A DNA stretch of 64,000 nt from Parabacteroides distasonis (lineage in GTDB: Bacteria > Bacteroidota > Bacteroidia > Bacteroidales > Tannerellaceae), in NCBI GenBank assembly GCA_015060925.1, contig SUXM01000004.1, forward strand, positions 62,001 to 126,000, in the 5' to 3' direction. Shown here one piece after another: positions 1-64,000 of this stretch (positions are counted from its first letter, which is position 1; each line of letters opens with the position of its first letter). The position numbers and the translations under genes were made by a program. The notes under the pieces are model-generated. The model did not search any database, was not told the DNA's origin, and saw only the letters and a list, made by a program, of their open reading frames with translations.

Positions 1-37
1 TTTATGGGACAAATGTATAAATAATAACTGAAATACT

Positions 38-1705
38 ATGTCTAAAACTATTACAATTTATTGCAAAAATAACAATATTTATAAAGAAGTTCCTATGGGT
101 TCTTCTTTATTGGATATTTATGAATGGGTGGGTGCGCCTTTACCGTTTAAACCTATGAATGCGTTGGTCAATAATAAGACAGAAGGGTTGATTTATCGTT
201 GTTGGGAACCGAAAGATATAGAATATATCGATTATTCTCAGCTTTCCGGACAGCGGACATATGTACGTTCTCTTTGTCATATCTTTTCTAAAGCCGTGAA
301 TGACCTTTTGCCTATGGCGACTTTGAATTTAGAACATTCTATCTCAAAAGGTTATTATTGTGTGATTCATAATGGCAAGAAGATTGATGAAGAGACTATT
401 GCTAAGATTAAAGATAGAATGTATCAAATTGTTAAAGCTGATTTACCATTTTTATTAAAGAAAGTACGAACGGAAGAGGCTATCTCTTTATTTCGTGAAC
501 GAGGAATGGAAGATAAAGTTCGTTTGATAGAAAGCATAGGTGTTTCTTATACTACTTATTATGAGTTAGATGGATATGTGAATTATTTCTATGGTTGTTT
601 GACTCCTTCTACTGGTTTTATTCAATGTTTTGACTTGATTCCTTATTTGGATGGTGTTTTGTTGCGAGTACCTCAGAAAGGTGAACCTTTACAATTGGAA
701 CCAGTTATCCAACAGGATAAGATGTATCAGGTTTATAAGGAGCATTTGACATTACAGCGTACGTTAGGTTTAGAGAATGTGGGAGATTTGAATCGCTCGA
801 TTCAAAAGGATAAAACTTCTGAAGTGATTATGGTATCTGAGGCTATGCAAGAAAAGCAGGTTGCTAAAATCGCAGAGGAAATAGCCTCTCGTTATGATGA
901 AGGTGTTCGTATTGTATTGATATCAGGTCCTTCTTCTTCAGGGAAAACGACTTTTTGTAAACGTTTACAGGTTCAACTGATTACGAATCTGATTTATCCG
1001 GTCGGTTTATCGTTAGACGATTACTTTTTGAATAGGGAAGATACTCCAAAAGATGAGTATGGTGAGTATGATTTTGAATCATTATATGCCATAGATTTAC
1101 CCTATTTCAATCATGATTTACAAAAACTTTTGGCAGGAGAAGAAATTGATATGCCAACATTTGACTTTGAAACAGGATGCCGTATTTATCGAGGAAAGAA
1201 ATTAAAAATGAGGAAAAATTCGGTGTTGGTTATAGAAGGTATTCATGCGTTGAATCCGGAGTTGACAAAAATGGTGGAGGAACATTGTAAATATCGTGTG
1301 TATGTTTCGGTCTTGACCTCTATCTCTTTGGATAACCACAATTGGATTCCAACTACAGATAACCGTTTGCTTCGCCGTATTATTCGTGACTACCGTTTCC
1401 GTGGCTATTTGGCACGTGATACTATTGCCCGTTGGCCAAGTGTGCGTCGAGGGGAGGATAAATGGATATTTCCTTATCAAGAAAATGCGGATGCCATGTT
1501 TAACAGTGCTATGTTATATGAGTTGGCGGCTTTGCGAAAGTTTGCAGAACCTATATTGTTGGAGGTTCGTGAATGTGACTCAGAATATGCGGAGGCTTAT
1601 CGTTTACTTCGTTTCTTGCGATATTTTAATTATATACCGGATATAGCTCTTCCGGGTACTTCTCTTCTACGGGAATTCTTAGGGGGAGGTAGTTTTCAGT
1701 ATTAA
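38..1705 (+). CDS. nucleoside (uridine-kinase-like) kinase with N-terminal TGS-like domain
   Basis: Full ORF; P-loop GPSSSGKTTFCKRL and uridine kinase-like C-terminal half. Confidence 0.85.
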   Translation: MSKTITIYCKNNNIYKEVPMGSSLLDIYEWVGAPLPFKPMNALVNNKTEGLIYRCWEPKDIEYIDYSQLSGQRTYVRSLCHIFSKAVNDLLPMATLNLEHSISKGYYCVIHNGKKIDEETIAKIKDRMYQIVKADLPFLLKKVRTEEAISLFRERGMEDKVRLIESIGVSYTTYYELDGYVNYFYGCLTPSTGFIQCFDLIPYLDGVLLRVPQKGEPLQLEPVIQQDKMYQVYKEHLTLQRTLGLENVGDLNRSIQKDKTSEVIMVSEAMQEKQVAKIAEEIASRYDEGVRIVLISGPSSSGKTTFCKRLQVQLITNLIYPVGLSLDDYFLNREDTPKDEYGEYDFESLYAIDLPYFNHDLQKLLAGEEIDMPTFDFETGCRIYRGKKLKMRKNSVLVIEGIHALNPELTKMVEEHCKYRVYVSVLTSISLDNHNWIPTTDNRLLRRIIRDYRFRGYLARDTIARWPSVRRGEDKWIFPYQENADAMFNSAMLYELAALRKFAEPILLEVRECDSEYAEAYRLLRFLRYFNYIPDIALPGTSLLREFLGGGSFQY

Positions 1706-1818
1706 TTATTAAAATCTTCCTATCTTTGTACCAATTCAAAAAGGCATATATTTTAAATGATGTCTTTTAGGGTTTCTATCTATGAATAGAGTAACACGAT
1801 CAATTACAGGAAAGAAAT

Positions 1819-2535
1819 ATGAAAGAAATACATATCATCACTCCGGTTAAAGATTCAATAGAATTGACTTTGCAAACGATAGAGTCTATTCTATCCTCTG
1901 AGTTTACGACACCTTATCACTATTATGTGTATAATGATTTCAGTACTCCTGAAAATGCTGCTCGTTTACAAAAGGCTTCAGAGGAGATGGGGTTTGAATT
2001 GATTCATTTAACTGAGCTGACAAAACATCCTTCTCCCAATTATCTATTGATTTTACAAATGGCTCAACAAAAGGCGATAGAGGCTGAGGCAGGTTTGTTG
2101 ATTGTTGAATCGGATGTGGTGGTTAAGAATGATACTTTGCAAAAACTTTTTGACGGGGCTATCGCTCGTCCGGATTGTGGAATAGCGGCAGCTGTTACAG
2201 TGGATGAGAAAGGAGATATCAACTATCCTTATTTGTATGCAAAAGGAAAAGAAAACATGATCTTCCCAGAGAAGAAACATGTTAGTTTTTGTTGCTCTTT
2301 GTTAACTCTTCCTTTTTTGAAAAAGTTTGGCTTTCACCTGTTAGATCCGGAAAAGAATTGGCATGATGTTACTATCTCTCATCGTTCGATAGAGTTGGGT
2401 TTTGTAAATTATCTGTTTACCTCTCTTCCGGTATGGCATCGTCCGCATAGCAGTCGTCCTTGGAAACAGCTGAAGTATTCAAATCCGTTAAAATATTATT
2501 GGTTAAAGTTTACGAAAGGGTTAGATAAAATTTGA
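1819..2535 (+). CDS. family 2 glycosyltransferase
   Basis: ORF; N-terminal HIITPVKDSIELTLQTIESIL and IVESDVVV pattern of GT-A fold. Confidence 0.8.
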   Translation: MKEIHIITPVKDSIELTLQTIESILSSEFTTPYHYYVYNDFSTPENAARLQKASEEMGFELIHLTELTKHPSPNYLLILQMAQQKAIEAEAGLLIVESDVVVKNDTLQKLFDGAIARPDCGIAAAVTVDEKGDINYPYLYAKGKENMIFPEKKHVSFCCSLLTLPFLKKFGFHLLDPEKNWHDVTISHRSIELGFVNYLFTSLPVWHRPHSSRPWKQLKYSNPLKYYWLKFTKGLDKI

Positions 2536-2542
2536 TTGATTT

Positions 2543-3307
2543 ATGAGGCAAACTGTTATACGGAAATCAGGCGGTTTTTCCCATTCGTGTGTTTCATGTG
2601 TTCATAAGGACTATGTGAATTTTTCCTCTTTTGTTCAATCGCTACCAGTTCGTTTTGAGCAAGGAGAAGGAAAGCTTATTTATAAGGGACGCAATGAACT
2701 TCGAGAGTTTCATTATGAGGGGAAAGATTTGGTTGTCAAATCTTTTTGTAAGCCTAATATCATTAACCAGATTGTTTACGGTTTGTTTCGTTCTTCAAAG
2801 GCACAACGTTCGTTTGAATATGCGGAGATGTTTTTGGATGCAGGAATATTGACGCCCCGGCCGGTTGGGTATTATACCGAACGTTCCGGGTTGTTATTTA
2901 CACGTAGTTATTATGTTTGTTTAAAGTCTGAATGTCCTTATACCTATCGAGATTTAAAGAGAGGGGGATTCCCTCGTTTGAAAGAGATTTTGAGGGCTAT
3001 TGCTGAAACAACAGCTCGGATGCATGATAAGGGTTATTTACATAAAGATTATTCTGCTGGTAATATTTTATTTAGAGATGATAAAGAACAGATAGAGGTT
3101 GAAGTTATTGATCTGAATCGCATGGCTTTTGGTTCTATAGACAGAGAAAAGGGATGTCGGAATTTTGAACGTTTGCCGAGTTCGGATGAGATGCTCTCTT
3201 TTTTGGCAGAGACCTATGCGGAGATACGAGGGTTTGATGCCAATACCTGTTTTCGTTTGATGAGGCAATATATAGACTTGGAAGAGCGGAGAAGAGCCAA
3301 AAAATAA
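2543..3307 (+). CDS. lipopolysaccharide core kinase (Kdo/WaaP/InaA-like)
   Basis: ORF; kinase-like HKDYSAGNILF and IDLNRM motifs; next to glycosyltransferase. Confidence 0.8.
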   Translation: MRQTVIRKSGGFSHSCVSCVHKDYVNFSSFVQSLPVRFEQGEGKLIYKGRNELREFHYEGKDLVVKSFCKPNIINQIVYGLFRSSKAQRSFEYAEMFLDAGILTPRPVGYYTERSGLLFTRSYYVCLKSECPYTYRDLKRGGFPRLKEILRAIAETTARMHDKGYLHKDYSAGNILFRDDKEQIEVEVIDLNRMAFGSIDREKGCRNFERLPSSDEMLSFLAETYAEIRGFDANTCFRLMRQYIDLEERRRAKK

Positions 3308-3342
3308 TCTATCTTTGTCGTTGAATTGGGGATATAGTAATT

Positions 3343-4632
3343 ATGGAAAATATAAGAGTCGCTATTATTGGTTTGGGATACGTAGGTTTGCCGTTGGCAC
3401 GTCTATTTGCCACTCATTATCCGGTAGTTGGATTTGATGTCAAGCAGGAACGAGTGAATGCTCTAAAGGAGGGTTATGATGTTACTCAAGAGGTTTCAGA
3501 CGAACTTTTAAGTTCTGTATTGTTATCTCACCTACCTAAAGAAAAGGAAATAGGTTTGTATTGCACTTCAGATATCGAAGATCTTCGTTCTTGTAATTAT
3601 TATATTGTAGCAGTTCCGACTCCGGTCGATGTTCACCATAGTCCGGATTTGACTCCTTTGTATCGGGCAAGTGAAACGGTTGGCCGAGTTTTAAGTAAAG
3701 GGAATATTGTCATTTATGAATCAACTGTTTGTCCGGGTATTACGGAAGAGGAATGTGTACCTATCTTAGTAAAGATTTCCGGCTTGGTATATAACCAGGA
3801 TTTTTTTGCTGGATATTCTCCGGAGCGTATCAATCCAGGTGACAGGTTACATACGGTGGAGAAGATTATGAAAGTGACCTCAGGTTCCACACCGGAGGCC
3901 GCTGAAAAGGTGGATGCTTTGTATCGTTCGGTTATCCACGCGGGGACTTTTCCGGTCTCTTCCATCAAAGTGGCTGAGGCTGCCAAAGTGATAGAAAATT
4001 CTCAACGAGATATTAACATCGCTTTTATGAATGAGTTGGCTAAAATCTTTCATTTGATCGGGATTGATACTAATGAAGTGTTGGCAGCTGCTGGTACGAA
4101 ATGGAACTTTTTACCTTTCAAGCCTGGATTGGTTGGTGGTCATTGTATAGGTGTTGATCCTTATTATCTCATTCGTAAGGCGCAGGATTATGGTTTCCAT
4201 CCTGGGTTGATTTTATATGGCCGTCGAATCAATGACACGATGGGTGAGTATATTGCCGGAAGAGTGGTGAAGTGTATGATAAAGAAGGATATTCCTATAC
4301 GTCATGCTGAGGTGTTGATTTTAGGTTTCACTTTTAAAGAAAATTGTCCGGATGTAAGAAATTCTAAAGTTGGTGATGTTGTTCATTGTCTGCAGGATTA
4401 TGGGACGGATGTAACGATTTATGATCCTTGGGCGCGACAGGAGGATGTAAAGAAAGAGTACCAATTGGAGATTCTTTCTTCATTGCCGGATAAAAGATTT
4501 GATGTGGTAATATTGGCAGTTGCCCATGCTGATTTTAAGTTGTTGGATATTCCTACTTTATTGAAGGAACAGAGTGTGGTTTATGATGTGAAAGGTTGTT
4601 TAAATCCGGATTGGGTCGATGATCGGTTGTAA
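3343..4632 (+). CDS. nucleotide sugar dehydrogenase (UDP-N-acetyl-hexosamine dehydrogenase type)
   Basis: GLGYVGLPLA Rossmann motif, GGHCIGVDPYYL catalytic Cys motif. Confidence 0.92.
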   Translation: MENIRVAIIGLGYVGLPLARLFATHYPVVGFDVKQERVNALKEGYDVTQEVSDELLSSVLLSHLPKEKEIGLYCTSDIEDLRSCNYYIVAVPTPVDVHHSPDLTPLYRASETVGRVLSKGNIVIYESTVCPGITEEECVPILVKISGLVYNQDFFAGYSPERINPGDRLHTVEKIMKVTSGSTPEAAEKVDALYRSVIHAGTFPVSSIKVAEAAKVIENSQRDINIAFMNELAKIFHLIGIDTNEVLAAAGTKWNFLPFKPGLVGGHCIGVDPYYLIRKAQDYGFHPGLILYGRRINDTMGEYIAGRVVKCMIKKDIPIRHAEVLILGFTFKENCPDVRNSKVGDVVHCLQDYGTDVTIYDPWARQEDVKKEYQLEILSSLPDKRFDVVILAVAHADFKLLDIPTLLKEQSVVYDVKGCLNPDWVDDRL

Positions 4633-5268
4633 TTATTTCCGTCCGAAGTCGGCCGGGATTTCCCCCCATTCAGATGTTTCCCACTTATAGATAGGGTTAG
4701 GATAAGTATGGGTATTTAGCCATCTTTCCGCCCGTTCGATCAGATCAAAGATTGGTTCGTTTTCCGGTAGACGTTCCAGTAAGGTTTTGCACTTCTTTTT
4801 CTTTACCCAACTAATAGCGTTTCGGCTATCCGAGTAAATAGGTAGTTGGCTTCCTCTCTTTTCAAGCAAAGCTAACCCATGTACTAATGCTAAAAATTCC
4901 CCAATATTATTGGTCCCTTTTTTTAAGGGACCGTTATGGAAAATTTCCTCTCCGGTTGGCATATAAACACCTCTGTATTCCATATCTCCTGGATTGCCAC
5001 TGCATGCAGCATCCACACATAAACAGGGTTGTATAGGTTGGCCGATGGCTTTTTGGGGGTTTAGGTTTGCTACGGCTTTAGGCGAAGAAACGGATCTTAA
5101 GTAATGTTCATATCCTTTTTCGTAAGCTATTGAAGCCTCTTCTTTGGTGTCGAATGATTTATATTTGGCTCCGGCTTTTCCTTCTACCTGGGCTTTACAG
5201 TCTGCCCAACAGGTGTATATTCCCGGAGTTATCCCTTTCCATACGACATAATATTTGACTTTAACCAT
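4633..5268 (-). CDS. rnhA: ribonuclease H with N-terminal viroplasmin domain
   Basis: KYYVVWKGITPGIYTCWADCKAQVEG viroplasmin domain; CVDAACSGNPG, NIGEFLAL, SDSRNAISWV RNase HI motifs. Confidence 0.9.
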   Translation of the reverse strand: MVKVKYYVVWKGITPGIYTCWADCKAQVEGKAGAKYKSFDTKEEASIAYEKGYEHYLRSVSSPKAVANLNPQKAIGQPIQPCLCVDAACSGNPGDMEYRGVYMPTGEEIFHNGPLKKGTNNIGEFLALVHGLALLEKRGSQLPIYSDSRNAISWVKKKKCKTLLERLPENEPIFDLIERAERWLNTHTYPNPIYKWETSEWGEIPADFGRK

Positions 5269-5338
5269 GATTTCCTGTTGTATGCGGTCAAAGGTAAAAA
5301 ATATCTGATATAAACGGATGTTCTTAATAGAAAAAGTT

Positions 5339-5346
5339 TACATTTG
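5339..5346 (+). promoter_or_regulatory. candidate Bacteroidetes -7 box (TAnnTTTG) for aroK
   Basis: TACATTTG perfect consensus; predicted start only ~8 nt before the ATG. Confidence 0.45.
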
Positions 5347-5360
5347 CAGGAAACAATGGT

Positions 5361-5891
5361 ATGTATATGAGACGTATTTTTCTGATTGGATATATGGGAG
5401 CCGGCAAAACAACGGTGGGAAAAGTTTTAGCTAAATTATTAGGGCTTTCATTTATAGATCTGGATTATTATATAGAAGGACGTTATCATAAAACTGTCAG
5501 TCAGCTTTTTGCAGAGAAGGGTGAAGAGGCTTTTCGGATTATAGAACGAAATTTGTTGCATGAGGTAGCTGCATTTGAAGATGTATTGGTCTCCGTAGGA
5601 GGAGGGACACCCTGTTTCTTTGATAATATGGAAGTCATGAATGAAATGGGAAAGACTGTATATTTGAAGGTGTCAGTAAACGAATTGGCCAGTCGGTTGG
5701 AGGTTTGTAAAGCGACTCGTCCGGTGTTACAAGGACGTTCCGGTGAGGAATTGGTACGTTTTATTTCTGGGAGTTTGGAAAAACGAGAATCTTTTTATCA
5801 AAAAGCAGCTATTGTTTATGATGCGGAAAATATGATGACGGAAAGAGATATCCAGCAGATATCACAATCATTGGCAGCAATATTAAAATAG
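5361..5891 (+). CDS. aroK: shikimate kinase
   Basis: GYMGAGKTTVGKVLA P-loop, DLDYYIE, VGGGTPCF. Confidence 0.93.
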   Translation: MYMRRIFLIGYMGAGKTTVGKVLAKLLGLSFIDLDYYIEGRYHKTVSQLFAEKGEEAFRIIERNLLHEVAAFEDVLVSVGGGTPCFFDNMEVMNEMGKTVYLKVSVNELASRLEVCKATRPVLQGRSGEELVRFISGSLEKRESFYQKAAIVYDAENMMTERDIQQISQSLAAILK

Positions 5892-5895
5892 GTAT

Positions 5896-7107
5896 ATGGA
5901 TGCAATGAGTGGCAGTCAGGGAAAAGGGATGTATATCCCGCAGGAATTATTGAAGGAGATTGGCAAGGTGAATAATCGTTTGCTGATAGGGATACCTTGT
6001 GAGCGAATGGAGGGAGAACGACGGGTGGCGTTAACTCCGGAAGCTGTTGATATGCTGACTGACCGAGGGCATCGGGTATTGGTTGAGACTGGTGCAGGTT
6101 TAGGTATCAATTATTCTGATAATCATTATGCGGAGGCCGGAGCCGAGATTGTTTCAACATCTGCAGAAGTTTACCAAGCCGATATTATATTAAAAGTACT
6201 TCCTCCGTTGGTAGTAGAGGTGATGATGATGAAACCGCGTGCTATCCTATTTTCTACCATTCAGTTTAATGTGTTTCCACAAGGGGCTTTTGAGTTGATG
6301 GCTGCCAAACGTATTACAGCGATCTCATACGAATTGATGCTGGATGAGAAGGGACAGAGCTTGGTATTGAATGCATTATCTGAAATAGAAGGAACAGCTT
6401 CAATCATGATTGCTGCCGATTTGTTAAGTAATACACAAGGGGGGAAGGGCATCCTTTTGGGTGGTATTCCCGGTGTATCTCCTACGGAAGTTATTATTAT
6501 CGGTGCCGGTAATGCCGGAACAGTGGCAGCCCGTGCAGCAATGGCTTTTGGGGCTTCTGTTAAGGTGTTTGACGATGATATTAATAAGTTGCGTACTATC
6601 CAGCAGGTTTTGGGGCAGGGGTTGTTTACCTCTACTTTCCATCCGAATGTTTTACAAAATGCTTTCCGTAGTGCGGATGTAGTGATTGGAGCCAAATGTT
6701 TTATCAATATGCGTCGCCGGTATATTATTGCAGAAGATATGGTGCGAATGATGAAGCGAGGGGCTTTGTTAATCGATTTGCGTGTGAACCAAGGAGGAAG
6801 TTTTGAGACAACCTGTGGGTTAAGTGCATCGGAACCGGCTGTTTTTGAACAATATGGTGTTTTGCATTACTGTAAACCGAATGTCAGTAATTTTGTTGCA
6901 CGTACAACTTCTATGGCATTAAGCAATATTTTTGTTCCTTTATTTTTTAAGATAGGAGATATGGGAGGAGTCCAGGCAATGATCCAGTGTGATACCGGTT
7001 TTAAAAAAGGGGTCTATATGTATACAGGTAAGCCTGTGAATGACTATGTTTCAGCCCGTTTTAACCTGCCTTCAAATAATATTGATATTTATTTAGCTGC
7101 CTTTTAG
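5896..7107 (+). CDS. alanine dehydrogenase / PNT family protein with substituted catalytic positions
   Basis: IGIPCERMEGERRVALTP and GAGNAGTVAARAA NAD-binding motif; see finding. Confidence 0.8.
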   Translation: MDAMSGSQGKGMYIPQELLKEIGKVNNRLLIGIPCERMEGERRVALTPEAVDMLTDRGHRVLVETGAGLGINYSDNHYAEAGAEIVSTSAEVYQADIILKVLPPLVVEVMMMKPRAILFSTIQFNVFPQGAFELMAAKRITAISYELMLDEKGQSLVLNALSEIEGTASIMIAADLLSNTQGGKGILLGGIPGVSPTEVIIIGAGNAGTVAARAAMAFGASVKVFDDDINKLRTIQQVLGQGLFTSTFHPNVLQNAFRSADVVIGAKCFINMRRRYIIAEDMVRMMKRGALLIDLRVNQGGSFETTCGLSASEPAVFEQYGVLHYCKPNVSNFVARTTSMALSNIFVPLFFKIGDMGGVQAMIQCDTGFKKGVYMYTGKPVNDYVSARFNLPSNNIDIYLAAF

Positions 7108-7190
7108 CCGATTTTGTTATGATTTTGCAAAGTTTATGCTTTACTTTGCGCCCTACAAATTGAGAATAGCAAATTCGATAACATAAAAAC

Positions 7191-9038
7191 ATGGTAGAAC
7201 AAACAAAAGTAACAACACTGGATAAGGTTGTGATCCGTTTTTCGGGCGACTCCGGTGATGGTATGCAGTTGGCAGGAAATATTTTCTCTACTATTTCTGC
7301 CACAGTAGGAAATGGCATCAGTACCTTTCCTGATTATCCGGCAGATATTCGTGCCCCGCAAGGTTCTTTGACTGGTGTGTCTGGCTTCCAGGTACATATC
7401 GGTTCAGGAAAGGTGTTTACACCGGGTGATAAATGTGATGTGTTAGTGGCAATGAATGCGGCGGCTTTGAAGACGCAGTACAAATTTGCTAAATCGACAG
7501 CTTGTATCATTATTGATACGGATTGCTTTCAAAAGTCCGACTTAGAAAAAGCGGCTTTTAAAACAGATAATCCGATTGAAGAAATGGGTATCAAGCAGGA
7601 TGTGATAGCGGCTCCTATAACCCAAATGGTTAAAGATTGTTTGGCTGATACGGGTATGGATAACAAATCTATGTTGAAATGCCGTAATATGTTTGCTTTA
7701 GGCTTGGTATGCTGGCTGTTTAACCGCGATTTATCGATTGCTGAAAACTTCTTACGTGAGAAGTTCGCTAAAAAACCGGCTATTGCAGAAGCTAATATCA
7801 AAGTTATTCATGCCGGTTTTGATTATGGGCATAACACACATGCTTCTGTTGACCATACTTATAAAGTGGAAACCAAGGTTAAAGTGCCGGGAAGATATAT
7901 GGATATCAGTGGGAACAAGGCTACTGCTTATGGTTTGATTGCTGCAGCAGAAAAGGCCGGGTTGAAATTGTTTTTAGGTTCTTATCCGATTACTCCAGCT
8001 ACCGATATTTTGCATGAGTTATCTAAACATAAGTCATTAGGGGTTGTCACTGTTCAGTGTGAAGATGAAATTTCTGGATGTGCGACTGCTATTGGTGCAT
8101 CCTTTGCTGGTTCTTTGGCTGTGACCTCTACTTCAGGTCCCGGTGTTTGTTTGAAATCAGAAGCAATGAACTTGGCGGTTATTACAGAACTACCTTTGGT
8201 TGTAGTGGATGTACAACGGGGTGGACCTTCTACCGGTTTACCTACAAAATCGGAACAGACTGACCTGCTACAGACGCTGTTCGGACGTAATGGTGAAAGT
8301 CCGATACCTGTAGTAGCAGCCTCTTCGCCTACACATTGTTTTGATGCCGCTTATGATGCATGTAAGATGGCTTTGGAACACATGACACCGGTTATTTTGT
8401 TGACTGACGCATTTGTAGCAAATGGTTCAGGTGCTTGGAAATTACCGGAATTGGAAACTTATCCGGCAATCAATCCTCCGTATGTCACTCCGGAGATGAA
8501 AGGTGTGTATACTCCGTATCAACGAAATCCGGAAACAGGTGTCCGTTATTGGGCTATACCGGGTCAAGAGGGTTATACCCATATTTTGGGAGGTTTGGAA
8601 AAGGATAGTAATACAGGTGCTATATCTACTGATCCGGATAACCATGATTTGATGTGCCGTTTGCGTGCCGAAAAGATTGAAAAGATCCCTGTTCCGGATG
8701 TGAAAGTGGAAGGTTGTGTAGAGGATGCTGATTTGTTGATTGTCGGTTTTGGTGGAACGTATGGCCATTTGTATTCTGCAATGGAAGAGATGAATGAAGC
8801 AGGAAAGAAGGTGGCTTTGGCTCATTTCGTTCATTTGAATCCGTTACCTAAAAATACTGCTGAGGTGTTGAAGAGATATAAGAAGGTAGTAGTGGCAGAA
8901 CAGAACTTAGGTCAGTTTGCCGGTTATCTTCGTATGAAGGTCGATGAGTTTGTCCCTTACCAATATAATGAAGTGAAAGGTCAACCCTTTGTTGTTAGCG
9001 AGTTGGTAGAAGCTTTCACCGAAATCTTGAATAAGTAA
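7191..9038 (+). CDS. korA: 2-oxoacid:acceptor (2-oxoglutarate ferredoxin) oxidoreductase subunit alpha
   Basis: Fused gamma-alpha architecture: RFSGDSGDGMQLAG then SYPITPATDILHELSK, TSTSGPGVCLKSEA. Confidence 0.92.
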   Translation: MVEQTKVTTLDKVVIRFSGDSGDGMQLAGNIFSTISATVGNGISTFPDYPADIRAPQGSLTGVSGFQVHIGSGKVFTPGDKCDVLVAMNAAALKTQYKFAKSTACIIIDTDCFQKSDLEKAAFKTDNPIEEMGIKQDVIAAPITQMVKDCLADTGMDNKSMLKCRNMFALGLVCWLFNRDLSIAENFLREKFAKKPAIAEANIKVIHAGFDYGHNTHASVDHTYKVETKVKVPGRYMDISGNKATAYGLIAAAEKAGLKLFLGSYPITPATDILHELSKHKSLGVVTVQCEDEISGCATAIGASFAGSLAVTSTSGPGVCLKSEAMNLAVITELPLVVVDVQRGGPSTGLPTKSEQTDLLQTLFGRNGESPIPVVAASSPTHCFDAAYDACKMALEHMTPVILLTDAFVANGSGAWKLPELETYPAINPPYVTPEMKGVYTPYQRNPETGVRYWAIPGQEGYTHILGGLEKDSNTGAISTDPDNHDLMCRLRAEKIEKIPVPDVKVEGCVEDADLLIVGFGGTYGHLYSAMEEMNEAGKKVALAHFVHLNPLPKNTAEVLKRYKKVVVAEQNLGQFAGYLRMKVDEFVPYQYNEVKGQPFVVSELVEAFTEILNK

Positions 9039-9055
9039 TAACCGTAAAGAAAGTA

Positions 9056-10066
9056 ATGACAATGAGCGAATATACAGCAAAAGATTTCAAGAAAGGACAA
9101 CCTCGTTGGTGTCCGGGGTGTGGCGACCATTTCTTTTTGGCTTCGTTACACAAAGCAATGGCAGAGTTGGGAATAGCTCCTCATGATACGGCTGTTATTT
9201 CTGGTATTGGTTGCTCCAGCCGTCTCCCTTATTACATGAATACGTATGCGATGCAAACGATTCATGGTCGTGCAGCTACCATTTCTACAGGTTTCAAGGT
9301 GGCTAATCCGGATATGACTGTTTGGCAAATCTCTGGTGATGGAGATGGCTTGGCTATTGGAGGAAACCATTTCATTCATGCCGTTCGTCGTAATATTGAT
9401 ATTAATATCATCTTGTTGAATAACAGGATTTATGGATTGACTAAGGGGCAATATTCTCCGACCTCTCCGCGTGGTTTTGTCAGCAAATCATCTCCATACG
9501 GAACTGTTGAAGATCCTTTCCGACCGGCTGAATTATGCTTTGGTGCTCGTGGACGTTTCTTTGCCCGTGCAGTAGCGACGGACGCTCCGGGAACAGTAGA
9601 GGTATTGAAAGCAGCTGCAAAGCATAAAGGAACTTCCGTTTGTGAAATTCTCCAGAATTGTGTCATCTTTAATGATGGAACACATGAGTCGGTTTATTCT
9701 AAAGAGGGACGTGCTAAAAATGCGATCTATTTGGAACATGGCAAACCGATGCTATTTGGAGAAAATAAAGAGTATGGTTTGATGCAGGAAGGTTTTGGTT
9801 TGAAAGTGGTAAAACTGGGAGAAAATGGCATTACAGAAAAAGATATTCTGGTACATGATGCCCATTGCCAAGATAACACTTTGCATTTGAAGTTGGCATT
9901 AATGGAAGGACCGGACTTCCCGATAGCATTGGGAGTGATTCGTGATGTTGATGCTCCTACTTACAATGAAGCTGTTTATGAGCAGCTCGAAGAGGTCTCA
10001 TCCAAGAAGAAATATCATAACTTCCAAGAATTATTGATGACTAATGACACTTGGGAGGTAAAGTAG
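9056..10066 (+). CDS. korB: 2-oxoacid:ferredoxin oxidoreductase subunit beta
   Basis: RWCPGCGDHFFL, ISGDGDGLAIGGNH TPP motif; directly downstream of korA. Confidence 0.93.
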   Translation: MTMSEYTAKDFKKGQPRWCPGCGDHFFLASLHKAMAELGIAPHDTAVISGIGCSSRLPYYMNTYAMQTIHGRAATISTGFKVANPDMTVWQISGDGDGLAIGGNHFIHAVRRNIDINIILLNNRIYGLTKGQYSPTSPRGFVSKSSPYGTVEDPFRPAELCFGARGRFFARAVATDAPGTVEVLKAAAKHKGTSVCEILQNCVIFNDGTHESVYSKEGRAKNAIYLEHGKPMLFGENKEYGLMQEGFGLKVVKLGENGITEKDILVHDAHCQDNTLHLKLALMEGPDFPIALGVIRDVDAPTYNEAVYEQLEEVSSKKKYHNFQELLMTNDTWEVK

Positions 10067-10091
10067 TTTTTTAGTTTTACATCATTATAGA

Positions 10092-10133
10092 AACCACTCA
10101 GTATTTGCATAAGCATTTGTTGAGTGGTTTTTC
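10092..10133 (+). terminator. Rho-independent terminator after korB
   Basis: AACCACTCA ... TGAGTGGTTTTT hairpin. Confidence 0.75.
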
Positions 10134-10258
10134 TATTTAAATGGCTGATTTGTAACCTTCAGTTTGCAAAATGACACCCCTTTTTCCTATTAGTCGAGAA
10201 AAGTGAAATTATTACAGAAAAATTTCCTTAATCGCATCTATCCTATGAAAAAATATAT

Positions 10259-10266
10259 TACATTTG
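10259..10266 (+). promoter_or_regulatory. candidate -7 box for pckA
   Basis: TACATTTG, ~110 nt upstream of pckA ATG. Confidence 0.4.
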
Positions 10267-10375
10267 TACCGTGATAAACAAGGCGAGGGGAACGGTAAGT
10301 AAGAACAAAATGGAATCGCTTTGTGTTTTATAAGTTAGAAGAGAGTAATAAGTAAATAATTTAATTCAATTTAAG

Positions 10376-11983
10376 ATGGCTACATTAGATTTAAGCAAGT
10401 ACGGCATTCAGGATGTAAAAGAGATCATCCACAATCCGTCTTATGATGTTCTGTTCGCAGAAGAAACAAAACCAGAATTGGAAGGTTTTGAAAGAGGTCA
10501 GGTGACAGAACTTGGTACTGTAAACGTAATGACTGGTATTTATACAGGTCGTTCTCCTAAAGATAAATTCTTTGTGATGAATGAAGCCAGCAAAGATTCT
10601 GTATGGTGGACTTCTGATGAATATAAAAATGATAACAAGCCTTGTTCTGAAGAAGCTTGGGCTGACTTGAAAGCGAAAGCTGTAAAGGAACTTTCTGGCA
10701 AACGTTTGTTCGTTGTTGACACATTCTGTGGTGCTAACGAAGCGACTCGTTTGAAAGTTCGTTTCATTATGGAAGTGGCATGGCAGGCTCATTTCGTGAC
10801 TAACATGTTCATCCGTCCGACTGCTGAAGAATTGGCAAACTATGGTGAACCTGATTTCGTCTCATTCAATGCTGCTAAGGCTAAAGTTGATAATTACAAA
10901 GAATTAGGTTTGAACTCTGAAACTGCTACTGTTTTCAACTTGAAGACTAACGAACAGGTTATCTTGAATACTTGGTATGGTGGTGAAATGAAGAAGGGTA
11001 TCTTCTCTATCATGAACTACTTGAACCCGTTGAAAGGTATCGCATCTATGCACTGTTCTGCAAATACAGATAAAGAAGGTACTAGCTCTGCTATCTTCTT
11101 TGGTTTGTCTGGTACAGGTAAGACTACTTTGTCTACAGACCCGAAACGTTTGTTGATCGGTGATGACGAACATGGTTGGGATAACGAAGGTGTATTCAAT
11201 TACGAAGGTGGTTGCTATGCAAAAGTTATCAACTTGGATAAAGAAAGCGAACCAGATATTTACAATGCTATCAAACGTGATGCTTTGTTAGAAAACGTGA
11301 CAGTGGCAGAAGATGGTAAGATTGACTTCGCTGATAAGAGCGTAACAGAAAACACACGTGTTTCTTATCCGATTTATCACATTGAAAACATCGTTAAACC
11401 GGTTTCTAAAGGTCCTCATGCAAAACAGGTGATTTTCTTGTCTGCTGATGCATTTGGTGTATTGCCTCCGGTATCTATCTTGACTCCGGAACAGACTCAG
11501 TACTATTTCTTGTCTGGTTTTACTGCTAAGTTGGCTGGTACAGAACGTGGTATTACTGAACCGACTCCTACATTCTCTGCATGTTTCGGTGCTGCATTCT
11601 TGTCTTTGCACCCAACAAAATATGGTGAAGAATTGGTGAAGAAGATGGAAATGACAGGTGCTAAGGCATATTTGGTGAACACAGGTTGGAATGGTACAGG
11701 TAAACGTATCTCTATCAAAGATACACGTGGTATCATTGATGCAATCTTGGATGGTTCTATCAACGAAGCTCCTACAAAGAAGATCCCGTATTTCGATTTC
11801 GAAGTTCCTACAGCATTGCCAGGTGTTGATCCTAATATCTTAGATCCACGTGATACATACGCTGATGCTGCTCAGTGGGAAGAAAAAGCAAAAGACTTGG
11901 CTGCTCGTTTCATCAAGAACTTTGCTAAATTTACAGGTAACGAAGCTGGTAAGGCTTTGGTTGCTGCAGGTCCTCAATTGTAA
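10376..11983 (+). CDS. pckA: phosphoenolpyruvate carboxykinase (ATP)
   Basis: [11 protein letters not shown] kinase loop, [10 protein letters not shown], 535 aa. Confidence 0.97.
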
Positions 11984-12005
11984 TACATACATAAGAATCG
12001 ATAGG

Positions 12006-12035
12006 AAGCGCAGGCGTTATGTCTGCGCTTTTTTT
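12006..12035 (+). terminator. terminator after pckA
   Basis: AAGCGCAG GCGTTATGT CTGCGCTT TTTTT. Confidence 0.85.
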
Positions 12036-12116
12036 GTATATATACGTTATATTTAAGAACGTTTCTTAGGATATTTTAAAATATATAATTACCTTTAACC
12101 CGAAAAAGTGTAGTTT

Positions 12117-13253
12117 ATGCGGAATATAAGACTAAAAATACTTAACCATATACTGCTGATTATAGGAGCTGTTTGTTCTTTGTCTTCATGTGGTGAGGAT
12201 ATTGCTTATCAAATTGAAGGCAAATTGGATCATGTGGAAGAGGGACAGGTGCTGTATGCGGTATTTGAAAATGATGAGACCAAAGCCATTGACACGGTAA
12301 CTTGTGGAAAAAAGGGAGAGTTTGTGATTAAACGAAAAGAGGGTGATTTTAATGAGGTGGCAATTTTCTTTGAGAACAGGTCACGTTGGATTACGGCCTA
12401 TTTGGAAAAGGGGAAAAAGATCACACTCACAGGTGATGCGCTTTATCCTGCTTTGGTTCGTGTGAAAGGTGGGCAGGTTAACGATAGGCTTACTTCAATG
12501 AAGAAAGAGTTAGCCCCTTTATTGGAAGAACGAACAGACATACTTCGGAAACTGCGTGAACATAGGCCTTTAAGAGATAGTTTGAATATCTCGATTCAAA
12601 ATGTCGATTTGGCCTCACGGTTAACAAATATAAACCATCAGTTGGAGGAAAAAGCAGCTACGTTAATAAAGAAATATCCCAAAGAGGCAGCATCAGCTGT
12701 TTTGATACAGACCTATTTCATGCGTCCGGATGATACTCGTGAAATGGACGAACTATTGGCTGTATTGGATCCGAGTTTGAAAGACTTCTATATTGTGCAA
12801 AATTTGGAGGCCTATAGTATGCGTGCGCAGCGAACAGCATTGGGAGCTGAAGCACCCGATTTTAAGGTGAAAAACATCTATGGTAAGCCGATTTCGTTGG
12901 ATTCTTTTGCTCATAAATATCTGTTGTTGGCCTTTACGGCACCGTGGTGTGATATGTGCCAGACAGAGGATCTCTATTTGGATAAGGTGGCAACAAAATA
13001 TCCTAAAGAGAAATTGGAAATGTTGTTAGTCAGTTTGGATGATAAACAGGAAAAGGTACGACAGGTCTTGGCGAAAGATAGCATTGCTTGGAATCTTGTG
13101 ACGGATTCAGCCGGTCAGGCAACCATGCTTGTGGACTTATATAATATTAATGCTTTGCCCCGTTGCTTCTTGATTGATGAGGGGGGGAAAATTATATTGC
13201 GAACGGATAATGGGGTAGAGATTGAGCAGACTTTAAAAGGGTTGATCAAATAA
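12117..13253 (+). CDS. TlpA-like thioredoxin-fold lipoprotein with DUF4369-like N-terminus
   Basis: Lipobox SLSSC; APWCDMC active site; C-terminal YNINALPRCFLID. Confidence 0.82.
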   Translation: MRNIRLKILNHILLIIGAVCSLSSCGEDIAYQIEGKLDHVEEGQVLYAVFENDETKAIDTVTCGKKGEFVIKRKEGDFNEVAIFFENRSRWITAYLEKGKKITLTGDALYPALVRVKGGQVNDRLTSMKKELAPLLEERTDILRKLREHRPLRDSLNISIQNVDLASRLTNINHQLEEKAATLIKKYPKEAASAVLIQTYFMRPDDTREMDELLAVLDPSLKDFYIVQNLEAYSMRAQRTALGAEAPDFKVKNIYGKPISLDSFAHKYLLLAFTAPWCDMCQTEDLYLDKVATKYPKEKLEMLLVSLDDKQEKVRQVLAKDSIAWNLVTDSAGQATMLVDLYNINALPRCFLIDEGGKIILRTDNGVEIEQTLKGLIK

Positions 13254-13283
13254 GCAAAAACATGAATCTTAAAAATCTTAACT

Positions 13284-14822
13284 ATGTTAGTCAAATCTTT
13301 TGCAGCTGCGGTACAAGGTATCTCAGCTGTTATTATCACCATCGAAGTACATTGTACGAAAGGTATCCAGTTCTTTTTGGTAGGACTACCGGATGTGGCT
13401 GTTCGTGAAAGCCATGAACGGATTGTTTCAGCCCTTCAAGTAAGTGGCTATAAGTTCCCCCGTAATCGGATTGTGGTCAATATGGCTCCTGCCGACATAA
13501 AAAAGGAGGGCTCGTCATACGATTTACCCCTTGCTGTCGGTATCTTGGCTGCGGCCGGAGAGTTGGATGCTTCCCGCTTGGAACAGTATGTCATCATGGG
13601 AGAACTCTCTTTGGATGGTAGTCTGCTTCCAATCAAAGGGGTACTCCCTATTGCTATCAAAGCCCGGGAGGTTGGTTTTAAAGGTTTTATCCTTCCTAAG
13701 CAGAATGCCCGGGAGGCTGCTGTTGTGAATGATTTGGAGGTATATGGGGTTTCATCAATCAAGGAGGTGATTGAGTTTATTTCCGGAAAACAGACGATAG
13801 AGCCAACAGTGGTCAACACCCGGGAAGAGTTTTATGCCCGGCAACTTCATTTTGATGCCGATTTCTCGGATGTACGAGGGCAGGAACATGTGAAACGTGC
13901 GATGGAGGTGGCTGCTGCCGGAAACCATAACCTCATTCTTATCGGTCCACCGGGAAGTGGAAAGTCGATGTTAGCCAAAAGGTTACCCTCTATATTGCCA
14001 CCCTTCTCCCTTCAAGAATCCTTGGAAACAACCAAAATACATTCAGTGGCCGGAAAGATAGGGGTAAATACCTCGTTGATGACACAGCGTCCATTCCGTT
14101 CGCCTCACCATACAATTTCCAATGTGGCCATGGTAGGAGGAGGAAGTTACCCACAACCGGGAGAGATTAGTCTGGCTCATAATGGAATCTTATTTTTAGA
14201 CGAACTACCGGAATTCAATCGAAATGTATTGGAAGTGATGCGTCAACCGTTGGAAGACCGGATGATAACCATATCCCGTGCTCGGTTCTCTGTTGAATAT
14301 CCGGCCGGTTTCATGTTGGTTGCCTCTATGAACCCCTGTCCCTGTGGGTATTATAACCATCCGGATCGTCCTTGCCTTTGTTCTTCTAATATGGTACAGA
14401 GGTATATGAACCGGGTGTCTGGTCCTTTGTTGGATCGGATAGATATACAAATAGAGGTTGCTCCTGTCCCTTTTGAGAAGATGGCGGATCAACATCCATC
14501 CGAATCCAGTGAGAAGATACGTGAACGGGTCATGAAAGCCCGTACGATTCAAGTTCAACGTTTTGCCGAATATGAGGGGGTGTATAGCAATGCCCAGATG
14601 AGTTCTAAGTTATTGCGGATGTTTGCGATGCCGGATGCAGCCGGTTTGTCTTTGTTGAAAGCAGCCATGCAACGGTTGAACCTTTCGGCGCGAGCGTATG
14701 ACCGTATATTAAAGGTGGCTCGTACGGTTGCCGATTTGGAGGCTTCGCCTCGTATAGAAGCTCGGCATTTGGCAGAGGCTATCAATTACCGTAATTTGGA
14801 TCGGGAGACTTGGGGACAGTAA
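13284..14822 (+). CDS. YifB/ComM family Mg chelatase-like AAA ATPase
   Basis: GPPGSGKSMLAKRLPSILPP; NPCPCGYYNHPDRPCLCS. Confidence 0.95.
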   Translation: MLVKSFAAAVQGISAVIITIEVHCTKGIQFFLVGLPDVAVRESHERIVSALQVSGYKFPRNRIVVNMAPADIKKEGSSYDLPLAVGILAAAGELDASRLEQYVIMGELSLDGSLLPIKGVLPIAIKAREVGFKGFILPKQNAREAAVVNDLEVYGVSSIKEVIEFISGKQTIEPTVVNTREEFYARQLHFDADFSDVRGQEHVKRAMEVAAAGNHNLILIGPPGSGKSMLAKRLPSILPPFSLQESLETTKIHSVAGKIGVNTSLMTQRPFRSPHHTISNVAMVGGGSYPQPGEISLAHNGILFLDELPEFNRNVLEVMRQPLEDRMITISRARFSVEYPAGFMLVASMNPCPCGYYNHPDRPCLCSSNMVQRYMNRVSGPLLDRIDIQIEVAPVPFEKMADQHPSESSEKIRERVMKARTIQVQRFAEYEGVYSNAQMSSKLLRMFAMPDAAGLSLLKAAMQRLNLSARAYDRILKVARTVADLEASPRIEARHLAEAINYRNLDRETWGQ

Positions 14823-14868
14823 AAGCCTTATTTTTTTGAAGGTTAAACCAAAATGGATTATATTTGCT

Positions 14869-15081
14869 ATGAGAAAAGAATTTGGGAAATGGTTGATGGA
14901 TGTGGCGAAGTATTTGGCTACAGCTGTATTATTATCTTCTGTTTTTGAAGAGATACAAAATACATATAGGGTTTATGTTATATGCAGTTTTGTTTTGATT
15001 GTTTTACTATGTTTGGGGTTGATTTTAGTAGGAGATTCCCAAAAAGAGGTGATTAAAAAGAATAAAAATAGGAGGAAGTAG
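14869..15081 (+). CDS. small two-TM membrane protein, module copy 1 gene A (ORF-track start 14836 TTG probably too early)
   Basis: MRKEFGKWLMDVAKYLATAVLL; homologous by eye to 32780..32968 and 30103..30339. Confidence 0.6.
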   Translation: MRKEFGKWLMDVAKYLATAVLLSSVFEEIQNTYRVYVICSFVLIVLLCLGLILVGDSQKEVIKKNKNRRK

Positions 15082-15082
15082 T

Positions 15083-15199
15083 ATGAATGGAATGCTTTTT
15101 ATGAGTTTGGTATTATTAGTGATAGCCGTTGTCGGTTTTACCTATTTCAAGGTTCAAGATTACATAGAACATAAAAAAGAGGAAAAGAAAGGACGTTGA
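15083..15199 (+). CDS. 38-aa single-TM microprotein, module copy 1 gene B (not in ORF track)
   Basis: ATG 1 nt after the gene A stop; MNGMLFMSLVLLVIAVVGFTYFKVQDYIEHKKEEKKGR; same position as in copies 2 and 3. Confidence 0.5.
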   Translation: MNGMLFMSLVLLVIAVVGFTYFKVQDYIEHKKEEKKGR

Positions 15200-15210
15200 A
15201 ACGTCCTTTC
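15187..15210. terminator. bidirectional hairpin overlapping microprotein stop codon
   Basis: GAAAGGACGT TGAA ACGTCCTTTC perfect 10-bp stem; the TGA stop lies in the loop. Confidence 0.65.
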
Positions 15211-15211
15211 T

Positions 15212-16054
15212 TTAACTGTTCCGATATTCCAAAGGCCCCATGCCGACATGCCGCTTGAAGTATTTGCCAAAGAAAGACATATTGGTGAAGTTTAATGAAT
15301 AGGCTATGTCATGAATGCTTAGTTCGGTTGACTTCAGCTGTGCTTTGGCATCCATGATTACCATCGAAGAGATAATATCCGTACAAGTTTTACCCGAAAC
15401 CTGCTTGACGGTCGTACATAGATGAGCCTGTGTAATCCCTAACTTCTCTGCATAAAACGAGACATTGCGCTCCTGCATATAGTTTTGCATCACCAACTGC
15501 ATGAAATCTTTATGGATCTGTTCGCTTTTGGACAGGCTCTTAGGATGGGAGGCCTTGTCTTTATAAAGCGCTTTCACTCCCAATAATATACCTGATAGCA
15601 GATGGCTGATCATCGGTTTACCGATGTTTTCTTGGTATTGGTCATAGAGTTGGATCAATAAAGAAAGGTAATTCTCCATCATGGGAGCCATCTTTTCTGC
15701 AATAGAAATGACCGGGTTTTCTTGGATCATGTGGAGGATATTGGAGATAGGTTTGAGACTGTTGCTCTCCTCCACGAAGTGGGATGAAAACCCCAATACA
15801 TAAATCCGTAGGTCTTTGGATACTTTATGTATCTGTAAGATCGTACCCGGTAGGATTGTTACGAAATCATGCGGTTTGATATGGTAGCGTGTCAGATTAA
15901 TGGAACCTTCCGCTTCACCTTCCGCACAAAAGACAAAGATTTTGGCTTTCAGGCGGCAAGGGAAATTTGTATATAGGTTCAGTATGTCCGGACTGATATC
16001 CGTCCCAATGACCCAATCAACCGGGATATCAATTTTAGGTAGTTCGTTGTTCAT
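15212..16054 (-). CDS. AraC family transcriptional regulator (likely start MNNELPKID; ORF track extends to 16237)
   Basis: C-terminal HTH ISIAEKM...AYSLNFTNMSFFGKYFKRHVGMGPLEYR. Confidence 0.85.
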   Translation of the reverse strand: MNNELPKIDIPVDWVIGTDISPDILNLYTNFPCRLKAKIFVFCAEGEAEGSINLTRYHIKPHDFVTILPGTILQIHKVSKDLRIYVLGFSSHFVEESNSLKPISNILHMIQENPVISIAEKMAPMMENYLSLLIQLYDQYQENIGKPMISHLLSGILLGVKALYKDKASHPKSLSKSEQIHKDFMQLVMQNYMQERNVSFYAEKLGITQAHLCTTVKQVSGKTCTDIISSMVIMDAKAQLKSTELSIHDIAYSLNFTNMSFFGKYFKRHVGMGPLEYRNS

Positions 16055-16153
16055 AGTACGTTGTCTTATGCGAACAAAAATATAAAAAAGGATTTGTTTT
16101 ATTTGAAATATAACTATATTTGTTACTATTATTAAGTATAACCAATAATAACT

Positions 16154-16399
16154 ATGAAAATGAGTCCACGAGTTATGTTTATTAATGGATATGATTTTTT
16201 CTTTTATTCTATGGAAGAAGTGAGAAAACATATTCACATTGAAAAAGGTGAAAGTATAGCAAAAGTTTGGTTGGAACCAACAGTTGAATTAGTTTATAAC
16301 TACGGTTTTACCTCGAAAGAAATAAAGTTTATAATTCAAACGATTATTGAGAATGAACGAGTTATCTGTAAAAAATGGAATGACCATTTCGGTAAATGA
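16154..16399 (+). CDS. DUF4160-like small protein
   Basis: MSPRVMFINGYDFFFYSMEE pattern of DUF4160; overlaps the next ORF. Confidence 0.65.
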   Translation: MKMSPRVMFINGYDFFFYSMEEVRKHIHIEKGESIAKVWLEPTVELVYNYGFTSKEIKFIIQTIIENERVICKKWNDHFGK

Positions 16400-16631
16400 T
16401 AGAGTAGAAGTGACGTATATTTCCCGTAATGGTTTAGTATTGTGGATAAAGGATAAAGAGTATTATTTATCGTATGACAAATATCCATGGTTTAAGAAAG
16501 CGGCTGTAGATGATGTTTTTAATGTTCGTTTGTTGGGTAGGGAACGAATTCGTTGGGAGGCATTGGATGTTGATTTAAGTCTTTCAATGATTATATCTCC
16601 GGAAACATATCCATTGATAAGTCAAGGATAG
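16347..16631 (+). CDS. DUF2442-like small protein
   Basis: RNGLVLWIKDKEYYLSYDKYPWFKKA pattern of DUF2442. Confidence 0.65.
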   Translation: MRMNELSVKNGMTISVNDRVEVTYISRNGLVLWIKDKEYYLSYDKYPWFKKAAVDDVFNVRLLGRERIRWEALDVDLSLSMIISPETYPLISQG

Positions 16632-16674
16632 TCTTTGGTTATAGGAGGAGTCAACTACCTCCGATGTAAATGAA

Positions 16675-16718
16675 AATAGGTCGGATGTAATTCAAGATTA
16701 CATCCGACCTATTTTTTT
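16675..16718 (+). terminator. strong hairpin terminator
   Basis: AATAGGTCGGATGTAAT TCAAG ATTACATCCGACCTATT then T-run. Confidence 0.8.
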
Positions 16719-16754
16719 GTTTGGATAAAGGAAGTTTTTGTCGATCTCCCCATG

Positions 16755-16817
16755 AAAGGCTCTTATATTCCTTATTTTTGAAAAATCAGACAATGAATCT
16801 GTCCGAAAAGAGCCTTT
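16755..16817. repeat. 10-bp perfect inverted repeat bracketing a -7-like box upstream of the lipoprotein cluster
   Basis: AAAGGCTCTT (16755-16764) / AAGAGCCTTT (16808-16817); TATTTTTG at 16773-16780. Confidence 0.5.
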
Positions 16818-16875
16818 TATCTATAAAAAAACGAATCCTTTTTAAAAAAAGAACAGACAATAATATAAATAGACC

Positions 16876-16906
16876 TTGTAAGAACTAAATCAATATTGTT
16901 CCTTTG
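16876..16906 (+). promoter_or_regulatory. candidate promoter for lipoprotein cluster
   Basis: TTG (16876-16878) - 20 bp - TTCCTTTG (16899-16906), near-consensus Bacteroidetes -33/-7. Confidence 0.45.
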
Positions 16907-16962
16907 CATTCGATAAATAGTTTCATTTTGAATTAGAAAAAAGTTAGTCAATAAAAGGATAT

Positions 16963-17808
16963 ATGAAGAATTTAAACCGATTATGTAAAGGTATGGTTAG
17001 CTTGCTGTTAGGCGGCTTCTTGATGACCTCTTGCCAGAGCGAGGATTTTAGCGGTTCTGTTCAGGCTGAGGAGAAAGGAACGATTATGTTGACGCTAAAC
17101 GCAATGGAGGGGTTTGAAACAGAAACAAAGGCTATTAGCGATATAGCATATGCTGAATATTTGGATGTTAATAATTATACTATAGAGATTTCTGATTTGA
17201 ATAACAGGGTGGAGACCTCCTTTAAGTATTCGGATCGAAGTGACAGACTTCCTTATGAGTTAAAAAGAGGTTCTTATACAGTAAAGGCTTATTATGGAGA
17301 GATATATAAGGATAGAGCTGCTTCTCAAGATGGTTTTTATGTGGTAGATGCTAAGAATATCAATGTGGATAGTAATCAAGAATATGTTTCTTTGACTTGT
17401 GTCCCTGTTCATGCCAGAGTAGAGACCCATTTTGACTCGGCCATGAGTTCCTATTATTCTGATTTTTATGTGACTTATAGCACAAATGCTTTGAGAGCCA
17501 AAGGTGAAACGGTTAAGTCTAATGATCATCCGTGGTATCTGTTGGTGGATGAAGATGGGGAAGAGGTAGAGGCTACGATCGTTTTGACTCCGAAAGAGGG
17601 GTATCAGACTGGTTCAACAGCTAAGTTGACTCAGAAATACAGATTAAAACCTAATCAGGCATGGACGTTGGGAATTGCTCCAAACTATTCTGCTACGGAA
17701 ACAGAAGGTTCTGTCAGCATTTCCATTACGATTGATGACCAGACTAATGATGTGGATGTGCCTATCATCATCCCTTCTGAATGGGGTACTGAAGCAGGGG
17801 AAGAGTAA
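16963..17808 (+). CDS. DUF4493-like surface lipoprotein
   Basis: Lipobox MTSCQSED; KGTIMLTL strand; ETKAIS. Confidence 0.7.
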   Translation: MKNLNRLCKGMVSLLLGGFLMTSCQSEDFSGSVQAEEKGTIMLTLNAMEGFETETKAISDIAYAEYLDVNNYTIEISDLNNRVETSFKYSDRSDRLPYELKRGSYTVKAYYGEIYKDRAASQDGFYVVDAKNINVDSNQEYVSLTCVPVHARVETHFDSAMSSYYSDFYVTYSTNALRAKGETVKSNDHPWYLLVDEDGEEVEATIVLTPKEGYQTGSTAKLTQKYRLKPNQAWTLGIAPNYSATETEGSVSISITIDDQTNDVDVPIIIPSEWGTEAGEE

Positions 17809-17826
17809 CAATTTATTTAATCGGAA

Positions 17827-19170
17827 GTGAATATGAAGATACATACTTATATAGCGTTAGGAGCATTTGCTTGGATAGGGTTGACCTCATGTGAAACAAG
17901 AGAGTCGCTTGTGGGTGGCGATGTTGCAATGAAAGAGGGATATGGTGCATTGGAATTGTTGGTGACTGCAAAGGAACCGGTGGAGACAAAGGCGGTCAGC
18001 ACGACTAAATTCCCTGTGATTATTGCAGAGAAAGATAGTGAAGAGGTTGTGGAAGAATATACAGTTGGAACTTTACCGGAAACAATACTTCTACCGGTAG
18101 GAGATTATACGGTAACTGCGCACTCTTCAGCTGAGTTGGAAAAAAGAATGGAAAGCCCTTATTATGAAGGAACATCAGATTTGGCGATTGTGAATGGAGT
18201 GACTAAGCAGACTACGGTGACCTGTACACAGAAAAACAGTCGTGTTCGTTTGGAATATGAAGACGACTTTTTGACTACCTTCAAAGAATGGTTGGTAACC
18301 ATTGATGATGGGTCGGAGTCGGTGTTGGTTTATACGCATGAAGATGGTCTTTCTCCACGTGATGTTTACTACCTATTTGATGATAAGGTGAAAAGTATTG
18401 TGGTTAACGTCTCTGCCAAAACAACTGCAGGTGAGACGGTTGCCGGAAACTATCGTTTTACAAAGGCGGATGCTCCGGAAGGGTATGAAGGTGATACAGA
18501 ATATTTCACCGGTGGGGATGCATTGGTTGTCAAATTGACAGCATTGTCTTTGGATGCCCCGACAACCGGAGAGGTGAACCAGATTGGGGTTACGGTGAAT
18601 GTTTCTTTTGCTAACAGTAATACTTCAGTGATTATACCGGTCGAAGATTTAGGCTCAACGGGAGATGAACCGGGTACAGGTGATGAAGATGACAATCCTT
18701 CGCAAGGGGGAGATGGTGCTGTGACGTTAACATTTCCTAAAGATATTACCATAGGTAGTTATGGGGCTGGAATTCCTAGTGAGACTGTTAATGTTAACAT
18801 TAAAACACCAAATGGGTTAGCTAAAATGAACGTTCGAATAAATGGAGGTAATGATGATTTTGATGATATTTTACATGAATTAAGAATGGATGGCCAATCT
18901 TTTAAAATGGATAGTTTAGGTTGTGATGTTGTGGATAATAAAGATTTCGATGCATTGTTGAAACAAGTTGATCCAACTTTGGCTGCCCCTTCTTATGGTG
19001 TAGATGAATATGATTTTCCTATTTCTTTTTTCTTTTCAATGTTGACAGTAACAGGGGCTACGGACGAAGGTAAAGCTCATGAGTTTTATATAGATGTTAC
19101 TGATAAGTTGGGTAATAAGGCTTCTGGAATTTATAAAGTGACTATTTACCAGGAAGAAGATGAAGAATGA
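17827..19170 (+). CDS. DUF4493-like lipoprotein with acidic Gly-rich linker and distinct C-terminal domain
   Basis: Lipobox LTSCETRES; linker GSTGDEPGTGDEDDNPSQGGDG. Confidence 0.7.
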   Translation: MNMKIHTYIALGAFAWIGLTSCETRESLVGGDVAMKEGYGALELLVTAKEPVETKAVSTTKFPVIIAEKDSEEVVEEYTVGTLPETILLPVGDYTVTAHSSAELEKRMESPYYEGTSDLAIVNGVTKQTTVTCTQKNSRVRLEYEDDFLTTFKEWLVTIDDGSESVLVYTHEDGLSPRDVYYLFDDKVKSIVVNVSAKTTAGETVAGNYRFTKADAPEGYEGDTEYFTGGDALVVKLTALSLDAPTTGEVNQIGVTVNVSFANSNTSVIIPVEDLGSTGDEPGTGDEDDNPSQGGDGAVTLTFPKDITIGSYGAGIPSETVNVNIKTPNGLAKMNVRINGGNDDFDDILHELRMDGQSFKMDSLGCDVVDNKDFDALLKQVDPTLAAPSYGVDEYDFPISFFFSMLTVTGATDEGKAHEFYIDVTDKLGNKASGIYKVTIYQEEDEE

Positions 19171-19189
19171 TAGTTGTATGATAATTTAC

Positions 19190-20986
19190 ATGAAAAAGAT
19201 ATATTCAATATTGTTTTTATTCTTTTGGGCTTTTATGATTGCTTGTACCCAAGAGGAAGAGATTGTTTCTGATGGTAATACCGGATACTTGCGTTTGGAT
19301 GTTTCAACGGAGGTTACTACAACGAAATCCGGTGATTTTGATCCGGAGAACTATAAGCCGAAGCAGTTCTATGTGGCTATCCATGATGCTGATGGAAAGG
19401 TTGTTAGATCGACAGAAGACTTTGAAAAGGAATGGGCTGGACAAAAGTTGAAGTTAGAAATGGGTATTTATACCATCAAGGTACATTCTAACGGATTTGA
19501 TGGCTCTGTTTCAGGAGAGGATCTTCCTTTTTATGCAGGAGAGACTACAGTGACGGTATCAAGAGGAAAAGAGGTAACGGCAAATATAAAATGTAAATTG
19601 GCGAATGTCAAGGTGACGGTTAATTTTGACTCCTCTTTTGGCAAGACATTCAAAGCGGCAGAGGTCAGTATCAGTTCGTTGTTGACCGGTGTTGAGGCGC
19701 AAGATTTCAAGATGGGAACAGCCAAAGGGGCAGTTTATTTTCCGGAAGGTGATATTGTGGCTTTGATTCGTGTGACCAACTTTGAGGATAATGTTTATAT
19801 CCAACGGGATACGATTGAAAACGTGAAAGCAAATGACCATTATATCTTTAATTACAAGGTGAAGTTGGTGGGAGAAGGCGATGTGCAGATTGAGGTGGAT
19901 GAGTCAGAGAGTGTTTATACCTTTACCTTTGAATTGGATCCGACACCTAAAACCACGTTGGAAGCAGACACACCTATCCCGGGTAATGTTTGGAGCAGCT
20001 TTGTTCATGTGACCGGTAAGATTAAGACGAAAGAAAGTGATAACCAGACATTTGATAACTCCTCTATGTATTTTGAATATCAAGAATATGGTGATGAGGA
20101 TTGGGAGAAAGTTCAAGCAACAAGTGTCGGAGGAGATGCTTATAAAGCCAAACTGACCGGTTTGAAGGCGGCTACCTCTTATAAACTTCGTTTGGCTTAT
20201 AGGGCAGGAAATGAGGAATATGTGAGTGGTGAAAGAAGTTTCACTACAGATATTGTAACCGTTTTACCAAATGGTGACATGGAAAATTGGACTCAAGATG
20301 GTAAAACAATTGATTTGGGAGGTGGAGTTTTTTGGGATTCAAGTAATCCGGGTACTACAACGGGTGCAGGAGCCATTGTTAATGTCAATCCCACTCAAGG
20401 AGTTTCTTCTCCTAAGCATGGAGGTAGTAAAGCTGCACAATTGAAATCTCAGTTTGCAAGCGCAGTTGGTATAGGTAAATTTGCTGCTGCAAGTTTATAT
20501 GCAGGTGCTTTTTATAAATTGGTTGGAACAAATGGAGCACGGCTTGATTGGGGACGTCCGTTTATTGCTCGTCCTACACAATTGAAAGGTTGGTATCAAT
20601 ATACCACTGGAAAAGTAGATTATGATGGTGACGGTCCTCTTTCTAAGAATGACAATGATTTATGGTCTGCTCAAGTGGTATTGGTGGATTTGGGTTCAGC
20701 TAATTATGTTCGAGTAGATAATACAGATATGTCTACTTTCCCGGATTGGAATACTGATTCACGTGTGATTGCGTATGGTAAATTGTCGGATGATTTTTGC
20801 AAACAGCAGAAGACAAATTGGACTCAATTTGTGATTGATTTGGATTATAAGAATTTGACAAAGAAACCAACACATATTATTATAGTGTTTTCATCCAGTA
20901 AGTATGGAGACTATTTTGAAGGTAGTACAAGTAGTTTGCTTTACTTGGATGATTTGGAGTTTGTCTATGGTGAACCTAATTTTTGA
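19190..20986 (+). CDS. DUF4493 - FN3-like - PCMD-like lipoprotein (likely start MKKIYS; ORF track start 19160)
   Basis: Lipobox MIACTQEEE; KLTGLKAATSYKLRLAYRAG; C-terminal VFSSSKYGDYFEG. Confidence 0.7.
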   Translation: MKKIYSILFLFFWAFMIACTQEEEIVSDGNTGYLRLDVSTEVTTTKSGDFDPENYKPKQFYVAIHDADGKVVRSTEDFEKEWAGQKLKLEMGIYTIKVHSNGFDGSVSGEDLPFYAGETTVTVSRGKEVTANIKCKLANVKVTVNFDSSFGKTFKAAEVSISSLLTGVEAQDFKMGTAKGAVYFPEGDIVALIRVTNFEDNVYIQRDTIENVKANDHYIFNYKVKLVGEGDVQIEVDESESVYTFTFELDPTPKTTLEADTPIPGNVWSSFVHVTGKIKTKESDNQTFDNSSMYFEYQEYGDEDWEKVQATSVGGDAYKAKLTGLKAATSYKLRLAYRAGNEEYVSGERSFTTDIVTVLPNGDMENWTQDGKTIDLGGGVFWDSSNPGTTTGAGAIVNVNPTQGVSSPKHGGSKAAQLKSQFASAVGIGKFAAASLYAGAFYKLVGTNGARLDWGRPFIARPTQLKGWYQYTTGKVDYDGDGPLSKNDNDLWSAQVVLVDLGSANYVRVDNTDMSTFPDWNTDSRVIAYGKLSDDFCKQQKTNWTQFVIDLDYKNLTKKPTHIIIVFSSSKYGDYFEGSTSSLLYLDDLEFVYGEPNF

Positions 20987-21006
20987 TTAAGTTTGAATAA
21001 TAACAG

Positions 21007-21756
21007 ATGAAAAATAAATTTTCTATCATACTACTATTTGTGATGTTGGGGGTTGTGTCAGTGGTGGCACAATCCTCTCGTCGAGTGGAACGTATTGATC
21101 GTGAGGTGCAAAAGGCTGTCTTTATTCCGAAAGGCTCTTGGATGGTCGGGGGATCGGTTTCCTATTCGGAACATGATGAAGGGAACCTTAACTTCTTAGT
21201 GTTGAAAGATGTGGAAGGGGAAGGCTATAACTTTAGTGTCAGCCCCTATTTCGGTTATTTCTTTCGGGATAACATTGCCATTGGTGGACGTTTTGCCTAC
21301 AAGCGTGACTATTTGGATTTAGGAAACTTTGATCTTAATTTGGGTGAGGACTTTAACATCAGCTTGAAGGATATCTACTATTTGGAACACAAGTATGAAG
21401 CCTCTATGTTCGTGCGTACCTATATGCCAATCGGACGCAGCAAGATCTTCGGTCTGTTTAATGAGGCTCGTTTAACCTACGGATATGGAACAGGGAAGAA
21501 CTCGACCGGTTCGGGTACTGAGTATGACGGTACTTATCAGACGGTACAGAACATGCAGATCGGGTTTGCTCCGGGGCTGACAGCTTTTATTACCAACTGG
21601 TCGGCGGTGGAGGTCTCTGTCGGTGTGATGGGGTTTGACTTTAAGTGGTTAGATCAGGAGACCAATCAGGTGGAGACGGGTAAGCAGCGTGTCTCTTCCG
21701 GTAACTTCAAGATCAACCTTTTCTCAATCAACATAGGTATGACCATTTATTTGTAA
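21007..21756 (+). CDS. outer-membrane beta-barrel protein
   Basis: Signal peptide, alternating strands, GGSVSYSEHDE..., short C-terminal strand MTIYL. Confidence 0.7.
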   Translation: MKNKFSIILLFVMLGVVSVVAQSSRRVERIDREVQKAVFIPKGSWMVGGSVSYSEHDEGNLNFLVLKDVEGEGYNFSVSPYFGYFFRDNIAIGGRFAYKRDYLDLGNFDLNLGEDFNISLKDIYYLEHKYEASMFVRTYMPIGRSKIFGLFNEARLTYGYGTGKNSTGSGTEYDGTYQTVQNMQIGFAPGLTAFITNWSAVEVSVGVMGFDFKWLDQETNQVETGKQRVSSGNFKINLFSINIGMTIYL

Positions 21757-21763
21757 TATACAG

Positions 21764-23416
21764 ATGATAAAGAGATTAAGTTATTATATCGGGTGTTTGT
21801 GGCTCATGGTAAGTTGTGCCATTGAGAATGATATACCCTACCCATTGATTGATGGTGCTATTGTGGCAATCGAGGTCGAAGGGCAGCGTGCCGGTACGGA
21901 CGGGCAGAGCATGGATGCCACGATCAATGCCAAAGACCGGACGATCAAGTTATTTGTAAACGACTCGGTAGATGTTTCCAAACTGAAGATTAAACGGTTG
22001 GAAATCACTGAGAATGCGAAGCTGACTCCCGATTCATCCGCTTGTGTGGATGTCGATCATTTCCCGACAGTCGGCTTTGCCTCTTTGAAAGAGCTATCTT
22101 CAACGGCTAATACCCGGGTGGATTTTTCCAAACCGGTGCTTTTTACGATCAGTACCTATCAGGACTATGTCTGGACGGTCTCAGTGGAACAGATTGTCAA
22201 TCGAGAGATAGATGTGGTGAACCAGATCGGGGATGCGGTGATTGATACCTATAGCCGTAAAGCAGTCATCTATGTGTCGACTGAACAGTCGTTGCGCAAG
22301 TTGCAGGTGAATAAGATGAATTTAGGAGGGGAATATGGACGAGTCGAACCGGATCCGACCCAGATAACCGACTATTCTTCTCCACGTGAGTTTTATGTCA
22401 AACATGCGTGGGAAGAGGTTATGACCAAATGGACGGTCTATGTCTATCATCAGGCAAGCAGCTCGGCTTCGGCTGAAGCTTTTGCAATGGTGACAAAAGC
22501 CACTTTGACCGGTAAGGTGCAGAGCGGTAAGACCCCGGTGGTGGAATATAAGGAGCAGAGCGGTTCGACCTGGAATACGTTGGCTGCTTCCGGTGTAACT
22601 ACCTCAGGTACATCATTTAAAGCGCAGTTGACCGGGTTGAAAGCGAGTACGACCTATCAATACCGTATCAGTGTGGATGGTGAAGCCGGCGAGGAACAAT
22701 CTTTTACAACTGCAGCAGCCATTCCGTTGGAGAATGGTAACTTCGATAGCTGGTGTACCAATGAAACCAATACGAAATTGTGGCAACCTTGGGCAGACGG
22801 GGCAAACTCTTTTTGGGATACCGGTAACCGGGGGGCGACAACGGTAGGGGATAGCAATTCCATACCGACAACTGAGACCTGCAACGGTTCAGGTAAGGCG
22901 GCCTCTTTGGAATCTAAATGGATTGTGTTGAAGTTTGCTGCGGGTAACATCTTTACCGGAACGTATAAGAAAACGGATGGAACGAATGGGGTCTTGGATT
23001 TCGGTCGCCCGTTCAACTCTTTCCCGACCAAATTGCGTGTGAACTATAAATATAACTGTGCGACAATCGATAAGGTGGGTGACGATGCGATGCAGCATCT
23101 GAAAGGTCGTCCCGATTCGTGCCAGATTTATATTGCATTGACCGATTGGGATCAGCCGTTGGAGATTCGTACACGTCCCTCTAATCGTCAGTTGTTCGAC
23201 CCGAACGACCCGAAAGTGATTGCTTACGGTACGTTGATCAAAGGGGAATCGGTCACCTCTTGGACACAGGCAGATATTGAATTGGAGTACCGATATACCA
23301 ACCGCACACCGAAATATCTCTTGATCGTGGCTTCGTCCAGCAAGTATGGTGATTATTTCACCGGAGGTGTGGGTAGCAAGTTGTGGTTAGACAATTGTGA
23401 ACTGATTTATGACTGA
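21764..23416 (+). CDS. PCMD-like lipoprotein with FN3-like domain
   Basis: Lipobox MVSCAIEND; AQLTGLKASTTYQYRIS; C-terminal VASSSKYGDYFTGGVGSKLWLDNCELIYD. Confidence 0.75.
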   Translation: MIKRLSYYIGCLWLMVSCAIENDIPYPLIDGAIVAIEVEGQRAGTDGQSMDATINAKDRTIKLFVNDSVDVSKLKIKRLEITENAKLTPDSSACVDVDHFPTVGFASLKELSSTANTRVDFSKPVLFTISTYQDYVWTVSVEQIVNREIDVVNQIGDAVIDTYSRKAVIYVSTEQSLRKLQVNKMNLGGEYGRVEPDPTQITDYSSPREFYVKHAWEEVMTKWTVYVYHQASSSASAEAFAMVTKATLTGKVQSGKTPVVEYKEQSGSTWNTLAASGVTTSGTSFKAQLTGLKASTTYQYRISVDGEAGEEQSFTTAAAIPLENGNFDSWCTNETNTKLWQPWADGANSFWDTGNRGATTVGDSNSIPTTETCNGSGKAASLESKWIVLKFAAGNIFTGTYKKTDGTNGVLDFGRPFNSFPTKLRVNYKYNCATIDKVGDDAMQHLKGRPDSCQIYIALTDWDQPLEIRTRPSNRQLFDPNDPKVIAYGTLIKGESVTSWTQADIELEYRYTNRTPKYLLIVASSSKYGDYFTGGVGSKLWLDNCELIYD

Positions 23417-23422
23417 TAAAGA

Positions 23423-25645
23423 ATGAGATATATCTCTCTATATATGACAGGGTTGTTGTTGGCTTTGTTCGGTACAGCATGTCTGCAAGAGACCTTGACG
23501 GAATCGACAAAGGGTAGTTTCCAAATCACCCTGTTAGACGATACTGAGGCTACGGATGTATGGACGAAAGCTTCGCCGTTGAAGCTCCCGGCGACCATCG
23601 CAGAGGAATTTCATCTGACCATCACCAAGGAATCCAACGGCTTTGTCTTGTATGACGGTGGTTATACGGATGAACCGATTCCGGCGGCAGCGGCTCTCTA
23701 TACGTTAGAGGCTACCTTCGGGGAAAACAATATTTTGGAGGTGAACAGCCCCTATTTCGTAGGAGAGAAGAATGGGGTTGAGGTTGTGGCTACTGAACCG
23801 ACTCTTGTCGAGTTGCCTTGCCGTTTGGCGAATGCGTTGACCTCTGTTCGTTTTGGGGAAGAGGATGTGAACCGTCCGAAGTTTGATGAACTGTATGCGC
23901 CGGGTTACGGGGTGAAGATTGCCATTGGACATTATTCAACGGTACTGACCGATAGCATGAAGGTGGCTTATTACAAGGCGGGGACGAACCCGGCAGAAGT
24001 GAGTTTCTCGTTTGTCGGTGTGATCAAAAGCAACGGGCAGGCAGTGGAATATCCGTTGACAACAGATGCCTTCCCGGTATTGGGACAGGCGGCATCTTAT
24101 AGAGCCGGTGCCCATATCCGTTTGGTGTTGGATATGGCTCCGATGGCGACCGGTCTGATCCCGACCATTGTCTCAGCAGAGGTGGTACAAGAAACCATCG
24201 AAGAGACCTTCCCGATGGAATGGTTGCCCAAGCCACAAGTAGAGGCAAGAGGGGATTTTGATTCTAACAATAAGATTCTCTTTTACGAGACCGAACAACC
24301 TACCGGAAGCATCAAGTTTAATTCGGCTTTGGGATTGCAGGAACTGAAGTTTACCATAGACTTTGACGACCCAACCTATAGTGCTTTGAATGGCGACTAT
24401 ACCCTAAGTACGATGACCGAGTCACAGAAGCAAGCCTTTGCAGAAGCCGGCATCATCCTGCCTCTCTTGGATAATACCGCAGAAAATGATAGTATTGGGG
24501 TGACCGAACTGATGAAGAAGCTAACTTATGCTTCGAATGACAGTAAAGAGGTCTCCAATGTGGTTCGTTTGACCGAGGTAAAGGCTAATAATAAGTATGT
24601 GGAGAACCTTGGTGGTTATACGCTATCCATCAAGCAAAAGCCGGAGTTTAAAGTGAATGTGCAAGATTATAATATCTGGTCTAAGGAATTTACGGCAGAT
24701 AAAGCAACTGTAACCTCTGATGATCCGGAGGCTGTTTATGCGGGTATTGTATATCAGTATAGTGAAGATGATCGGAACACTTGGAAAGTTTGTAATGATT
24801 GTAATGCGTCAAGTTTCCATTATAGACAGGCCTTTTCTGATCATCCGTCCAATCGATCGATATGGGTCAGAGCCATATTCAGGGGCTTTGAATCCAATAG
24901 GGTTATGATTGACATGGAAGAACCTAAACCTTTGCCAAATGGAAATATGGATGCATGGACGGCAAGCACTCGTCCTGTAAAAATTAGTGTTTTGGGAAGT
25001 ACGAAATATCAACCCATTTATTACCCATGGATAACTGGTTCTGTTGTGCAATGGTGGGATACCAATAATAATGAATCGATGCTTCAAGAGGTAACAACTG
25101 CTTATTTGGATTACAAATGTTTCCCGACGACTTCGTTTGAATCTCCCGGATATGGTGGAACGGGTAAAGCGGCTGTCATTCGTTCAGTATCGACAGCGAG
25201 TGCAAATTCTGAATGGTCAGGAGCTGGTAAAAAACGTGGTATTTTATATGTAGGAACGACCGATTATGATGGTAATCGGACAGAGGGGCAGTCGTGGGCT
25301 TCCCGACCGACCCATTTGGCTTTCCACTATAAATACGATAGTTATGATAATGAACGTTTTGGCGCTTATATAGAATTGTATAATGGTGGTACGTTGATTG
25401 CAAATGGACAATATCTGTCTGTTAATAATGTGTCTATACCTTCTTATTCCTATATGGAGGTTCCTTTGACCTATTCTAATACGAATTTGAAAGCGACTTC
25501 CATCAAGATCCGTTTCTATTCGGTGGCAGATGGGGATGAACCTGCAACGAGAAGATTAGATGTGACAATTCCGGCAGGGAATTATAAGATTTGGGGAGGT
25601 AGCGTCTTGACTATCGACGACATCCAATTAATCTATGACAAATAA
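23423..25645 (+). CDS. DUF4493-like lipoprotein with PCMD-like C-terminus
   Basis: Lipobox GTACLQET; PLPNGNMDAW...LTIDDIQLIYDK. Confidence 0.68.
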   Translation: MRYISLYMTGLLLALFGTACLQETLTESTKGSFQITLLDDTEATDVWTKASPLKLPATIAEEFHLTITKESNGFVLYDGGYTDEPIPAAAALYTLEATFGENNILEVNSPYFVGEKNGVEVVATEPTLVELPCRLANALTSVRFGEEDVNRPKFDELYAPGYGVKIAIGHYSTVLTDSMKVAYYKAGTNPAEVSFSFVGVIKSNGQAVEYPLTTDAFPVLGQAASYRAGAHIRLVLDMAPMATGLIPTIVSAEVVQETIEETFPMEWLPKPQVEARGDFDSNNKILFYETEQPTGSIKFNSALGLQELKFTIDFDDPTYSALNGDYTLSTMTESQKQAFAEAGIILPLLDNTAENDSIGVTELMKKLTYASNDSKEVSNVVRLTEVKANNKYVENLGGYTLSIKQKPEFKVNVQDYNIWSKEFTADKATVTSDDPEAVYAGIVYQYSEDDRNTWKVCNDCNASSFHYRQAFSDHPSNRSIWVRAIFRGFESNRVMIDMEEPKPLPNGNMDAWTASTRPVKISVLGSTKYQPIYYPWITGSVVQWWDTNNNESMLQEVTTAYLDYKCFPTTSFESPGYGGTGKAAVIRSVSTASANSEWSGAGKKRGILYVGTTDYDGNRTEGQSWASRPTHLAFHYKYDSYDNERFGAYIELYNGGTLIANGQYLSVNNVSIPSYSYMEVPLTYSNTNLKATSIKIRFYSVADGDEPATRRLDVTIPAGNYKIWGGSVLTIDDIQLIYDK

Positions 25646-25646
25646 G

Positions 25647-26336
25647 ATGAAAAGCTATATTTTATCCATATTATCTCTATGCTTGCTGTTGGTGGGATGC
25701 CAGCAGGAGCAGTTGATGGAGCAGCAGGGAACGGGCTATCTGTCGTTGGAGAGCCTGACTGTAATGGCTGTTGCCAACCAACCGGTCACACGTGCCGGTT
25801 TGGAAGAGGGATTGGGTTTCAAGGTATTGGATGCAAATAATCAAGAGATAATCAACTATGCTCCGAATGGAGATTATACCTCGCAGCTGTTTGAATTGGC
25901 TGCCGGTAACTATACGTTGGAGGCATACAACCAAGCCTATTTGGAGGGAACAAATTGGAGTAACAGCGAGTTGGGCGAACCGATTCGCTATATCAGACAT
26001 CCTTTTGCAATCGAAGCAAATAAAACCAACTACCTCAAGGTGGAGGTTCCCATGATTAACTTTGCTGTCTGCTTGGAGAGCGTAGAGGGAGAGGAGTTCT
26101 TCCAGAAGTTTGAATTGGTGGTCAGTATGGGTGACCGAGTGCTTGGGTTGAATAAAGGGGGAGTAGGTTATTTCCCTCCGGTGACAGGAGGTGAAACGCT
26201 CACTTATTCAATCTCTTATCTGAATGATGATGGTGACAGTGCAACAGGTAACGTACAGATGTTGACACCAACAGCCAATACCCAATATAATTTTATCTAT
26301 AACGTCGAAACGAACACCGTTCAAATAAATGAATAG
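25647..26336 (+). CDS. DUF4493-like lipoprotein
   Basis: Lipobox LLVGCQQEQ; TGYLSLESL...PVTRAG; ORF-track start 25635, likely MKSYIL. Confidence 0.65.
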   Translation: MKSYILSILSLCLLLVGCQQEQLMEQQGTGYLSLESLTVMAVANQPVTRAGLEEGLGFKVLDANNQEIINYAPNGDYTSQLFELAAGNYTLEAYNQAYLEGTNWSNSELGEPIRYIRHPFAIEANKTNYLKVEVPMINFAVCLESVEGEEFFQKFELVVSMGDRVLGLNKGGVGYFPPVTGGETLTYSISYLNDDGDSATGNVQMLTPTANTQYNFIYNVETNTVQINE

Positions 26337-26340
26337 GAAT

Positions 26341-28095
26341 ATGAAAACATTTACATATCAAATAGCCTATTTGTGGCTTAGCCTCATTCTTCTCCTCCCT
26401 GCCTGTGTGCAAGAGGAGTTACAACAGATTCCGAACGAAGGGGAAGGTATCTTGCGGTTGAGTAGTCCGACTGTGATTGCTACGCTCTCTTCTGATAAGG
26501 ATACGAAGGCGACTGCTTCGTTGCCGGATGGAATTGGTACGCCGGATGCATCTGCCTTTCAGATAGATATTTATAATGAAGCAGGTACTGAGCTTGTAAA
26601 AGGGGATGTTAATACCACTGAGGAATATGTGTTGGCTACAGGGAAATATAGGATAAAGGTGACACCTACGACTGCTTCTAACCCCGCATTGATCACGACT
26701 ACTGCCCCTGCCTATTTTGAGGGTAGTACGATTGTGGAGGTAAAACCGTTGCAAGTCAATACGGCGAGTGTGACGGTTTATTGGGGCTATTCGATTTTGA
26801 ATGTGTCTGTCACTGACGATTTGGCTTTCCATCTGAAAACCTGTTCGTTGGAGGTAAAGGTTGGAACAGAGACTCAAACGTATGCCATGAAAAGTGATAA
26901 GACTTTTGAAACACTATACCTGTTGGGTGGAAGAGATGCTATGGTGACCTTAAAGGGAACGAATTATATGAACGAGGCGGTCTCTGCTGTGTTGCTTCCA
27001 AACCAAGAGTTACCACGTGCCACCTCGTATGCAATAACAGCCAATCCGGATGATATCAAAAAATTTGACATTATCTCATCTGTGACAGCTGCCCATACCT
27101 ATAATAGCGGAACATTGACAGGAACCGATGTAACCTTGACTATCGCCAATGATATACCTAAAGAGTTGATTTCCAATTGGAGTGCGGAGTTACTATTTGA
27201 TGGAACTACGGTACGTACTTATAGCAGTAATCAATCATTAAATGGGGTAGGTTCTCCTGTAATGAATGTGACAACATTTCAATATATTCCGCAAAATGCA
27301 ACAGAGGGTTGGGATTGTGTGCTTCGTTACTCATATAAGATGAACGGGCAGACCTATAATGGTGAAAAGGCTGTCAAGTTAAAAGTACCTGCACCGGAGT
27401 TTACTGTGGCGGTATCTGCTTATACCTCCTATTCCAAGTATTTGGCGGGAGATATTTCCGGTGCAAACGGTTGTGATCCGGAAACCATCTATGATATGAA
27501 AGCGACTCCAACCATCTCAAGTGAAGTCTTAAATGCGAATGGTTCAACTTGTACTCTGACATTAGATGGTAATACTGTTTCAGCTGGTAATGCCACATCA
27601 CAATCATGGGCTGCCCATACACTTGCTGCCTCTTATACCTTTGATGGTGTAACCGTACAAGATAGCAAAACCTATCATATCACCGGGTTACCGTATAAAC
27701 CTAATAATATGATACAAGCAGATTGGGATTTCTCTTCTTGGAATTGTAAATATAATAGTGGCACAATTCAGCTTGGTGGAGTTAGTGGAAGTGGTGAATG
27801 TACTGCAACTTCTAAGATGGCTTTTAAGATTCCTGCTAATATAGGCGTTAGAGTTAATACAAATGTATCACTTGGATCTTTAAATTTTTTTGATTGGATT
27901 ACAACGAATTTTACTGTTTCGATAAATGGAACAGAAATAATAAAACAAAATAGTGGTAAAACTAATGAAAAGAACTATAATTTATCTGGAACAGGAACTT
28001 TTATTTCGAGTGCATCTCAAATAAAAATGAATAGTTCTTATACGGCTGCAGGTCCTTGGTCTAAAATTCATACATTACATATTTTATATAATTGA
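26341..28095 (+). CDS. DUF4493-like lipoprotein with AT-rich C-terminal domain
   Basis: Lipobox LPACVQEEL; EGILRLSSPTV...DTKATA; ORF-track start 26329. Confidence 0.65.
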   Translation: MKTFTYQIAYLWLSLILLLPACVQEELQQIPNEGEGILRLSSPTVIATLSSDKDTKATASLPDGIGTPDASAFQIDIYNEAGTELVKGDVNTTEEYVLATGKYRIKVTPTTASNPALITTTAPAYFEGSTIVEVKPLQVNTASVTVYWGYSILNVSVTDDLAFHLKTCSLEVKVGTETQTYAMKSDKTFETLYLLGGRDAMVTLKGTNYMNEAVSAVLLPNQELPRATSYAITANPDDIKKFDIISSVTAAHTYNSGTLTGTDVTLTIANDIPKELISNWSAELLFDGTTVRTYSSNQSLNGVGSPVMNVTTFQYIPQNATEGWDCVLRYSYKMNGQTYNGEKAVKLKVPAPEFTVAVSAYTSYSKYLAGDISGANGCDPETIYDMKATPTISSEVLNANGSTCTLTLDGNTVSAGNATSQSWAAHTLAASYTFDGVTVQDSKTYHITGLPYKPNNMIQADWDFSSWNCKYNSGTIQLGGVSGSGECTATSKMAFKIPANIGVRVNTNVSLGSLNFFDWITTNFTVSINGTEIIKQNSGKTNEKNYNLSGTGTFISSASQIKMNSSYTAAGPWSKIHTLHILYN

Positions 28096-28132
28096 ATAAA
28101 CGATAATAACAACAAAAATAAAAAATACGACA

Positions 28133-28987
28133 ATGAAGAAAACATTATTAATTGGCTTGGCAGCCGTAGCATTAGGTAGCATGACAGCATGCTCCAATAT
28201 CTTAGAAGAAGAAGGAGTGATCTCTGCCAAAACAGGTAAATTAATTATAGGTTTAGAGACAGACGAAGCTGTCAATATTGTAACAAAAGCTGATAATAAA
28301 GAAACAGTTACTTTTACTGATGCACAAAAACAGGAAATTAAAATTACCGGAACAGCCGGTGATGATGTGGTGAAACCTGGAGATTTTACAGTTCCTACTA
28401 CAGTAGGAACACATACTGTTCCCAAAGGAACTTATTATTTTTCTGCAACAAATGGAACTATGAGTAGTGATTTTGAGTGGGATAAACCTTATTTTTTAGG
28501 AAATTGTACTACTACAGTTAATGCTAATGGTGTTGCCGCTGAAGCAAAGATTGTTTGTGATTTAACCAATTCAATGATTACTATCGTTAAAGAGTCTTTT
28601 GATAATTTGGCTTCAAAAGGAATAACTGTTACAGATTTGTTTGTAGTGAATCAAAGTGGTAATATAGGAAAGGATACACAGATTACAGCGGATAAACAGA
28701 CTTTTTATAATAGCTCAACACAGACAAGTTTAAAAAGTGATGATTTATATGCAAAGGCTGATTTAACAGATGTAAAAGTCGTAATTGATGGCCATTTAAC
28801 AGATGAATCTTCTAAAGTTTTTAGAGGGGTAGCAGCGATTAAAAACGGTACTAATATTGGAACAGATAATAAGTATAAGGTAACTTTTAATCTGGATGAG
28901 TCACAAGGTTCTTTAAAACTTTCTTTAGAAGTAAATGGTGAAGTAACACCAATTGATATTGAAGTACCTGTAAATCCATATCAATAA
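28133..28987 (+). CDS. DUF4493-like lipoprotein, tandem paralogue 1
   Basis: MKKTLLIGLAAVALGSMTACSNILEEEG; near-identical leader to the next gene. Confidence 0.7.
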   Translation: MKKTLLIGLAAVALGSMTACSNILEEEGVISAKTGKLIIGLETDEAVNIVTKADNKETVTFTDAQKQEIKITGTAGDDVVKPGDFTVPTTVGTHTVPKGTYYFSATNGTMSSDFEWDKPYFLGNCTTTVNANGVAAEAKIVCDLTNSMITIVKESFDNLASKGITVTDLFVVNQSGNIGKDTQITADKQTFYNSSTQTSLKSDDLYAKADLTDVKVVIDGHLTDESSKVFRGVAAIKNGTNIGTDNKYKVTFNLDESQGSLKLSLEVNGEVTPIDIEVPVNPYQ

Positions 28988-29021
28988 TTAACTGAATAAT
29001 AATAAAATAAAAGATACGACA

Positions 29022-29855
29022 ATGAAGAAAACATTATTAATTGGCTTGGCAGCCGTAGCATTAGGTAGCATGACTGCATGCTCCAATATTTTAGAAGAAG
29101 AAGGAATCGTTTCCCCTTCAGCTAAAACAGGTACATTGACTATTGCTTTAGAAACAGATGGTAGTCTTGATGTTGCAACAAAATCAGAATCTTCACAGGT
29201 TACTTTAACCGAAGAACAAATGAAGGTCTTTATTGTTAAAGTAAATGAAAAAACATTAACTAATTCCTCATATAATGATAACAAATTGACATATTCGGAA
29301 AATTTAGCTGTTGGCTCTTACGGTGTTTCTGCTACATATGGTAACATGAATGCTAATTTTGGTTGGAATTCTCCTATTTTTGAAGGAAAAACAACTGTAA
29401 ATATAGAAACATTAAAGCAAACAATTTGTAACTTGACCGCAAAGTTGGATAATTCACAAATAACAGTGGATCAAACAAGTTTTAATGCTTTTTTGACCAA
29501 AGCAAATGTTACTTCTTTATATGTTTATGCAGGAGAAAACAAACCAACTGATGAATCTGGAATATATAATTTAATAACATCTCAAAATGTTTTAGAAACT
29601 AAAACACTTTATGTAAAAAGAGGACTATCGAATGTGTATATTGTTATAAAAGGTTCTCTAAAAGATGACTCAAAGACATTTGAACTATCGAAATCGATTT
29701 CAAATGAGACAGAAGCAGCTAAAAACTATAATGTAAAATATAGTATAAAAGGAGATAAAGGTTCATTATCTCTTGTCATTAGTATAGATGGAGATATAAC
29801 AGAAGTTCCTATTGATGCAGAAGTTGATCCATATACTCCAGCAACTAACTCATAA
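29022..29855 (+). CDS. DUF4493-like lipoprotein, tandem paralogue 2
   Basis: Leader near-identical to 28133 gene; mature part divergent. Confidence 0.7.
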   Translation: MKKTLLIGLAAVALGSMTACSNILEEEGIVSPSAKTGTLTIALETDGSLDVATKSESSQVTLTEEQMKVFIVKVNEKTLTNSSYNDNKLTYSENLAVGSYGVSATYGNMNANFGWNSPIFEGKTTVNIETLKQTICNLTAKLDNSQITVDQTSFNAFLTKANVTSLYVYAGENKPTDESGIYNLITSQNVLETKTLYVKRGLSNVYIVIKGSLKDDSKTFELSKSISNETEAAKNYNVKYSIKGDKGSLSLVISIDGDITEVPIDAEVDPYTPATNS

Positions 29856-29923
29856 GTTCTTGAACAAAAAGGAAGAGATATTTGAATAAGAAAAAATTTA
29901 CTGATTCAGTAACCTTTCATCTG

Positions 29924-29978
29924 CTTATCGAGTAACTTTGACTCTACCTATGGAGTAGATGGAGGGTTACTCGATAAG
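29924..29978. repeat. long hairpin at 3' end of lipoprotein cluster
   Basis: CTTATCGAGTAAC / GTTACTCGATAAG 13-bp perfect stem with an inner CTAC/GTAG helix. Confidence 0.65.
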
Positions 29979-29992
29979 TAGTTTTAAGAGGT

Positions 29993-30097
29993 TTATAAAT
30001 TTTTTATCCACTTTTTCCCTTTGGGGGTTGCCATAAAAATGTTTATGCCAACAGCGATAACTGCAATAAGTATGAATGTAAAAACTCCTGCGTTCAT
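29993..30097 (-). CDS. 34-aa single-TM microprotein, module copy 2 gene B (not in ORF track)
   Basis: MNAGVFTFILIAVIAVGINIFMATPKGKKWIKNL; ends GK[KR]W[IL]KNL like copy 3. Confidence 0.6.
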   Translation of the reverse strand: MNAGVFTFILIAVIAVGINIFMATPKGKKWIKNL

Positions 30098-30102
30098 GAT
30101 GA

Positions 30103-30339
30103 TTAATATTTTAAAATGTTATTACCAGCTCTTGCGAGAAAAAACGTAGAAATGAAACCTGCTAAAATCATAACAGAAATGTTTGATGTAAGGGTGAATT
30201 CTTGAAAGAATAATAGTACACCTCCGAGGACTAATGCGGTAAAGGTGAATTGCGACAGGTTGAAAAAGTAACCTGCTAACTTTTCTTTCCTGACTTTCTC
30301 CCGTTCTTTGCGGCTTTTGACCGTTTCTTGTTTTCTCAT
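30103..30339 (-). CDS. small two-TM membrane protein, module copy 2 gene A (DUF6722-like, name uncertain)
   Basis: KEKLAGYFFNLSQFTFTALVLGGVLLF homologous by eye to copies 1 and 3. Confidence 0.65.
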   Translation of the reverse strand: MRKQETVKSRKEREKVRKEKLAGYFFNLSQFTFTALVLGGVLLFFQEFTLTSNISVMILAGFISTFFLARAGNNILKY

Positions 30340-30428
30340 AGTTGTTAATTGTTTTAGTTAATAATGAATCTTTGAACAAAGAACATTATTTTTTCTGTAA
30401 GAAACAAATGTTTTTACCGAAGTTTTTC

Positions 30429-30436
30429 TACATTTG
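30429..30436 (+). promoter_or_regulatory. candidate -7 box for MNT/HEPN pair
   Basis: TACATTTG. Confidence 0.4.
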
Positions 30437-30466
30437 CAAATAGTGGAAATAGTTTAAAAAAGGACT

Positions 30467-30760
30467 ATGCGGTTGAAGGAAGAATATATAACGTTGTTAC
30501 GGAGTTATTTTCATAATAAGGCGATATCATATGGAGTAATCCGCATGGCTTTGTTTGGTTCTGTTGCTCGTGGAGAGCAGACCGAATTAAGTGATGTTGA
30601 TGTGGCATACGAAGGGAAAGCTGATATATTGCTTCGTAGTCGGATGAAACAGGAACTGGAGGTTTTATTTGGTTGTAAAGTGGATATTGTCCGTCTTCGT
30701 GAACAAATGGAAGATTCTTTGTTTCAGCAAAGAATATCAAAAGATTTAATCTATGTTTGA
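30467..30760 (+). CDS. MNT-type nucleotidyltransferase (antitoxin-like)
   Basis: GS-X10-DXD motif GSVARGEQTELSDVD. Confidence 0.85.
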   Translation: MRLKEEYITLLRSYFHNKAISYGVIRMALFGSVARGEQTELSDVDVAYEGKADILLRSRMKQELEVLFGCKVDIVRLREQMEDSLFQQRISKDLIYV

Positions 30761-31121
30761 TAAAGAACGTATCGGAGAATTACTGAATCGTATAGAGGAG
30801 GCTGTTGGGTTAATTCAAAGTAAATCAGGTTTGATTACAAGACCGGATGACTTTTTATTAACACAAGATGGTATGTTTTTGTTAAGTGGTATTTGTATGC
30901 AGTTGATCTTTATTGGGGAATCGGTAAAGGTTATAGATGATAAGGCGGGTTCTGCATATTTAAAACAATATCCTGATATTCCATGGAAAGAGATTATGGG
31001 GTTAAGGGATATTATTGCTCATGAATATCATCGCATAGATGAAGAAGAGATTTTTAATGTTATTCAAAATAATCTTGTTCCATTGTTGAAAACAGTCCAA
31101 CGAATGAAACAGGAACTTTGA
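30753..31121 (+). CDS. HepT-like HEPN protein (toxin-like)
   Basis: RX4H motif RDIIAHEY; overlaps MNT gene by 8 nt. Confidence 0.85.
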   Translation: MFDKERIGELLNRIEEAVGLIQSKSGLITRPDDFLLTQDGMFLLSGICMQLIFIGESVKVIDDKAGSAYLKQYPDIPWKEIMGLRDIIAHEYHRIDEEEIFNVIQNNLVPLLKTVQRMKQEL

Positions 31122-31126
31122 TAATA

Positions 31127-32587
31127 AAAAACAAACACTATAAGTATATGAAAAATAGGTTTTTGTTAGTGATATGGATCGCATTTATGGCGATAACAGG
31201 TGCGTGGGCACAGGTGGATGAGGAAGAGGCTCCGATGGGGGAATCGTTTTTGTTCTCTTTCATGACAGGTGAAGCGGATATCCAGGCATCTTATGGCAAT
31301 AATGCAATTGAGATCGAACGCCTGAACCAAAAGGTGTGGCCGGCGATCACCCCTTTGATGGATGGGGAATATCATCTTTTGATCGTGGGACATATTTATA
31401 GTGAGACGGGAGCTGTCTCCAAGACGGCTATCAATACGGCTTCATGGCGTGCGAATACGGTACGCCGTTACTTGAAGAACAAATATGGATTGGAGAACCG
31501 CCATATCTCTTTCTACGTGGATCGTAGTGGGGAGTGGGGGAATAATGTGCATGTTTATCTGCTTTATTACCCGATGCCTGAGTTTGCCAACCGCCAGATC
31601 TTGTTCTCTACCGACCAGACGTTGGAGGCGATTTCCGCAACCTTGAAGCGATACCCGAAACCTCCTTATATTTATGTGGTGAATGACCCGGAGCTTTGCG
31701 AGGATGGTGAACCGTTTGCTTATGTGGTGAACAACAATAAAGCCGATCTGCCGTATGCCGCCGGAGCGATGCGCCCGGTAGTGGCTCCGCAAGAGAGGGA
31801 GGAGGTGGAAGAGGTGGTTGTCCGCAAGCAACCGAAGCAGACAACGGTACAACCCCAACCGAAGAAACAATCTCAAACTGTGGTGGCAGCTGCCCCGGTC
31901 GTAGTGGCAGAGCCTACAGAGCAAAGACAACAGGTACAGCCTCAGCCACAGCCGGTTTATCAGCAACAGGCTTATGAGGTGGCACGCCCGAAACGGGATT
32001 ATCCGACTTATCGTCCGTTCAACTTGATTGTCAAGACAAACTTAGTACCTTGGGCGACTGTCTCTCCCGGTATAGCGATCGGTACGGATGGGGCAAAGGT
32101 CAAGACCGGTTCGTTTATGCCTAACTTGGAGTTGGAATATGCGTTTGCCGGATGGGGATCTGTTGCAGTAGGAGGAACCTATTCGAAGTTTAGCTATGGT
32201 GATAATCCGGATAACTTGTGGGGGGTATCGGCAGTCTCTTTGGAACCCCGTTTGTGGTTTAACGATGATGGTACCTACCGAGGTTTCAATGTTGGTTTGC
32301 GTATGCAGTACGGGAACTTCAATGTACGTGATAATGAACCCTATATCGGGCATGGCGAGACGGGTAACTTCGTAGGGGTAAGTGCTATGTTGAATGTCGT
32401 ACAACCTATCTACCGGAATTTTGCCTTTGAGGCAGGTGTCGGTTTCGGTACACGTATTGTCTATGATGGTTATACTTATCAGCGAGATTATGATTTGGGT
32501 GTGAGTGAGAAGGTAGAAAAGTTCTCATTGACAGAGTTTATGATCAACTTTAGATTCTCCTTATTGTATCGTTTCGGTTTCCATTGA
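31127..32587 (+). CDS. OmpA-like / DUF3575-like outer-membrane protein with Pro/Gln-rich linker (likely start MKNRFLL; ORF-track start 31118)
   Basis: Signal peptide; OmpA-like N-terminal half; linker VQPQPKKQ...QPQPQPVYQQQ; C-terminal barrel KTNLVPWATVSPG. Confidence 0.65.
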   Translation, partial: KNKHYKYMKNRFLLVIWIAFMAITGAWAQVDEEEAPMGESFLFSFMTGEADIQASYGNNAIEIERLNQKVWPAITPLMDGEYHLLIVGHIYSETGAVSKTAINTASWRANTVRRYLKNKYGLENRHISFYVDRSGEWGNNVHVYLLYYPMPEFANRQILFSTDQTLEAISATLKRYPKPPYIYVVNDPELCEDGEPFAYVVNNNKADLPYAAGAMRPVVAPQEREEVEEVVVRKQPKQTTVQPQPKKQSQTVVAAAPVVVAEPTEQRQQVQPQPQPVYQQQAYEVARPKRDYPTYRPFNLIVKTNLVPWATVSPGIAIGTDGAKVKTGSFMPNLELEYAFAGWGSVAVGGTYSKFSYGDNPDNLWGVSAVSLEPRLWFNDDGTYRGFNVGLRMQYGNFNVRDNEPYIGHGETGNFVGVSAMLNVVQPIYRNFAFEAGVGFGTRIVYDGYTYQRDYDLGVSEKVEKFSLTEFMINFRFSLLYRFGFH

Positions 32588-32610
32588 TAAGATAAGAGAG
32601 GTATAAAAGC

Positions 32611-32660
32611 AAACTCCCTTTTGTTCACTTCTGTGTGTAGCAAAAGGGAGTTTTGTTTTG
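32611..32660 (+). terminator. terminator after OmpA/DUF3575-like gene
   Basis: AAACTCCCTTTTG ... CAAAAGGGAGTTTTG. Confidence 0.75.
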
Positions 32661-32672
32661 TCTGTTGCATGT

Positions 32673-32783
32673 CTATTTATCAAGATTTTTTAACCAGCGT
32701 TTACCTGTTTTTGTATGCAAGAAAATAAGACCACAAAAACCAAAAACGGCAAAGAATGTGAATAGTCCTAACAATGGTGTCAT
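32673..32783 (-). CDS. 36-aa single-TM microprotein, module copy 3 gene B (not in ORF track)
   Basis: MTPLLGLFTFFAVFGFCGLIFLHTKTGKRWLKNLDK; ATGA overlap with gene A stop. Confidence 0.6.
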   Translation of the reverse strand: MTPLLGLFTFFAVFGFCGLIFLHTKTGKRWLKNLDK

Positions 32784-32968
32784 TTTAAATCCTCCTTTTC
32801 TTTTAATATAAAAAGTCCAATACTTAGCATAAATATGACTGATATTACTCCCATGACAATAACAATGGGTATATTGTTTACTTCCCGCATAATTGCGGTG
32901 ATTACAACGCCTGCTAATATTAGCTTGGCAACATCAATGAAAAACTTTCCTAATTCTTTTCTCATCAT
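32780..32968 (-). CDS. small two-TM membrane protein, module copy 3 gene A
   Basis: MRKELGKFFIDVAKLILAGVVI matches MRKEFGKWLMDVAKYLATAVLL of copy 1. Confidence 0.65.
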   Translation of the reverse strand: MMRKELGKFFIDVAKLILAGVVITAIMREVNNIPIVIVMGVISVIFMLSIGLFILKEKEDLK

Positions 32969-33051
32969 TAAGTTTGATTAAATATCTTATACTTTCTTGC
33001 AAAGAAAATGATTCTTTTTAGATAAAACAAGGGCTATTCCATGATTATAGT

Positions 33052-33059
33052 TATATTTG
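33052..33059 (+). promoter_or_regulatory. candidate -7 box
   Basis: TATATTTG upstream of metallophosphoesterase. Confidence 0.4.
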
Positions 33060-33091
33060 TAACATTTTGAAACCGATTAAATTAATTTGTT

Positions 33092-34165
33092 ATGAAGAAA
33101 TATCTTTTGTTTTTGCTTGCTTTAAGTTTAGGGCTGCCGATTATGGCACAAGATCGTGCGGATCGTCAGTATTTAAAAGATCCGAAATCTTTTTCCATGA
33201 TCCTGTTAGGTGATCCACAAGGATATACCAAGTTTGATATGAATCAGCCGTTGTTCGATTTGTGTACAGCTTGGATTGAGGATAACATTGACCAATTGAA
33301 TATCAAGGCGGTTTTATGTACGGGTGATATTGTGGAACAGAATGATAATTTGGATACGAAACAGAAGATTACCAACCAGACCGGTCATGAAATGTGGATG
33401 GCAGCTTCGAATGCTTTTGCACGCTTGGATAATAAGGTTCCTTATATCATTTCCGGTGGTAACCATGATTATGGATACAAACGAGCTGAGAACGGAATGA
33501 CCTATTTTCCGAAATATTTCCCTTTTGAACGTAACTCTACTTGGCGTGATATATTAGTAAGTGCCTATCCGAATCGTAATGGTGTGGAATCTATCGAAAA
33601 TGCAGCCTTTGAGTTTAGAACTCCGACTTGGGGTAAGATTTTGGTAATTACCAGTGAGTTTGCTCCGCGTGATGAGGTGCTGAATTGGGCGAAAGAGTTG
33701 GTCGCTAAGGATCGATTCAAAAAACACAAAGTCTTTTTTATCACACACTCTTTTTTGCGTGAACGGACTGCGGAACGAATCAAGGAGGAAAGCTATAAGA
33801 TCACTCCTCGTAACTGGGGACAGGATATTTGGGATAAGTTGATCGAACCCTCTTCCAATATCTTAATGGTGCTTTGCGGACATACCGGTAAACCTTCGGA
33901 TGATTTTGCGGATGCGGTGGCATATCGTGTGGATAAGAATCATGCCGGAAAGAATGTGCACCAGATGATGTTTAATGTGCAGACTATCGGTGGAGGTTGG
34001 AACGGTAATGGGGGTGACGGATGGTTGCGTATCTTGGAGTTTATGCCGGATGGCAAGACTATCAAAGTGAGAACCTATTCTCCATTGTTTGGTATCTCGG
34101 CTGCGACCAAACATTTGGCGCATCGTACGGCCTCTTATGACCAATTTGATATGATCATAGAATAA
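33092..34165 (+). CDS. exported metallophosphoesterase
   Basis: Signal peptide; GDPQG, CTGDIVEQND, GGNHDYG, CGHTGKP. Confidence 0.85.
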   Translation: MKKYLLFLLALSLGLPIMAQDRADRQYLKDPKSFSMILLGDPQGYTKFDMNQPLFDLCTAWIEDNIDQLNIKAVLCTGDIVEQNDNLDTKQKITNQTGHEMWMAASNAFARLDNKVPYIISGGNHDYGYKRAENGMTYFPKYFPFERNSTWRDILVSAYPNRNGVESIENAAFEFRTPTWGKILVITSEFAPRDEVLNWAKELVAKDRFKKHKVFFITHSFLRERTAERIKEESYKITPRNWGQDIWDKLIEPSSNILMVLCGHTGKPSDDFADAVAYRVDKNHAGKNVHQMMFNVQTIGGGWNGNGGDGWLRILEFMPDGKTIKVRTYSPLFGISAATKHLAHRTASYDQFDMIIE

Positions 34166-34231
34166 ACGTGAAGTAAAGGGAAAGTGTGAATTAATCTTTT
34201 GTTAATTTTGCACGACAAAAAACAAACAAAT

Positions 34232-35131
34232 ATGAAATCTACTTTATCAATGAGCTCCGACCAGTTGGTTAGAGAAGTGAAAGACTACCTAATCATCGCA
34301 TTGGGTCTGATTATGTATGCCATCGGATGGACCGTTTTCTTGTTGCCAAACGATCTGCCTTCCGGGGCACTTGCCGGGATTGTTTCTATTATCTATTGGG
34401 GAACAGGTTTGCCTGTGCAGTATACCTACTTTGCATTCAATATGATGCTTTTATTGCTCTCTCTGAAGGTGTTAGGATGGCGGTTTAGTGTAAAGACAAT
34501 TTATGCGGTCTTTTTGTTGACCTTCTTTTTGTCGGTGGTGCAGAAGTTGACGGAAGATGTGCATCTCTTGGCTGATCAGCCTTTCATGGCTTGTATTATT
34601 GGGGCTGTGTTCTGTGGTAGCGGTATCGGGTTGGCTTTTACGGCAAACGGCAGTACCGGTGGAACGGATATCATTGCTGCGGTTATCAACAAGTATAAGG
34701 ATATCAGTTTGGGACGTGTGATTATGATTTCGGATATGATCATTATCGCCTCCAGCTATTTTGTCTTGCATAATTGGGAGAAGGTTTTGTTTGGATATGT
34801 GACATTGTTTGTGACCGGCTATATGATTGACCAGGTGGTGAATACAACCCGTCAGTCAGTCCAGTTCTTTATCATCTCCAAGAAATATGAAGAGATAGGT
34901 CGTGCCATCAATGCGTTGCACCGTGGAGTGACGGTAATTGATGCTACCGGTTTTTATACCGGACAATCACAGAAGATGATGTTCGTATTGGCAAAGAAGC
35001 GTCAATCCAGTACGATCTTCCAAATCATCCATGATATCGATCCGACTGCTTTTATCTCTCAGAGTGCAGTGATCGGGGTGTATGGCGAAGGATTTGACCA
35101 GTTGAAAGTAAAGAAGAATAATAATAAATAA
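34232..35131 (+). CDS. YitT family (DUF161/DUF2179) membrane protein
   Basis: LLPNDLPSGALAGIVSIIYWGTGLP, GSTGGTDIIAAVINKY; ORF-track start 34199, ATG 34232 preferred. Confidence 0.85.
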   Translation: MKSTLSMSSDQLVREVKDYLIIALGLIMYAIGWTVFLLPNDLPSGALAGIVSIIYWGTGLPVQYTYFAFNMMLLLLSLKVLGWRFSVKTIYAVFLLTFFLSVVQKLTEDVHLLADQPFMACIIGAVFCGSGIGLAFTANGSTGGTDIIAAVINKYKDISLGRVIMISDMIIIASSYFVLHNWEKVLFGYVTLFVTGYMIDQVVNTTRQSVQFFIISKKYEEIGRAINALHRGVTVIDATGFYTGQSQKMMFVLAKKRQSSTIFQIIHDIDPTAFISQSAVIGVYGEGFDQLKVKKNNNK

Positions 35132-35149
35132 TGTATTAAATTTTGTACC

Positions 35150-36580
35150 ATGAAATCAGAAGAAATCTCTCGTCGTTCGTTTTTGAAAAGGGCATTGGCA
35201 GTCTCTGCTGCAACTGCAATCCCTTCTTTTTGGATTCCTTCAAGGGCACATGCGGGTGCACCGTTGGTTAGTCCGAATGATAAAGTAAGAATCGCCTTTA
35301 TCGGTATTGGTCATCGAGGAGGTGAAATCGCTAAAGATTTGTATAAGACAGGTCTTTGTGAAGTGGTAGCTCTTTGTGATGTCGATATGGGAGCACCTCA
35401 TACGCAGAAGTTGATCTCTATGTTTCCGAAGGTGCCTCGTTTCAAAGACTTCCGTCAGATGTTTGACCAGATGGCAGATAAGATTGATGCGGTGACAGTG
35501 GGTACACCTGACCATTCACATTTCCCTATTACCATTGAAGCGATGGCTCATGGCAAACATGTGTATGTAGAGAAACCGATGGCTCGTACTTTCCAGGAAG
35601 TGGAATTGATGATGAAGGCTGAAAAGAAATATGGTGTGGTTACGCAGATGGGTAACCAAGGTCATTCAGAAGCAAACTATTTCCAATTCAAGGCTTGGAA
35701 AGAGGCAGGATTAATTAAAGATGTGACTGCTATTACGGCTCACATGAATAATGCGCGTCGTTGGCACAAGTGGAATCCGAATATAATGCATATGCCTATG
35801 GGTGAACCGGTTCCTGAAACATTGGATTGGGATACTTGGTTGTGTGCTCGTCCGTGTCGTGAATATAACCATGATTATCATCAAGGACAGTGGCGTTGTT
35901 GGTATGAGTATGGTATGGGCGCATTAGGTGACTGGGGGGCTCATATTATTGATACGGCTCATGAGTTCTTGGATTTAGGTTTGCCGACAGAGGTTAATCC
36001 GTTGTATCTGAAAGATCATAATCCGTTTTTCTTCCCGATGTCTTCCCGTATCTTGTTTAAGTTCCCGGAAAGAAAAGGTATGCCGGCTGTAGATCTTACT
36101 TGGTATGATGGCTTGGATAATATTCCGCCTGTTCCGGCAGAGTATGGTGTTTCTGAAATTGACCCAAATATCCCGACTGTAGCCGGCGGTAAATTGCAAG
36201 CCATGAAATTAAATCCGGGTAAAGAAATCTATACAAAGACATTGACCTTTAAGGGTGGTTCCCATGGAAGTACTTTGTCTGTGATACCGGATCAGATTGC
36301 AAAAGATATGAATCCTACATTGCCTGAATATCCGGAAAGTCCGTCTAACCATTATGCGAACTTCTTATTGGCTTGCCAAGGAAAAGAGAAACCACGTTCT
36401 CCGTTCTCTGTAGCAGGACCTTTGAGCCAAGTATTCTGTTTAGGTGTGTTAGCTCAGCGCATGAACCGTAAAATAGTCTTTGATCGGGAGTTGAAACAGA
36501 TTGTCAATGACCCGGTTTTGAATCAGATGTTGATAGGTGAGGAACCACGTAAAGGTTGGGAACAGTACTATAAGATATAG
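35150..36580 (+). CDS. Gfo/Idh/MocA family oxidoreductase with Tat-like signal
   Basis: SRRSFLKRALAVSA; IGHRGGEIAKDLY; HVYVEKPMARTFQEVE. Confidence 0.9.
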   Translation: MKSEEISRRSFLKRALAVSAATAIPSFWIPSRAHAGAPLVSPNDKVRIAFIGIGHRGGEIAKDLYKTGLCEVVALCDVDMGAPHTQKLISMFPKVPRFKDFRQMFDQMADKIDAVTVGTPDHSHFPITIEAMAHGKHVYVEKPMARTFQEVELMMKAEKKYGVVTQMGNQGHSEANYFQFKAWKEAGLIKDVTAITAHMNNARRWHKWNPNIMHMPMGEPVPETLDWDTWLCARPCREYNHDYHQGQWRCWYEYGMGALGDWGAHIIDTAHEFLDLGLPTEVNPLYLKDHNPFFFPMSSRILFKFPERKGMPAVDLTWYDGLDNIPPVPAEYGVSEIDPNIPTVAGGKLQAMKLNPGKEIYTKTLTFKGGSHGSTLSVIPDQIAKDMNPTLPEYPESPSNHYANFLLACQGKEKPRSPFSVAGPLSQVFCLGVLAQRMNRKIVFDRELKQIVNDPVLNQMLIGEEPRKGWEQYYKI

Positions 36581-36690
36581 TTTGATGGTATTATGAAGAA
36601 ATGGGCAATAAACCAAAGGGATATCCGATGGTCTATTGTCCATTTTTTATGAATTGTTCATTATCTTTGTCCCCTCAATAAGTAAAAGAT

Positions 36691-37419
36691 ATGCAAGAGT
36701 TTGAAGGATATGAAGGCATTCGGTTGTGGGAAGAGCAGTTGGCAGATGATGTGATCTTCTCCCTGCTGTTGTGTCTGCTTGTCACTTTTGCGATCATGTT
36801 CCGGTCTCATCTCCAATCGTTTGTAAAGATGATCAAAGATGCTTTTCTTGTGAAGGAGAGGCTGACTTTGTTTGATGGTTTTATCGGGAAAAATCATTTT
36901 ATCTTTCGTGATTTCATGATTTTTCAAGCAATCGCTTTGGCTGCAATCGCCATGATTGCTATCGGTAAGATGTATGGTTGGATTGATTATACGGATTGGA
37001 AGGTTCTTTTGTGGGAAGTTGCTCTTGTTTTTGGTGTTCTGTTTTTGTTTTATCAGCTGAAACAATTTGGTTATTTTTTGTTAGGGTATGTTTTTGCTGA
37101 TCCGGAAAAGTATAAGTTGTGGAAGACTAATTATCATGCCATCATAGGGGTTTGGGGAATTTCTTTGTATGTGCCGGTTTTATGGTTGATCTTTATCAAA
37201 TCCCATGGAATATATCCCGTTGCTTTATTTTTACTACTCTATGCATTGTCTCGTTTTGTGATAATTTATAAGACTATACGGATATTTCACAAGAAAACCA
37301 CTGGCTTTTTGTATATTAATTTGTACCTTTGCGCCCAAGAAATTTTACCCTTAGTCTTAATGTACGAAGGTTTAATTTATTTGTGTAATTTTGTTGAGAT
37401 AAGTGCTTTATGGCGTTGA
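36691..37419 (+). CDS. DUF4271-like multi-TM protein
   Basis: Hydrophobic segments; upstream of hemD, a common Bacteroidales arrangement. Confidence 0.7.
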   Translation: MQEFEGYEGIRLWEEQLADDVIFSLLLCLLVTFAIMFRSHLQSFVKMIKDAFLVKERLTLFDGFIGKNHFIFRDFMIFQAIALAAIAMIAIGKMYGWIDYTDWKVLLWEVALVFGVLFLFYQLKQFGYFLLGYVFADPEKYKLWKTNYHAIIGVWGISLYVPVLWLIFIKSHGIYPVALFLLLYALSRFVIIYKTIRIFHKKTTGFLYINLYLCAQEILPLVLMYEGLIYLCNFVEISALWR

Positions 37420-38168
37420 GTATCAAAAAATTGTTGGTTTCGCAACCGAAACCCGCATCGGAAAAATCTCCCTATTTCGATATCGCAGAAAAGTATGGTG
37501 TAGAGATTGATTTTCGTCCGTTTATAAAAGTGGAGCCTTTAACTTCTAAGGAATTTAGACAGCAAAAAATCTCTATTTTGGATCATACAGCTGTAATCTT
37601 TACTGCTCGTACAGCGATTGATCATTTCTTCAAATTATGTGAAGAATTGCGAGTGACAATTCCTGAAACCATGAAATATTTCTGTATGACAGAGGCGATA
37701 GCTGTTTATTTGCAGAAGTATATTGTATATAGAAAGCGTAAGATCTTTTTCGGTCAGACTGGAAAGTTGGAAGACTTAGTAACGGTCATAGGAAAACATG
37801 CAAAGGAAAAATATTTAGTAGTTGTTTCAGATGTCCATAAAGATGATTTATTTACTTTATTGACTGCGAAAAAGATTAATTATACAAAGGCTGTTATGTA
37901 CCGTACAGTTAGTAATGATTTCTCAAAAGAGGAGAATTTTGATTATGACATGTTGGTATTCTTCAGCCCTTCAGGTATCTCTTCATTATTGAAGAACTTT
38001 CCGGATTTCAAGCAGGATGATATTAAGATTGGATGTTTTGGCCCGACAACGGCAAAAGCGGTGAAAGATGCCGGTTTGCGTTTGGATGTGGAGGCTCCGA
38101 CTCCTGAAGCTCCTTCCATGACTGCAGCTTTGGAAATGTACTTGAAGAAAGAGATGGGTAAAAAATAA
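37410..38168 (+). CDS. hemD: uroporphyrinogen-III synthase
   Basis: HemD-like FFSPSGISSLLKNF, GCFGPTTAKAVKDAGLRLDVEAPTPEAPSM. Confidence 0.88.
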   Translation: MALSIKKLLVSQPKPASEKSPYFDIAEKYGVEIDFRPFIKVEPLTSKEFRQQKISILDHTAVIFTARTAIDHFFKLCEELRVTIPETMKYFCMTEAIAVYLQKYIVYRKRKIFFGQTGKLEDLVTVIGKHAKEKYLVVVSDVHKDDLFTLLTAKKINYTKAVMYRTVSNDFSKEENFDYDMLVFFSPSGISSLLKNFPDFKQDDIKIGCFGPTTAKAVKDAGLRLDVEAPTPEAPSMTAALEMYLKKEMGKK

Positions 38169-38170
38169 GA

Positions 38171-38557
38171 ATGGTAAATAGAAGGTATACCCTTTCAAAA
38201 GAAGAACGTCTGTCGTGGAAACGTTACATTGACCTGTTATTTGCGAAAGGCCAATCGTTTGTAGCGTTTCCACTACGGGTGGTTTATTTACCGGTGGAAG
38301 AGGAATCATTGGTTCCGGTTTCTATCTTGATTAGTGTCCCTAAAAAGAGATTTCGGCGAGCTGTCAAACGGAATTTAATCAAACGCCAAATACGTGAAGC
38401 GTATCGGGTGCGTAAGTATGATTTGATTGACCCGTTGGTAAAGAAGAATAAACGAATGTTGGTGGCTTTCCTTTATTTAGACAAAGAGATACGTTCTTTT
38501 GTTGAAATGGAAAAGGCTATGACGAAAGCTTTAACTGTGCTTGGTAGCAAAGAATAA
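38171..38557 (+). CDS. rnpA: ribonuclease P protein component
   Basis: SVPKKRFRRAVKRNLIKRQIREAYR. Confidence 0.93.
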   Translation: MVNRRYTLSKEERLSWKRYIDLLFAKGQSFVAFPLRVVYLPVEEESLVPVSILISVPKKRFRRAVKRNLIKRQIREAYRVRKYDLIDPLVKKNKRMLVAFLYLDKEIRSFVEMEKAMTKALTVLGSKE

Positions 38558-38779
38558 ATGAAACGTTTTTTTACTTTCCTGTTATTGTTGCCTATATACT
38601 TTTATAAGTATTGTATTTCCCCATTAACTCCTGCATCTTGTCGTTTTGTCCCCACCTGTTCGGAATATGCAGTACAGGCTCTGAAAAAATATGGTCCGAT
38701 AAAAGGATTGTATCTTGCTATTAAACGTATTCTCCGTTGCCATCCTTGGGGAGGGAGTGGTTATGATCCAGTTCCATAA
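38558..38779 (+). CDS. yidD: membrane protein insertion efficiency factor YidD
   Basis: [27 protein letters not shown]...[13 protein letters not shown]. Confidence 0.95.
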
Positions 38780-38780
38780 G

Positions 38781-39431
38781 ATGATTTATTACGATATACA
38801 TACACATCATGCATCAGAATCTTCTGAAGAGCATGTTTTAATGAACTTCATCGTTGGAGTTGATTCAAAGAAAATGTTATCGAATAAGGATAATGTTTCT
38901 TATTCTGTAGGGATTCATCCTTGGTATATTAAGGATGTTAATAAACAAATGGAAGATTGTAAAGCGTTGATCTCTTTTCCTGGGGTTATTGCTATAGGGG
39001 AGATAGGATTAGATAAATTCACAGATTATTCTTTGCAGGAGCAATGGGATGTTTTTAAACAACAGGCTCTTTTGGCAGAAGAAAATGGGCTTTTCGTTAT
39101 TATCCATTGTGTGAAGGCTTGGAATGAGCTGATTGCTTTGAAAAAAGAGCTTCGTCCTGCCATGCCTTGGGTTATTCATGGTTTTCGAGGTAATGTCCAA
39201 TTGGCTAAACAGTTAATCCGGGAGGGTTTCTTTTTATCTTTTGGTAAATATTTTCAAATAGAGGCTGTCCGAGTGGCTTGGCCTGATAAATTATTTGTCG
39301 AAACAGATGATAGCAATATGGATATACATTCTGTATATGCTGCTATTTCTACCAGTTTAGGGTTGTCGATTGATGTCTTTGGCCGGCAAGTGGCTGAAAA
39401 TGTTCATAAGATTCTCCTTTTTCCGTTATAA
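38781..39431 (+). CDS. TatD family hydrolase (start after yidD stop)
   Basis: DIHTHHA, GIHPWY, IGEIGLDK, VETDDSN. Confidence 0.85.
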   Translation: MIYYDIHTHHASESSEEHVLMNFIVGVDSKKMLSNKDNVSYSVGIHPWYIKDVNKQMEDCKALISFPGVIAIGEIGLDKFTDYSLQEQWDVFKQQALLAEENGLFVIIHCVKAWNELIALKKELRPAMPWVIHGFRGNVQLAKQLIREGFFLSFGKYFQIEAVRVAWPDKLFVETDDSNMDIHSVYAAISTSLGLSIDVFGRQVAENVHKILLFPL

Positions 39432-39436
39432 AGTCG

Positions 39437-39444
39437 TACCTTTG
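39437..39444 (+). promoter_or_regulatory. candidate -7 box for tyrS
   Basis: TACCTTTG. Confidence 0.45.
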
Positions 39445-39475
39445 CCGACATTCAAATCATATATAATCTAAAACG

Positions 39476-40768
39476 ATGAATTTTGTTGAAGAATTAAGAT
39501 GGAGGGGCATGATTTCAGATATGATGCCCGGTACAGAAGAACAGTTGTTGAAAGAGATGACTTCTGCTTATGTTGGTATTGACCCAACAGCCGATTCTTT
39601 ACATATTGGTCATTTGGTGTCAGTTATGATGCTGAAACATTTCCAACGTGCGGGACATCGTCCGATTGCTTTGGTCGGAGGTGCTACCGGTATGATTGGA
39701 GACCCTTCTATGAAATCGGCAGAACGTAATTTGTTGGATGAAGAAACACTTCGTCACAATCAAGATTGTATCAAGGCGCAGTTGGCTAAATTCTTGGATT
39801 TTGATTCAGAAGCTCCTAATGCTGCTAAGTTGGTAAACAACTATGATTGGATGAAAGATTATTCTTTTTTGAATTTTATCCGTGATATTGGTAAGCATAT
39901 CACCGTTAACTATATGATGGCCAAAGATTCTGTAAAGAAACGTTTGAGCCGTGAGTCAAGTGTGGGTATGTCTTTCACTGAATTCTCTTATCAGCTATTG
40001 CAAGGTTATGACTTTATGTATTTATATGAACATGAAGGTTGTCGTTTGCAGATGGGAGGTAGTGATCAGTGGGGAAATATCACTACCGGAACAGAATTGA
40101 TCCGTCGTAAATTAGGAGGTGAAGCATATGCGTTGACCTGTCCATTGATTACGAAAGCGGATGGAGGTAAGTTTGGAAAGACTGAATCCGGAAATGTATG
40201 GTTGGATCGTCGTTATACTTCTCCTTATAAGTTCTATCAGTTCTGGTTGAATGTAAGTGATGCGGATGCAGCGAAGTATATTAAGATCTTTACCGATCTT
40301 CCAAAAGATGAAATTGAAGCGTTGATTCAAGAACAAGAGGCAGCTCCTCATTTACGTCCATTGCAGAAACGTTTGGCAAAAGAGGTGACTGTTATGGTTC
40401 ATTCAGAAGAAGATTACAATGCTGCAGTTGAAGCTTCTAATATCTTGTTTGGTAATTCTACTTCAGAAGCATTGAAGCAGTTGGATGAGCAGACCTTGTT
40501 AGATGTATTCAATGGGGTTCCTCAGTTTGAAGTCGCTCGTGAAGATATTGAAGCAGGTGTGAAGGCGATTGAATTGTTTACAGAAAAGGCTACCATATTC
40601 CCTTCAAAAGGAGAAATGCGTAAGTTGGTACAGAGTGGTGGTATCAGTGTAAATAAAGAGAAATTGACTAATCAGGATATGGTTATTGATAGTTCTTTGC
40701 TGTTGGATGGAAAGTATCTTTTGGTTCAAAGAGGTAAAAAGAACTATTATTTGCTAATAGTGAAATAA
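39476..40768 (+). CDS. tyrS: tyrosine--tRNA ligase
   Basis: [36 protein letters not shown]. Confidence 0.97.
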
Positions 40769-40841
40769 TTTTTGTAAAAAAGCTTGCAAGGATAAAATAT
40801 AGTACTTATCTTTGCAACGCTTTAAAGATAAAGCGCGGGAT

Positions 40842-40912
40842 TGTCTCATGGTGTAATGGTAGCACTACAGTTTTTGGTTCTGTCTGTCGAGGTTCGAATC
40901 CTCGTGAGACAA
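40842..40912 (+). tRNA. tRNA-Gln (anticodon TTG)
   Basis: Acceptor TGTCTCA/TGAGACA, T-arm CGAGG TTCGAAT CCTCG, anticodon loop TTTTGGT. Confidence 0.93.
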
Positions 40913-40918
40913 CTCAGT

Positions 40919-40950
40919 AAAGGTTCAGTTAAAAACTGAACCTTTTTTTT
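40919..40950 (+). terminator. terminator after tRNA-Gln
   Basis: AAAGGTTCAGTT AAAA ACTGAACCTTTTTTTT. Confidence 0.85.
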
Positions 40951-40980
40951 GTGTTTGTTTATTTTGTAGGTTATTCTATA

Positions 40981-41016
40981 AAAAAAGGATTGTGTCATTT
41001 GACACAATCCTTTTTG
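40981..41016. terminator. bidirectional terminator for frd/sdh operon
   Basis: AAAAAAGGATTGTGTC ATTT GACACAATCCTTTTT. Confidence 0.85.
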
Positions 41017-41037
41017 AGTTTATGAAATACTTGTTGA

Positions 41038-41793
41038 TTAGTCTTTCAACTTAGCGCAGATGAACTCACGGTTCAAACGAGCGATGTTGCTAACAGAAAT
41101 GTTCTTCGGACATTCCATTTCACATGCACGTGTGTTTGTACAGTTACCGAAGCCTAATTCGTCCATTTTAGCTACCATTGCTTTTGCACGACGAGCAGCT
41201 TCAACTTTACCTTGAGGTAATAACGCTAACTGGCTAACCTTTGCAGAAACGAACAACATTGCTGAGCCGTTCTTACAAGCAGCAGCACAAGCACCGCAAC
41301 CGATACAAGCAGCAGCGTCCATAGCTAAGTCTGCATCTACTTTAGGAATAGGAATAGCGTTTGCATCAGGAACACCACCTGTATTAACAGAAACGAAACC
41401 ACCAGCCTGGATAATTTTGTCGTATGCATAACGATCTACCATCAAGTCGCGGATTACAGGGAAACCTGCAGAACGCCACGGTTCAATAGTGATAGTATCG
41501 CCATCATTGAAACGACGCATGTAAAGCTGACAAGTTGTTGCACCTGTTGCAGGTCCGTGTGGATGTCCGTTGATATAAAGTGAACACATACCACAGATAC
41601 CTTCACGACAGTCATGATCGAATACGATAGGTTCTTTGCCTTCGTTAACCAACTGTTCATTCAAGATATCCAACATTTCCAAAAAAGATACACTCTGATT
41701 GATATTTTTCAGTTGGTAAGTTTCGAATTGTCCTTTTGCTTTCGGACCCTTCTGACGCCAAACCTTAAGTGTAATATTTATATCTTTATCCAT
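41038..41793 (-). CDS. frdB: fumarate reductase/succinate dehydrogenase iron-sulfur subunit
   Basis: [35 protein letters not shown]. Confidence 0.95.
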
Positions 41794-41820
41794 GATTCTA
41801 ATTTTTGTAATTGATGATTA

Positions 41821-43764
41821 TTACTTCTTGTAGTTACGTGTCTGAGGCACTACGAATTCATAATTCAATGGTTCTTTTAGCATAACAGGATCTTTGTCTT
41901 CACCCTGATATTCCCAACAAGATACATACATGAACTTGTCATCATGACGAAGAGCTTCACCTTCTTCTGTCTGGTGTTCCAAACGGAAGTGACCACCACA
42001 AGATTCTGCACGATCGCAAGCATCATGAGCCATCAAAGTTCCGATTTCGATGAAGTCTGCCAATCGAAGAGCCTTTTCCAATTCAGTGTTCAAATCTTCA
42101 CCACTACCTGGGATAAATACATTTGACCAGAACTCTTTCTTAAGGTCTTTCAACATCTTGATAGCCTCTTTCAATCCGGCTTCGTTACGTGCCATACCTA
42201 CATGTTCCCACATGATATGACCTAACTTTCTGTGGATAGAGTCAACAGTTGCTTTACCCTTAATGCTCATCAATTTCTGGATACGATCCTTGATGTTCTT
42301 TTCTGCTTCTGCAAATTCAGGAAGATCAGTGCTGAAACGAGGAACCTGAATTTGGTCAGACAAGTAGTTCTGAATTGTATAAGGTAATACGAAGTAACCA
42401 TCAGCCAAACCTTGCATCAATGCTGACGCACCCAAACGGTTTGCGCCGTGGTCAGAGAAGTTAGCTTCACCAATTGCAAACAAACCAGGAACAGAAGTCA
42501 TCAATTCATAGTCAACCCAAAGACCACCCATTGAATAGTGCAATGCAGGATAAATCATCATTGGAGTTTCGTATGGATCATCATTGGTGATTTCTTCATA
42601 CATATCAAATAAGTTACCATATTTCTGTTTAACCACCTCTTTACCTAAACGTTTGATTGCGTCAGAGAAGTCCAAGAATACAGCCAAACCTGTGTTGTTT
42701 ACACCGAAACCGGCATCGCAACGTTCTTTAGCAGCACGTGAAGCCACGTCACGCGGAACCAAGTTACCGAATGCAGGATAACGACGTTCCAAATAGTAGT
42801 CACGATCTTCTTCAGGAATATCTTTACCTTTCTTTGTGCCTGCTTGCAATGCTTTAGCATCTTCGAGTTTCTTTGGTACCCAGATACGACCATCGTTACG
42901 CAAAGATTCAGACATCAAAGTCAATTTAGATTGGAAGTCACCTTTAACAGGAACACAAGTCGGGTGGATCTGAACCATACAAGGGTTAGCAAAATAAGCA
43001 CCTTTTTTGTAGCACTGCCATGCAGCAGAGCCGTTAGAACCCATTGCGTTTGTTGACAAGAAGAATGTGTTTACATAACCACCTGTTGCCACAACGACAG
43101 CGTGAGCTGCATAACGTTCGATAGCACCTGTTACCAAGTTACGGGCGATGATACCACGCGCACGACCATCTACCTTAACAACGTCCAACATTTCATGGCG
43201 AGTATACATCTTTACTTTACCCAAACCAATCTGACGACTCAATGCAGAGTATGCACCTAACAACAACTGCTGACCGGTCTGACCGCGGGCATAGAACGTA
43301 CGGGATACCTGAGCACCACCGAATGAACGGTTATCCAATAAACCACCATATTCACGAGCAAAAGGAACACCTTGAGCCACGCACTGGTCGATGATGTTGT
43401 TAGAAACTTCGGCCAAGCGATATACGTTTGCTTCACGAGCACGGTAGTCACCACCTTTGATGGTATCATAGAACAAACGATAAACAGAGTCACCATCGTT
43501 CTGATAATTCTTTGCAGCATTGATACCGCCCTGTGCAGCAATAGAGTGTGCACGGCGAGGAGAGTCTTGGATACAGAAGTTCAATACATTGAATCCCATT
43601 TCTGCCAAAGAAGCTGCAGCAGAAGCTCCAGCCAAACCCGTACCTACAACGATGATATCCAAGCGGCGTTTGTTAGCGGGGTTCACCAATTTCTGGTGAT
43701 CTTTATAATTTTTCCATTTCTCAGCCAACGGGCCTTGAGGAATCTTAGAATTTATTTCAGCCAT
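41821..43764 (-). CDS. frdA: fumarate reductase/succinate dehydrogenase flavoprotein subunit
   Basis: [48 protein letters not shown]. Confidence 0.96.
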
Positions 43765-43798
43765 ATTATTTAATATTCAATTATGATTACACCTTAAA

Positions 43799-44527
43799 TT
43801 AATGACCACAAACAGCAGTACAAGCAGCGCTACAATCGCCACCTACACCGTTCAGGTAGAAAATAATTGTAATGATTGCGAATACAGCACAAACGACTGT
43901 TGCAAATACTTTAGAGATACATTCCCAACGGTTCATCCATACAGTGTTATTCCATCCCAAAGTATGGATCGCACTCCAGAAACCGTGAGTTAGGTGGAAC
44001 CACAAAGCTACGTACCATACCAAATACAGTGCGGTAACAACGATGTTTCCTTTGAAGTAATAATTGATGAAAGCAGAACCACTCTGTGGAGATACAGCTG
44101 TTCCTCCTAAATCAACCATGTGATTGCCCATCAATTCGGCAAACATCATTTTGTACCAGAACTGAGAGAAGTGTAATATCGCAAACAAGATTACGATAAT
44201 ACCCAACACCAGCATGTTTTGAGAAGCCCATTCTACACCTTTTGGACGAGCGCTGACTGCGTAACGGTCATTGCCACGAGCCTTACGGTTCTCCATTGTC
44301 AAAATGAAGGCATAGATGATGTGGATAATGAAACCAGCAGCTAATACTAAAGTACCAGCCACAGCATACCAGTTTGATCCCAAAAATCCGCAAACCATGT
44401 CATAAGCTGCACCAGAAAATACAGCGACTACGTTCATGGATACATGGAACACCAAAAACAGAATAAGAAAGAGACCTGATACACTCATTATCAGTTTCTT
44501 TCCAATAGAAGAATTAAGTAACCACAT
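43799..44527 (-). CDS. frdC: succinate dehydrogenase/fumarate reductase cytochrome b subunit
   Basis: 5-TM di-heme type; FHVSMNVVAVF, ILHFSQFWYKM, HLTHGFWSAIHTLG. Confidence 0.92.
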   Translation of the reverse strand: MWLLNSSIGKKLIMSVSGLFLILFLVFHVSMNVVAVFSGAAYDMVCGFLGSNWYAVAGTLVLAAGFIIHIIYAFILTMENRKARGNDRYAVSARPKGVEWASQNMLVLGIIVILFAILHFSQFWYKMMFAELMGNHMVDLGGTAVSPQSGSAFINYYFKGNIVVTALYLVWYVALWFHLTHGFWSAIHTLGWNNTVWMNRWECISKVFATVVCAVFAIITIIFYLNGVGGDCSAACTAVCGH

Positions 44528-44594
44528 AAGATAATAATTTAAGTTATTTAATTGTATTAAAAAAATTTCTTCTCGTTATATATACCTAATTCCG

Positions 44595-44602
44595 CAAAGG
44601 TA
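44595..44602 (-). promoter_or_regulatory. candidate -7 box for frd/sdh operon
   Basis: CAAAGGTA on + strand = TACCTTTG on - strand. Confidence 0.45.
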
Positions 44603-44697
44603 TGTTAAATCCCTATATGAAGCAAACGATTAAAGAAATATTTCGGCAATGAAAAGTCCTCTTTTTTGTATTTCTTTTCTCTTGGGATAGGTAAAAA

Positions 44698-44778
44698 TTC
44701 TTATGCCTATGAGAATTTTTTCTTATGGGCATGGGAATTTATTCTCATAGGCATGAGAAAAGTTTCTCAAGGCGAGAA
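44698..44778. repeat. four tandem imperfect palindromes at exact 22-bp period
   Basis: 44698 TTCTTATGCCTATGAGAA; 44720 TTCTTATGGGCATGGGAA; 44742 TTCTCATAGGCATGAGAA; 44764 TTCTCAAGGCGAGAA. Confidence 0.8.
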
Positions 44779-44836
44779 AATCGGTAAGGAATCGTTTACT
44801 TTTCTTTCTTAAAACGGGAGATGATGAAAAAAAACA

Positions 44837-44844
44837 TACCTTTG
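44837..44844 (+). promoter_or_regulatory. candidate -7 box for divergent methyltransferase gene
   Basis: TACCTTTG. Confidence 0.45.
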
Positions 44845-44864
44845 TCTGGAAATAGGATTGAGAG

Positions 44865-45656
44865 ATGCAGGTAGTACCCTCCATAAATATATTGAAAAAA
44901 GGTATCTTGTTATATCGTTGGCTTCGTTATCGTAAAGGTTTCGGTGTGCATTCTCCTTTTGTCTTTAACCTGATTACGAAAGTAATTGAAGAGAAGGCCT
45001 CCTATTACAGTCTGGATGATATTGAACTGGTTCGTAAGCAGATGCTTTACCGGGAAGGTATGATTACCTATCCGGATCGCCATCAGAAGGGGAAAGTGTG
45101 TAGCCGGACTGTCGGGCAGATCGTGAGACGAGAGTCCATCAGTCCCAAACATGGGGCATTGTTGTTTCGTCTGACAAACTACCTTCGCCCTAAGTATGTT
45201 CTGCAAATAGGAGCTTCCATGGGGTTGTCCACTCTTTATTTGTCTTCTTATGCTTCTGATTTGGAGTGCAGGGTGTTAGAGAATGAGCCAGAGTTTGCGA
45301 AGATCTCTCGTCGTGTATATGAAAAGGTGGCTCGTAACCCGATAGATTTGCGGGTGGGGGACTATAAGAAACTGTTGCCCGGCGCATTGGAGGAGATGGA
45401 AAGGGTTGATTTTGTTTTCTTTAATACCCCTTATGAGCCAATGGATTATCTGTTTTTGTTTGAAACATCTCTTGCCAAGGTACATGACCATACAGTGTTT
45501 GTTTTTGAAGGGATAAAGGAGAACCGCCGGATGCGTGAGTTGTGGCAGATGGTTTGTAGTTGTCCGGAGGTGACGGTGACGATCGATCTTTATTCCATGG
45601 GGCTTGTCTTCTTTAATAAGAAGTTACACAAGAGAGACTATATTGTTTATTTTTAA
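44865..45656 (+). CDS. class I SAM-dependent methyltransferase
   Basis: QIGASMGLSTLYLSSYA, DFVFFNTPYEP. Confidence 0.75.
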   Translation: MQVVPSINILKKGILLYRWLRYRKGFGVHSPFVFNLITKVIEEKASYYSLDDIELVRKQMLYREGMITYPDRHQKGKVCSRTVGQIVRRESISPKHGALLFRLTNYLRPKYVLQIGASMGLSTLYLSSYASDLECRVLENEPEFAKISRRVYEKVARNPIDLRVGDYKKLLPGALEEMERVDFVFFNTPYEPMDYLFLFETSLAKVHDHTVFVFEGIKENRRMRELWQMVCSCPEVTVTIDLYSMGLVFFNKKLHKRDYIVYF

Positions 45657-45674
45657 TAAGGGACATGTGAGGAA

Positions 45675-46238
45675 ATGAAAAAAAGTTTGATATATACCGG
45701 GACAGGCGACAAAGGTATGACCTCTTTAGTGGGAGGCCAACGTGTGTCAAAGGCGCATCAGCGTATCGAAAGTTATGGAACCATTGATGAACTGAATTCT
45801 TTTATCGGTCTTCTGATTACGTCGGTGAAGGAAAAGGAAGACCGGGATTTTTTGTTGTTTGTCCAACATAAACTTTTTACGATCGGTTCCTATTTAGCAA
45901 CTGACCAGGATACTACTGAGTTGAAGGTGGAAAGCAAGGTGTTTCCGGAGACGATTGAACGGATTGAAAAAGAGATAGACCGCATAGATGGCGGATTACC
46001 CAAGATGCATAGTTTTGTCTTGCCGGGAGGCAACCGCCCGTCCGCCTTGGCACATGTCTGCCGTACGGTTTGCCGGCGTGCGGAACGGCAAATCTACCGT
46101 TTGATGGAGGAGATAGAGGTGGAGGAGCCTGTGCTTGTCTTTGTAAACAGACTGTCTGATTATCTGTTTGTTCTGGCTCGGAAGGAATGTGTGATTGGCA
46201 ATGATAATGAAATAATTTGGGATTATACTTGTATCTAA
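45675..46238 (+). CDS. cob(I)yrinic acid a,c-diamide adenosyltransferase (PduO type)
   Basis: [65 protein letters not shown]. Confidence 0.93.
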
Positions 46239-46250
46239 AGAATATTATTA

Positions 46251-46258
46251 TACTTTTG
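46251..46258 (+). promoter_or_regulatory. candidate -7 box for the small acidic protein gene
   Basis: TACTTTTG. Confidence 0.4.
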
Positions 46259-46309
46259 CGCAAGAATTGTGAACCGAACCACTATGGTGGTTATTAATAC
46301 TTGAGAACT

Positions 46310-46531
46310 ATGTATTGGACATTAGAGTTAGCTTCCAAGTTGGAAGATGCCCCTTGGCCTGCAACCAAGGATGAATTGATTGATTATGCACAACGTTCCG
46401 GAGCGCCATTGGAAGTGATTGAAAATCTACAGGAAATGGAGGATGAAGGTGAAATATACGAATGTATTGAAGATATTTGGCCGGATTATCCAAGTAAAGA
46501 GGACTTTTTCTTCAATGAAGAAGAATATTGA
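46310..46531 (+). CDS. DUF2795-like small acidic protein (start MYWTLE)
   Basis: YWTLELASKLEDAPWPATKDELIDYAQRSGAPLEVIENLQEMED. Confidence 0.8.
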   Translation: MYWTLELASKLEDAPWPATKDELIDYAQRSGAPLEVIENLQEMEDEGEIYECIEDIWPDYPSKEDFFFNEEEY

Positions 46532-46672
46532 TGTGCGGAATCCGCATTGAGAGAAAGAAATAAAGGAGATGAGGTGGTGGGATTTTGTCCTGCTACCTCG
46601 TTTGTTTTTATACAATTTATTTATATTCTTTACGTTTATATTTTTATCGAAAGTATTTTTTAGGGAAGTCAA

Positions 46673-47617
46673 ATGAAGAAATATCTCCTGCTTGTCGTTA
46701 TGATGGTAACCTGTGTCACAGGGGTACGGGCGCAATATGATTCGCAATTGAGCCAGTATTTCATGGCAATGGGTTATTATAATCCAGCCTATGTAGGAGT
46801 GAGGGAGGATTTGAACTTGTTAGCATTGTCCCGTTTGCAATGGTTAGGGATAGAGGGTGCTCCGAAATCTATATTTATCAATGCAGATATGCCTTTGAAG
46901 TTGGGTAAGACGAACCATGGGGTGGGATTGTCGATCTTTACGGAAGGGATAGGACTTTTCCAAAATACGCATGTCAATCTGCAATATGCTTATAAACAAA
47001 AGCTCTTTGGCGGAACTTTGAGCGTTGGGTTGCAGTTCGGTTTGGTCAACCAGTCTTTTAACGGGGAGAAGGTGTTTTATCCGACCAGCCAATTCCATCA
47101 ACAACAAGACCAAGCGATTCCGAATACGCAGGTTAGCGGGATGGGGATGGATATAGGTGCCGGTCTTTATTATACGCATAAGAAGTTTTATGTCGGAGTA
47201 GGAGCGACACACTTGAATAAGACGGAGGTTCGGTTGGATGAGTATTCGTCAATGTATCTGAGTAGCACATATAATTTAACCGGAGGATACAATATTCAGT
47301 TACGTAATCCGTTGTATGAATTACAACCATCTGTCTTTTTGAAGACGGATATGCAAAGTTTTCAGGCGGATATAACTGCGCGGTTGGTTTATAACAAAAT
47401 GTTTAATGGTGGTTTTTCCTGGCGGGTGAATGAATCGGTCATCTTATTGTTAGGAGCAAAGTTCGGAAGTTTCCATGTAGGGTATGCGTATGATTTTCCT
47501 ACAACCCCGATTCTGAAAGGGACAAGTGGAAGCCATGAGCTGATGGTCAGCTACAAATTAAAATTGAAGAAGTCTAAGTCTGGAAAAAACAAACATAAAA
47601 GTGTACGTATATTATAG
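46673..47617 (+). CDS. porP: type IX secretion system PorP/SprF family protein
   Basis: AQYDSQLSQYFMAMGYYNPAYVG; upstream of porKLMN. Confidence 0.93.
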   Translation: MKKYLLLVVMMVTCVTGVRAQYDSQLSQYFMAMGYYNPAYVGVREDLNLLALSRLQWLGIEGAPKSIFINADMPLKLGKTNHGVGLSIFTEGIGLFQNTHVNLQYAYKQKLFGGTLSVGLQFGLVNQSFNGEKVFYPTSQFHQQQDQAIPNTQVSGMGMDIGAGLYYTHKKFYVGVGATHLNKTEVRLDEYSSMYLSSTYNLTGGYNIQLRNPLYELQPSVFLKTDMQSFQADITARLVYNKMFNGGFSWRVNESVILLLGAKFGSFHVGYAYDFPTTPILKGTSGSHELMVSYKLKLKKSKSGKNKHKSVRIL

Positions 47618-47624
47618 TTAGTAT

Positions 47625-49052
47625 ATGAAAAAAGTATTATTAGTACTTGTGACAGTTGTCTTGTTGACCTCATGTGGCAAATCTCTGACGAATGTCGGGG
47701 GAGAAGTAACCGGGGTACGAACAGTGGCTTTCAATGAGCCTGCACCCTATGGCATGGTGTTGATTAAAAGAGGTTCGTTTGAAATGGGACCTGCTGATAA
47801 AGATTCTTTGTGGGGGATTAATCCGGAGACAAAAGGGGTCTCTTTTGATGCCTTTTGGATGGATGAAACGGAGGTGACGAATGCGAAATATCGCCAGTTC
47901 GTTTATTGGGTGCGTGACTCTATTATCCGTGAACGTTTGGCTGATCCTGCTTATGGGGGTAATGATTTGTTTAAGATTACTGAAGATAAGTATGGCGAAC
48001 CTGTAACTCCTCATCTGGACTGGAGTCGTCCTATCCCTTGGAAACGTGCCAATGAAGATGAGATACGTGCTATTGAAAGTGTTTATACTATTAATCCTGT
48101 GACTGGCGAAAAGACATTGGATCCTAAGCAGATGGTTTATAAATATGAGTGGTATGATTATACTGCTGCCGCTTTGCGTAAGAACAATTTGGATCCGGCT
48201 GCCCGTGTCCGCAATACAGATATTAAAGTGGATCCGAACGAAGTAATCATGATTTCTAAAGATACGGCTTATATTACAGAAGAAGGTGAGATTGTTAATG
48301 AAACGATTACACGCCAATTAAGCGGGCCATGGGATTTCTTGCATACGCGTATTGTAAACATCTATCCGGATGAGACTTGTTGGGTAAATGATTTCAATAA
48401 TGCTTACAATGAACCGTATATGCGTATGTACTTTTCACATCCTGGATATGATGATTATCCTGTGGTGGGGATCTCTTGGGAACAGGCTACTGCTTTCTGT
48501 GTATGGCGTACCAATCTGTTTAAAGAGTCATTGAATTTGCCAAGTGGACAAGCTTTTGAGGCTTTCCGTTTGCCGACAGAGGGCGAGTGGGAATATGCTG
48601 CCCGTACCGGTAAGAATGAAAATAAGTATCCTTGGGCAGGTGATGAGTTGATGAGTGGCAAAGGTTGTTTCTTAGGAAACTTTAAGCCGGGTAAAGGTAA
48701 TTATACAGAAGATGGCCATTTGATTACTTCCCGTGTCGGTTCCTTCTCTCCGAATGAGTTCGGTTTGTATGACATGGCTGGTAATGTGGCAGAATGGACT
48801 TCTACCTCTTATTCTGAATCCGGTCCCAGCCAGATGAGTGATATGAACCCGGATTTACGCTATAATGCAGCCAAAGAAGATCCGTATGCAATGAAAAAGA
48901 AGGTAGTTCGTGGAGGTTCATGGAAAGACGTTTCACAATTTATCCGTTCAGATATGCGTACATTTGAGTACCAGAATGAGACTCGCTCCTATATTGGTTT
49001 CCGTTGTGCACGTACGCAAATCGGGTTCTCAAGAGCAAAAGGTAAAAAATAA
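47625..49052 (+). CDS. porK: type IX secretion lipoprotein PorK/GldK
   Basis: FGE-sulfatase-like fold, lipobox LLTSCGKS; RLPTEGEWEYAAR, MAGNVAEWT, GFRCAR. Confidence 0.93.
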   Translation: MKKVLLVLVTVVLLTSCGKSLTNVGGEVTGVRTVAFNEPAPYGMVLIKRGSFEMGPADKDSLWGINPETKGVSFDAFWMDETEVTNAKYRQFVYWVRDSIIRERLADPAYGGNDLFKITEDKYGEPVTPHLDWSRPIPWKRANEDEIRAIESVYTINPVTGEKTLDPKQMVYKYEWYDYTAAALRKNNLDPAARVRNTDIKVDPNEVIMISKDTAYITEEGEIVNETITRQLSGPWDFLHTRIVNIYPDETCWVNDFNNAYNEPYMRMYFSHPGYDDYPVVGISWEQATAFCVWRTNLFKESLNLPSGQAFEAFRLPTEGEWEYAARTGKNENKYPWAGDELMSGKGCFLGNFKPGKGNYTEDGHLITSRVGSFSPNEFGLYDMAGNVAEWTSTSYSESGPSQMSDMNPDLRYNAAKEDPYAMKKKVVRGGSWKDVSQFIRSDMRTFEYQNETRSYIGFRCARTQIGFSRAKGKK

Positions 49053-49104
49053 CGAATAGGGAATGTGTCCCTAATCTATTAATAATGAATATATAATCAC
49101 AGTT

Positions 49105-50178
49105 ATGGGAAAATATAGAAGATATAAAAACAGAGTGGAGATGTACCTTGCCAGTGAGAAGGGTAAACGGGTGTTGAATTTCTGTTATAGTTGGGGTGCC
49201 TCTATCGTTATTATTGGTGCTTTGTTTAAGTTGTTGCATTTGCCTTATGGTAACCAGATCTTGTTTGTGGCAATGACTGTGGAAGCATTGGTGTTCTTTG
49301 TCTCTGCGTTTGAACGTCCGGGTAACGAATATCATTGGGAAGAGGTATTTCCTGTATTGAAATCTAAGAATCCTTTGGATCGTCCGGATTTTGCCAATAC
49401 CTCTATGGCGAACTTGGTGAATCATCCGGAGAATATGACTGATGATGAGGTGAATGCTTCCGGTGTCAATATTCATATTGGTGGCAAATCAGTGGCAACC
49501 AATTTAGGAAACTTGGATGTGGATGCAGAAGACACGAAGACGCTTTCTGATAGTATCAAGAAGTTGAGTGGTGCCGCTGAGCAAATATCAAAGATGGCTG
49601 AATTGACTGAGGCTACCCAAAAGTACTTGGAACAGCTTTCTTCTATGTCTGATCACATGGCTCGTTTCAGTCAGGTGACCAATTCTTTGACTGATGTATC
49701 TGATACCTTGCTCCATTCTTATAAGGCGATTACCGATAATTCGGATGGTATCAACCAGAACTCACGTGGTTATGTACAACAGATGGAGATGTTGAACCGC
49801 AATATTTCCGGCTTGAATACAATTTATGAAATCCAATTGAAGAGTATTAGCTCTCAGATTGAATCTATCGAACACATCAACGGTGGCTTAAACCGTATTC
49901 GTGAAATGTATGACGGCTCTGTCGTGGATAGTTCGGTTTTCCGTAACGAAACAGAAAAGATGGCTCGCCAATTGGCAGAATTGAATCAGGTATATAGCCG
50001 ATTGTTACAGGCTATGACGGTCAATATGGGTATTCAAGTGCCTGTCCAACCGCAACAGCCTGTTTATGCACAAACCGGCCAGCCACAGCAACCGCAAAGT
50101 TACCAACAGCCGTATCAACAACCATACGGATATCAACAGCCGGCACAGGCTCCATACACAAACAATCCAATGAAGTAA
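49105..50178 (+). CDS. porL: type IX secretion motor protein PorL/GldL
   Basis: Two TM segments GASIVIIGALFKLLHLPYGNQILFVAMTVEALVFFVSAFE; operon position. Confidence 0.93.
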   Translation: MGKYRRYKNRVEMYLASEKGKRVLNFCYSWGASIVIIGALFKLLHLPYGNQILFVAMTVEALVFFVSAFERPGNEYHWEEVFPVLKSKNPLDRPDFANTSMANLVNHPENMTDDEVNASGVNIHIGGKSVATNLGNLDVDAEDTKTLSDSIKKLSGAAEQISKMAELTEATQKYLEQLSSMSDHMARFSQVTNSLTDVSDTLLHSYKAITDNSDGINQNSRGYVQQMEMLNRNISGLNTIYEIQLKSISSQIESIEHINGGLNRIREMYDGSVVDSSVFRNETEKMARQLAELNQVYSRLLQAMTVNMGIQVPVQPQQPVYAQTGQPQQPQSYQQPYQQPYGYQQPAQAPYTNNPMK

Positions 50179-50184
50179 TCGACT

Positions 50185-51753
50185 ATGGCAGGAATATCAA
50201 ATAATCCCAATTCTCCCCGTCAGAAGATGATAAACCTGATGTATCTGGTTTTCATCGCGATGATGGCCTTGAATGTGTCATCGGAGGTTCTTGACGGCTT
50301 TGGATTGGTAGAGGGTAGTTTGCGGACTTCCATTGATAACTCTTCTACACGTAATAAGATTGTAAATGATGAGTTGGAGGCCTATTATCAAACGAATCCC
50401 GAAAAGGTGCGTAGCTGGTATGAAAAGGGAAAGAAGGTGAAAGAGGCTTCTGATAGTTTGTTTAACTATGTACAGGATTTGAAGGTTCGTATCGCTCAAT
50501 TGGCTGATGGCGAAGAGGCCGATGTCAATAATATAGAACATAAAGATGATTTGGAGGCAGCCTCTCGTGTGATGTTGGCTCCGGTTTCTGGTGAAGGTAA
50601 ACATTTGCGCCAACGTATTGAGAATTATCGTACAATGATGGGCGAAATGGTTGAAGATGAGGCAAAGACACGTGTGATAGAAGCTACATTATCTACAACA
50701 CCTCCTCGCAAAGCTGGAATTAATACTCGTTCATGGGAAGAGGCATTGTTTGAAAATATGCCGGTAGCGGCTGCTATTACGCTTTTGACCAAGTTGCAAA
50801 GTGATATCCGTTATGCAGAAGGAGAGGTGTTGTCTAATTTGTTAAGTAGTGTCGATGTGCGTGACTATCGCGTGAACCAGATTACGGCACAGGTTATACC
50901 GGAAAGCCAGATTGTCATGCGTGGAAGTCAATACAAGGCAAACATTGTGCTTTCTGCTGTCGATTCAACCAAACGGCCGACAGTCTTTGTCAATGGAAAG
51001 GAACTGCCTTATGAGGCAAATGGTTTGTTTACGACTGTGGCTGGTGCTCCAGGTACTTATCCGATCAAAGGGTATATTGAAATGCCGGGCAGCGATGGTA
51101 GTATGATGCGCCGTGAGTTTGAAAGTGAATATTTCGTGACAGAGCCGAGTGCAACCGTAGCGCCGATGTTGATGAATGTCTTGTATGCCGGAATTGCCAA
51201 CCCGATTCGAATTGCCGTTCCGGGTGTCCCAAGTGGAAATGTAACGGCAACCATGACGAATGGAACATTGGTTCGCAAAGGAGATCAGTGGGAAGCTCGT
51301 CCGAATGTAGTCGGTACGGATGCTGTGGTTTCTGTTCAGGCGAAGATGGCAGACGGACGTAGTGTTGAGATGGCGAAAACAACCTTTAGGGTTCGTGCTT
51401 TGCCTGATCCGATGCCCTATATCGAGTATAAAGATCAGAATGGGAATGTGCGTAAATTCCGGGGAGGTCAACTTTCTAAGCGTAGCTTGGTGGAAGCCGA
51501 TGGTATCCAAGCGGCAATTGATGATGATTTGTTGAATGTTCCGTTTAAGGTTTTGAGCTTTGAGTTGACATTCTATGATTCTATGGGTAACATTATACCG
51601 GAGGTGACACAAGGAAGTCAATTCTCTCAACGTCAAAAGGATTATATCCGACGATTGGCAAGAGGCAAACGCTTTTATATTACTCATGTGAAGGTGTTAG
51701 GCCCGGATAATAAAGAACGCATTATCCCGACAGTAGAAGTAATCGTAAACTAA
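50185..51753 (+). CDS. porM: type IX secretion protein PorM/GldM
   Basis: [26 protein letters not shown]-terminal TM; operon position. Confidence 0.94.
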
Positions 51754-51777
51754 AGATGACGATAAAATAGATATAAG

Positions 51778-52863
51778 ATGAAACGTATTTATTACATAGC
51801 AACCCTTATTGCCGCTTTGTTTGCAGCTATTCCGATGCAGGCGCAGGAAGAAGCCGGTAATAATCAACAACAGCAAAGACGTCGTGGTCCGGAAGCAAGC
51901 CGTGGCGCACGTGCTGAAGAAAAGAAAGAGACCGGTATGCCGGAGTTGACCGTTCGTGCACAGGATATGAATGAACGTATGACGCAGCATATTGGAAATG
52001 CCCGTTGGATGCGTGTGATCTATCGTCAGATTGATTTGATGAAAGAACCCAATGCGCCTTTATATTATCCGACACAGCCGATGAACGGACAGATGAATCT
52101 GTTCTCTATCATCTTCCAATTGGTTTGTGAGGGTAAATTGTTTGCATATGAGTATTTGGATGGTTACGAAGACTTTAGCGATAATCGTAAGTTGGATTTG
52201 AAGGTGATGTTGGATCGTAGCCGTATCTTTTATGAAGAGACACCGGCTGAAGGGAATGAACCTGCCAGTTTTGTGGTGAATGAAAGCGATATCCCTTCGG
52301 CAGATGTAAAATCTTACTACATTAAAGAGGCTTGGTATTTTGATCAGAATAACTCTGTGTTTGATGTGAAGACATTGGCTATTTGTCCGATTTTGACGAT
52401 TAACGATGAGATGGGGCAAAACACTATGCCGATGTTCTGGATTCCGTATGAAAACTTACGCCCCTATATCAATACGGCTTATATCATGACCTCTAACATT
52501 AACAACGCCATGACCTTTACGATTGACGATTATTTCCGTCGTCGTATGTTCCAAGGGGATATTTTCAAAACACAGAATCTGATGAACCAGCCGTTACAGG
52601 CCTATTGTCCGACTCCGGATTCGTTGAAGAAAGAGCAAGAACGGATTGAGAATCAGTTAGTCGCATTTGAAAAGGCATTGTATCTGCAACCGGATACTAC
52701 CCAACAGGTAGCGGATGAAAAGGGAAAGAAATCCACAAAGAAAGTAACAACGGCTTCACGTGGAAAGAAGACTTCGGAAGTAAAAGAGACCAAGACAAAA
52801 GCGCCGAAGACGAAAACCCCTAAGACACAAAGCTCAGCTGTTCGTAGCGTACGTCGTCGATAA
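51778..52863 (+). CDS. porN: type IX secretion protein PorN/GldN
   Basis: YYPTQPMNGQMNLFSIIFQLVCEGKLFAYEYLDG; operon position. Confidence 0.92.
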   Translation: MKRIYYIATLIAALFAAIPMQAQEEAGNNQQQQRRRGPEASRGARAEEKKETGMPELTVRAQDMNERMTQHIGNARWMRVIYRQIDLMKEPNAPLYYPTQPMNGQMNLFSIIFQLVCEGKLFAYEYLDGYEDFSDNRKLDLKVMLDRSRIFYEETPAEGNEPASFVVNESDIPSADVKSYYIKEAWYFDQNNSVFDVKTLAICPILTINDEMGQNTMPMFWIPYENLRPYINTAYIMTSNINNAMTFTIDDYFRRRMFQGDIFKTQNLMNQPLQAYCPTPDSLKKEQERIENQLVAFEKALYLQPDTTQQVADEKGKKSTKKVTTASRGKKTSEVKETKTKAPKTKTPKTQSSAVRSVRRR

Positions 52864-52880
52864 GAATTATCCTATTATAG

Positions 52881-52912
52881 AAAAGCAGATCCTTGCGGGT
52901 CTGCTTTTTTTG
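52881..52912 (+). terminator. terminator after por operon
   Basis: AAAGCAGATCC TTGC GGGTCTGCTTTTTTT. Confidence 0.85.
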
Positions 52913-52934
52913 TATCTAAATGAATTATCTTAAG

Positions 52935-52972
52935 ATTACATCGGAGGTATTTCGATTTACCTCCGATGTAAT
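52935..52972. repeat. palindromic element plus direct half-repeat
   Basis: ATTACATCGGAGGTA / TACCTCCGATGTAAT perfect 15-bp inverted repeat; TCCGATGTAATAG again at ~52984. Confidence 0.65.
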
Positions 52973-53030
52973 AGCAAATTAAGTCCGATGTAATAGAGAC
53001 TATATTTCGTTTAAAAAAGTGAAGAATGCT

Positions 53031-53061
53031 TTGTTTCTTCGAGTAAAAAAGATTTCCTTTG
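53031..53061 (+). promoter_or_regulatory. candidate promoter for ncRNA
   Basis: TTG (53031-53033) - 20 bp - TTCCTTTG (53054-53061). Confidence 0.45.
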
Positions 53062-53067
53062 TAATGT

Positions 53068-53308
53068 ATTAGGAAAAAATAACGTAGAAGCGTTTCGATA
53101 TTATCTTGCTTTGAAATCTCGACAATTTCATTTACCCAAGATAATAGGCAAAATGGCTCCTACGCTTGTGTTTGTTATATATGTATTCCAAGGATGGAAG
53201 AACTATATACCGACATAAAGCGTGGGACTATTGTTCTATTATTGGGTAAGGGCAGTCGAGAGCCTCAAAGCAGTGATAGGACGATAGTTCCCACGCTTTT
53301 CTTTTTAT
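53068..53308 (+). ncRNA. candidate structured RNA, two stem-loop domains ending in an intrinsic-terminator-like helix
   Basis: CGTAG/CTACG, TATTATCTTG/CAAGATAATA, GAAAT/ATTTC; then AAAGCGTGGGA/TCCCACGCTTT plus CTATTGTTCTAT/ATAGGACGATAG and TTTCTTTTT; no good ORF. Confidence 0.55.
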
Positions 53309-53349
53309 AATGCTGACCGGCGGGAACAGGGAAGATAATATTTATTGTT

Positions 53350-53799
53350 ATGAAGAAATGTCCTTTTTATTTACTTTTTTTATTAAGTTTTATCTTTGTT
53401 TCTTGCAAAAATCCTATTTTACAGGAAACTTATGCTTCTAATTTACAGTTTGATAATGAAGCAACAATTTATCGAAGTAATGCTAAAATAGTTATTGCAA
53501 ATTTAAGGGAATATGGTCTATGTATAACTATTACAGACGATGCAAAAAATAATTATAGTATGTTTCTTGAAAAGATTTCGAAAAAGACATTGAAAGATTG
53601 TATAACAATTTATGCTTTTTGTGGTGTTATAGATAATAGTCATGAAGAATATAATGTAAATGTAACGTTAGAAGATTATAATTCTTTAGTATCTGATGAT
53701 AAATTGACAATAGAATTTGAAAAGAATAAATCTATAACATATACTCTAAATTTTAATGAAAAGTTTCAAGAGTACATAAAGAATAATATTACTGATTAA
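53350..53799 (+). CDS. small lipoprotein of unknown function
   Basis: ORF with lipobox FIFVSCKNP; AT-rich. Confidence 0.6.
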   Translation: MKKCPFYLLFLLSFIFVSCKNPILQETYASNLQFDNEATIYRSNAKIVIANLREYGLCITITDDAKNNYSMFLEKISKKTLKDCITIYAFCGVIDNSHEEYNVNVTLEDYNSLVSDDKLTIEFEKNKSITYTLNFNEKFQEYIKNNITD

Positions 53800-53811
53800 A
53801 GAGTTGATATT

Positions 53812-54408
53812 ATGGATTTAACAATAAACAATATAGAGGCTATTGCTTTTTGGATATTTATATTATTAGTAATTTGTTTTCCTGTAATATTCCCCTATAT
53901 TCTTGCTATAATTGGAAATAAATTATTCGGAACTCGTACAACAGTTGATGTTTCCAATACCTTAAGAGGTAATATAAAAATAAAAACAAAAACATCATAT
54001 GAAGCTATTTATATATGTCCAGTTAACTTTAAAGAATTAGAGAGAGAGTATTCTGATTTAAAAGAAAAAGTAAAAATATCGCCAAATAATAATTTGTTAT
54101 ATATAAAAATATTGGATTCAAAATTAAGAAGGATACAGTATGATATAGATTCTCAATATGTAGAGGGAATAATCTCTGAAAAAAGAAAAGAACGTGATAG
54201 TAAAAGAATTGAAAATTTGAGGATGGATTTACAAAATTTTTGTATCAAAAATAATATTGAGGTTGAATTTGAAAAAGAAGTATATATTCCTATAGAAAAG
54301 CTTTTTTCTATGGATAGGGCAGTAATTAATAAAGAAGAGATAGAAGAATTAAAAAATATTTTTCAAAAAAGGATAGAACGAAAGATAGGGCAAAATAATA
54401 GAAACTGA
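53812..54408 (+). CDS. membrane-anchored coiled-coil-like protein of unknown function
   Basis: One strong N-terminal TM then charged helical region; AT-rich. Confidence 0.6.
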   Translation: MDLTINNIEAIAFWIFILLVICFPVIFPYILAIIGNKLFGTRTTVDVSNTLRGNIKIKTKTSYEAIYICPVNFKELEREYSDLKEKVKISPNNNLLYIKILDSKLRRIQYDIDSQYVEGIISEKRKERDSKRIENLRMDLQNFCIKNNIEVEFEKEVYIPIEKLFSMDRAVINKEEIEELKNIFQKRIERKIGQNNRN

Positions 54409-54410
54409 AA

Positions 54411-54458
54411 TTCCCCTGTCGAATTGAACTAAAAAGTTATCGACAGGGGGAGTTTTTT
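54411..54458. terminator. convergent terminator
   Basis: CCCCTGTCGA ... TCGACAGGGGG hairpin then T-run. Confidence 0.75.
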
Positions 54459-57109
54459 TATAACTTATGAATCACATTCATTAGTTGGTTGCTTAGGCCG
54501 ATGGTGTAGCCTTGGGAGACGAAGACTACCCGGTTGAAGGTATCGGCAATGATGAAGATCGGTAGACTGTTTGCATTGGACAGTCTCATGTTCTTGGCGA
54601 TCTCTTTTTGGATAGTCTTGTCGATATCTACCCCGTAGGTAATGGTATTGGGCAACTCTCCAAATTCTTTCGGGTCAAAGCTCTGCAAACCCTTTTCATC
54701 GGGGAAAAGAAGAACGATACCCCGTCCCCAACTCTCCAGATCCTGCTTGATAGCAGCCAAATCACGCATGACATGGTTGGTCGGTTCTTGGCGTGCACCT
54801 AAGATCGCTACGATATAGTAACCTCGGCCGGTAGTGGCAAGCAGACTGACCTCTTCTCCGTTATCCGCACGTTTGAATTTGTTTTCGGAGTTGAAATTTC
54901 CGATGACTTGTATGTCATCTTTACTTTCCCGCATATTGAGTTGAATGTTATTTGTTTGGCCCGCTTCGATATTGAAGAAAGAGAGTTCAGTCAACACGTT
55001 GCCGTTTGCCATACGGGTACCGGTCACTAACAGATAATGTCCTTCATCCAAGGTCAACGGTCTCTTTAACAACGCACTCCATGTATCACCACTTCCCATA
55101 TCCACGTCACTCGATTCAAAGTTCAGTGTTTGTAATTTACCTGTCGGTAATATCTTGGCGATAGTAAAGTGGCTGTAATATTTCGGATCCGGCAGTACTT
55201 TGGTTGGTTGGTAAGCAGCTACGACACGACCCTTTTCGGTGGAGATAGGAGCGGTAGCCTCAAAGTCCACATCAATCCATCCCAATCCCCTTGCATATTG
55301 TACCTTTCCTGCAACCGGTTCGATGCGTGCCGGGATACCTAAGCTACGGCATAATGCCACAAAGAAGATATCACGAGAATGGCGGTCGGCCACTCTTGAT
55401 TTCCATACCCCCATCGGCATGATTGGTATACGTTGGGTATTCAGTGTATCATTGACTTGGATACTATCTTTCACCCAGTTGATGAGCAGTTGCGGGTTGG
55501 CTTTAGCTTCTACCTGTAGTTGTACATCCATCTTCGTTAGGAAAAATTTCCGGTATGGTGTAAGAAGTTCGTTGGCCACACGCGGGTTGAGCACATATTC
55601 CGTAAACAAAGAACTTTGCATCGGCTTCGTATAGGTTAGGTGATCCATCAATACGCTTGCCGGTGTGTCCCGCAAATCTTTGGCAGAGATAACATTCAAC
55701 AAAGAAAGAGCTTTAGGACGTTGTTTCAACGGAGTTTCACGTAAAAACTTTTCGATCTCTTGCCAGTTTCCACGACTTCCCAACATGATTTTCACCGTTT
55801 TCTTTGGGTTGATAGACAACTCCTTAGCTAAAGCTTCTGCCTTTTCCTCGGTATAGAAGGTCGCAACATATTGGTTGCGTATCACATCCTCGTCATGTAG
55901 TCGTTTGGCATTCTCCTCTTTCTGCTCTTCTGTAACTTCAGCCGGAATAGAACCATCAACAGGAGGTACTATATCCAAGGCAATGGTTTCAATGTCTCCT
56001 GGCTTTTTGTTGAGAGTAATCGTTATGTTTTCCTCTTTCCCGAAAGAGACTTTGCTGAAGCCGAACACTCCGTTTTTACTTGCCCAAACCAACATATCCC
56101 CTTTTCCGGCAGTCAAAGAAGCTTTCCCCTGCTTGTCTGTCTGTTTGTTGGCTACGGAATAAAACTCGGCATAGTTATAGATCTTAAATTCAACGTCAGC
56201 CCCTTCAACAGGTTGGTTGTTGGTATCTACTACCGTAATGGTTGTCTTGGCTGTCGGGGCGTAATTGTCAATGACATTGATCTCGGTGTAGTTGTCCGTC
56301 ACATCCATGATCTCTTCAGGCCCTTTGTATTTCCCGAATACTTTGGTATGCATCAACATCCCTCGATAGGCAGGTCCGTTGAACCATCCTAAGTTTAATA
56401 TCGGTTCCGGTTCGCAGGCTCCTAAGAAGAACCATTTACCATTTACCCAAGCCTCTACCCAAGCATGGTTATCGTCAGTATGCGCCCAACGAGGAGTATA
56501 TACCTGCCTTGCCGGGATACCAACTGCACGTAAAGCTGCTACGGTGAAGGTCGATTCTTCACCACAACGACCGTATGCCGTTTTGACTGAAGCCAAAGGA
56601 GAACTGGTTCGGGCATCGGATGGCGTATAAATAACCTTTTCATGACACCAATGGTTTACTTCCAAAACAGCATCATATAAAGAAAGATGTTTTACACGCT
56701 CTTTCAGCTCTTCGTAGAAGACCATGCGGCTATCATCCAAGTTCTCATTGTTTATACGTATAGGCATTACGAAATGGCGAAAGATATCCTCCGGTATGCT
56801 ATCTCCCCAAGGCATCTCTTCACGTGTTTGAAAAGAACTGCGCACATTGTCGAGATAGAATTGACCGTCATAATCGGTAATGTCACCGATTGGCATATAG
56901 GCATATAAGAAAGTCAAAGCCTGCTTTTCGTTTCCCGTTAACGATTGCTCAAACACCGAAAACAGATCACCTTGAGACAATGCTGCTTTTTTTGTCTTAA
57001 AATCCTCTTCAACCTCTTTAAGATAATCCTTATCAGAGATAAATTCTTTTGTGCATGAATTCCCTATAAACAGGGTAAACAAAATGATGAATAAGCTTGT
57101 TTTAGTCAT
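54458..57109 (-). CDS. large transglutaminase-like lipoprotein (start MTKTSLFI; ORF track extends to 57133)
   Basis: Lipobox IGNSCTKEF; YGRCGEESTFTVAALRAVGIPARQVYTPRWAHTDDNHAWVEAWVNGKW Cys-His-Asp core. Confidence 0.85.
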   Translation of the reverse strand: MTKTSLFIILFTLFIGNSCTKEFISDKDYLKEVEEDFKTKKAALSQGDLFSVFEQSLTGNEKQALTFLYAYMPIGDITDYDGQFYLDNVRSSFQTREEMPWGDSIPEDIFRHFVMPIRINNENLDDSRMVFYEELKERVKHLSLYDAVLEVNHWCHEKVIYTPSDARTSSPLASVKTAYGRCGEESTFTVAALRAVGIPARQVYTPRWAHTDDNHAWVEAWVNGKWFFLGACEPEPILNLGWFNGPAYRGMLMHTKVFGKYKGPEEIMDVTDNYTEINVIDNYAPTAKTTITVVDTNNQPVEGADVEFKIYNYAEFYSVANKQTDKQGKASLTAGKGDMLVWASKNGVFGFSKVSFGKEENITITLNKKPGDIETIALDIVPPVDGSIPAEVTEEQKEENAKRLHDEDVIRNQYVATFYTEEKAEALAKELSINPKKTVKIMLGSRGNWQEIEKFLRETPLKQRPKALSLLNVISAKDLRDTPASVLMDHLTYTKPMQSSLFTEYVLNPRVANELLTPYRKFFLTKMDVQLQVEAKANPQLLINWVKDSIQVNDTLNTQRIPIMPMGVWKSRVADRHSRDIFFVALCRSLGIPARIEPVAGKVQYARGLGWIDVDFEATAPISTEKGRVVAAYQPTKVLPDPKYYSHFTIAKILPTGKLQTLNFESSDVDMGSGDTWSALLKRPLTLDEGHYLLVTGTRMANGNVLTELSFFNIEAGQTNNIQLNMRESKDDIQVIGNFNSENKFKRADNGEEVSLLATTGRGYYIVAILGARQEPTNHVMRDLAAIKQDLESWGRGIVLLFPDEKGLQSFDPKEFGELPNTITYGVDIDKTIQKEIAKNMRLSNANSLPIFIIADTFNRVVFVSQGYTIGLSNQLMNVIHKL

Positions 57110-57240
57110 AGCGTCGATATTTATTCCGTACAAATATAATGATAATATTTAAATATCAGCTTCTTAAGTGTTAAGCTATTGTATGATTCCTTATTTTTTC
57201 CTTACTTTGAAATCTAAATCTAAACGAAGTTATTCTTTTT

Positions 57241-58758
57241 ATGTTTCAGAATTTTAGTCTTATTGATAGTCCGGAGGCGATGTTATTGATTGCTTCCATT
57301 ATTTTCTTTTTCAGTATAGTTGCCGGTAAGGCTGGTTATCGTTTTGGATTACCTGCCTTATTGCTTTTTTTAGCAGTGGGCATGTTATTTGGAAGCGATG
57401 GCTTAGGAATTCAATTTAATAATCCGCAAGCAGTCCAATATATTGGTATGTTGGCTTTGAGTATTATCTTGTTTTCAGGTGGTATGGATACGAAAGTGTC
57501 TGACATTAAACCCATTGCAACGCAAGGTGTGTTATTGGCGACAGTCGGAGTTTTGCTTACTACATTTATAACGGGTGGTTTTATTTATTTTATTTTTCAG
57601 ATTCTTTCCAGTTATGTAACGCTTACATTTCCGGAGTCATTATTGATGGCAGCGGTTATGTCGTCTACAGATTCAGCCTCTGTTTTCTCTATTTTACGGA
57701 GTAAAGGGGTATATTTGAAAGAACGCTTGCGTCCGGCTTTGGAATTAGAAAGTGGTAGTAACGACCCGATGGCCTATATGCTCACTTTATTATTGATTAC
57801 CTATATCCAAGTTGGCGGTATGAATCTTTCTGATGCCATCTTGCAATTGGTTGTTCAATTGTCGGTAGGTGCAATAGCCGGATATATATTAGGCCGGTTG
57901 ATTGTTTTTTTGATCAATCATCTGAATCTGAATAATGAATCGCTTTATCCGATTCTGTTGATGACTATGGCATTTTTTACCTTTTCTGCGACAACCTTGT
58001 GTAAAGGAAATGGTTATTTGGCAGTCTATATTGCCGGCTTAGTGGTTGGAAATGCAAGGATTGTTCATAAAAAGAGTATTGGAACTTTCTTTGATGGTTT
58101 TGCCTGGTTGTGGCAGATTGTGATGTTCTTATCTTTAGGTTTATTGGTTAACCCGCATGAATTGTTACCCGTAGCTCCTATGGGTTTGGCTGTCGGTTTC
58201 TTTATGATATTAGTCGCTCGCCCGGCAACAATCTTCTTGACTTTGTTACCTTTTAAGAACTTTTCGACAAGAGGAAAATTCTATATCTCATGGGTGGGAC
58301 TTCGTGGGGCAGTTCCTATTATCTTCGCTACTTATCCTTGGATTGCCGGTGTAGCTCATGGAAGTATGTTCTTTAATATAGTCTTCTTTATCACGATTCT
58401 TTCCTTGTTGATTCAGGGGACAACGGTTACGTTATCAGCGAAATGGTTAGGGTTGATTGATGAACCGGAACGGAAAGATGAATTTGGTATTGAACTTCCG
58501 GATAATATCAAGAGTGCCATGAGTGAGATTGATATTACTCCTGCTGTTTTAGCCCATGGAAATAAACTGATGCATTTGACGCTTCCTGACCATACGTTGG
58601 CAGTTATGGTTAAGCGTGACGGACGTTATTTTATCCCGAAAGGGAATACCGAATTAAAGGAAAATGATAAGCTGTTGATGATTTCTGATAATGATGAAGC
58701 ATTGCTTCAAGCGTATGATGCTTTGGGGGTAAAAGAGTATACAATGAAGAAGAATTAG
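57241..58758 (+). CDS. potassium/proton antiporter (NhaP2/CvrA type, C-terminal RCK-like domain)
   Basis: TM-rich; SSTDSASVFSILRSKG, ELESGSNDPMAYMLT. Confidence 0.9.
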   Translation: MFQNFSLIDSPEAMLLIASIIFFFSIVAGKAGYRFGLPALLLFLAVGMLFGSDGLGIQFNNPQAVQYIGMLALSIILFSGGMDTKVSDIKPIATQGVLLATVGVLLTTFITGGFIYFIFQILSSYVTLTFPESLLMAAVMSSTDSASVFSILRSKGVYLKERLRPALELESGSNDPMAYMLTLLLITYIQVGGMNLSDAILQLVVQLSVGAIAGYILGRLIVFLINHLNLNNESLYPILLMTMAFFTFSATTLCKGNGYLAVYIAGLVVGNARIVHKKSIGTFFDGFAWLWQIVMFLSLGLLVNPHELLPVAPMGLAVGFFMILVARPATIFLTLLPFKNFSTRGKFYISWVGLRGAVPIIFATYPWIAGVAHGSMFFNIVFFITILSLLIQGTTVTLSAKWLGLIDEPERKDEFGIELPDNIKSAMSEIDITPAVLAHGNKLMHLTLPDHTLAVMVKRDGRYFIPKGNTELKENDKLLMISDNDEALLQAYDALGVKEYTMKKN

Positions 58759-58775
58759 GAGATGGTTATATGTAG

Positions 58776-58823
58776 AAAAATTCCTCGGCATGGGAAAAAT
58801 ATTTCCTGCTGAGGAATTTTTTA
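58776..58823. terminator. terminator between antiporter and convergent operon
   Basis: AAATTCCTCGGCA ... TGCTGAGGAATTTTTT. Confidence 0.8.
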
Positions 58824-58856
58824 TTTCTTGCCCATCCGTTTTTGGATGAATGCAGG

Positions 58857-59489
58857 TTAATCTTGAGGGCGAATGGAGTTTTTGAGAACAAGTAATCCTT
58901 CCGGTCCCATGTTGAATAATAAATCGACAATACTCATGTTGGGTTGGAATCCATATTTGTCTTGGAAGACCTGGTAGTAGGGCTTCGGACAAAATGTGGG
59001 ATCTTCGCCGGGATGTTTAGGGCGGATGCTTTCTCGGAAGTCATTCGCTACCTCCGGTTGGTAATCCTCAGTATAGGAGATTATCGGATGCAGGTCAAGC
59101 AATTCGCAAATCAATTGGCGAAGTTCTTCGTTGAAGTCGAATAGAAATTCATACTTCTTCTCATAGAAGGGGGCAAAATCTTCTTCATAATATTCGAAGA
59201 AAGGGCTCATGTTGTAAGCAGAGACCAAGGCATTCCAATGAAGGTGACGCCAATTGCCATGGTCAGAGATGCGGATATCTTTAGTCAAACATTTCAATGT
59301 GTCAGGTTTGACAATCGGCACAGACAAGGCCAATGGCCCGTTTGCCGCGGCAATGGTACAACGATTCCGATAAGTCTGCTTCAAATAGTTCTCAGCAGTC
59401 TCTATGCATACTTCCGGGAATTGGAGCAATTTGCCATATTGTTGGATTGGTCCTAAATAGGCGGTTGATAGATAAACTGGTTGTGACAT
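58857..59489 (-). CDS. WbqC family protein
   Basis: STAYLGPIQQYGKLLQFPEVCIETAENYLKQTYRNRCTIAAANGPLALSVPI. Confidence 0.88.
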   Translation of the reverse strand: MSQPVYLSTAYLGPIQQYGKLLQFPEVCIETAENYLKQTYRNRCTIAAANGPLALSVPIVKPDTLKCLTKDIRISDHGNWRHLHWNALVSAYNMSPFFEYYEEDFAPFYEKKYEFLFDFNEELRQLICELLDLHPIISYTEDYQPEVANDFRESIRPKHPGEDPTFCPKPYYQVFQDKYGFQPNMSIVDLLFNMGPEGLLVLKNSIRPQD

Positions 59490-60400
59490 TAGTTTACAGG
59501 TTTAAAAAAATGTTCTTTATCATGACTGAACCAGCAGAAACAAGCGTTCCCGATGATGTGGTCATGAGGGATAAAACCTAAGTGGCGCGAATCGACAGCT
59601 TCGTTTACATTGTCTGACAGCATCCAATAGTAATCTTGATCGAAAAAGAAGAAGGTCGTTTCTTTTCCGTCTAAATATAGTTTCCCGTCACGGAAAACTG
59701 CTTTGTCGCCGACTTGTGTACTGATAGCCTCCTTACAAGCCGTTAATGCAACGTCATCCAATCGATAGGCAAAACCCTTACGTGGGACAATTAGTCGGTA
59801 AGGGGGAAATTGTTTGCGGATAAAGTAGCGGTTATCCGCTTCCGGTAGTTCCTCGCGTATCTGATATTCCTCAAAGGAGGTTAGGGATAGGGAGAAACCA
59901 TAAGGATCATTCTTCCAATTCCGGGTGGGAATATGGCGTTTCCGTAAAATTTTAAGGAGATCGACCCCGTATTTCTTAGGTATGAGATAGGTATTCAGTG
60001 CACGAGGTGAATGGGGTATCAGTACTCCGTTAACTTTGTATCCGTTATTGTCAACCAAAATGGTATCTCCTGGCATCCCGATACAACGGCTTAGAAACAG
60101 CGGTTGATGCAAGGTGTCTTTTAGTAAAGGGCTGGTAAACAAAACCACTTTGTTGCGTCCGGGGTTTCCCTTGATAGGCAGTTTGTTTACCAAGATATAA
60201 TCTCCTTGGTGCAAAGCCTCCTCCATGGCATCTGTTGAAATGCGGTAAGACTCTACACCGAAGAGACGGATGAGCATGACAATCCCGACAATGATGCTAA
60301 TCATAGCCAACCATTTACTGAATGTAGCCAGGGATTGTCTCATACGCTTAATCAGGATGTACCCAACGGAACATGCGGTTCCAACGGATACCTCCGTCAA
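59489..60400 (-). CDS. signal peptidase I-like protein lacking catalytic Ser and Lys
   Basis: S26 boxes recognisable (GDYILVNKL, RCIGMPGDTILVDNNGYKVNG, LSDNVNEAVDSRHLGFI) but Ser->Ala and Lys->Ser. Confidence 0.8.
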   Translation of the reverse strand: MTEVSVGTACSVGYILIKRMRQSLATFSKWLAMISIIVGIVMLIRLFGVESYRISTDAMEEALHQGDYILVNKLPIKGNPGRNKVVLFTSPLLKDTLHQPLFLSRCIGMPGDTILVDNNGYKVNGVLIPHSPRALNTYLIPKKYGVDLLKILRKRHIPTRNWKNDPYGFSLSLTSFEEYQIREELPEADNRYFIRKQFPPYRLIVPRKGFAYRLDDVALTACKEAISTQVGDKAVFRDGKLYLDGKETTFFFFDQDYYWMLSDNVNEAVDSRHLGFIPHDHIIGNACFCWFSHDKEHFFKPVN

Positions 60401-61745
60401 AAATTCCGCGGTCTTTATCTAATGATAACCATATCATAATCGGTTTACCGACAATATGATCCTCCGGAACGAATCCCCAAGAACGGCTGTCTGCGCTATT
60501 GTGGCGGTTATCACCCATCATCCAATAGTAATCATATTGGAATGTATAGGAATCAGCCGGCTGTCCGTTGATATACGCTTTGCCCTCTTTTACTTCTAAA
60601 GTATTTCCTTCATAGTTCCGGATGCAACGGCTATATAACCCGATGTTTTCAGCTGTCAATGGAATTGTTACCCCTTTTTTCGGAATCCATAATGGACCGT
60701 AGTTATCACGGCTCCAACCTGTTGAGTAATCAACCGGGAAGTAGGTGGCACCGCCAAATGAATCCGGCTCAATAATAACTCGTTTGACAATCGGTAGTTT
60801 TTTTATTGTTTCCAAAGCCTTTTGTGTCATCGGGAAATGATAAACCGGATTGAATTGTCCCTGCTCGTTAGGCTGGATACCTAAGAAAGACATCAGGTTG
60901 GTATTATTGTTCCCATTGATTAATACACGGTCATCTTTACTAATCTCTAACAGGCGGAACTGTTCTTCGCTCAACATCGAACCGTCAGTCTCTATAAAAT
61001 AGTTGTATTGCAACTTTTCCGGATTTTGAGCAGCTTTACCATCAATGTAGACTTGATTGTCACGGATCTCGATTGTATCCCCCGGCATGCCGATACAGCG
61101 TTTGACATAATTCTCACGCTTGTCAACCGGACGGTAGATCACCTCCCCGAATGTGTTTTTATCTCCCCATACCTGATCACGTCCGTATTCTTCGACCAAG
61201 GTATAGTAATCCGGATTCTGAACTTTTAAAGCAACAGTGTCACCGGCCGGGAAATTAAACACCACGATGTCATTTCGTTTTACCTCACCAAACCCTTTGA
61301 CCCGCTTGTAATCCCATTCTGGCCAGTCCAAATAAGACTTGCAATTAAAGAAAGGAAAGGTGTTTTGTACCAATGGGAAGGCTATCGGGGTATTGGGGAC
61401 ACGTGGTCCGTAGCTCAGTTTACTTACAAACAGGTAGTCTCCTACCAATAGTGATTTTTCTAAAGATGAACTTGGTATCTGGTAGTTCTGGAAAACAAAT
61501 ATGTTAATGAAGTAAACAGCCACCAACGCAAATACTATGTCATCTACCCAACTAAGGATACTGCGGATCTGCGGGTTCTTAGATTGTTTCCAAGCTCCCC
61601 AAGGAATGTATTGGGTTAAAAATATATCCACAATGACAATCAAGCCGAATAGTAACCATCCGTTCTGCATCCACAGAGTGAAAAGCAGGTAGAGAATGGC
61701 TGCTATGCCGAATTTGATCCATTGTTTTTTAGAAAACTTTTTCAT
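60348..61745 (-). CDS. lepB: signal peptidase I
   Basis: QIPSSSLEKSLLVGDYL, YVKRCIGMPGDTIEIRDNQVYIDG, GDNRHNSADSRSWGFVP. Confidence 0.93.
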   Translation of the reverse strand: MKKFSKKQWIKFGIAAILYLLFTLWMQNGWLLFGLIVIVDIFLTQYIPWGAWKQSKNPQIRSILSWVDDIVFALVAVYFINIFVFQNYQIPSSSLEKSLLVGDYLFVSKLSYGPRVPNTPIAFPLVQNTFPFFNCKSYLDWPEWDYKRVKGFGEVKRNDIVVFNFPAGDTVALKVQNPDYYTLVEEYGRDQVWGDKNTFGEVIYRPVDKRENYVKRCIGMPGDTIEIRDNQVYIDGKAAQNPEKLQYNYFIETDGSMLSEEQFRLLEISKDDRVLINGNNNTNLMSFLGIQPNEQGQFNPVYHFPMTQKALETIKKLPIVKRVIIEPDSFGGATYFPVDYSTGWSRDNYGPLWIPKKGVTIPLTAENIGLYSRCIRNYEGNTLEVKEGKAYINGQPADSYTFQYDYYWMMGDNRHNSADSRSWGFVPEDHIVGKPIMIWLSLDKDRGIFDGGIRWNRMFRWVHPD

Positions 61746-61765
61746 CTCCTTCTTTATTTAATCAA

Positions 61766-62482
61766 TTAGAACTTAAGCATATCTTCCATACCCAAGAACC
61801 CTTTTTTACCAGCTGTAAATTCTGCGGCTACTACGGCTCCCAAGGCAAAACCGGCACGGCTTTTGGCATCATGTTTGATACTGATGGTGTCGACATCAGA
61901 TTCGTAGGTAATTTCGTGGATACCCGGAACCTCACCTTCTCGGATGGCATGGATAGGAATATCAGTCTCTTTCTCTGCTGTTTCCAAAGTCCAACGTCCT
62001 TTACGTTCTACGTTTTCAAGGATTCCTTCTGCTAACGTGATGGCTGTTCCACTGGGAGCATCCAATTTGTGGATGTGGTGTGTCTCCATCATTTTTATAT
62101 CGTAGGCAGGAAATTGGTTCATGATTTTGGCCAAATGTTTGTTTAAAGCAAAGAAGATGTTGACACCAATACTGAAGTTTGAAGCATAAAAGAAGGTCTT
62201 ACCCTCTTTTTCACACATTTCTTTGATTTCTTCGATCCGATTCAGCCATCCGGTCGTTCCTGATACCACCGGTACACCGGCAGCAAAGCTTTTCATATAA
62301 TTATCGAATGCAGTGGCTGGGGTTGTAAATTCAATCGCTACATCTGCACTTTTGAAATTGTCTGAGTATATCTCCTCCGGATTGTTTATATCTATGATAG
62401 AAACAATTTGATGTCCTCTGCTTAGTGCAATTTGTTCGATGGTCTTTCCCATCTTTCCGTAACCGATAAGTGCAATTTTCAT
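61766..62482 (-). CDS. dapB: 4-hydroxy-tetrahydrodipicolinate reductase (start MKIALIGYGK; ORF track extends to 62500)
   Basis: MKIALIGYGKMGKTIE, METHHIHKLDAPSGTAITLAE. Confidence 0.95.
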   Translation of the reverse strand: MKIALIGYGKMGKTIEQIALSRGHQIVSIIDINNPEEIYSDNFKSADVAIEFTTPATAFDNYMKSFAAGVPVVSGTTGWLNRIEEIKEMCEKEGKTFFYASNFSIGVNIFFALNKHLAKIMNQFPAYDIKMMETHHIHKLDAPSGTAITLAEGILENVERKGRWTLETAEKETDIPIHAIREGEVPGIHEITYESDVDTISIKHDAKSRAGFALGAVVAAEFTAGKKGFLGMEDMLKF

Positions 62483-62591
62483 ATTTATCCTAATTTTCAA
62501 TTCATTCGATTAAACTTTCGTTTGATAAAGTGCTGCAAATATACAAAATAATGATTAGATTTGAACCATAAATCTTAACTCTGAAAGAAGT

Positions 62592-63863
62592 ATGGAACGT
62601 TTATTACATTATGTTTGGAAATACAAACTTTATACGGCTTCCTCTTTATTGACCACTACAGAAGGAAATACCGTTGAAATTATCGACCCTGGATTAGAGA
62701 ATGGAAATGCCGGTCCGGATTTCTTTAATGCAAAAATCAAGATAGATGGAACTTTGTGGGTAGGAAGTGTGGAGTTGCATGATAAGGCATCAGACTGGTT
62801 GCTCCATTGCCATCATTTGGATAAAGCGTATGATAATGTTATTTTACATGTTGTCGGGGTCGATGATTTTCAACCTAAACGGACAAATGGTGAGTCGATA
62901 CCTCAATGGGTTTTGACTATACCCAAGCATGTCTCCCGTAATGTAGAATGGTTACTTTATCGGGAAACACCACTCCCATGTTTAGATTATATTTCTCAAA
63001 TCGACCCGTTACATCTTTCTGCTTGGTTGGAGGTTTTACTCACTGAACGGTTAGAAAGAAAGACACACGACATATTGAATCTGTTAGCTTTTTATAAAGA
63101 GGATTGGAATGAGGTCTTTTATATTACTTTAACTCGTAACTTTGGTTTTGGGTTGAATAATGATGCTTTTGAAAGGTTGGCGAAAAGTATCCCTTTCCGT
63201 TGCATACAGAAACAAAGGAACAACCATTCGCAAATAGAGGCTTTGTTATTAGGACAAGCCGGAATGTTGGTGGAGGAAAAGGGGGATCATTATTATCGTT
63301 TGTTGCAACGGGAATATACATTCCTCCGACATAAATATGGCTTGATTCCTTTGGATGATAGCGTGTTTAAACATTTACGGATTCGCCCGATGAGTTTCCC
63401 TTATTTGAAAATAGCTCAGCTTGCCTCGCTTTGGGTACAGCATGATACATTGTTCTCTGCCATATTGGAAGCGCGTACGCCAGGTGAGGTAAAAAGATTT
63501 TTCCGGGTATCCCCTTCTCCTTATTGGGAAACCCATTATCATTTCCGGTATGCTTCTCCTAAAAAAGAGAAGGTTATGGGAGAAAATGCCCTTCATATCT
63601 TGTTGATAAATACAGTAGTACCAATGTTTTTTGCGTATGGTCTTCATCATAAGCAATCGGAATATTGTGAGCGTGCGCTTCGTCTTTTAGAAAGTATCCC
63701 ACCTGAAAGAAACTCCATTGTCACTCTCTTTTGTAAGGCAGGTATTACTGTGCGGAATGCGGGAGATACCCAAGGACTGATCCAGTTGAAACGTGAATAT
63801 TGTGAGAAGAAAAAATGTTTGTATTGCCGAATAGGATTTAGGATGCTGAAATGCAAAGATTGA
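62592..63863 (+). CDS. DUF2851 family protein
   Basis: LLHYVWKYKLYTASSLLTTTEGNTVEIIDPGLENGNAGPDFFNAKIKIDGTLWVGSVELH. Confidence 0.85.
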   Translation: MERLLHYVWKYKLYTASSLLTTTEGNTVEIIDPGLENGNAGPDFFNAKIKIDGTLWVGSVELHDKASDWLLHCHHLDKAYDNVILHVVGVDDFQPKRTNGESIPQWVLTIPKHVSRNVEWLLYRETPLPCLDYISQIDPLHLSAWLEVLLTERLERKTHDILNLLAFYKEDWNEVFYITLTRNFGFGLNNDAFERLAKSIPFRCIQKQRNNHSQIEALLLGQAGMLVEEKGDHYYRLLQREYTFLRHKYGLIPLDDSVFKHLRIRPMSFPYLKIAQLASLWVQHDTLFSAILEARTPGEVKRFFRVSPSPYWETHYHFRYASPKKEKVMGENALHILLINTVVPMFFAYGLHHKQSEYCERALRLLESIPPERNSIVTLFCKAGITVRNAGDTQGLIQLKREYCEKKKCLYCRIGFRMLKCKD

Positions 63864-63940
63864 TTAATCGTATTTTATAGTATGCTGTTTCATCGGATTT
63901 TTCCTACTTTTGCGCATATTTATCAAATATCTTGAAGTAG

Positions 63941-64000
63941 ATGTCAAAAGGTAGTAGATATATTCGTGATTTATTCAATCTGTCTGTAGGGGTTGTGTTG
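63941..64000 (+). CDS. 5' fragment of a CDS running off the window
   Basis: MSKGSRYIRDLFNLSVGVVL... open to window end; product not identifiable. Confidence 0.4.
   Translation, partial: MSKGSRYIRDLFNLSVGVVL

Follow-up and report, generated by a model that had tools for sequence, protein, structure and literature searches.

We examined a 64,000-nucleotide stretch of a Parabacteroides distasonis contig (the window, whose coordinates are used throughout). The source genome measures 2.54 Mb, is 88% complete and has its best relatives in Parabacteroides. Between positions 16963 and 29855 lie ten open reading frames, all on the forward strand, with gaps of 6–37 bp or overlaps of 8–11 bp between them, in agreement with the preliminary description of ten same-strand genes. 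Its count of nine lipoproteins and one beta-barrel also holds: a lipobox cysteine, mostly followed by acidic residues, is found by motif in all nine non-barrel proteins (9/9), and the remaining gene is modelled as a barrel. Divergent from the operon is a gene for an AraC-family protein, its probable regulator (15212..16237, reverse strand; Pfam HTH_18, 8e-17), whose orthologue (cluster c2) is upstream and divergent at the loci of many relatives. A small DUF2442 open reading frame and then a 20-bp terminator-like hairpin occupy the DNA between the two (16353-16716). The sole perfect inverted repeat upstream of the operon (16673-16715, 5-nt loop) was considered as an invertible promoter and rejected, being terminator-like and placed behind the DUF2442 frame. 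Rfam gives no match between 14.8 and 31.2 kb.

The first gene of the operon (16963..17808) encodes a DUF4493 lipoprotein of 281 amino acids (Pfam, 3e-32), a stalk-like pilin by our reading, with its lipobox cysteine at Cys24, the strand GTIML, the sequence TK56A and a C-terminal hairpin, GSVSISITIDDQTNDVDVPIIIP. Lys56, encoded at 17128..17130 on the forward strand, is one of eight candidate cleavage sites. The second gene, also for a DUF4493 lipoprotein (17827..19170; 447 amino acids; Pfam, 4e-40; site TK55A), has an extra C-terminal region, and the third (19160..20986; 608 amino acids; site TK56S) is tip-like, joining a DUF4493 domain (Pfam, 1e-39) through an Ig-like linker to a PCMD jelly-roll. 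After these come a dedicated eight-stranded outer-membrane barrel (21007..21756; 249 amino acids) and a PCMD lipoprotein with no pilin domain and no Lys/Arg site (21764..23416; 550 amino acids), which has the motif CxxNDIPYP behind the lipid cysteine. The remaining genes are again DUF4493 lipoproteins: a tip-like protein with a weak C-terminal PCMD (23423..25645; 740 amino acids; site TK49A; Pfam, 1.8e-19); a short protein (25635..26336; 233 amino acids; site TR53A; Pfam, 1.3e-10); a protein with an extra C-terminal domain (26329..28095; 588 amino acids; site TK60A; Pfam, 7e-13); and two stalk-like proteins (28133..28987; 284 amino acids; site TK52A; and 29022..29855; 277 amino acids; site TK54S; Pfam, 3e-21). 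Gene 28133 is a tandem duplicate of 29022. In this pair the promoter-proximal DNA, signal peptide and lipobox are nearly identical while the bodies diverge, a conserved leader on a variable body. Just beyond the operon, a small open reading frame resembling an MNT-type nucleotidyltransferase (30467, by motif) is followed by a HepT-like protein (30753; together 30467-31121), and several relatives (L067-L069, for example) have this pair close to the cassette.

A DUF4493-like family with a TG-x-L-x-L strand after the lipidated cysteine had been proposed for eight of the lipoproteins, all except 21764. The family assignment is borne out: DUF4493 is identified in seven of the eight by Pfam (E-values 1e-10 to 4e-40), and in 28133, which has no Pfam DUF4493 match, by profile comparison (hhalign 97.7%, E=2.5e-12). 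All seven Pfam DUF4493 matches of the source genome lie inside the operon. The strand is likewise present in all eight genes named, but its real form is G-x-[LIVF]-x-[LIVM]; a literal TG is present only in 19160, 25635, 28133 and 29022.

One DUF4493 subunit, 16963, was modelled with AF2 from 65 sequences (mean pLDDT 82.6). The model shows a strand at residues 38-47, a low-confidence loop across the Lys/Arg site, a core mostly above 90 and, at the C-terminus, a pair of strands (249-258 and 262-266) that are again of low confidence. In a Foldseek comparison with the PDB, about 28 of the 30 best matches are type V pilins or fimbrial adhesins, including 4h40 (2.2e-7), 3gf8 (DUF1812), 3pay, 3r4r, the FimA1 prepilin 6jzk (1.1e-5), Mfa2 (5nfi) and Mfa4 (5dhm); the earlier proposal of a fibre would have been contradicted by an unrelated fold. 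Against the pilins the TM-scores reach only a modest 0.24-0.45 (by query length), so the match supports membership of the superfamily, not a close relation to type V pilins. By sequence, DUF4493 shows a borderline match to a canonical pilin (hhalign 66%), and nothing convincing is found in the PDB, the best relevant match being the adhesion protein 4gpv (E=0.013). By this single model the DUF4493 domain is a pilin-like beta-sandwich with a first strand, a Lys/Arg loop and a C-terminal strand pair, a fold that we extend to the other seven subunits through their membership of the family. The strand pair, of low confidence in the model, is conserved in first-gene relatives, which mostly end in a hairpin of the form G-x-L-x-I-x-ITIDE-TND--DIEVP. 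A donor-like hairpin is present inside the multi-domain subunits too, and it may therefore be intramolecular there.

The preliminary description also placed a small outer-membrane barrel in the middle of the cluster, as the AF2 model of 21007 (pLDDT 79.7) confirms: it is an eight-stranded barrel that Foldseek assigns to the OmpA/OprG/OmpW class. Neither Pfam nor NCBIfam has a family for the protein, and a search of the PDB by sequence returns nothing convincing. PHROGs gives no match for 21007, 21764, 26329 or 28133. No other cassette member is as well conserved as the barrel, whose mean identity across 51 complete loci is 57%. A DUF3575 protein with an OmpA-like part is encoded just downstream of the operon (31118-32587), and some Parabacteroides have a homologue of it in the vicinity of the cassette (L051, L052, L057); kinship between 21007 and this neighbour was considered and ruled out (hhalign 0.1%). 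As for the PCMD domain, which had been proposed for three genes, Pfam finds it strongly in 19160 (2.6e-42) and 21764 (2.7e-47), and by sequence both match the solved structures 3hbz, 3s30, 4het and 4jrl; in 23423 it is only weak (24.7 bits, then 28.4 bits in a genome-wide search with a cut-off of 28 bits). Three of the four PCMD matches of the source genome are inside the operon. The first PCMD structure to be solved, BT2081 (3hbz), is a jelly-roll with a conserved putative sugar pocket (PMC2954218).

Type V prepilins are surface lipoproteins that a clostripain-type or Rgp protease cuts near the N-terminus, which opens a groove for a neighbour's strand (PMC7616799, PMC11316588); the assembly mechanism and the ligand-binding domain at the tip are reviewed in PMC12632263. 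At the place where these prepilins are cut, all eight DUF4493 proteins of the operon (8/8) have T-[K/R]-[A/S], about 27-35 residues past the lipid cysteine and behind the first strand, and we predict from sequence that they are cleaved there. The motif is missing from the 21764 protein, which fits an uncut anchor. Among relatives the strict motif occurs in 313 of 426 DUF4493 lipoproteins, compared with 131 of 2914 control segments (4.5%) and 3 of 74 orthologues of 21764, and a looser motif in 390 of 408 relatives versus a fraction of 0.34 in controls; these counts pool two locus sets with some genomes in common and so are not independent. A separate type V-like locus of the source genome (contig C23, L152), with DUF3868, a Fimbrillin_C protein, an Mfa2 anchor and a QTKA lipoprotein, serves as an internal control: QTRS and QTKA stand at the same position in two apparent pilins, and the Mfa2 anchor is without such a motif. 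A candidate processing protease is the one C11 clostripain-family lipoprotein of the genome, on contig C26. Rgp, the protease that processes FimA, is Arg-specific, whereas seven of the eight predicted sites are Lys and only one (25635) is Arg, a point that counts against processing in the type V manner.

Are these genes found together in other genomes? Among 100 relatives, the barrel is present in 41 genomes, DUF4493 in 43 and both in 40, leaving three with DUF4493 only (in G015 and G020 the contig ends beside the DUF4493 genes; G066 has a single lone gene) and one with the barrel only. A sample of 295 Bacteroidales genomes contains 31 with a strong match to the barrel (E up to 1e-20), 38 with DUF4493 and 27 with both, where chance would give about 4 (hand tally). 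DUF4493 without a strong barrel occurs in 11 of the 295, mostly as one gene of about 400-460 amino acids; lone proteins of this length, with neither barrel nor cassette, are seen at L042 as well as in genomes lacking a strong barrel.

We fetched 80 loci from Parabacteroides, Bacteroides, Phocaeicola, Mediterranea, Odoribacter and Prevotellaceae by way of the barrel, so that its own presence is by construction and that of its neighbours is not. The recurring order is DUF4493 (about 260 amino acids), DUF4493 (about 440), DUF4493-PCMD (about 600), barrel, PCMD lipoprotein (about 560), DUF4493 (600-750) and DUF4493 (about 250), with DUF4493 genes flanking the barrel on either side; 51 loci have all seven slots in order, and in these the outer DUF4493 slots are the least conserved (28-30% identity). 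The DUF4493-PCMD gene is immediately upstream of the barrel in 66 of 67 loci, and the 21764-type lipoprotein immediately downstream in 69 of 72. From the first DUF4493 gene to the PCMD lipoprotein, Parabacteroides, Bacteroides, Phocaeicola and Prevotellaceae share one fixed order; the genes travel as a block and are not scattered, as independent proteins might have been. Some Parabacteroides carry a variant that opens with an additional DUF4493 protein of about 860-900 amino acids and closes with a large protein of 1300-1900 amino acids. The latter (cluster c6) has long internal repeats and lies directly or closely downstream (L034, L036-L039, L043, L044, L066-L069). Two tandem barrel genes replace the single one at L032, L070 and in several Bacteroidales outside the genus. 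We took the long antisense frames opposite orthologues of 21764 (cluster c20) to be spurious.

The operon shares several traits with the type V pili of Porphyromonas gingivalis (FimA-E, Mfa1-5) and the FimA/Mfa-like pili of Bacteroides: lipoprotein prepilins, a pilin-like sandwich fold, a Lys/Arg site behind the first strand, and several paralogous subunits of which some are C-terminally extended. It differs in having DUF4493 instead of the FimA/Mfa families, no Mfa2/FimB anchor, a fixed dedicated barrel, a non-pilin PCMD lipoprotein, and PCMD in place of the known tip domains. To our knowledge, the fim and mfa subunit sets of P. gingivalis include no barrel. Within the source genome, the C23 locus is similar in its apparent cleavage motif and motif-free anchor, but it consists of other families with other accessory genes, and the stretch read there has no DUF4493 gene or 21007-type barrel. 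No Mfa2 match falls in the operon; those of the genome are only on contigs C23 and C40. Contig C24 (L151) encodes a pair of Mfa_like_1 proteins that are almost the same over their N-terminal halves but unrelated in their C-terminal parts, where one of them has leucine-rich-type repeats by eye. The jelly-rolls of 19160 and 21764 resemble BT2081, 3s30, 4het and 4jrl; unlike BT2081 and its paralogues, which belong to polysaccharide-utilisation loci and have no pilin domain, PCMD sits here in a pilin operon. The barrel belongs by fold to the OmpA/OmpW class, but differs from it in lacking a sequence family and any detectable kinship to the adjacent DUF3575 barrel.

We propose, with a probability of about two in three, that the operon encodes a multi-adhesin surface fibre built in the manner of type V pili, by protease-gated strand exchange. 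The preliminary description had already read the cluster as a multi-subunit surface fibre or adhesin, which is supported by the pilin-like fold, the fixed gene order and a conserved site of tryptic type where type V prepilins are cut; it had missed the divergent AraC regulator, the conserved Lys/Arg site and the fixed synteny. The subunits would reach the cell surface as lipoproteins, by export and flipping; there a clostripain-like protease would cut T-[K/R]-[A/S] and remove the lipid and first strand, and a neighbouring subunit would then insert its C-terminal strands into the groove. The polymerisation, the cleavage and the anchoring are all presumed. The stalk might consist of 16963, 28133 and 29022, which end at donor strands or the hairpin, and 17827, 19160, 23423 and 26329, with extra C-terminal domains, might be tip or side adhesins whose PCMD jelly-rolls would bind glycans as adhesive heads; the short 25635 is placed in neither group. 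The 21764 protein, having neither pilin domain nor cut site, would stay lipid-anchored and is a candidate for a permanent base together with the barrel. With no Mfa2-type anchor encoded in the operon, fibre attachment might fall to the invariant pair of barrel and 21764, as the natural candidates. The AraC protein probably controls the whole. At least four tip-like subunits for three stalk-like ones would be unusual for a fibre, which counts against this model, as do the modest TM-scores, the lack of an Mfa2/FimB-type anchor, the donor-like hairpin within multi-domain subunits and the presence of a barrel that the P. gingivalis sets do not have.

The same lipoproteins could instead act independently, as a non-polymerising array for glycan capture in which PCMD and other binding domains sit on pilin-like spacers and the barrel is a channel or partner. 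PCMD proteins do occur elsewhere in polysaccharide-utilisation loci and have a site like a sugar pocket (PMC2954218), and several subunits here have C-terminal domains. However, none of the hallmarks of such a locus (a SusC/SusD pair, glycoside hydrolases or other glycan enzymes) is found among the genes scanned between 15.2 and 40.8 kb, and an array would leave unexplained both the fixed gene order and the conservation of the Lys/Arg site in the DUF4493 subunits and not in 21764. We consider it unlikely. The site itself could serve for shedding, a protease freeing monomeric DUF4493 adhesins with no fibre being made, much as many lipoproteins of Bacteroides are set free by clostripain at the surface (PMC12632263), and its position within an exposed low-confidence loop of the 16963 model would suit this. 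Yet a shedding site need not directly trail a conserved first strand or be paired with the conserved C-terminal hairpin of the stalk-like members, and the fold matches pilins that assemble by strand exchange, so that we regard shedding as quite improbable.

The barrel brings to mind a surface layer or vesicle coat, given that other Bacteroides surface-protein operons contain barrels: in B. thetaiotaomicron, BT1926 stands for a family of barrels and BT1927 is a phase-variable S-layer lipoprotein. But 21007 has no NCBIfam family, the subunits are pilin-like and no invertible promoter is seen upstream of the operon, and such a system is very improbable here. A relation of the operon to the vesicle locus IVp-II of B. 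fragilis (PMC4747536) was not established, and no groES/EL genes were recognised in the stretch read around the B. fragilis copy (L139). It is tempting to hypothesize, more tentatively than the fibre itself, that the operon belongs to a distinct, widely distributed branch of type V-like pili, one whose usual lipidated anchor pilin is replaced by a dedicated small outer-membrane barrel and a non-pilin PCMD lipoprotein and whose fibre has several glycan-binding heads.

This operon type, common in gut Bacteroidales, appears to be undescribed in the open-licence literature that we searched: we found no paper on DUF4493 there, and for PCMD only the BT2081 structure was relevant. As the search covered open-licence papers only, a description elsewhere is possible. 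A survey of P. distasonis surface structures covered Fim and Mfa genes only (PMC9409006). The present analysis adds the pilin-fold match, the conserved Lys/Arg site and the fixed synteny of the DUF4493/PCMD/barrel cassette, which spans Bacteroidaceae, Tannerellaceae and Prevotellaceae of human and animal guts. If the fibre reading is right, it would provide a function and an assembly mechanism for DUF4493 and for a barrel family that has no name, and two questions would become directly testable: how a type V-like fibre that lacks an Mfa2-type anchor is attached to the cell, and what glycans are bound by the PCMD heads.
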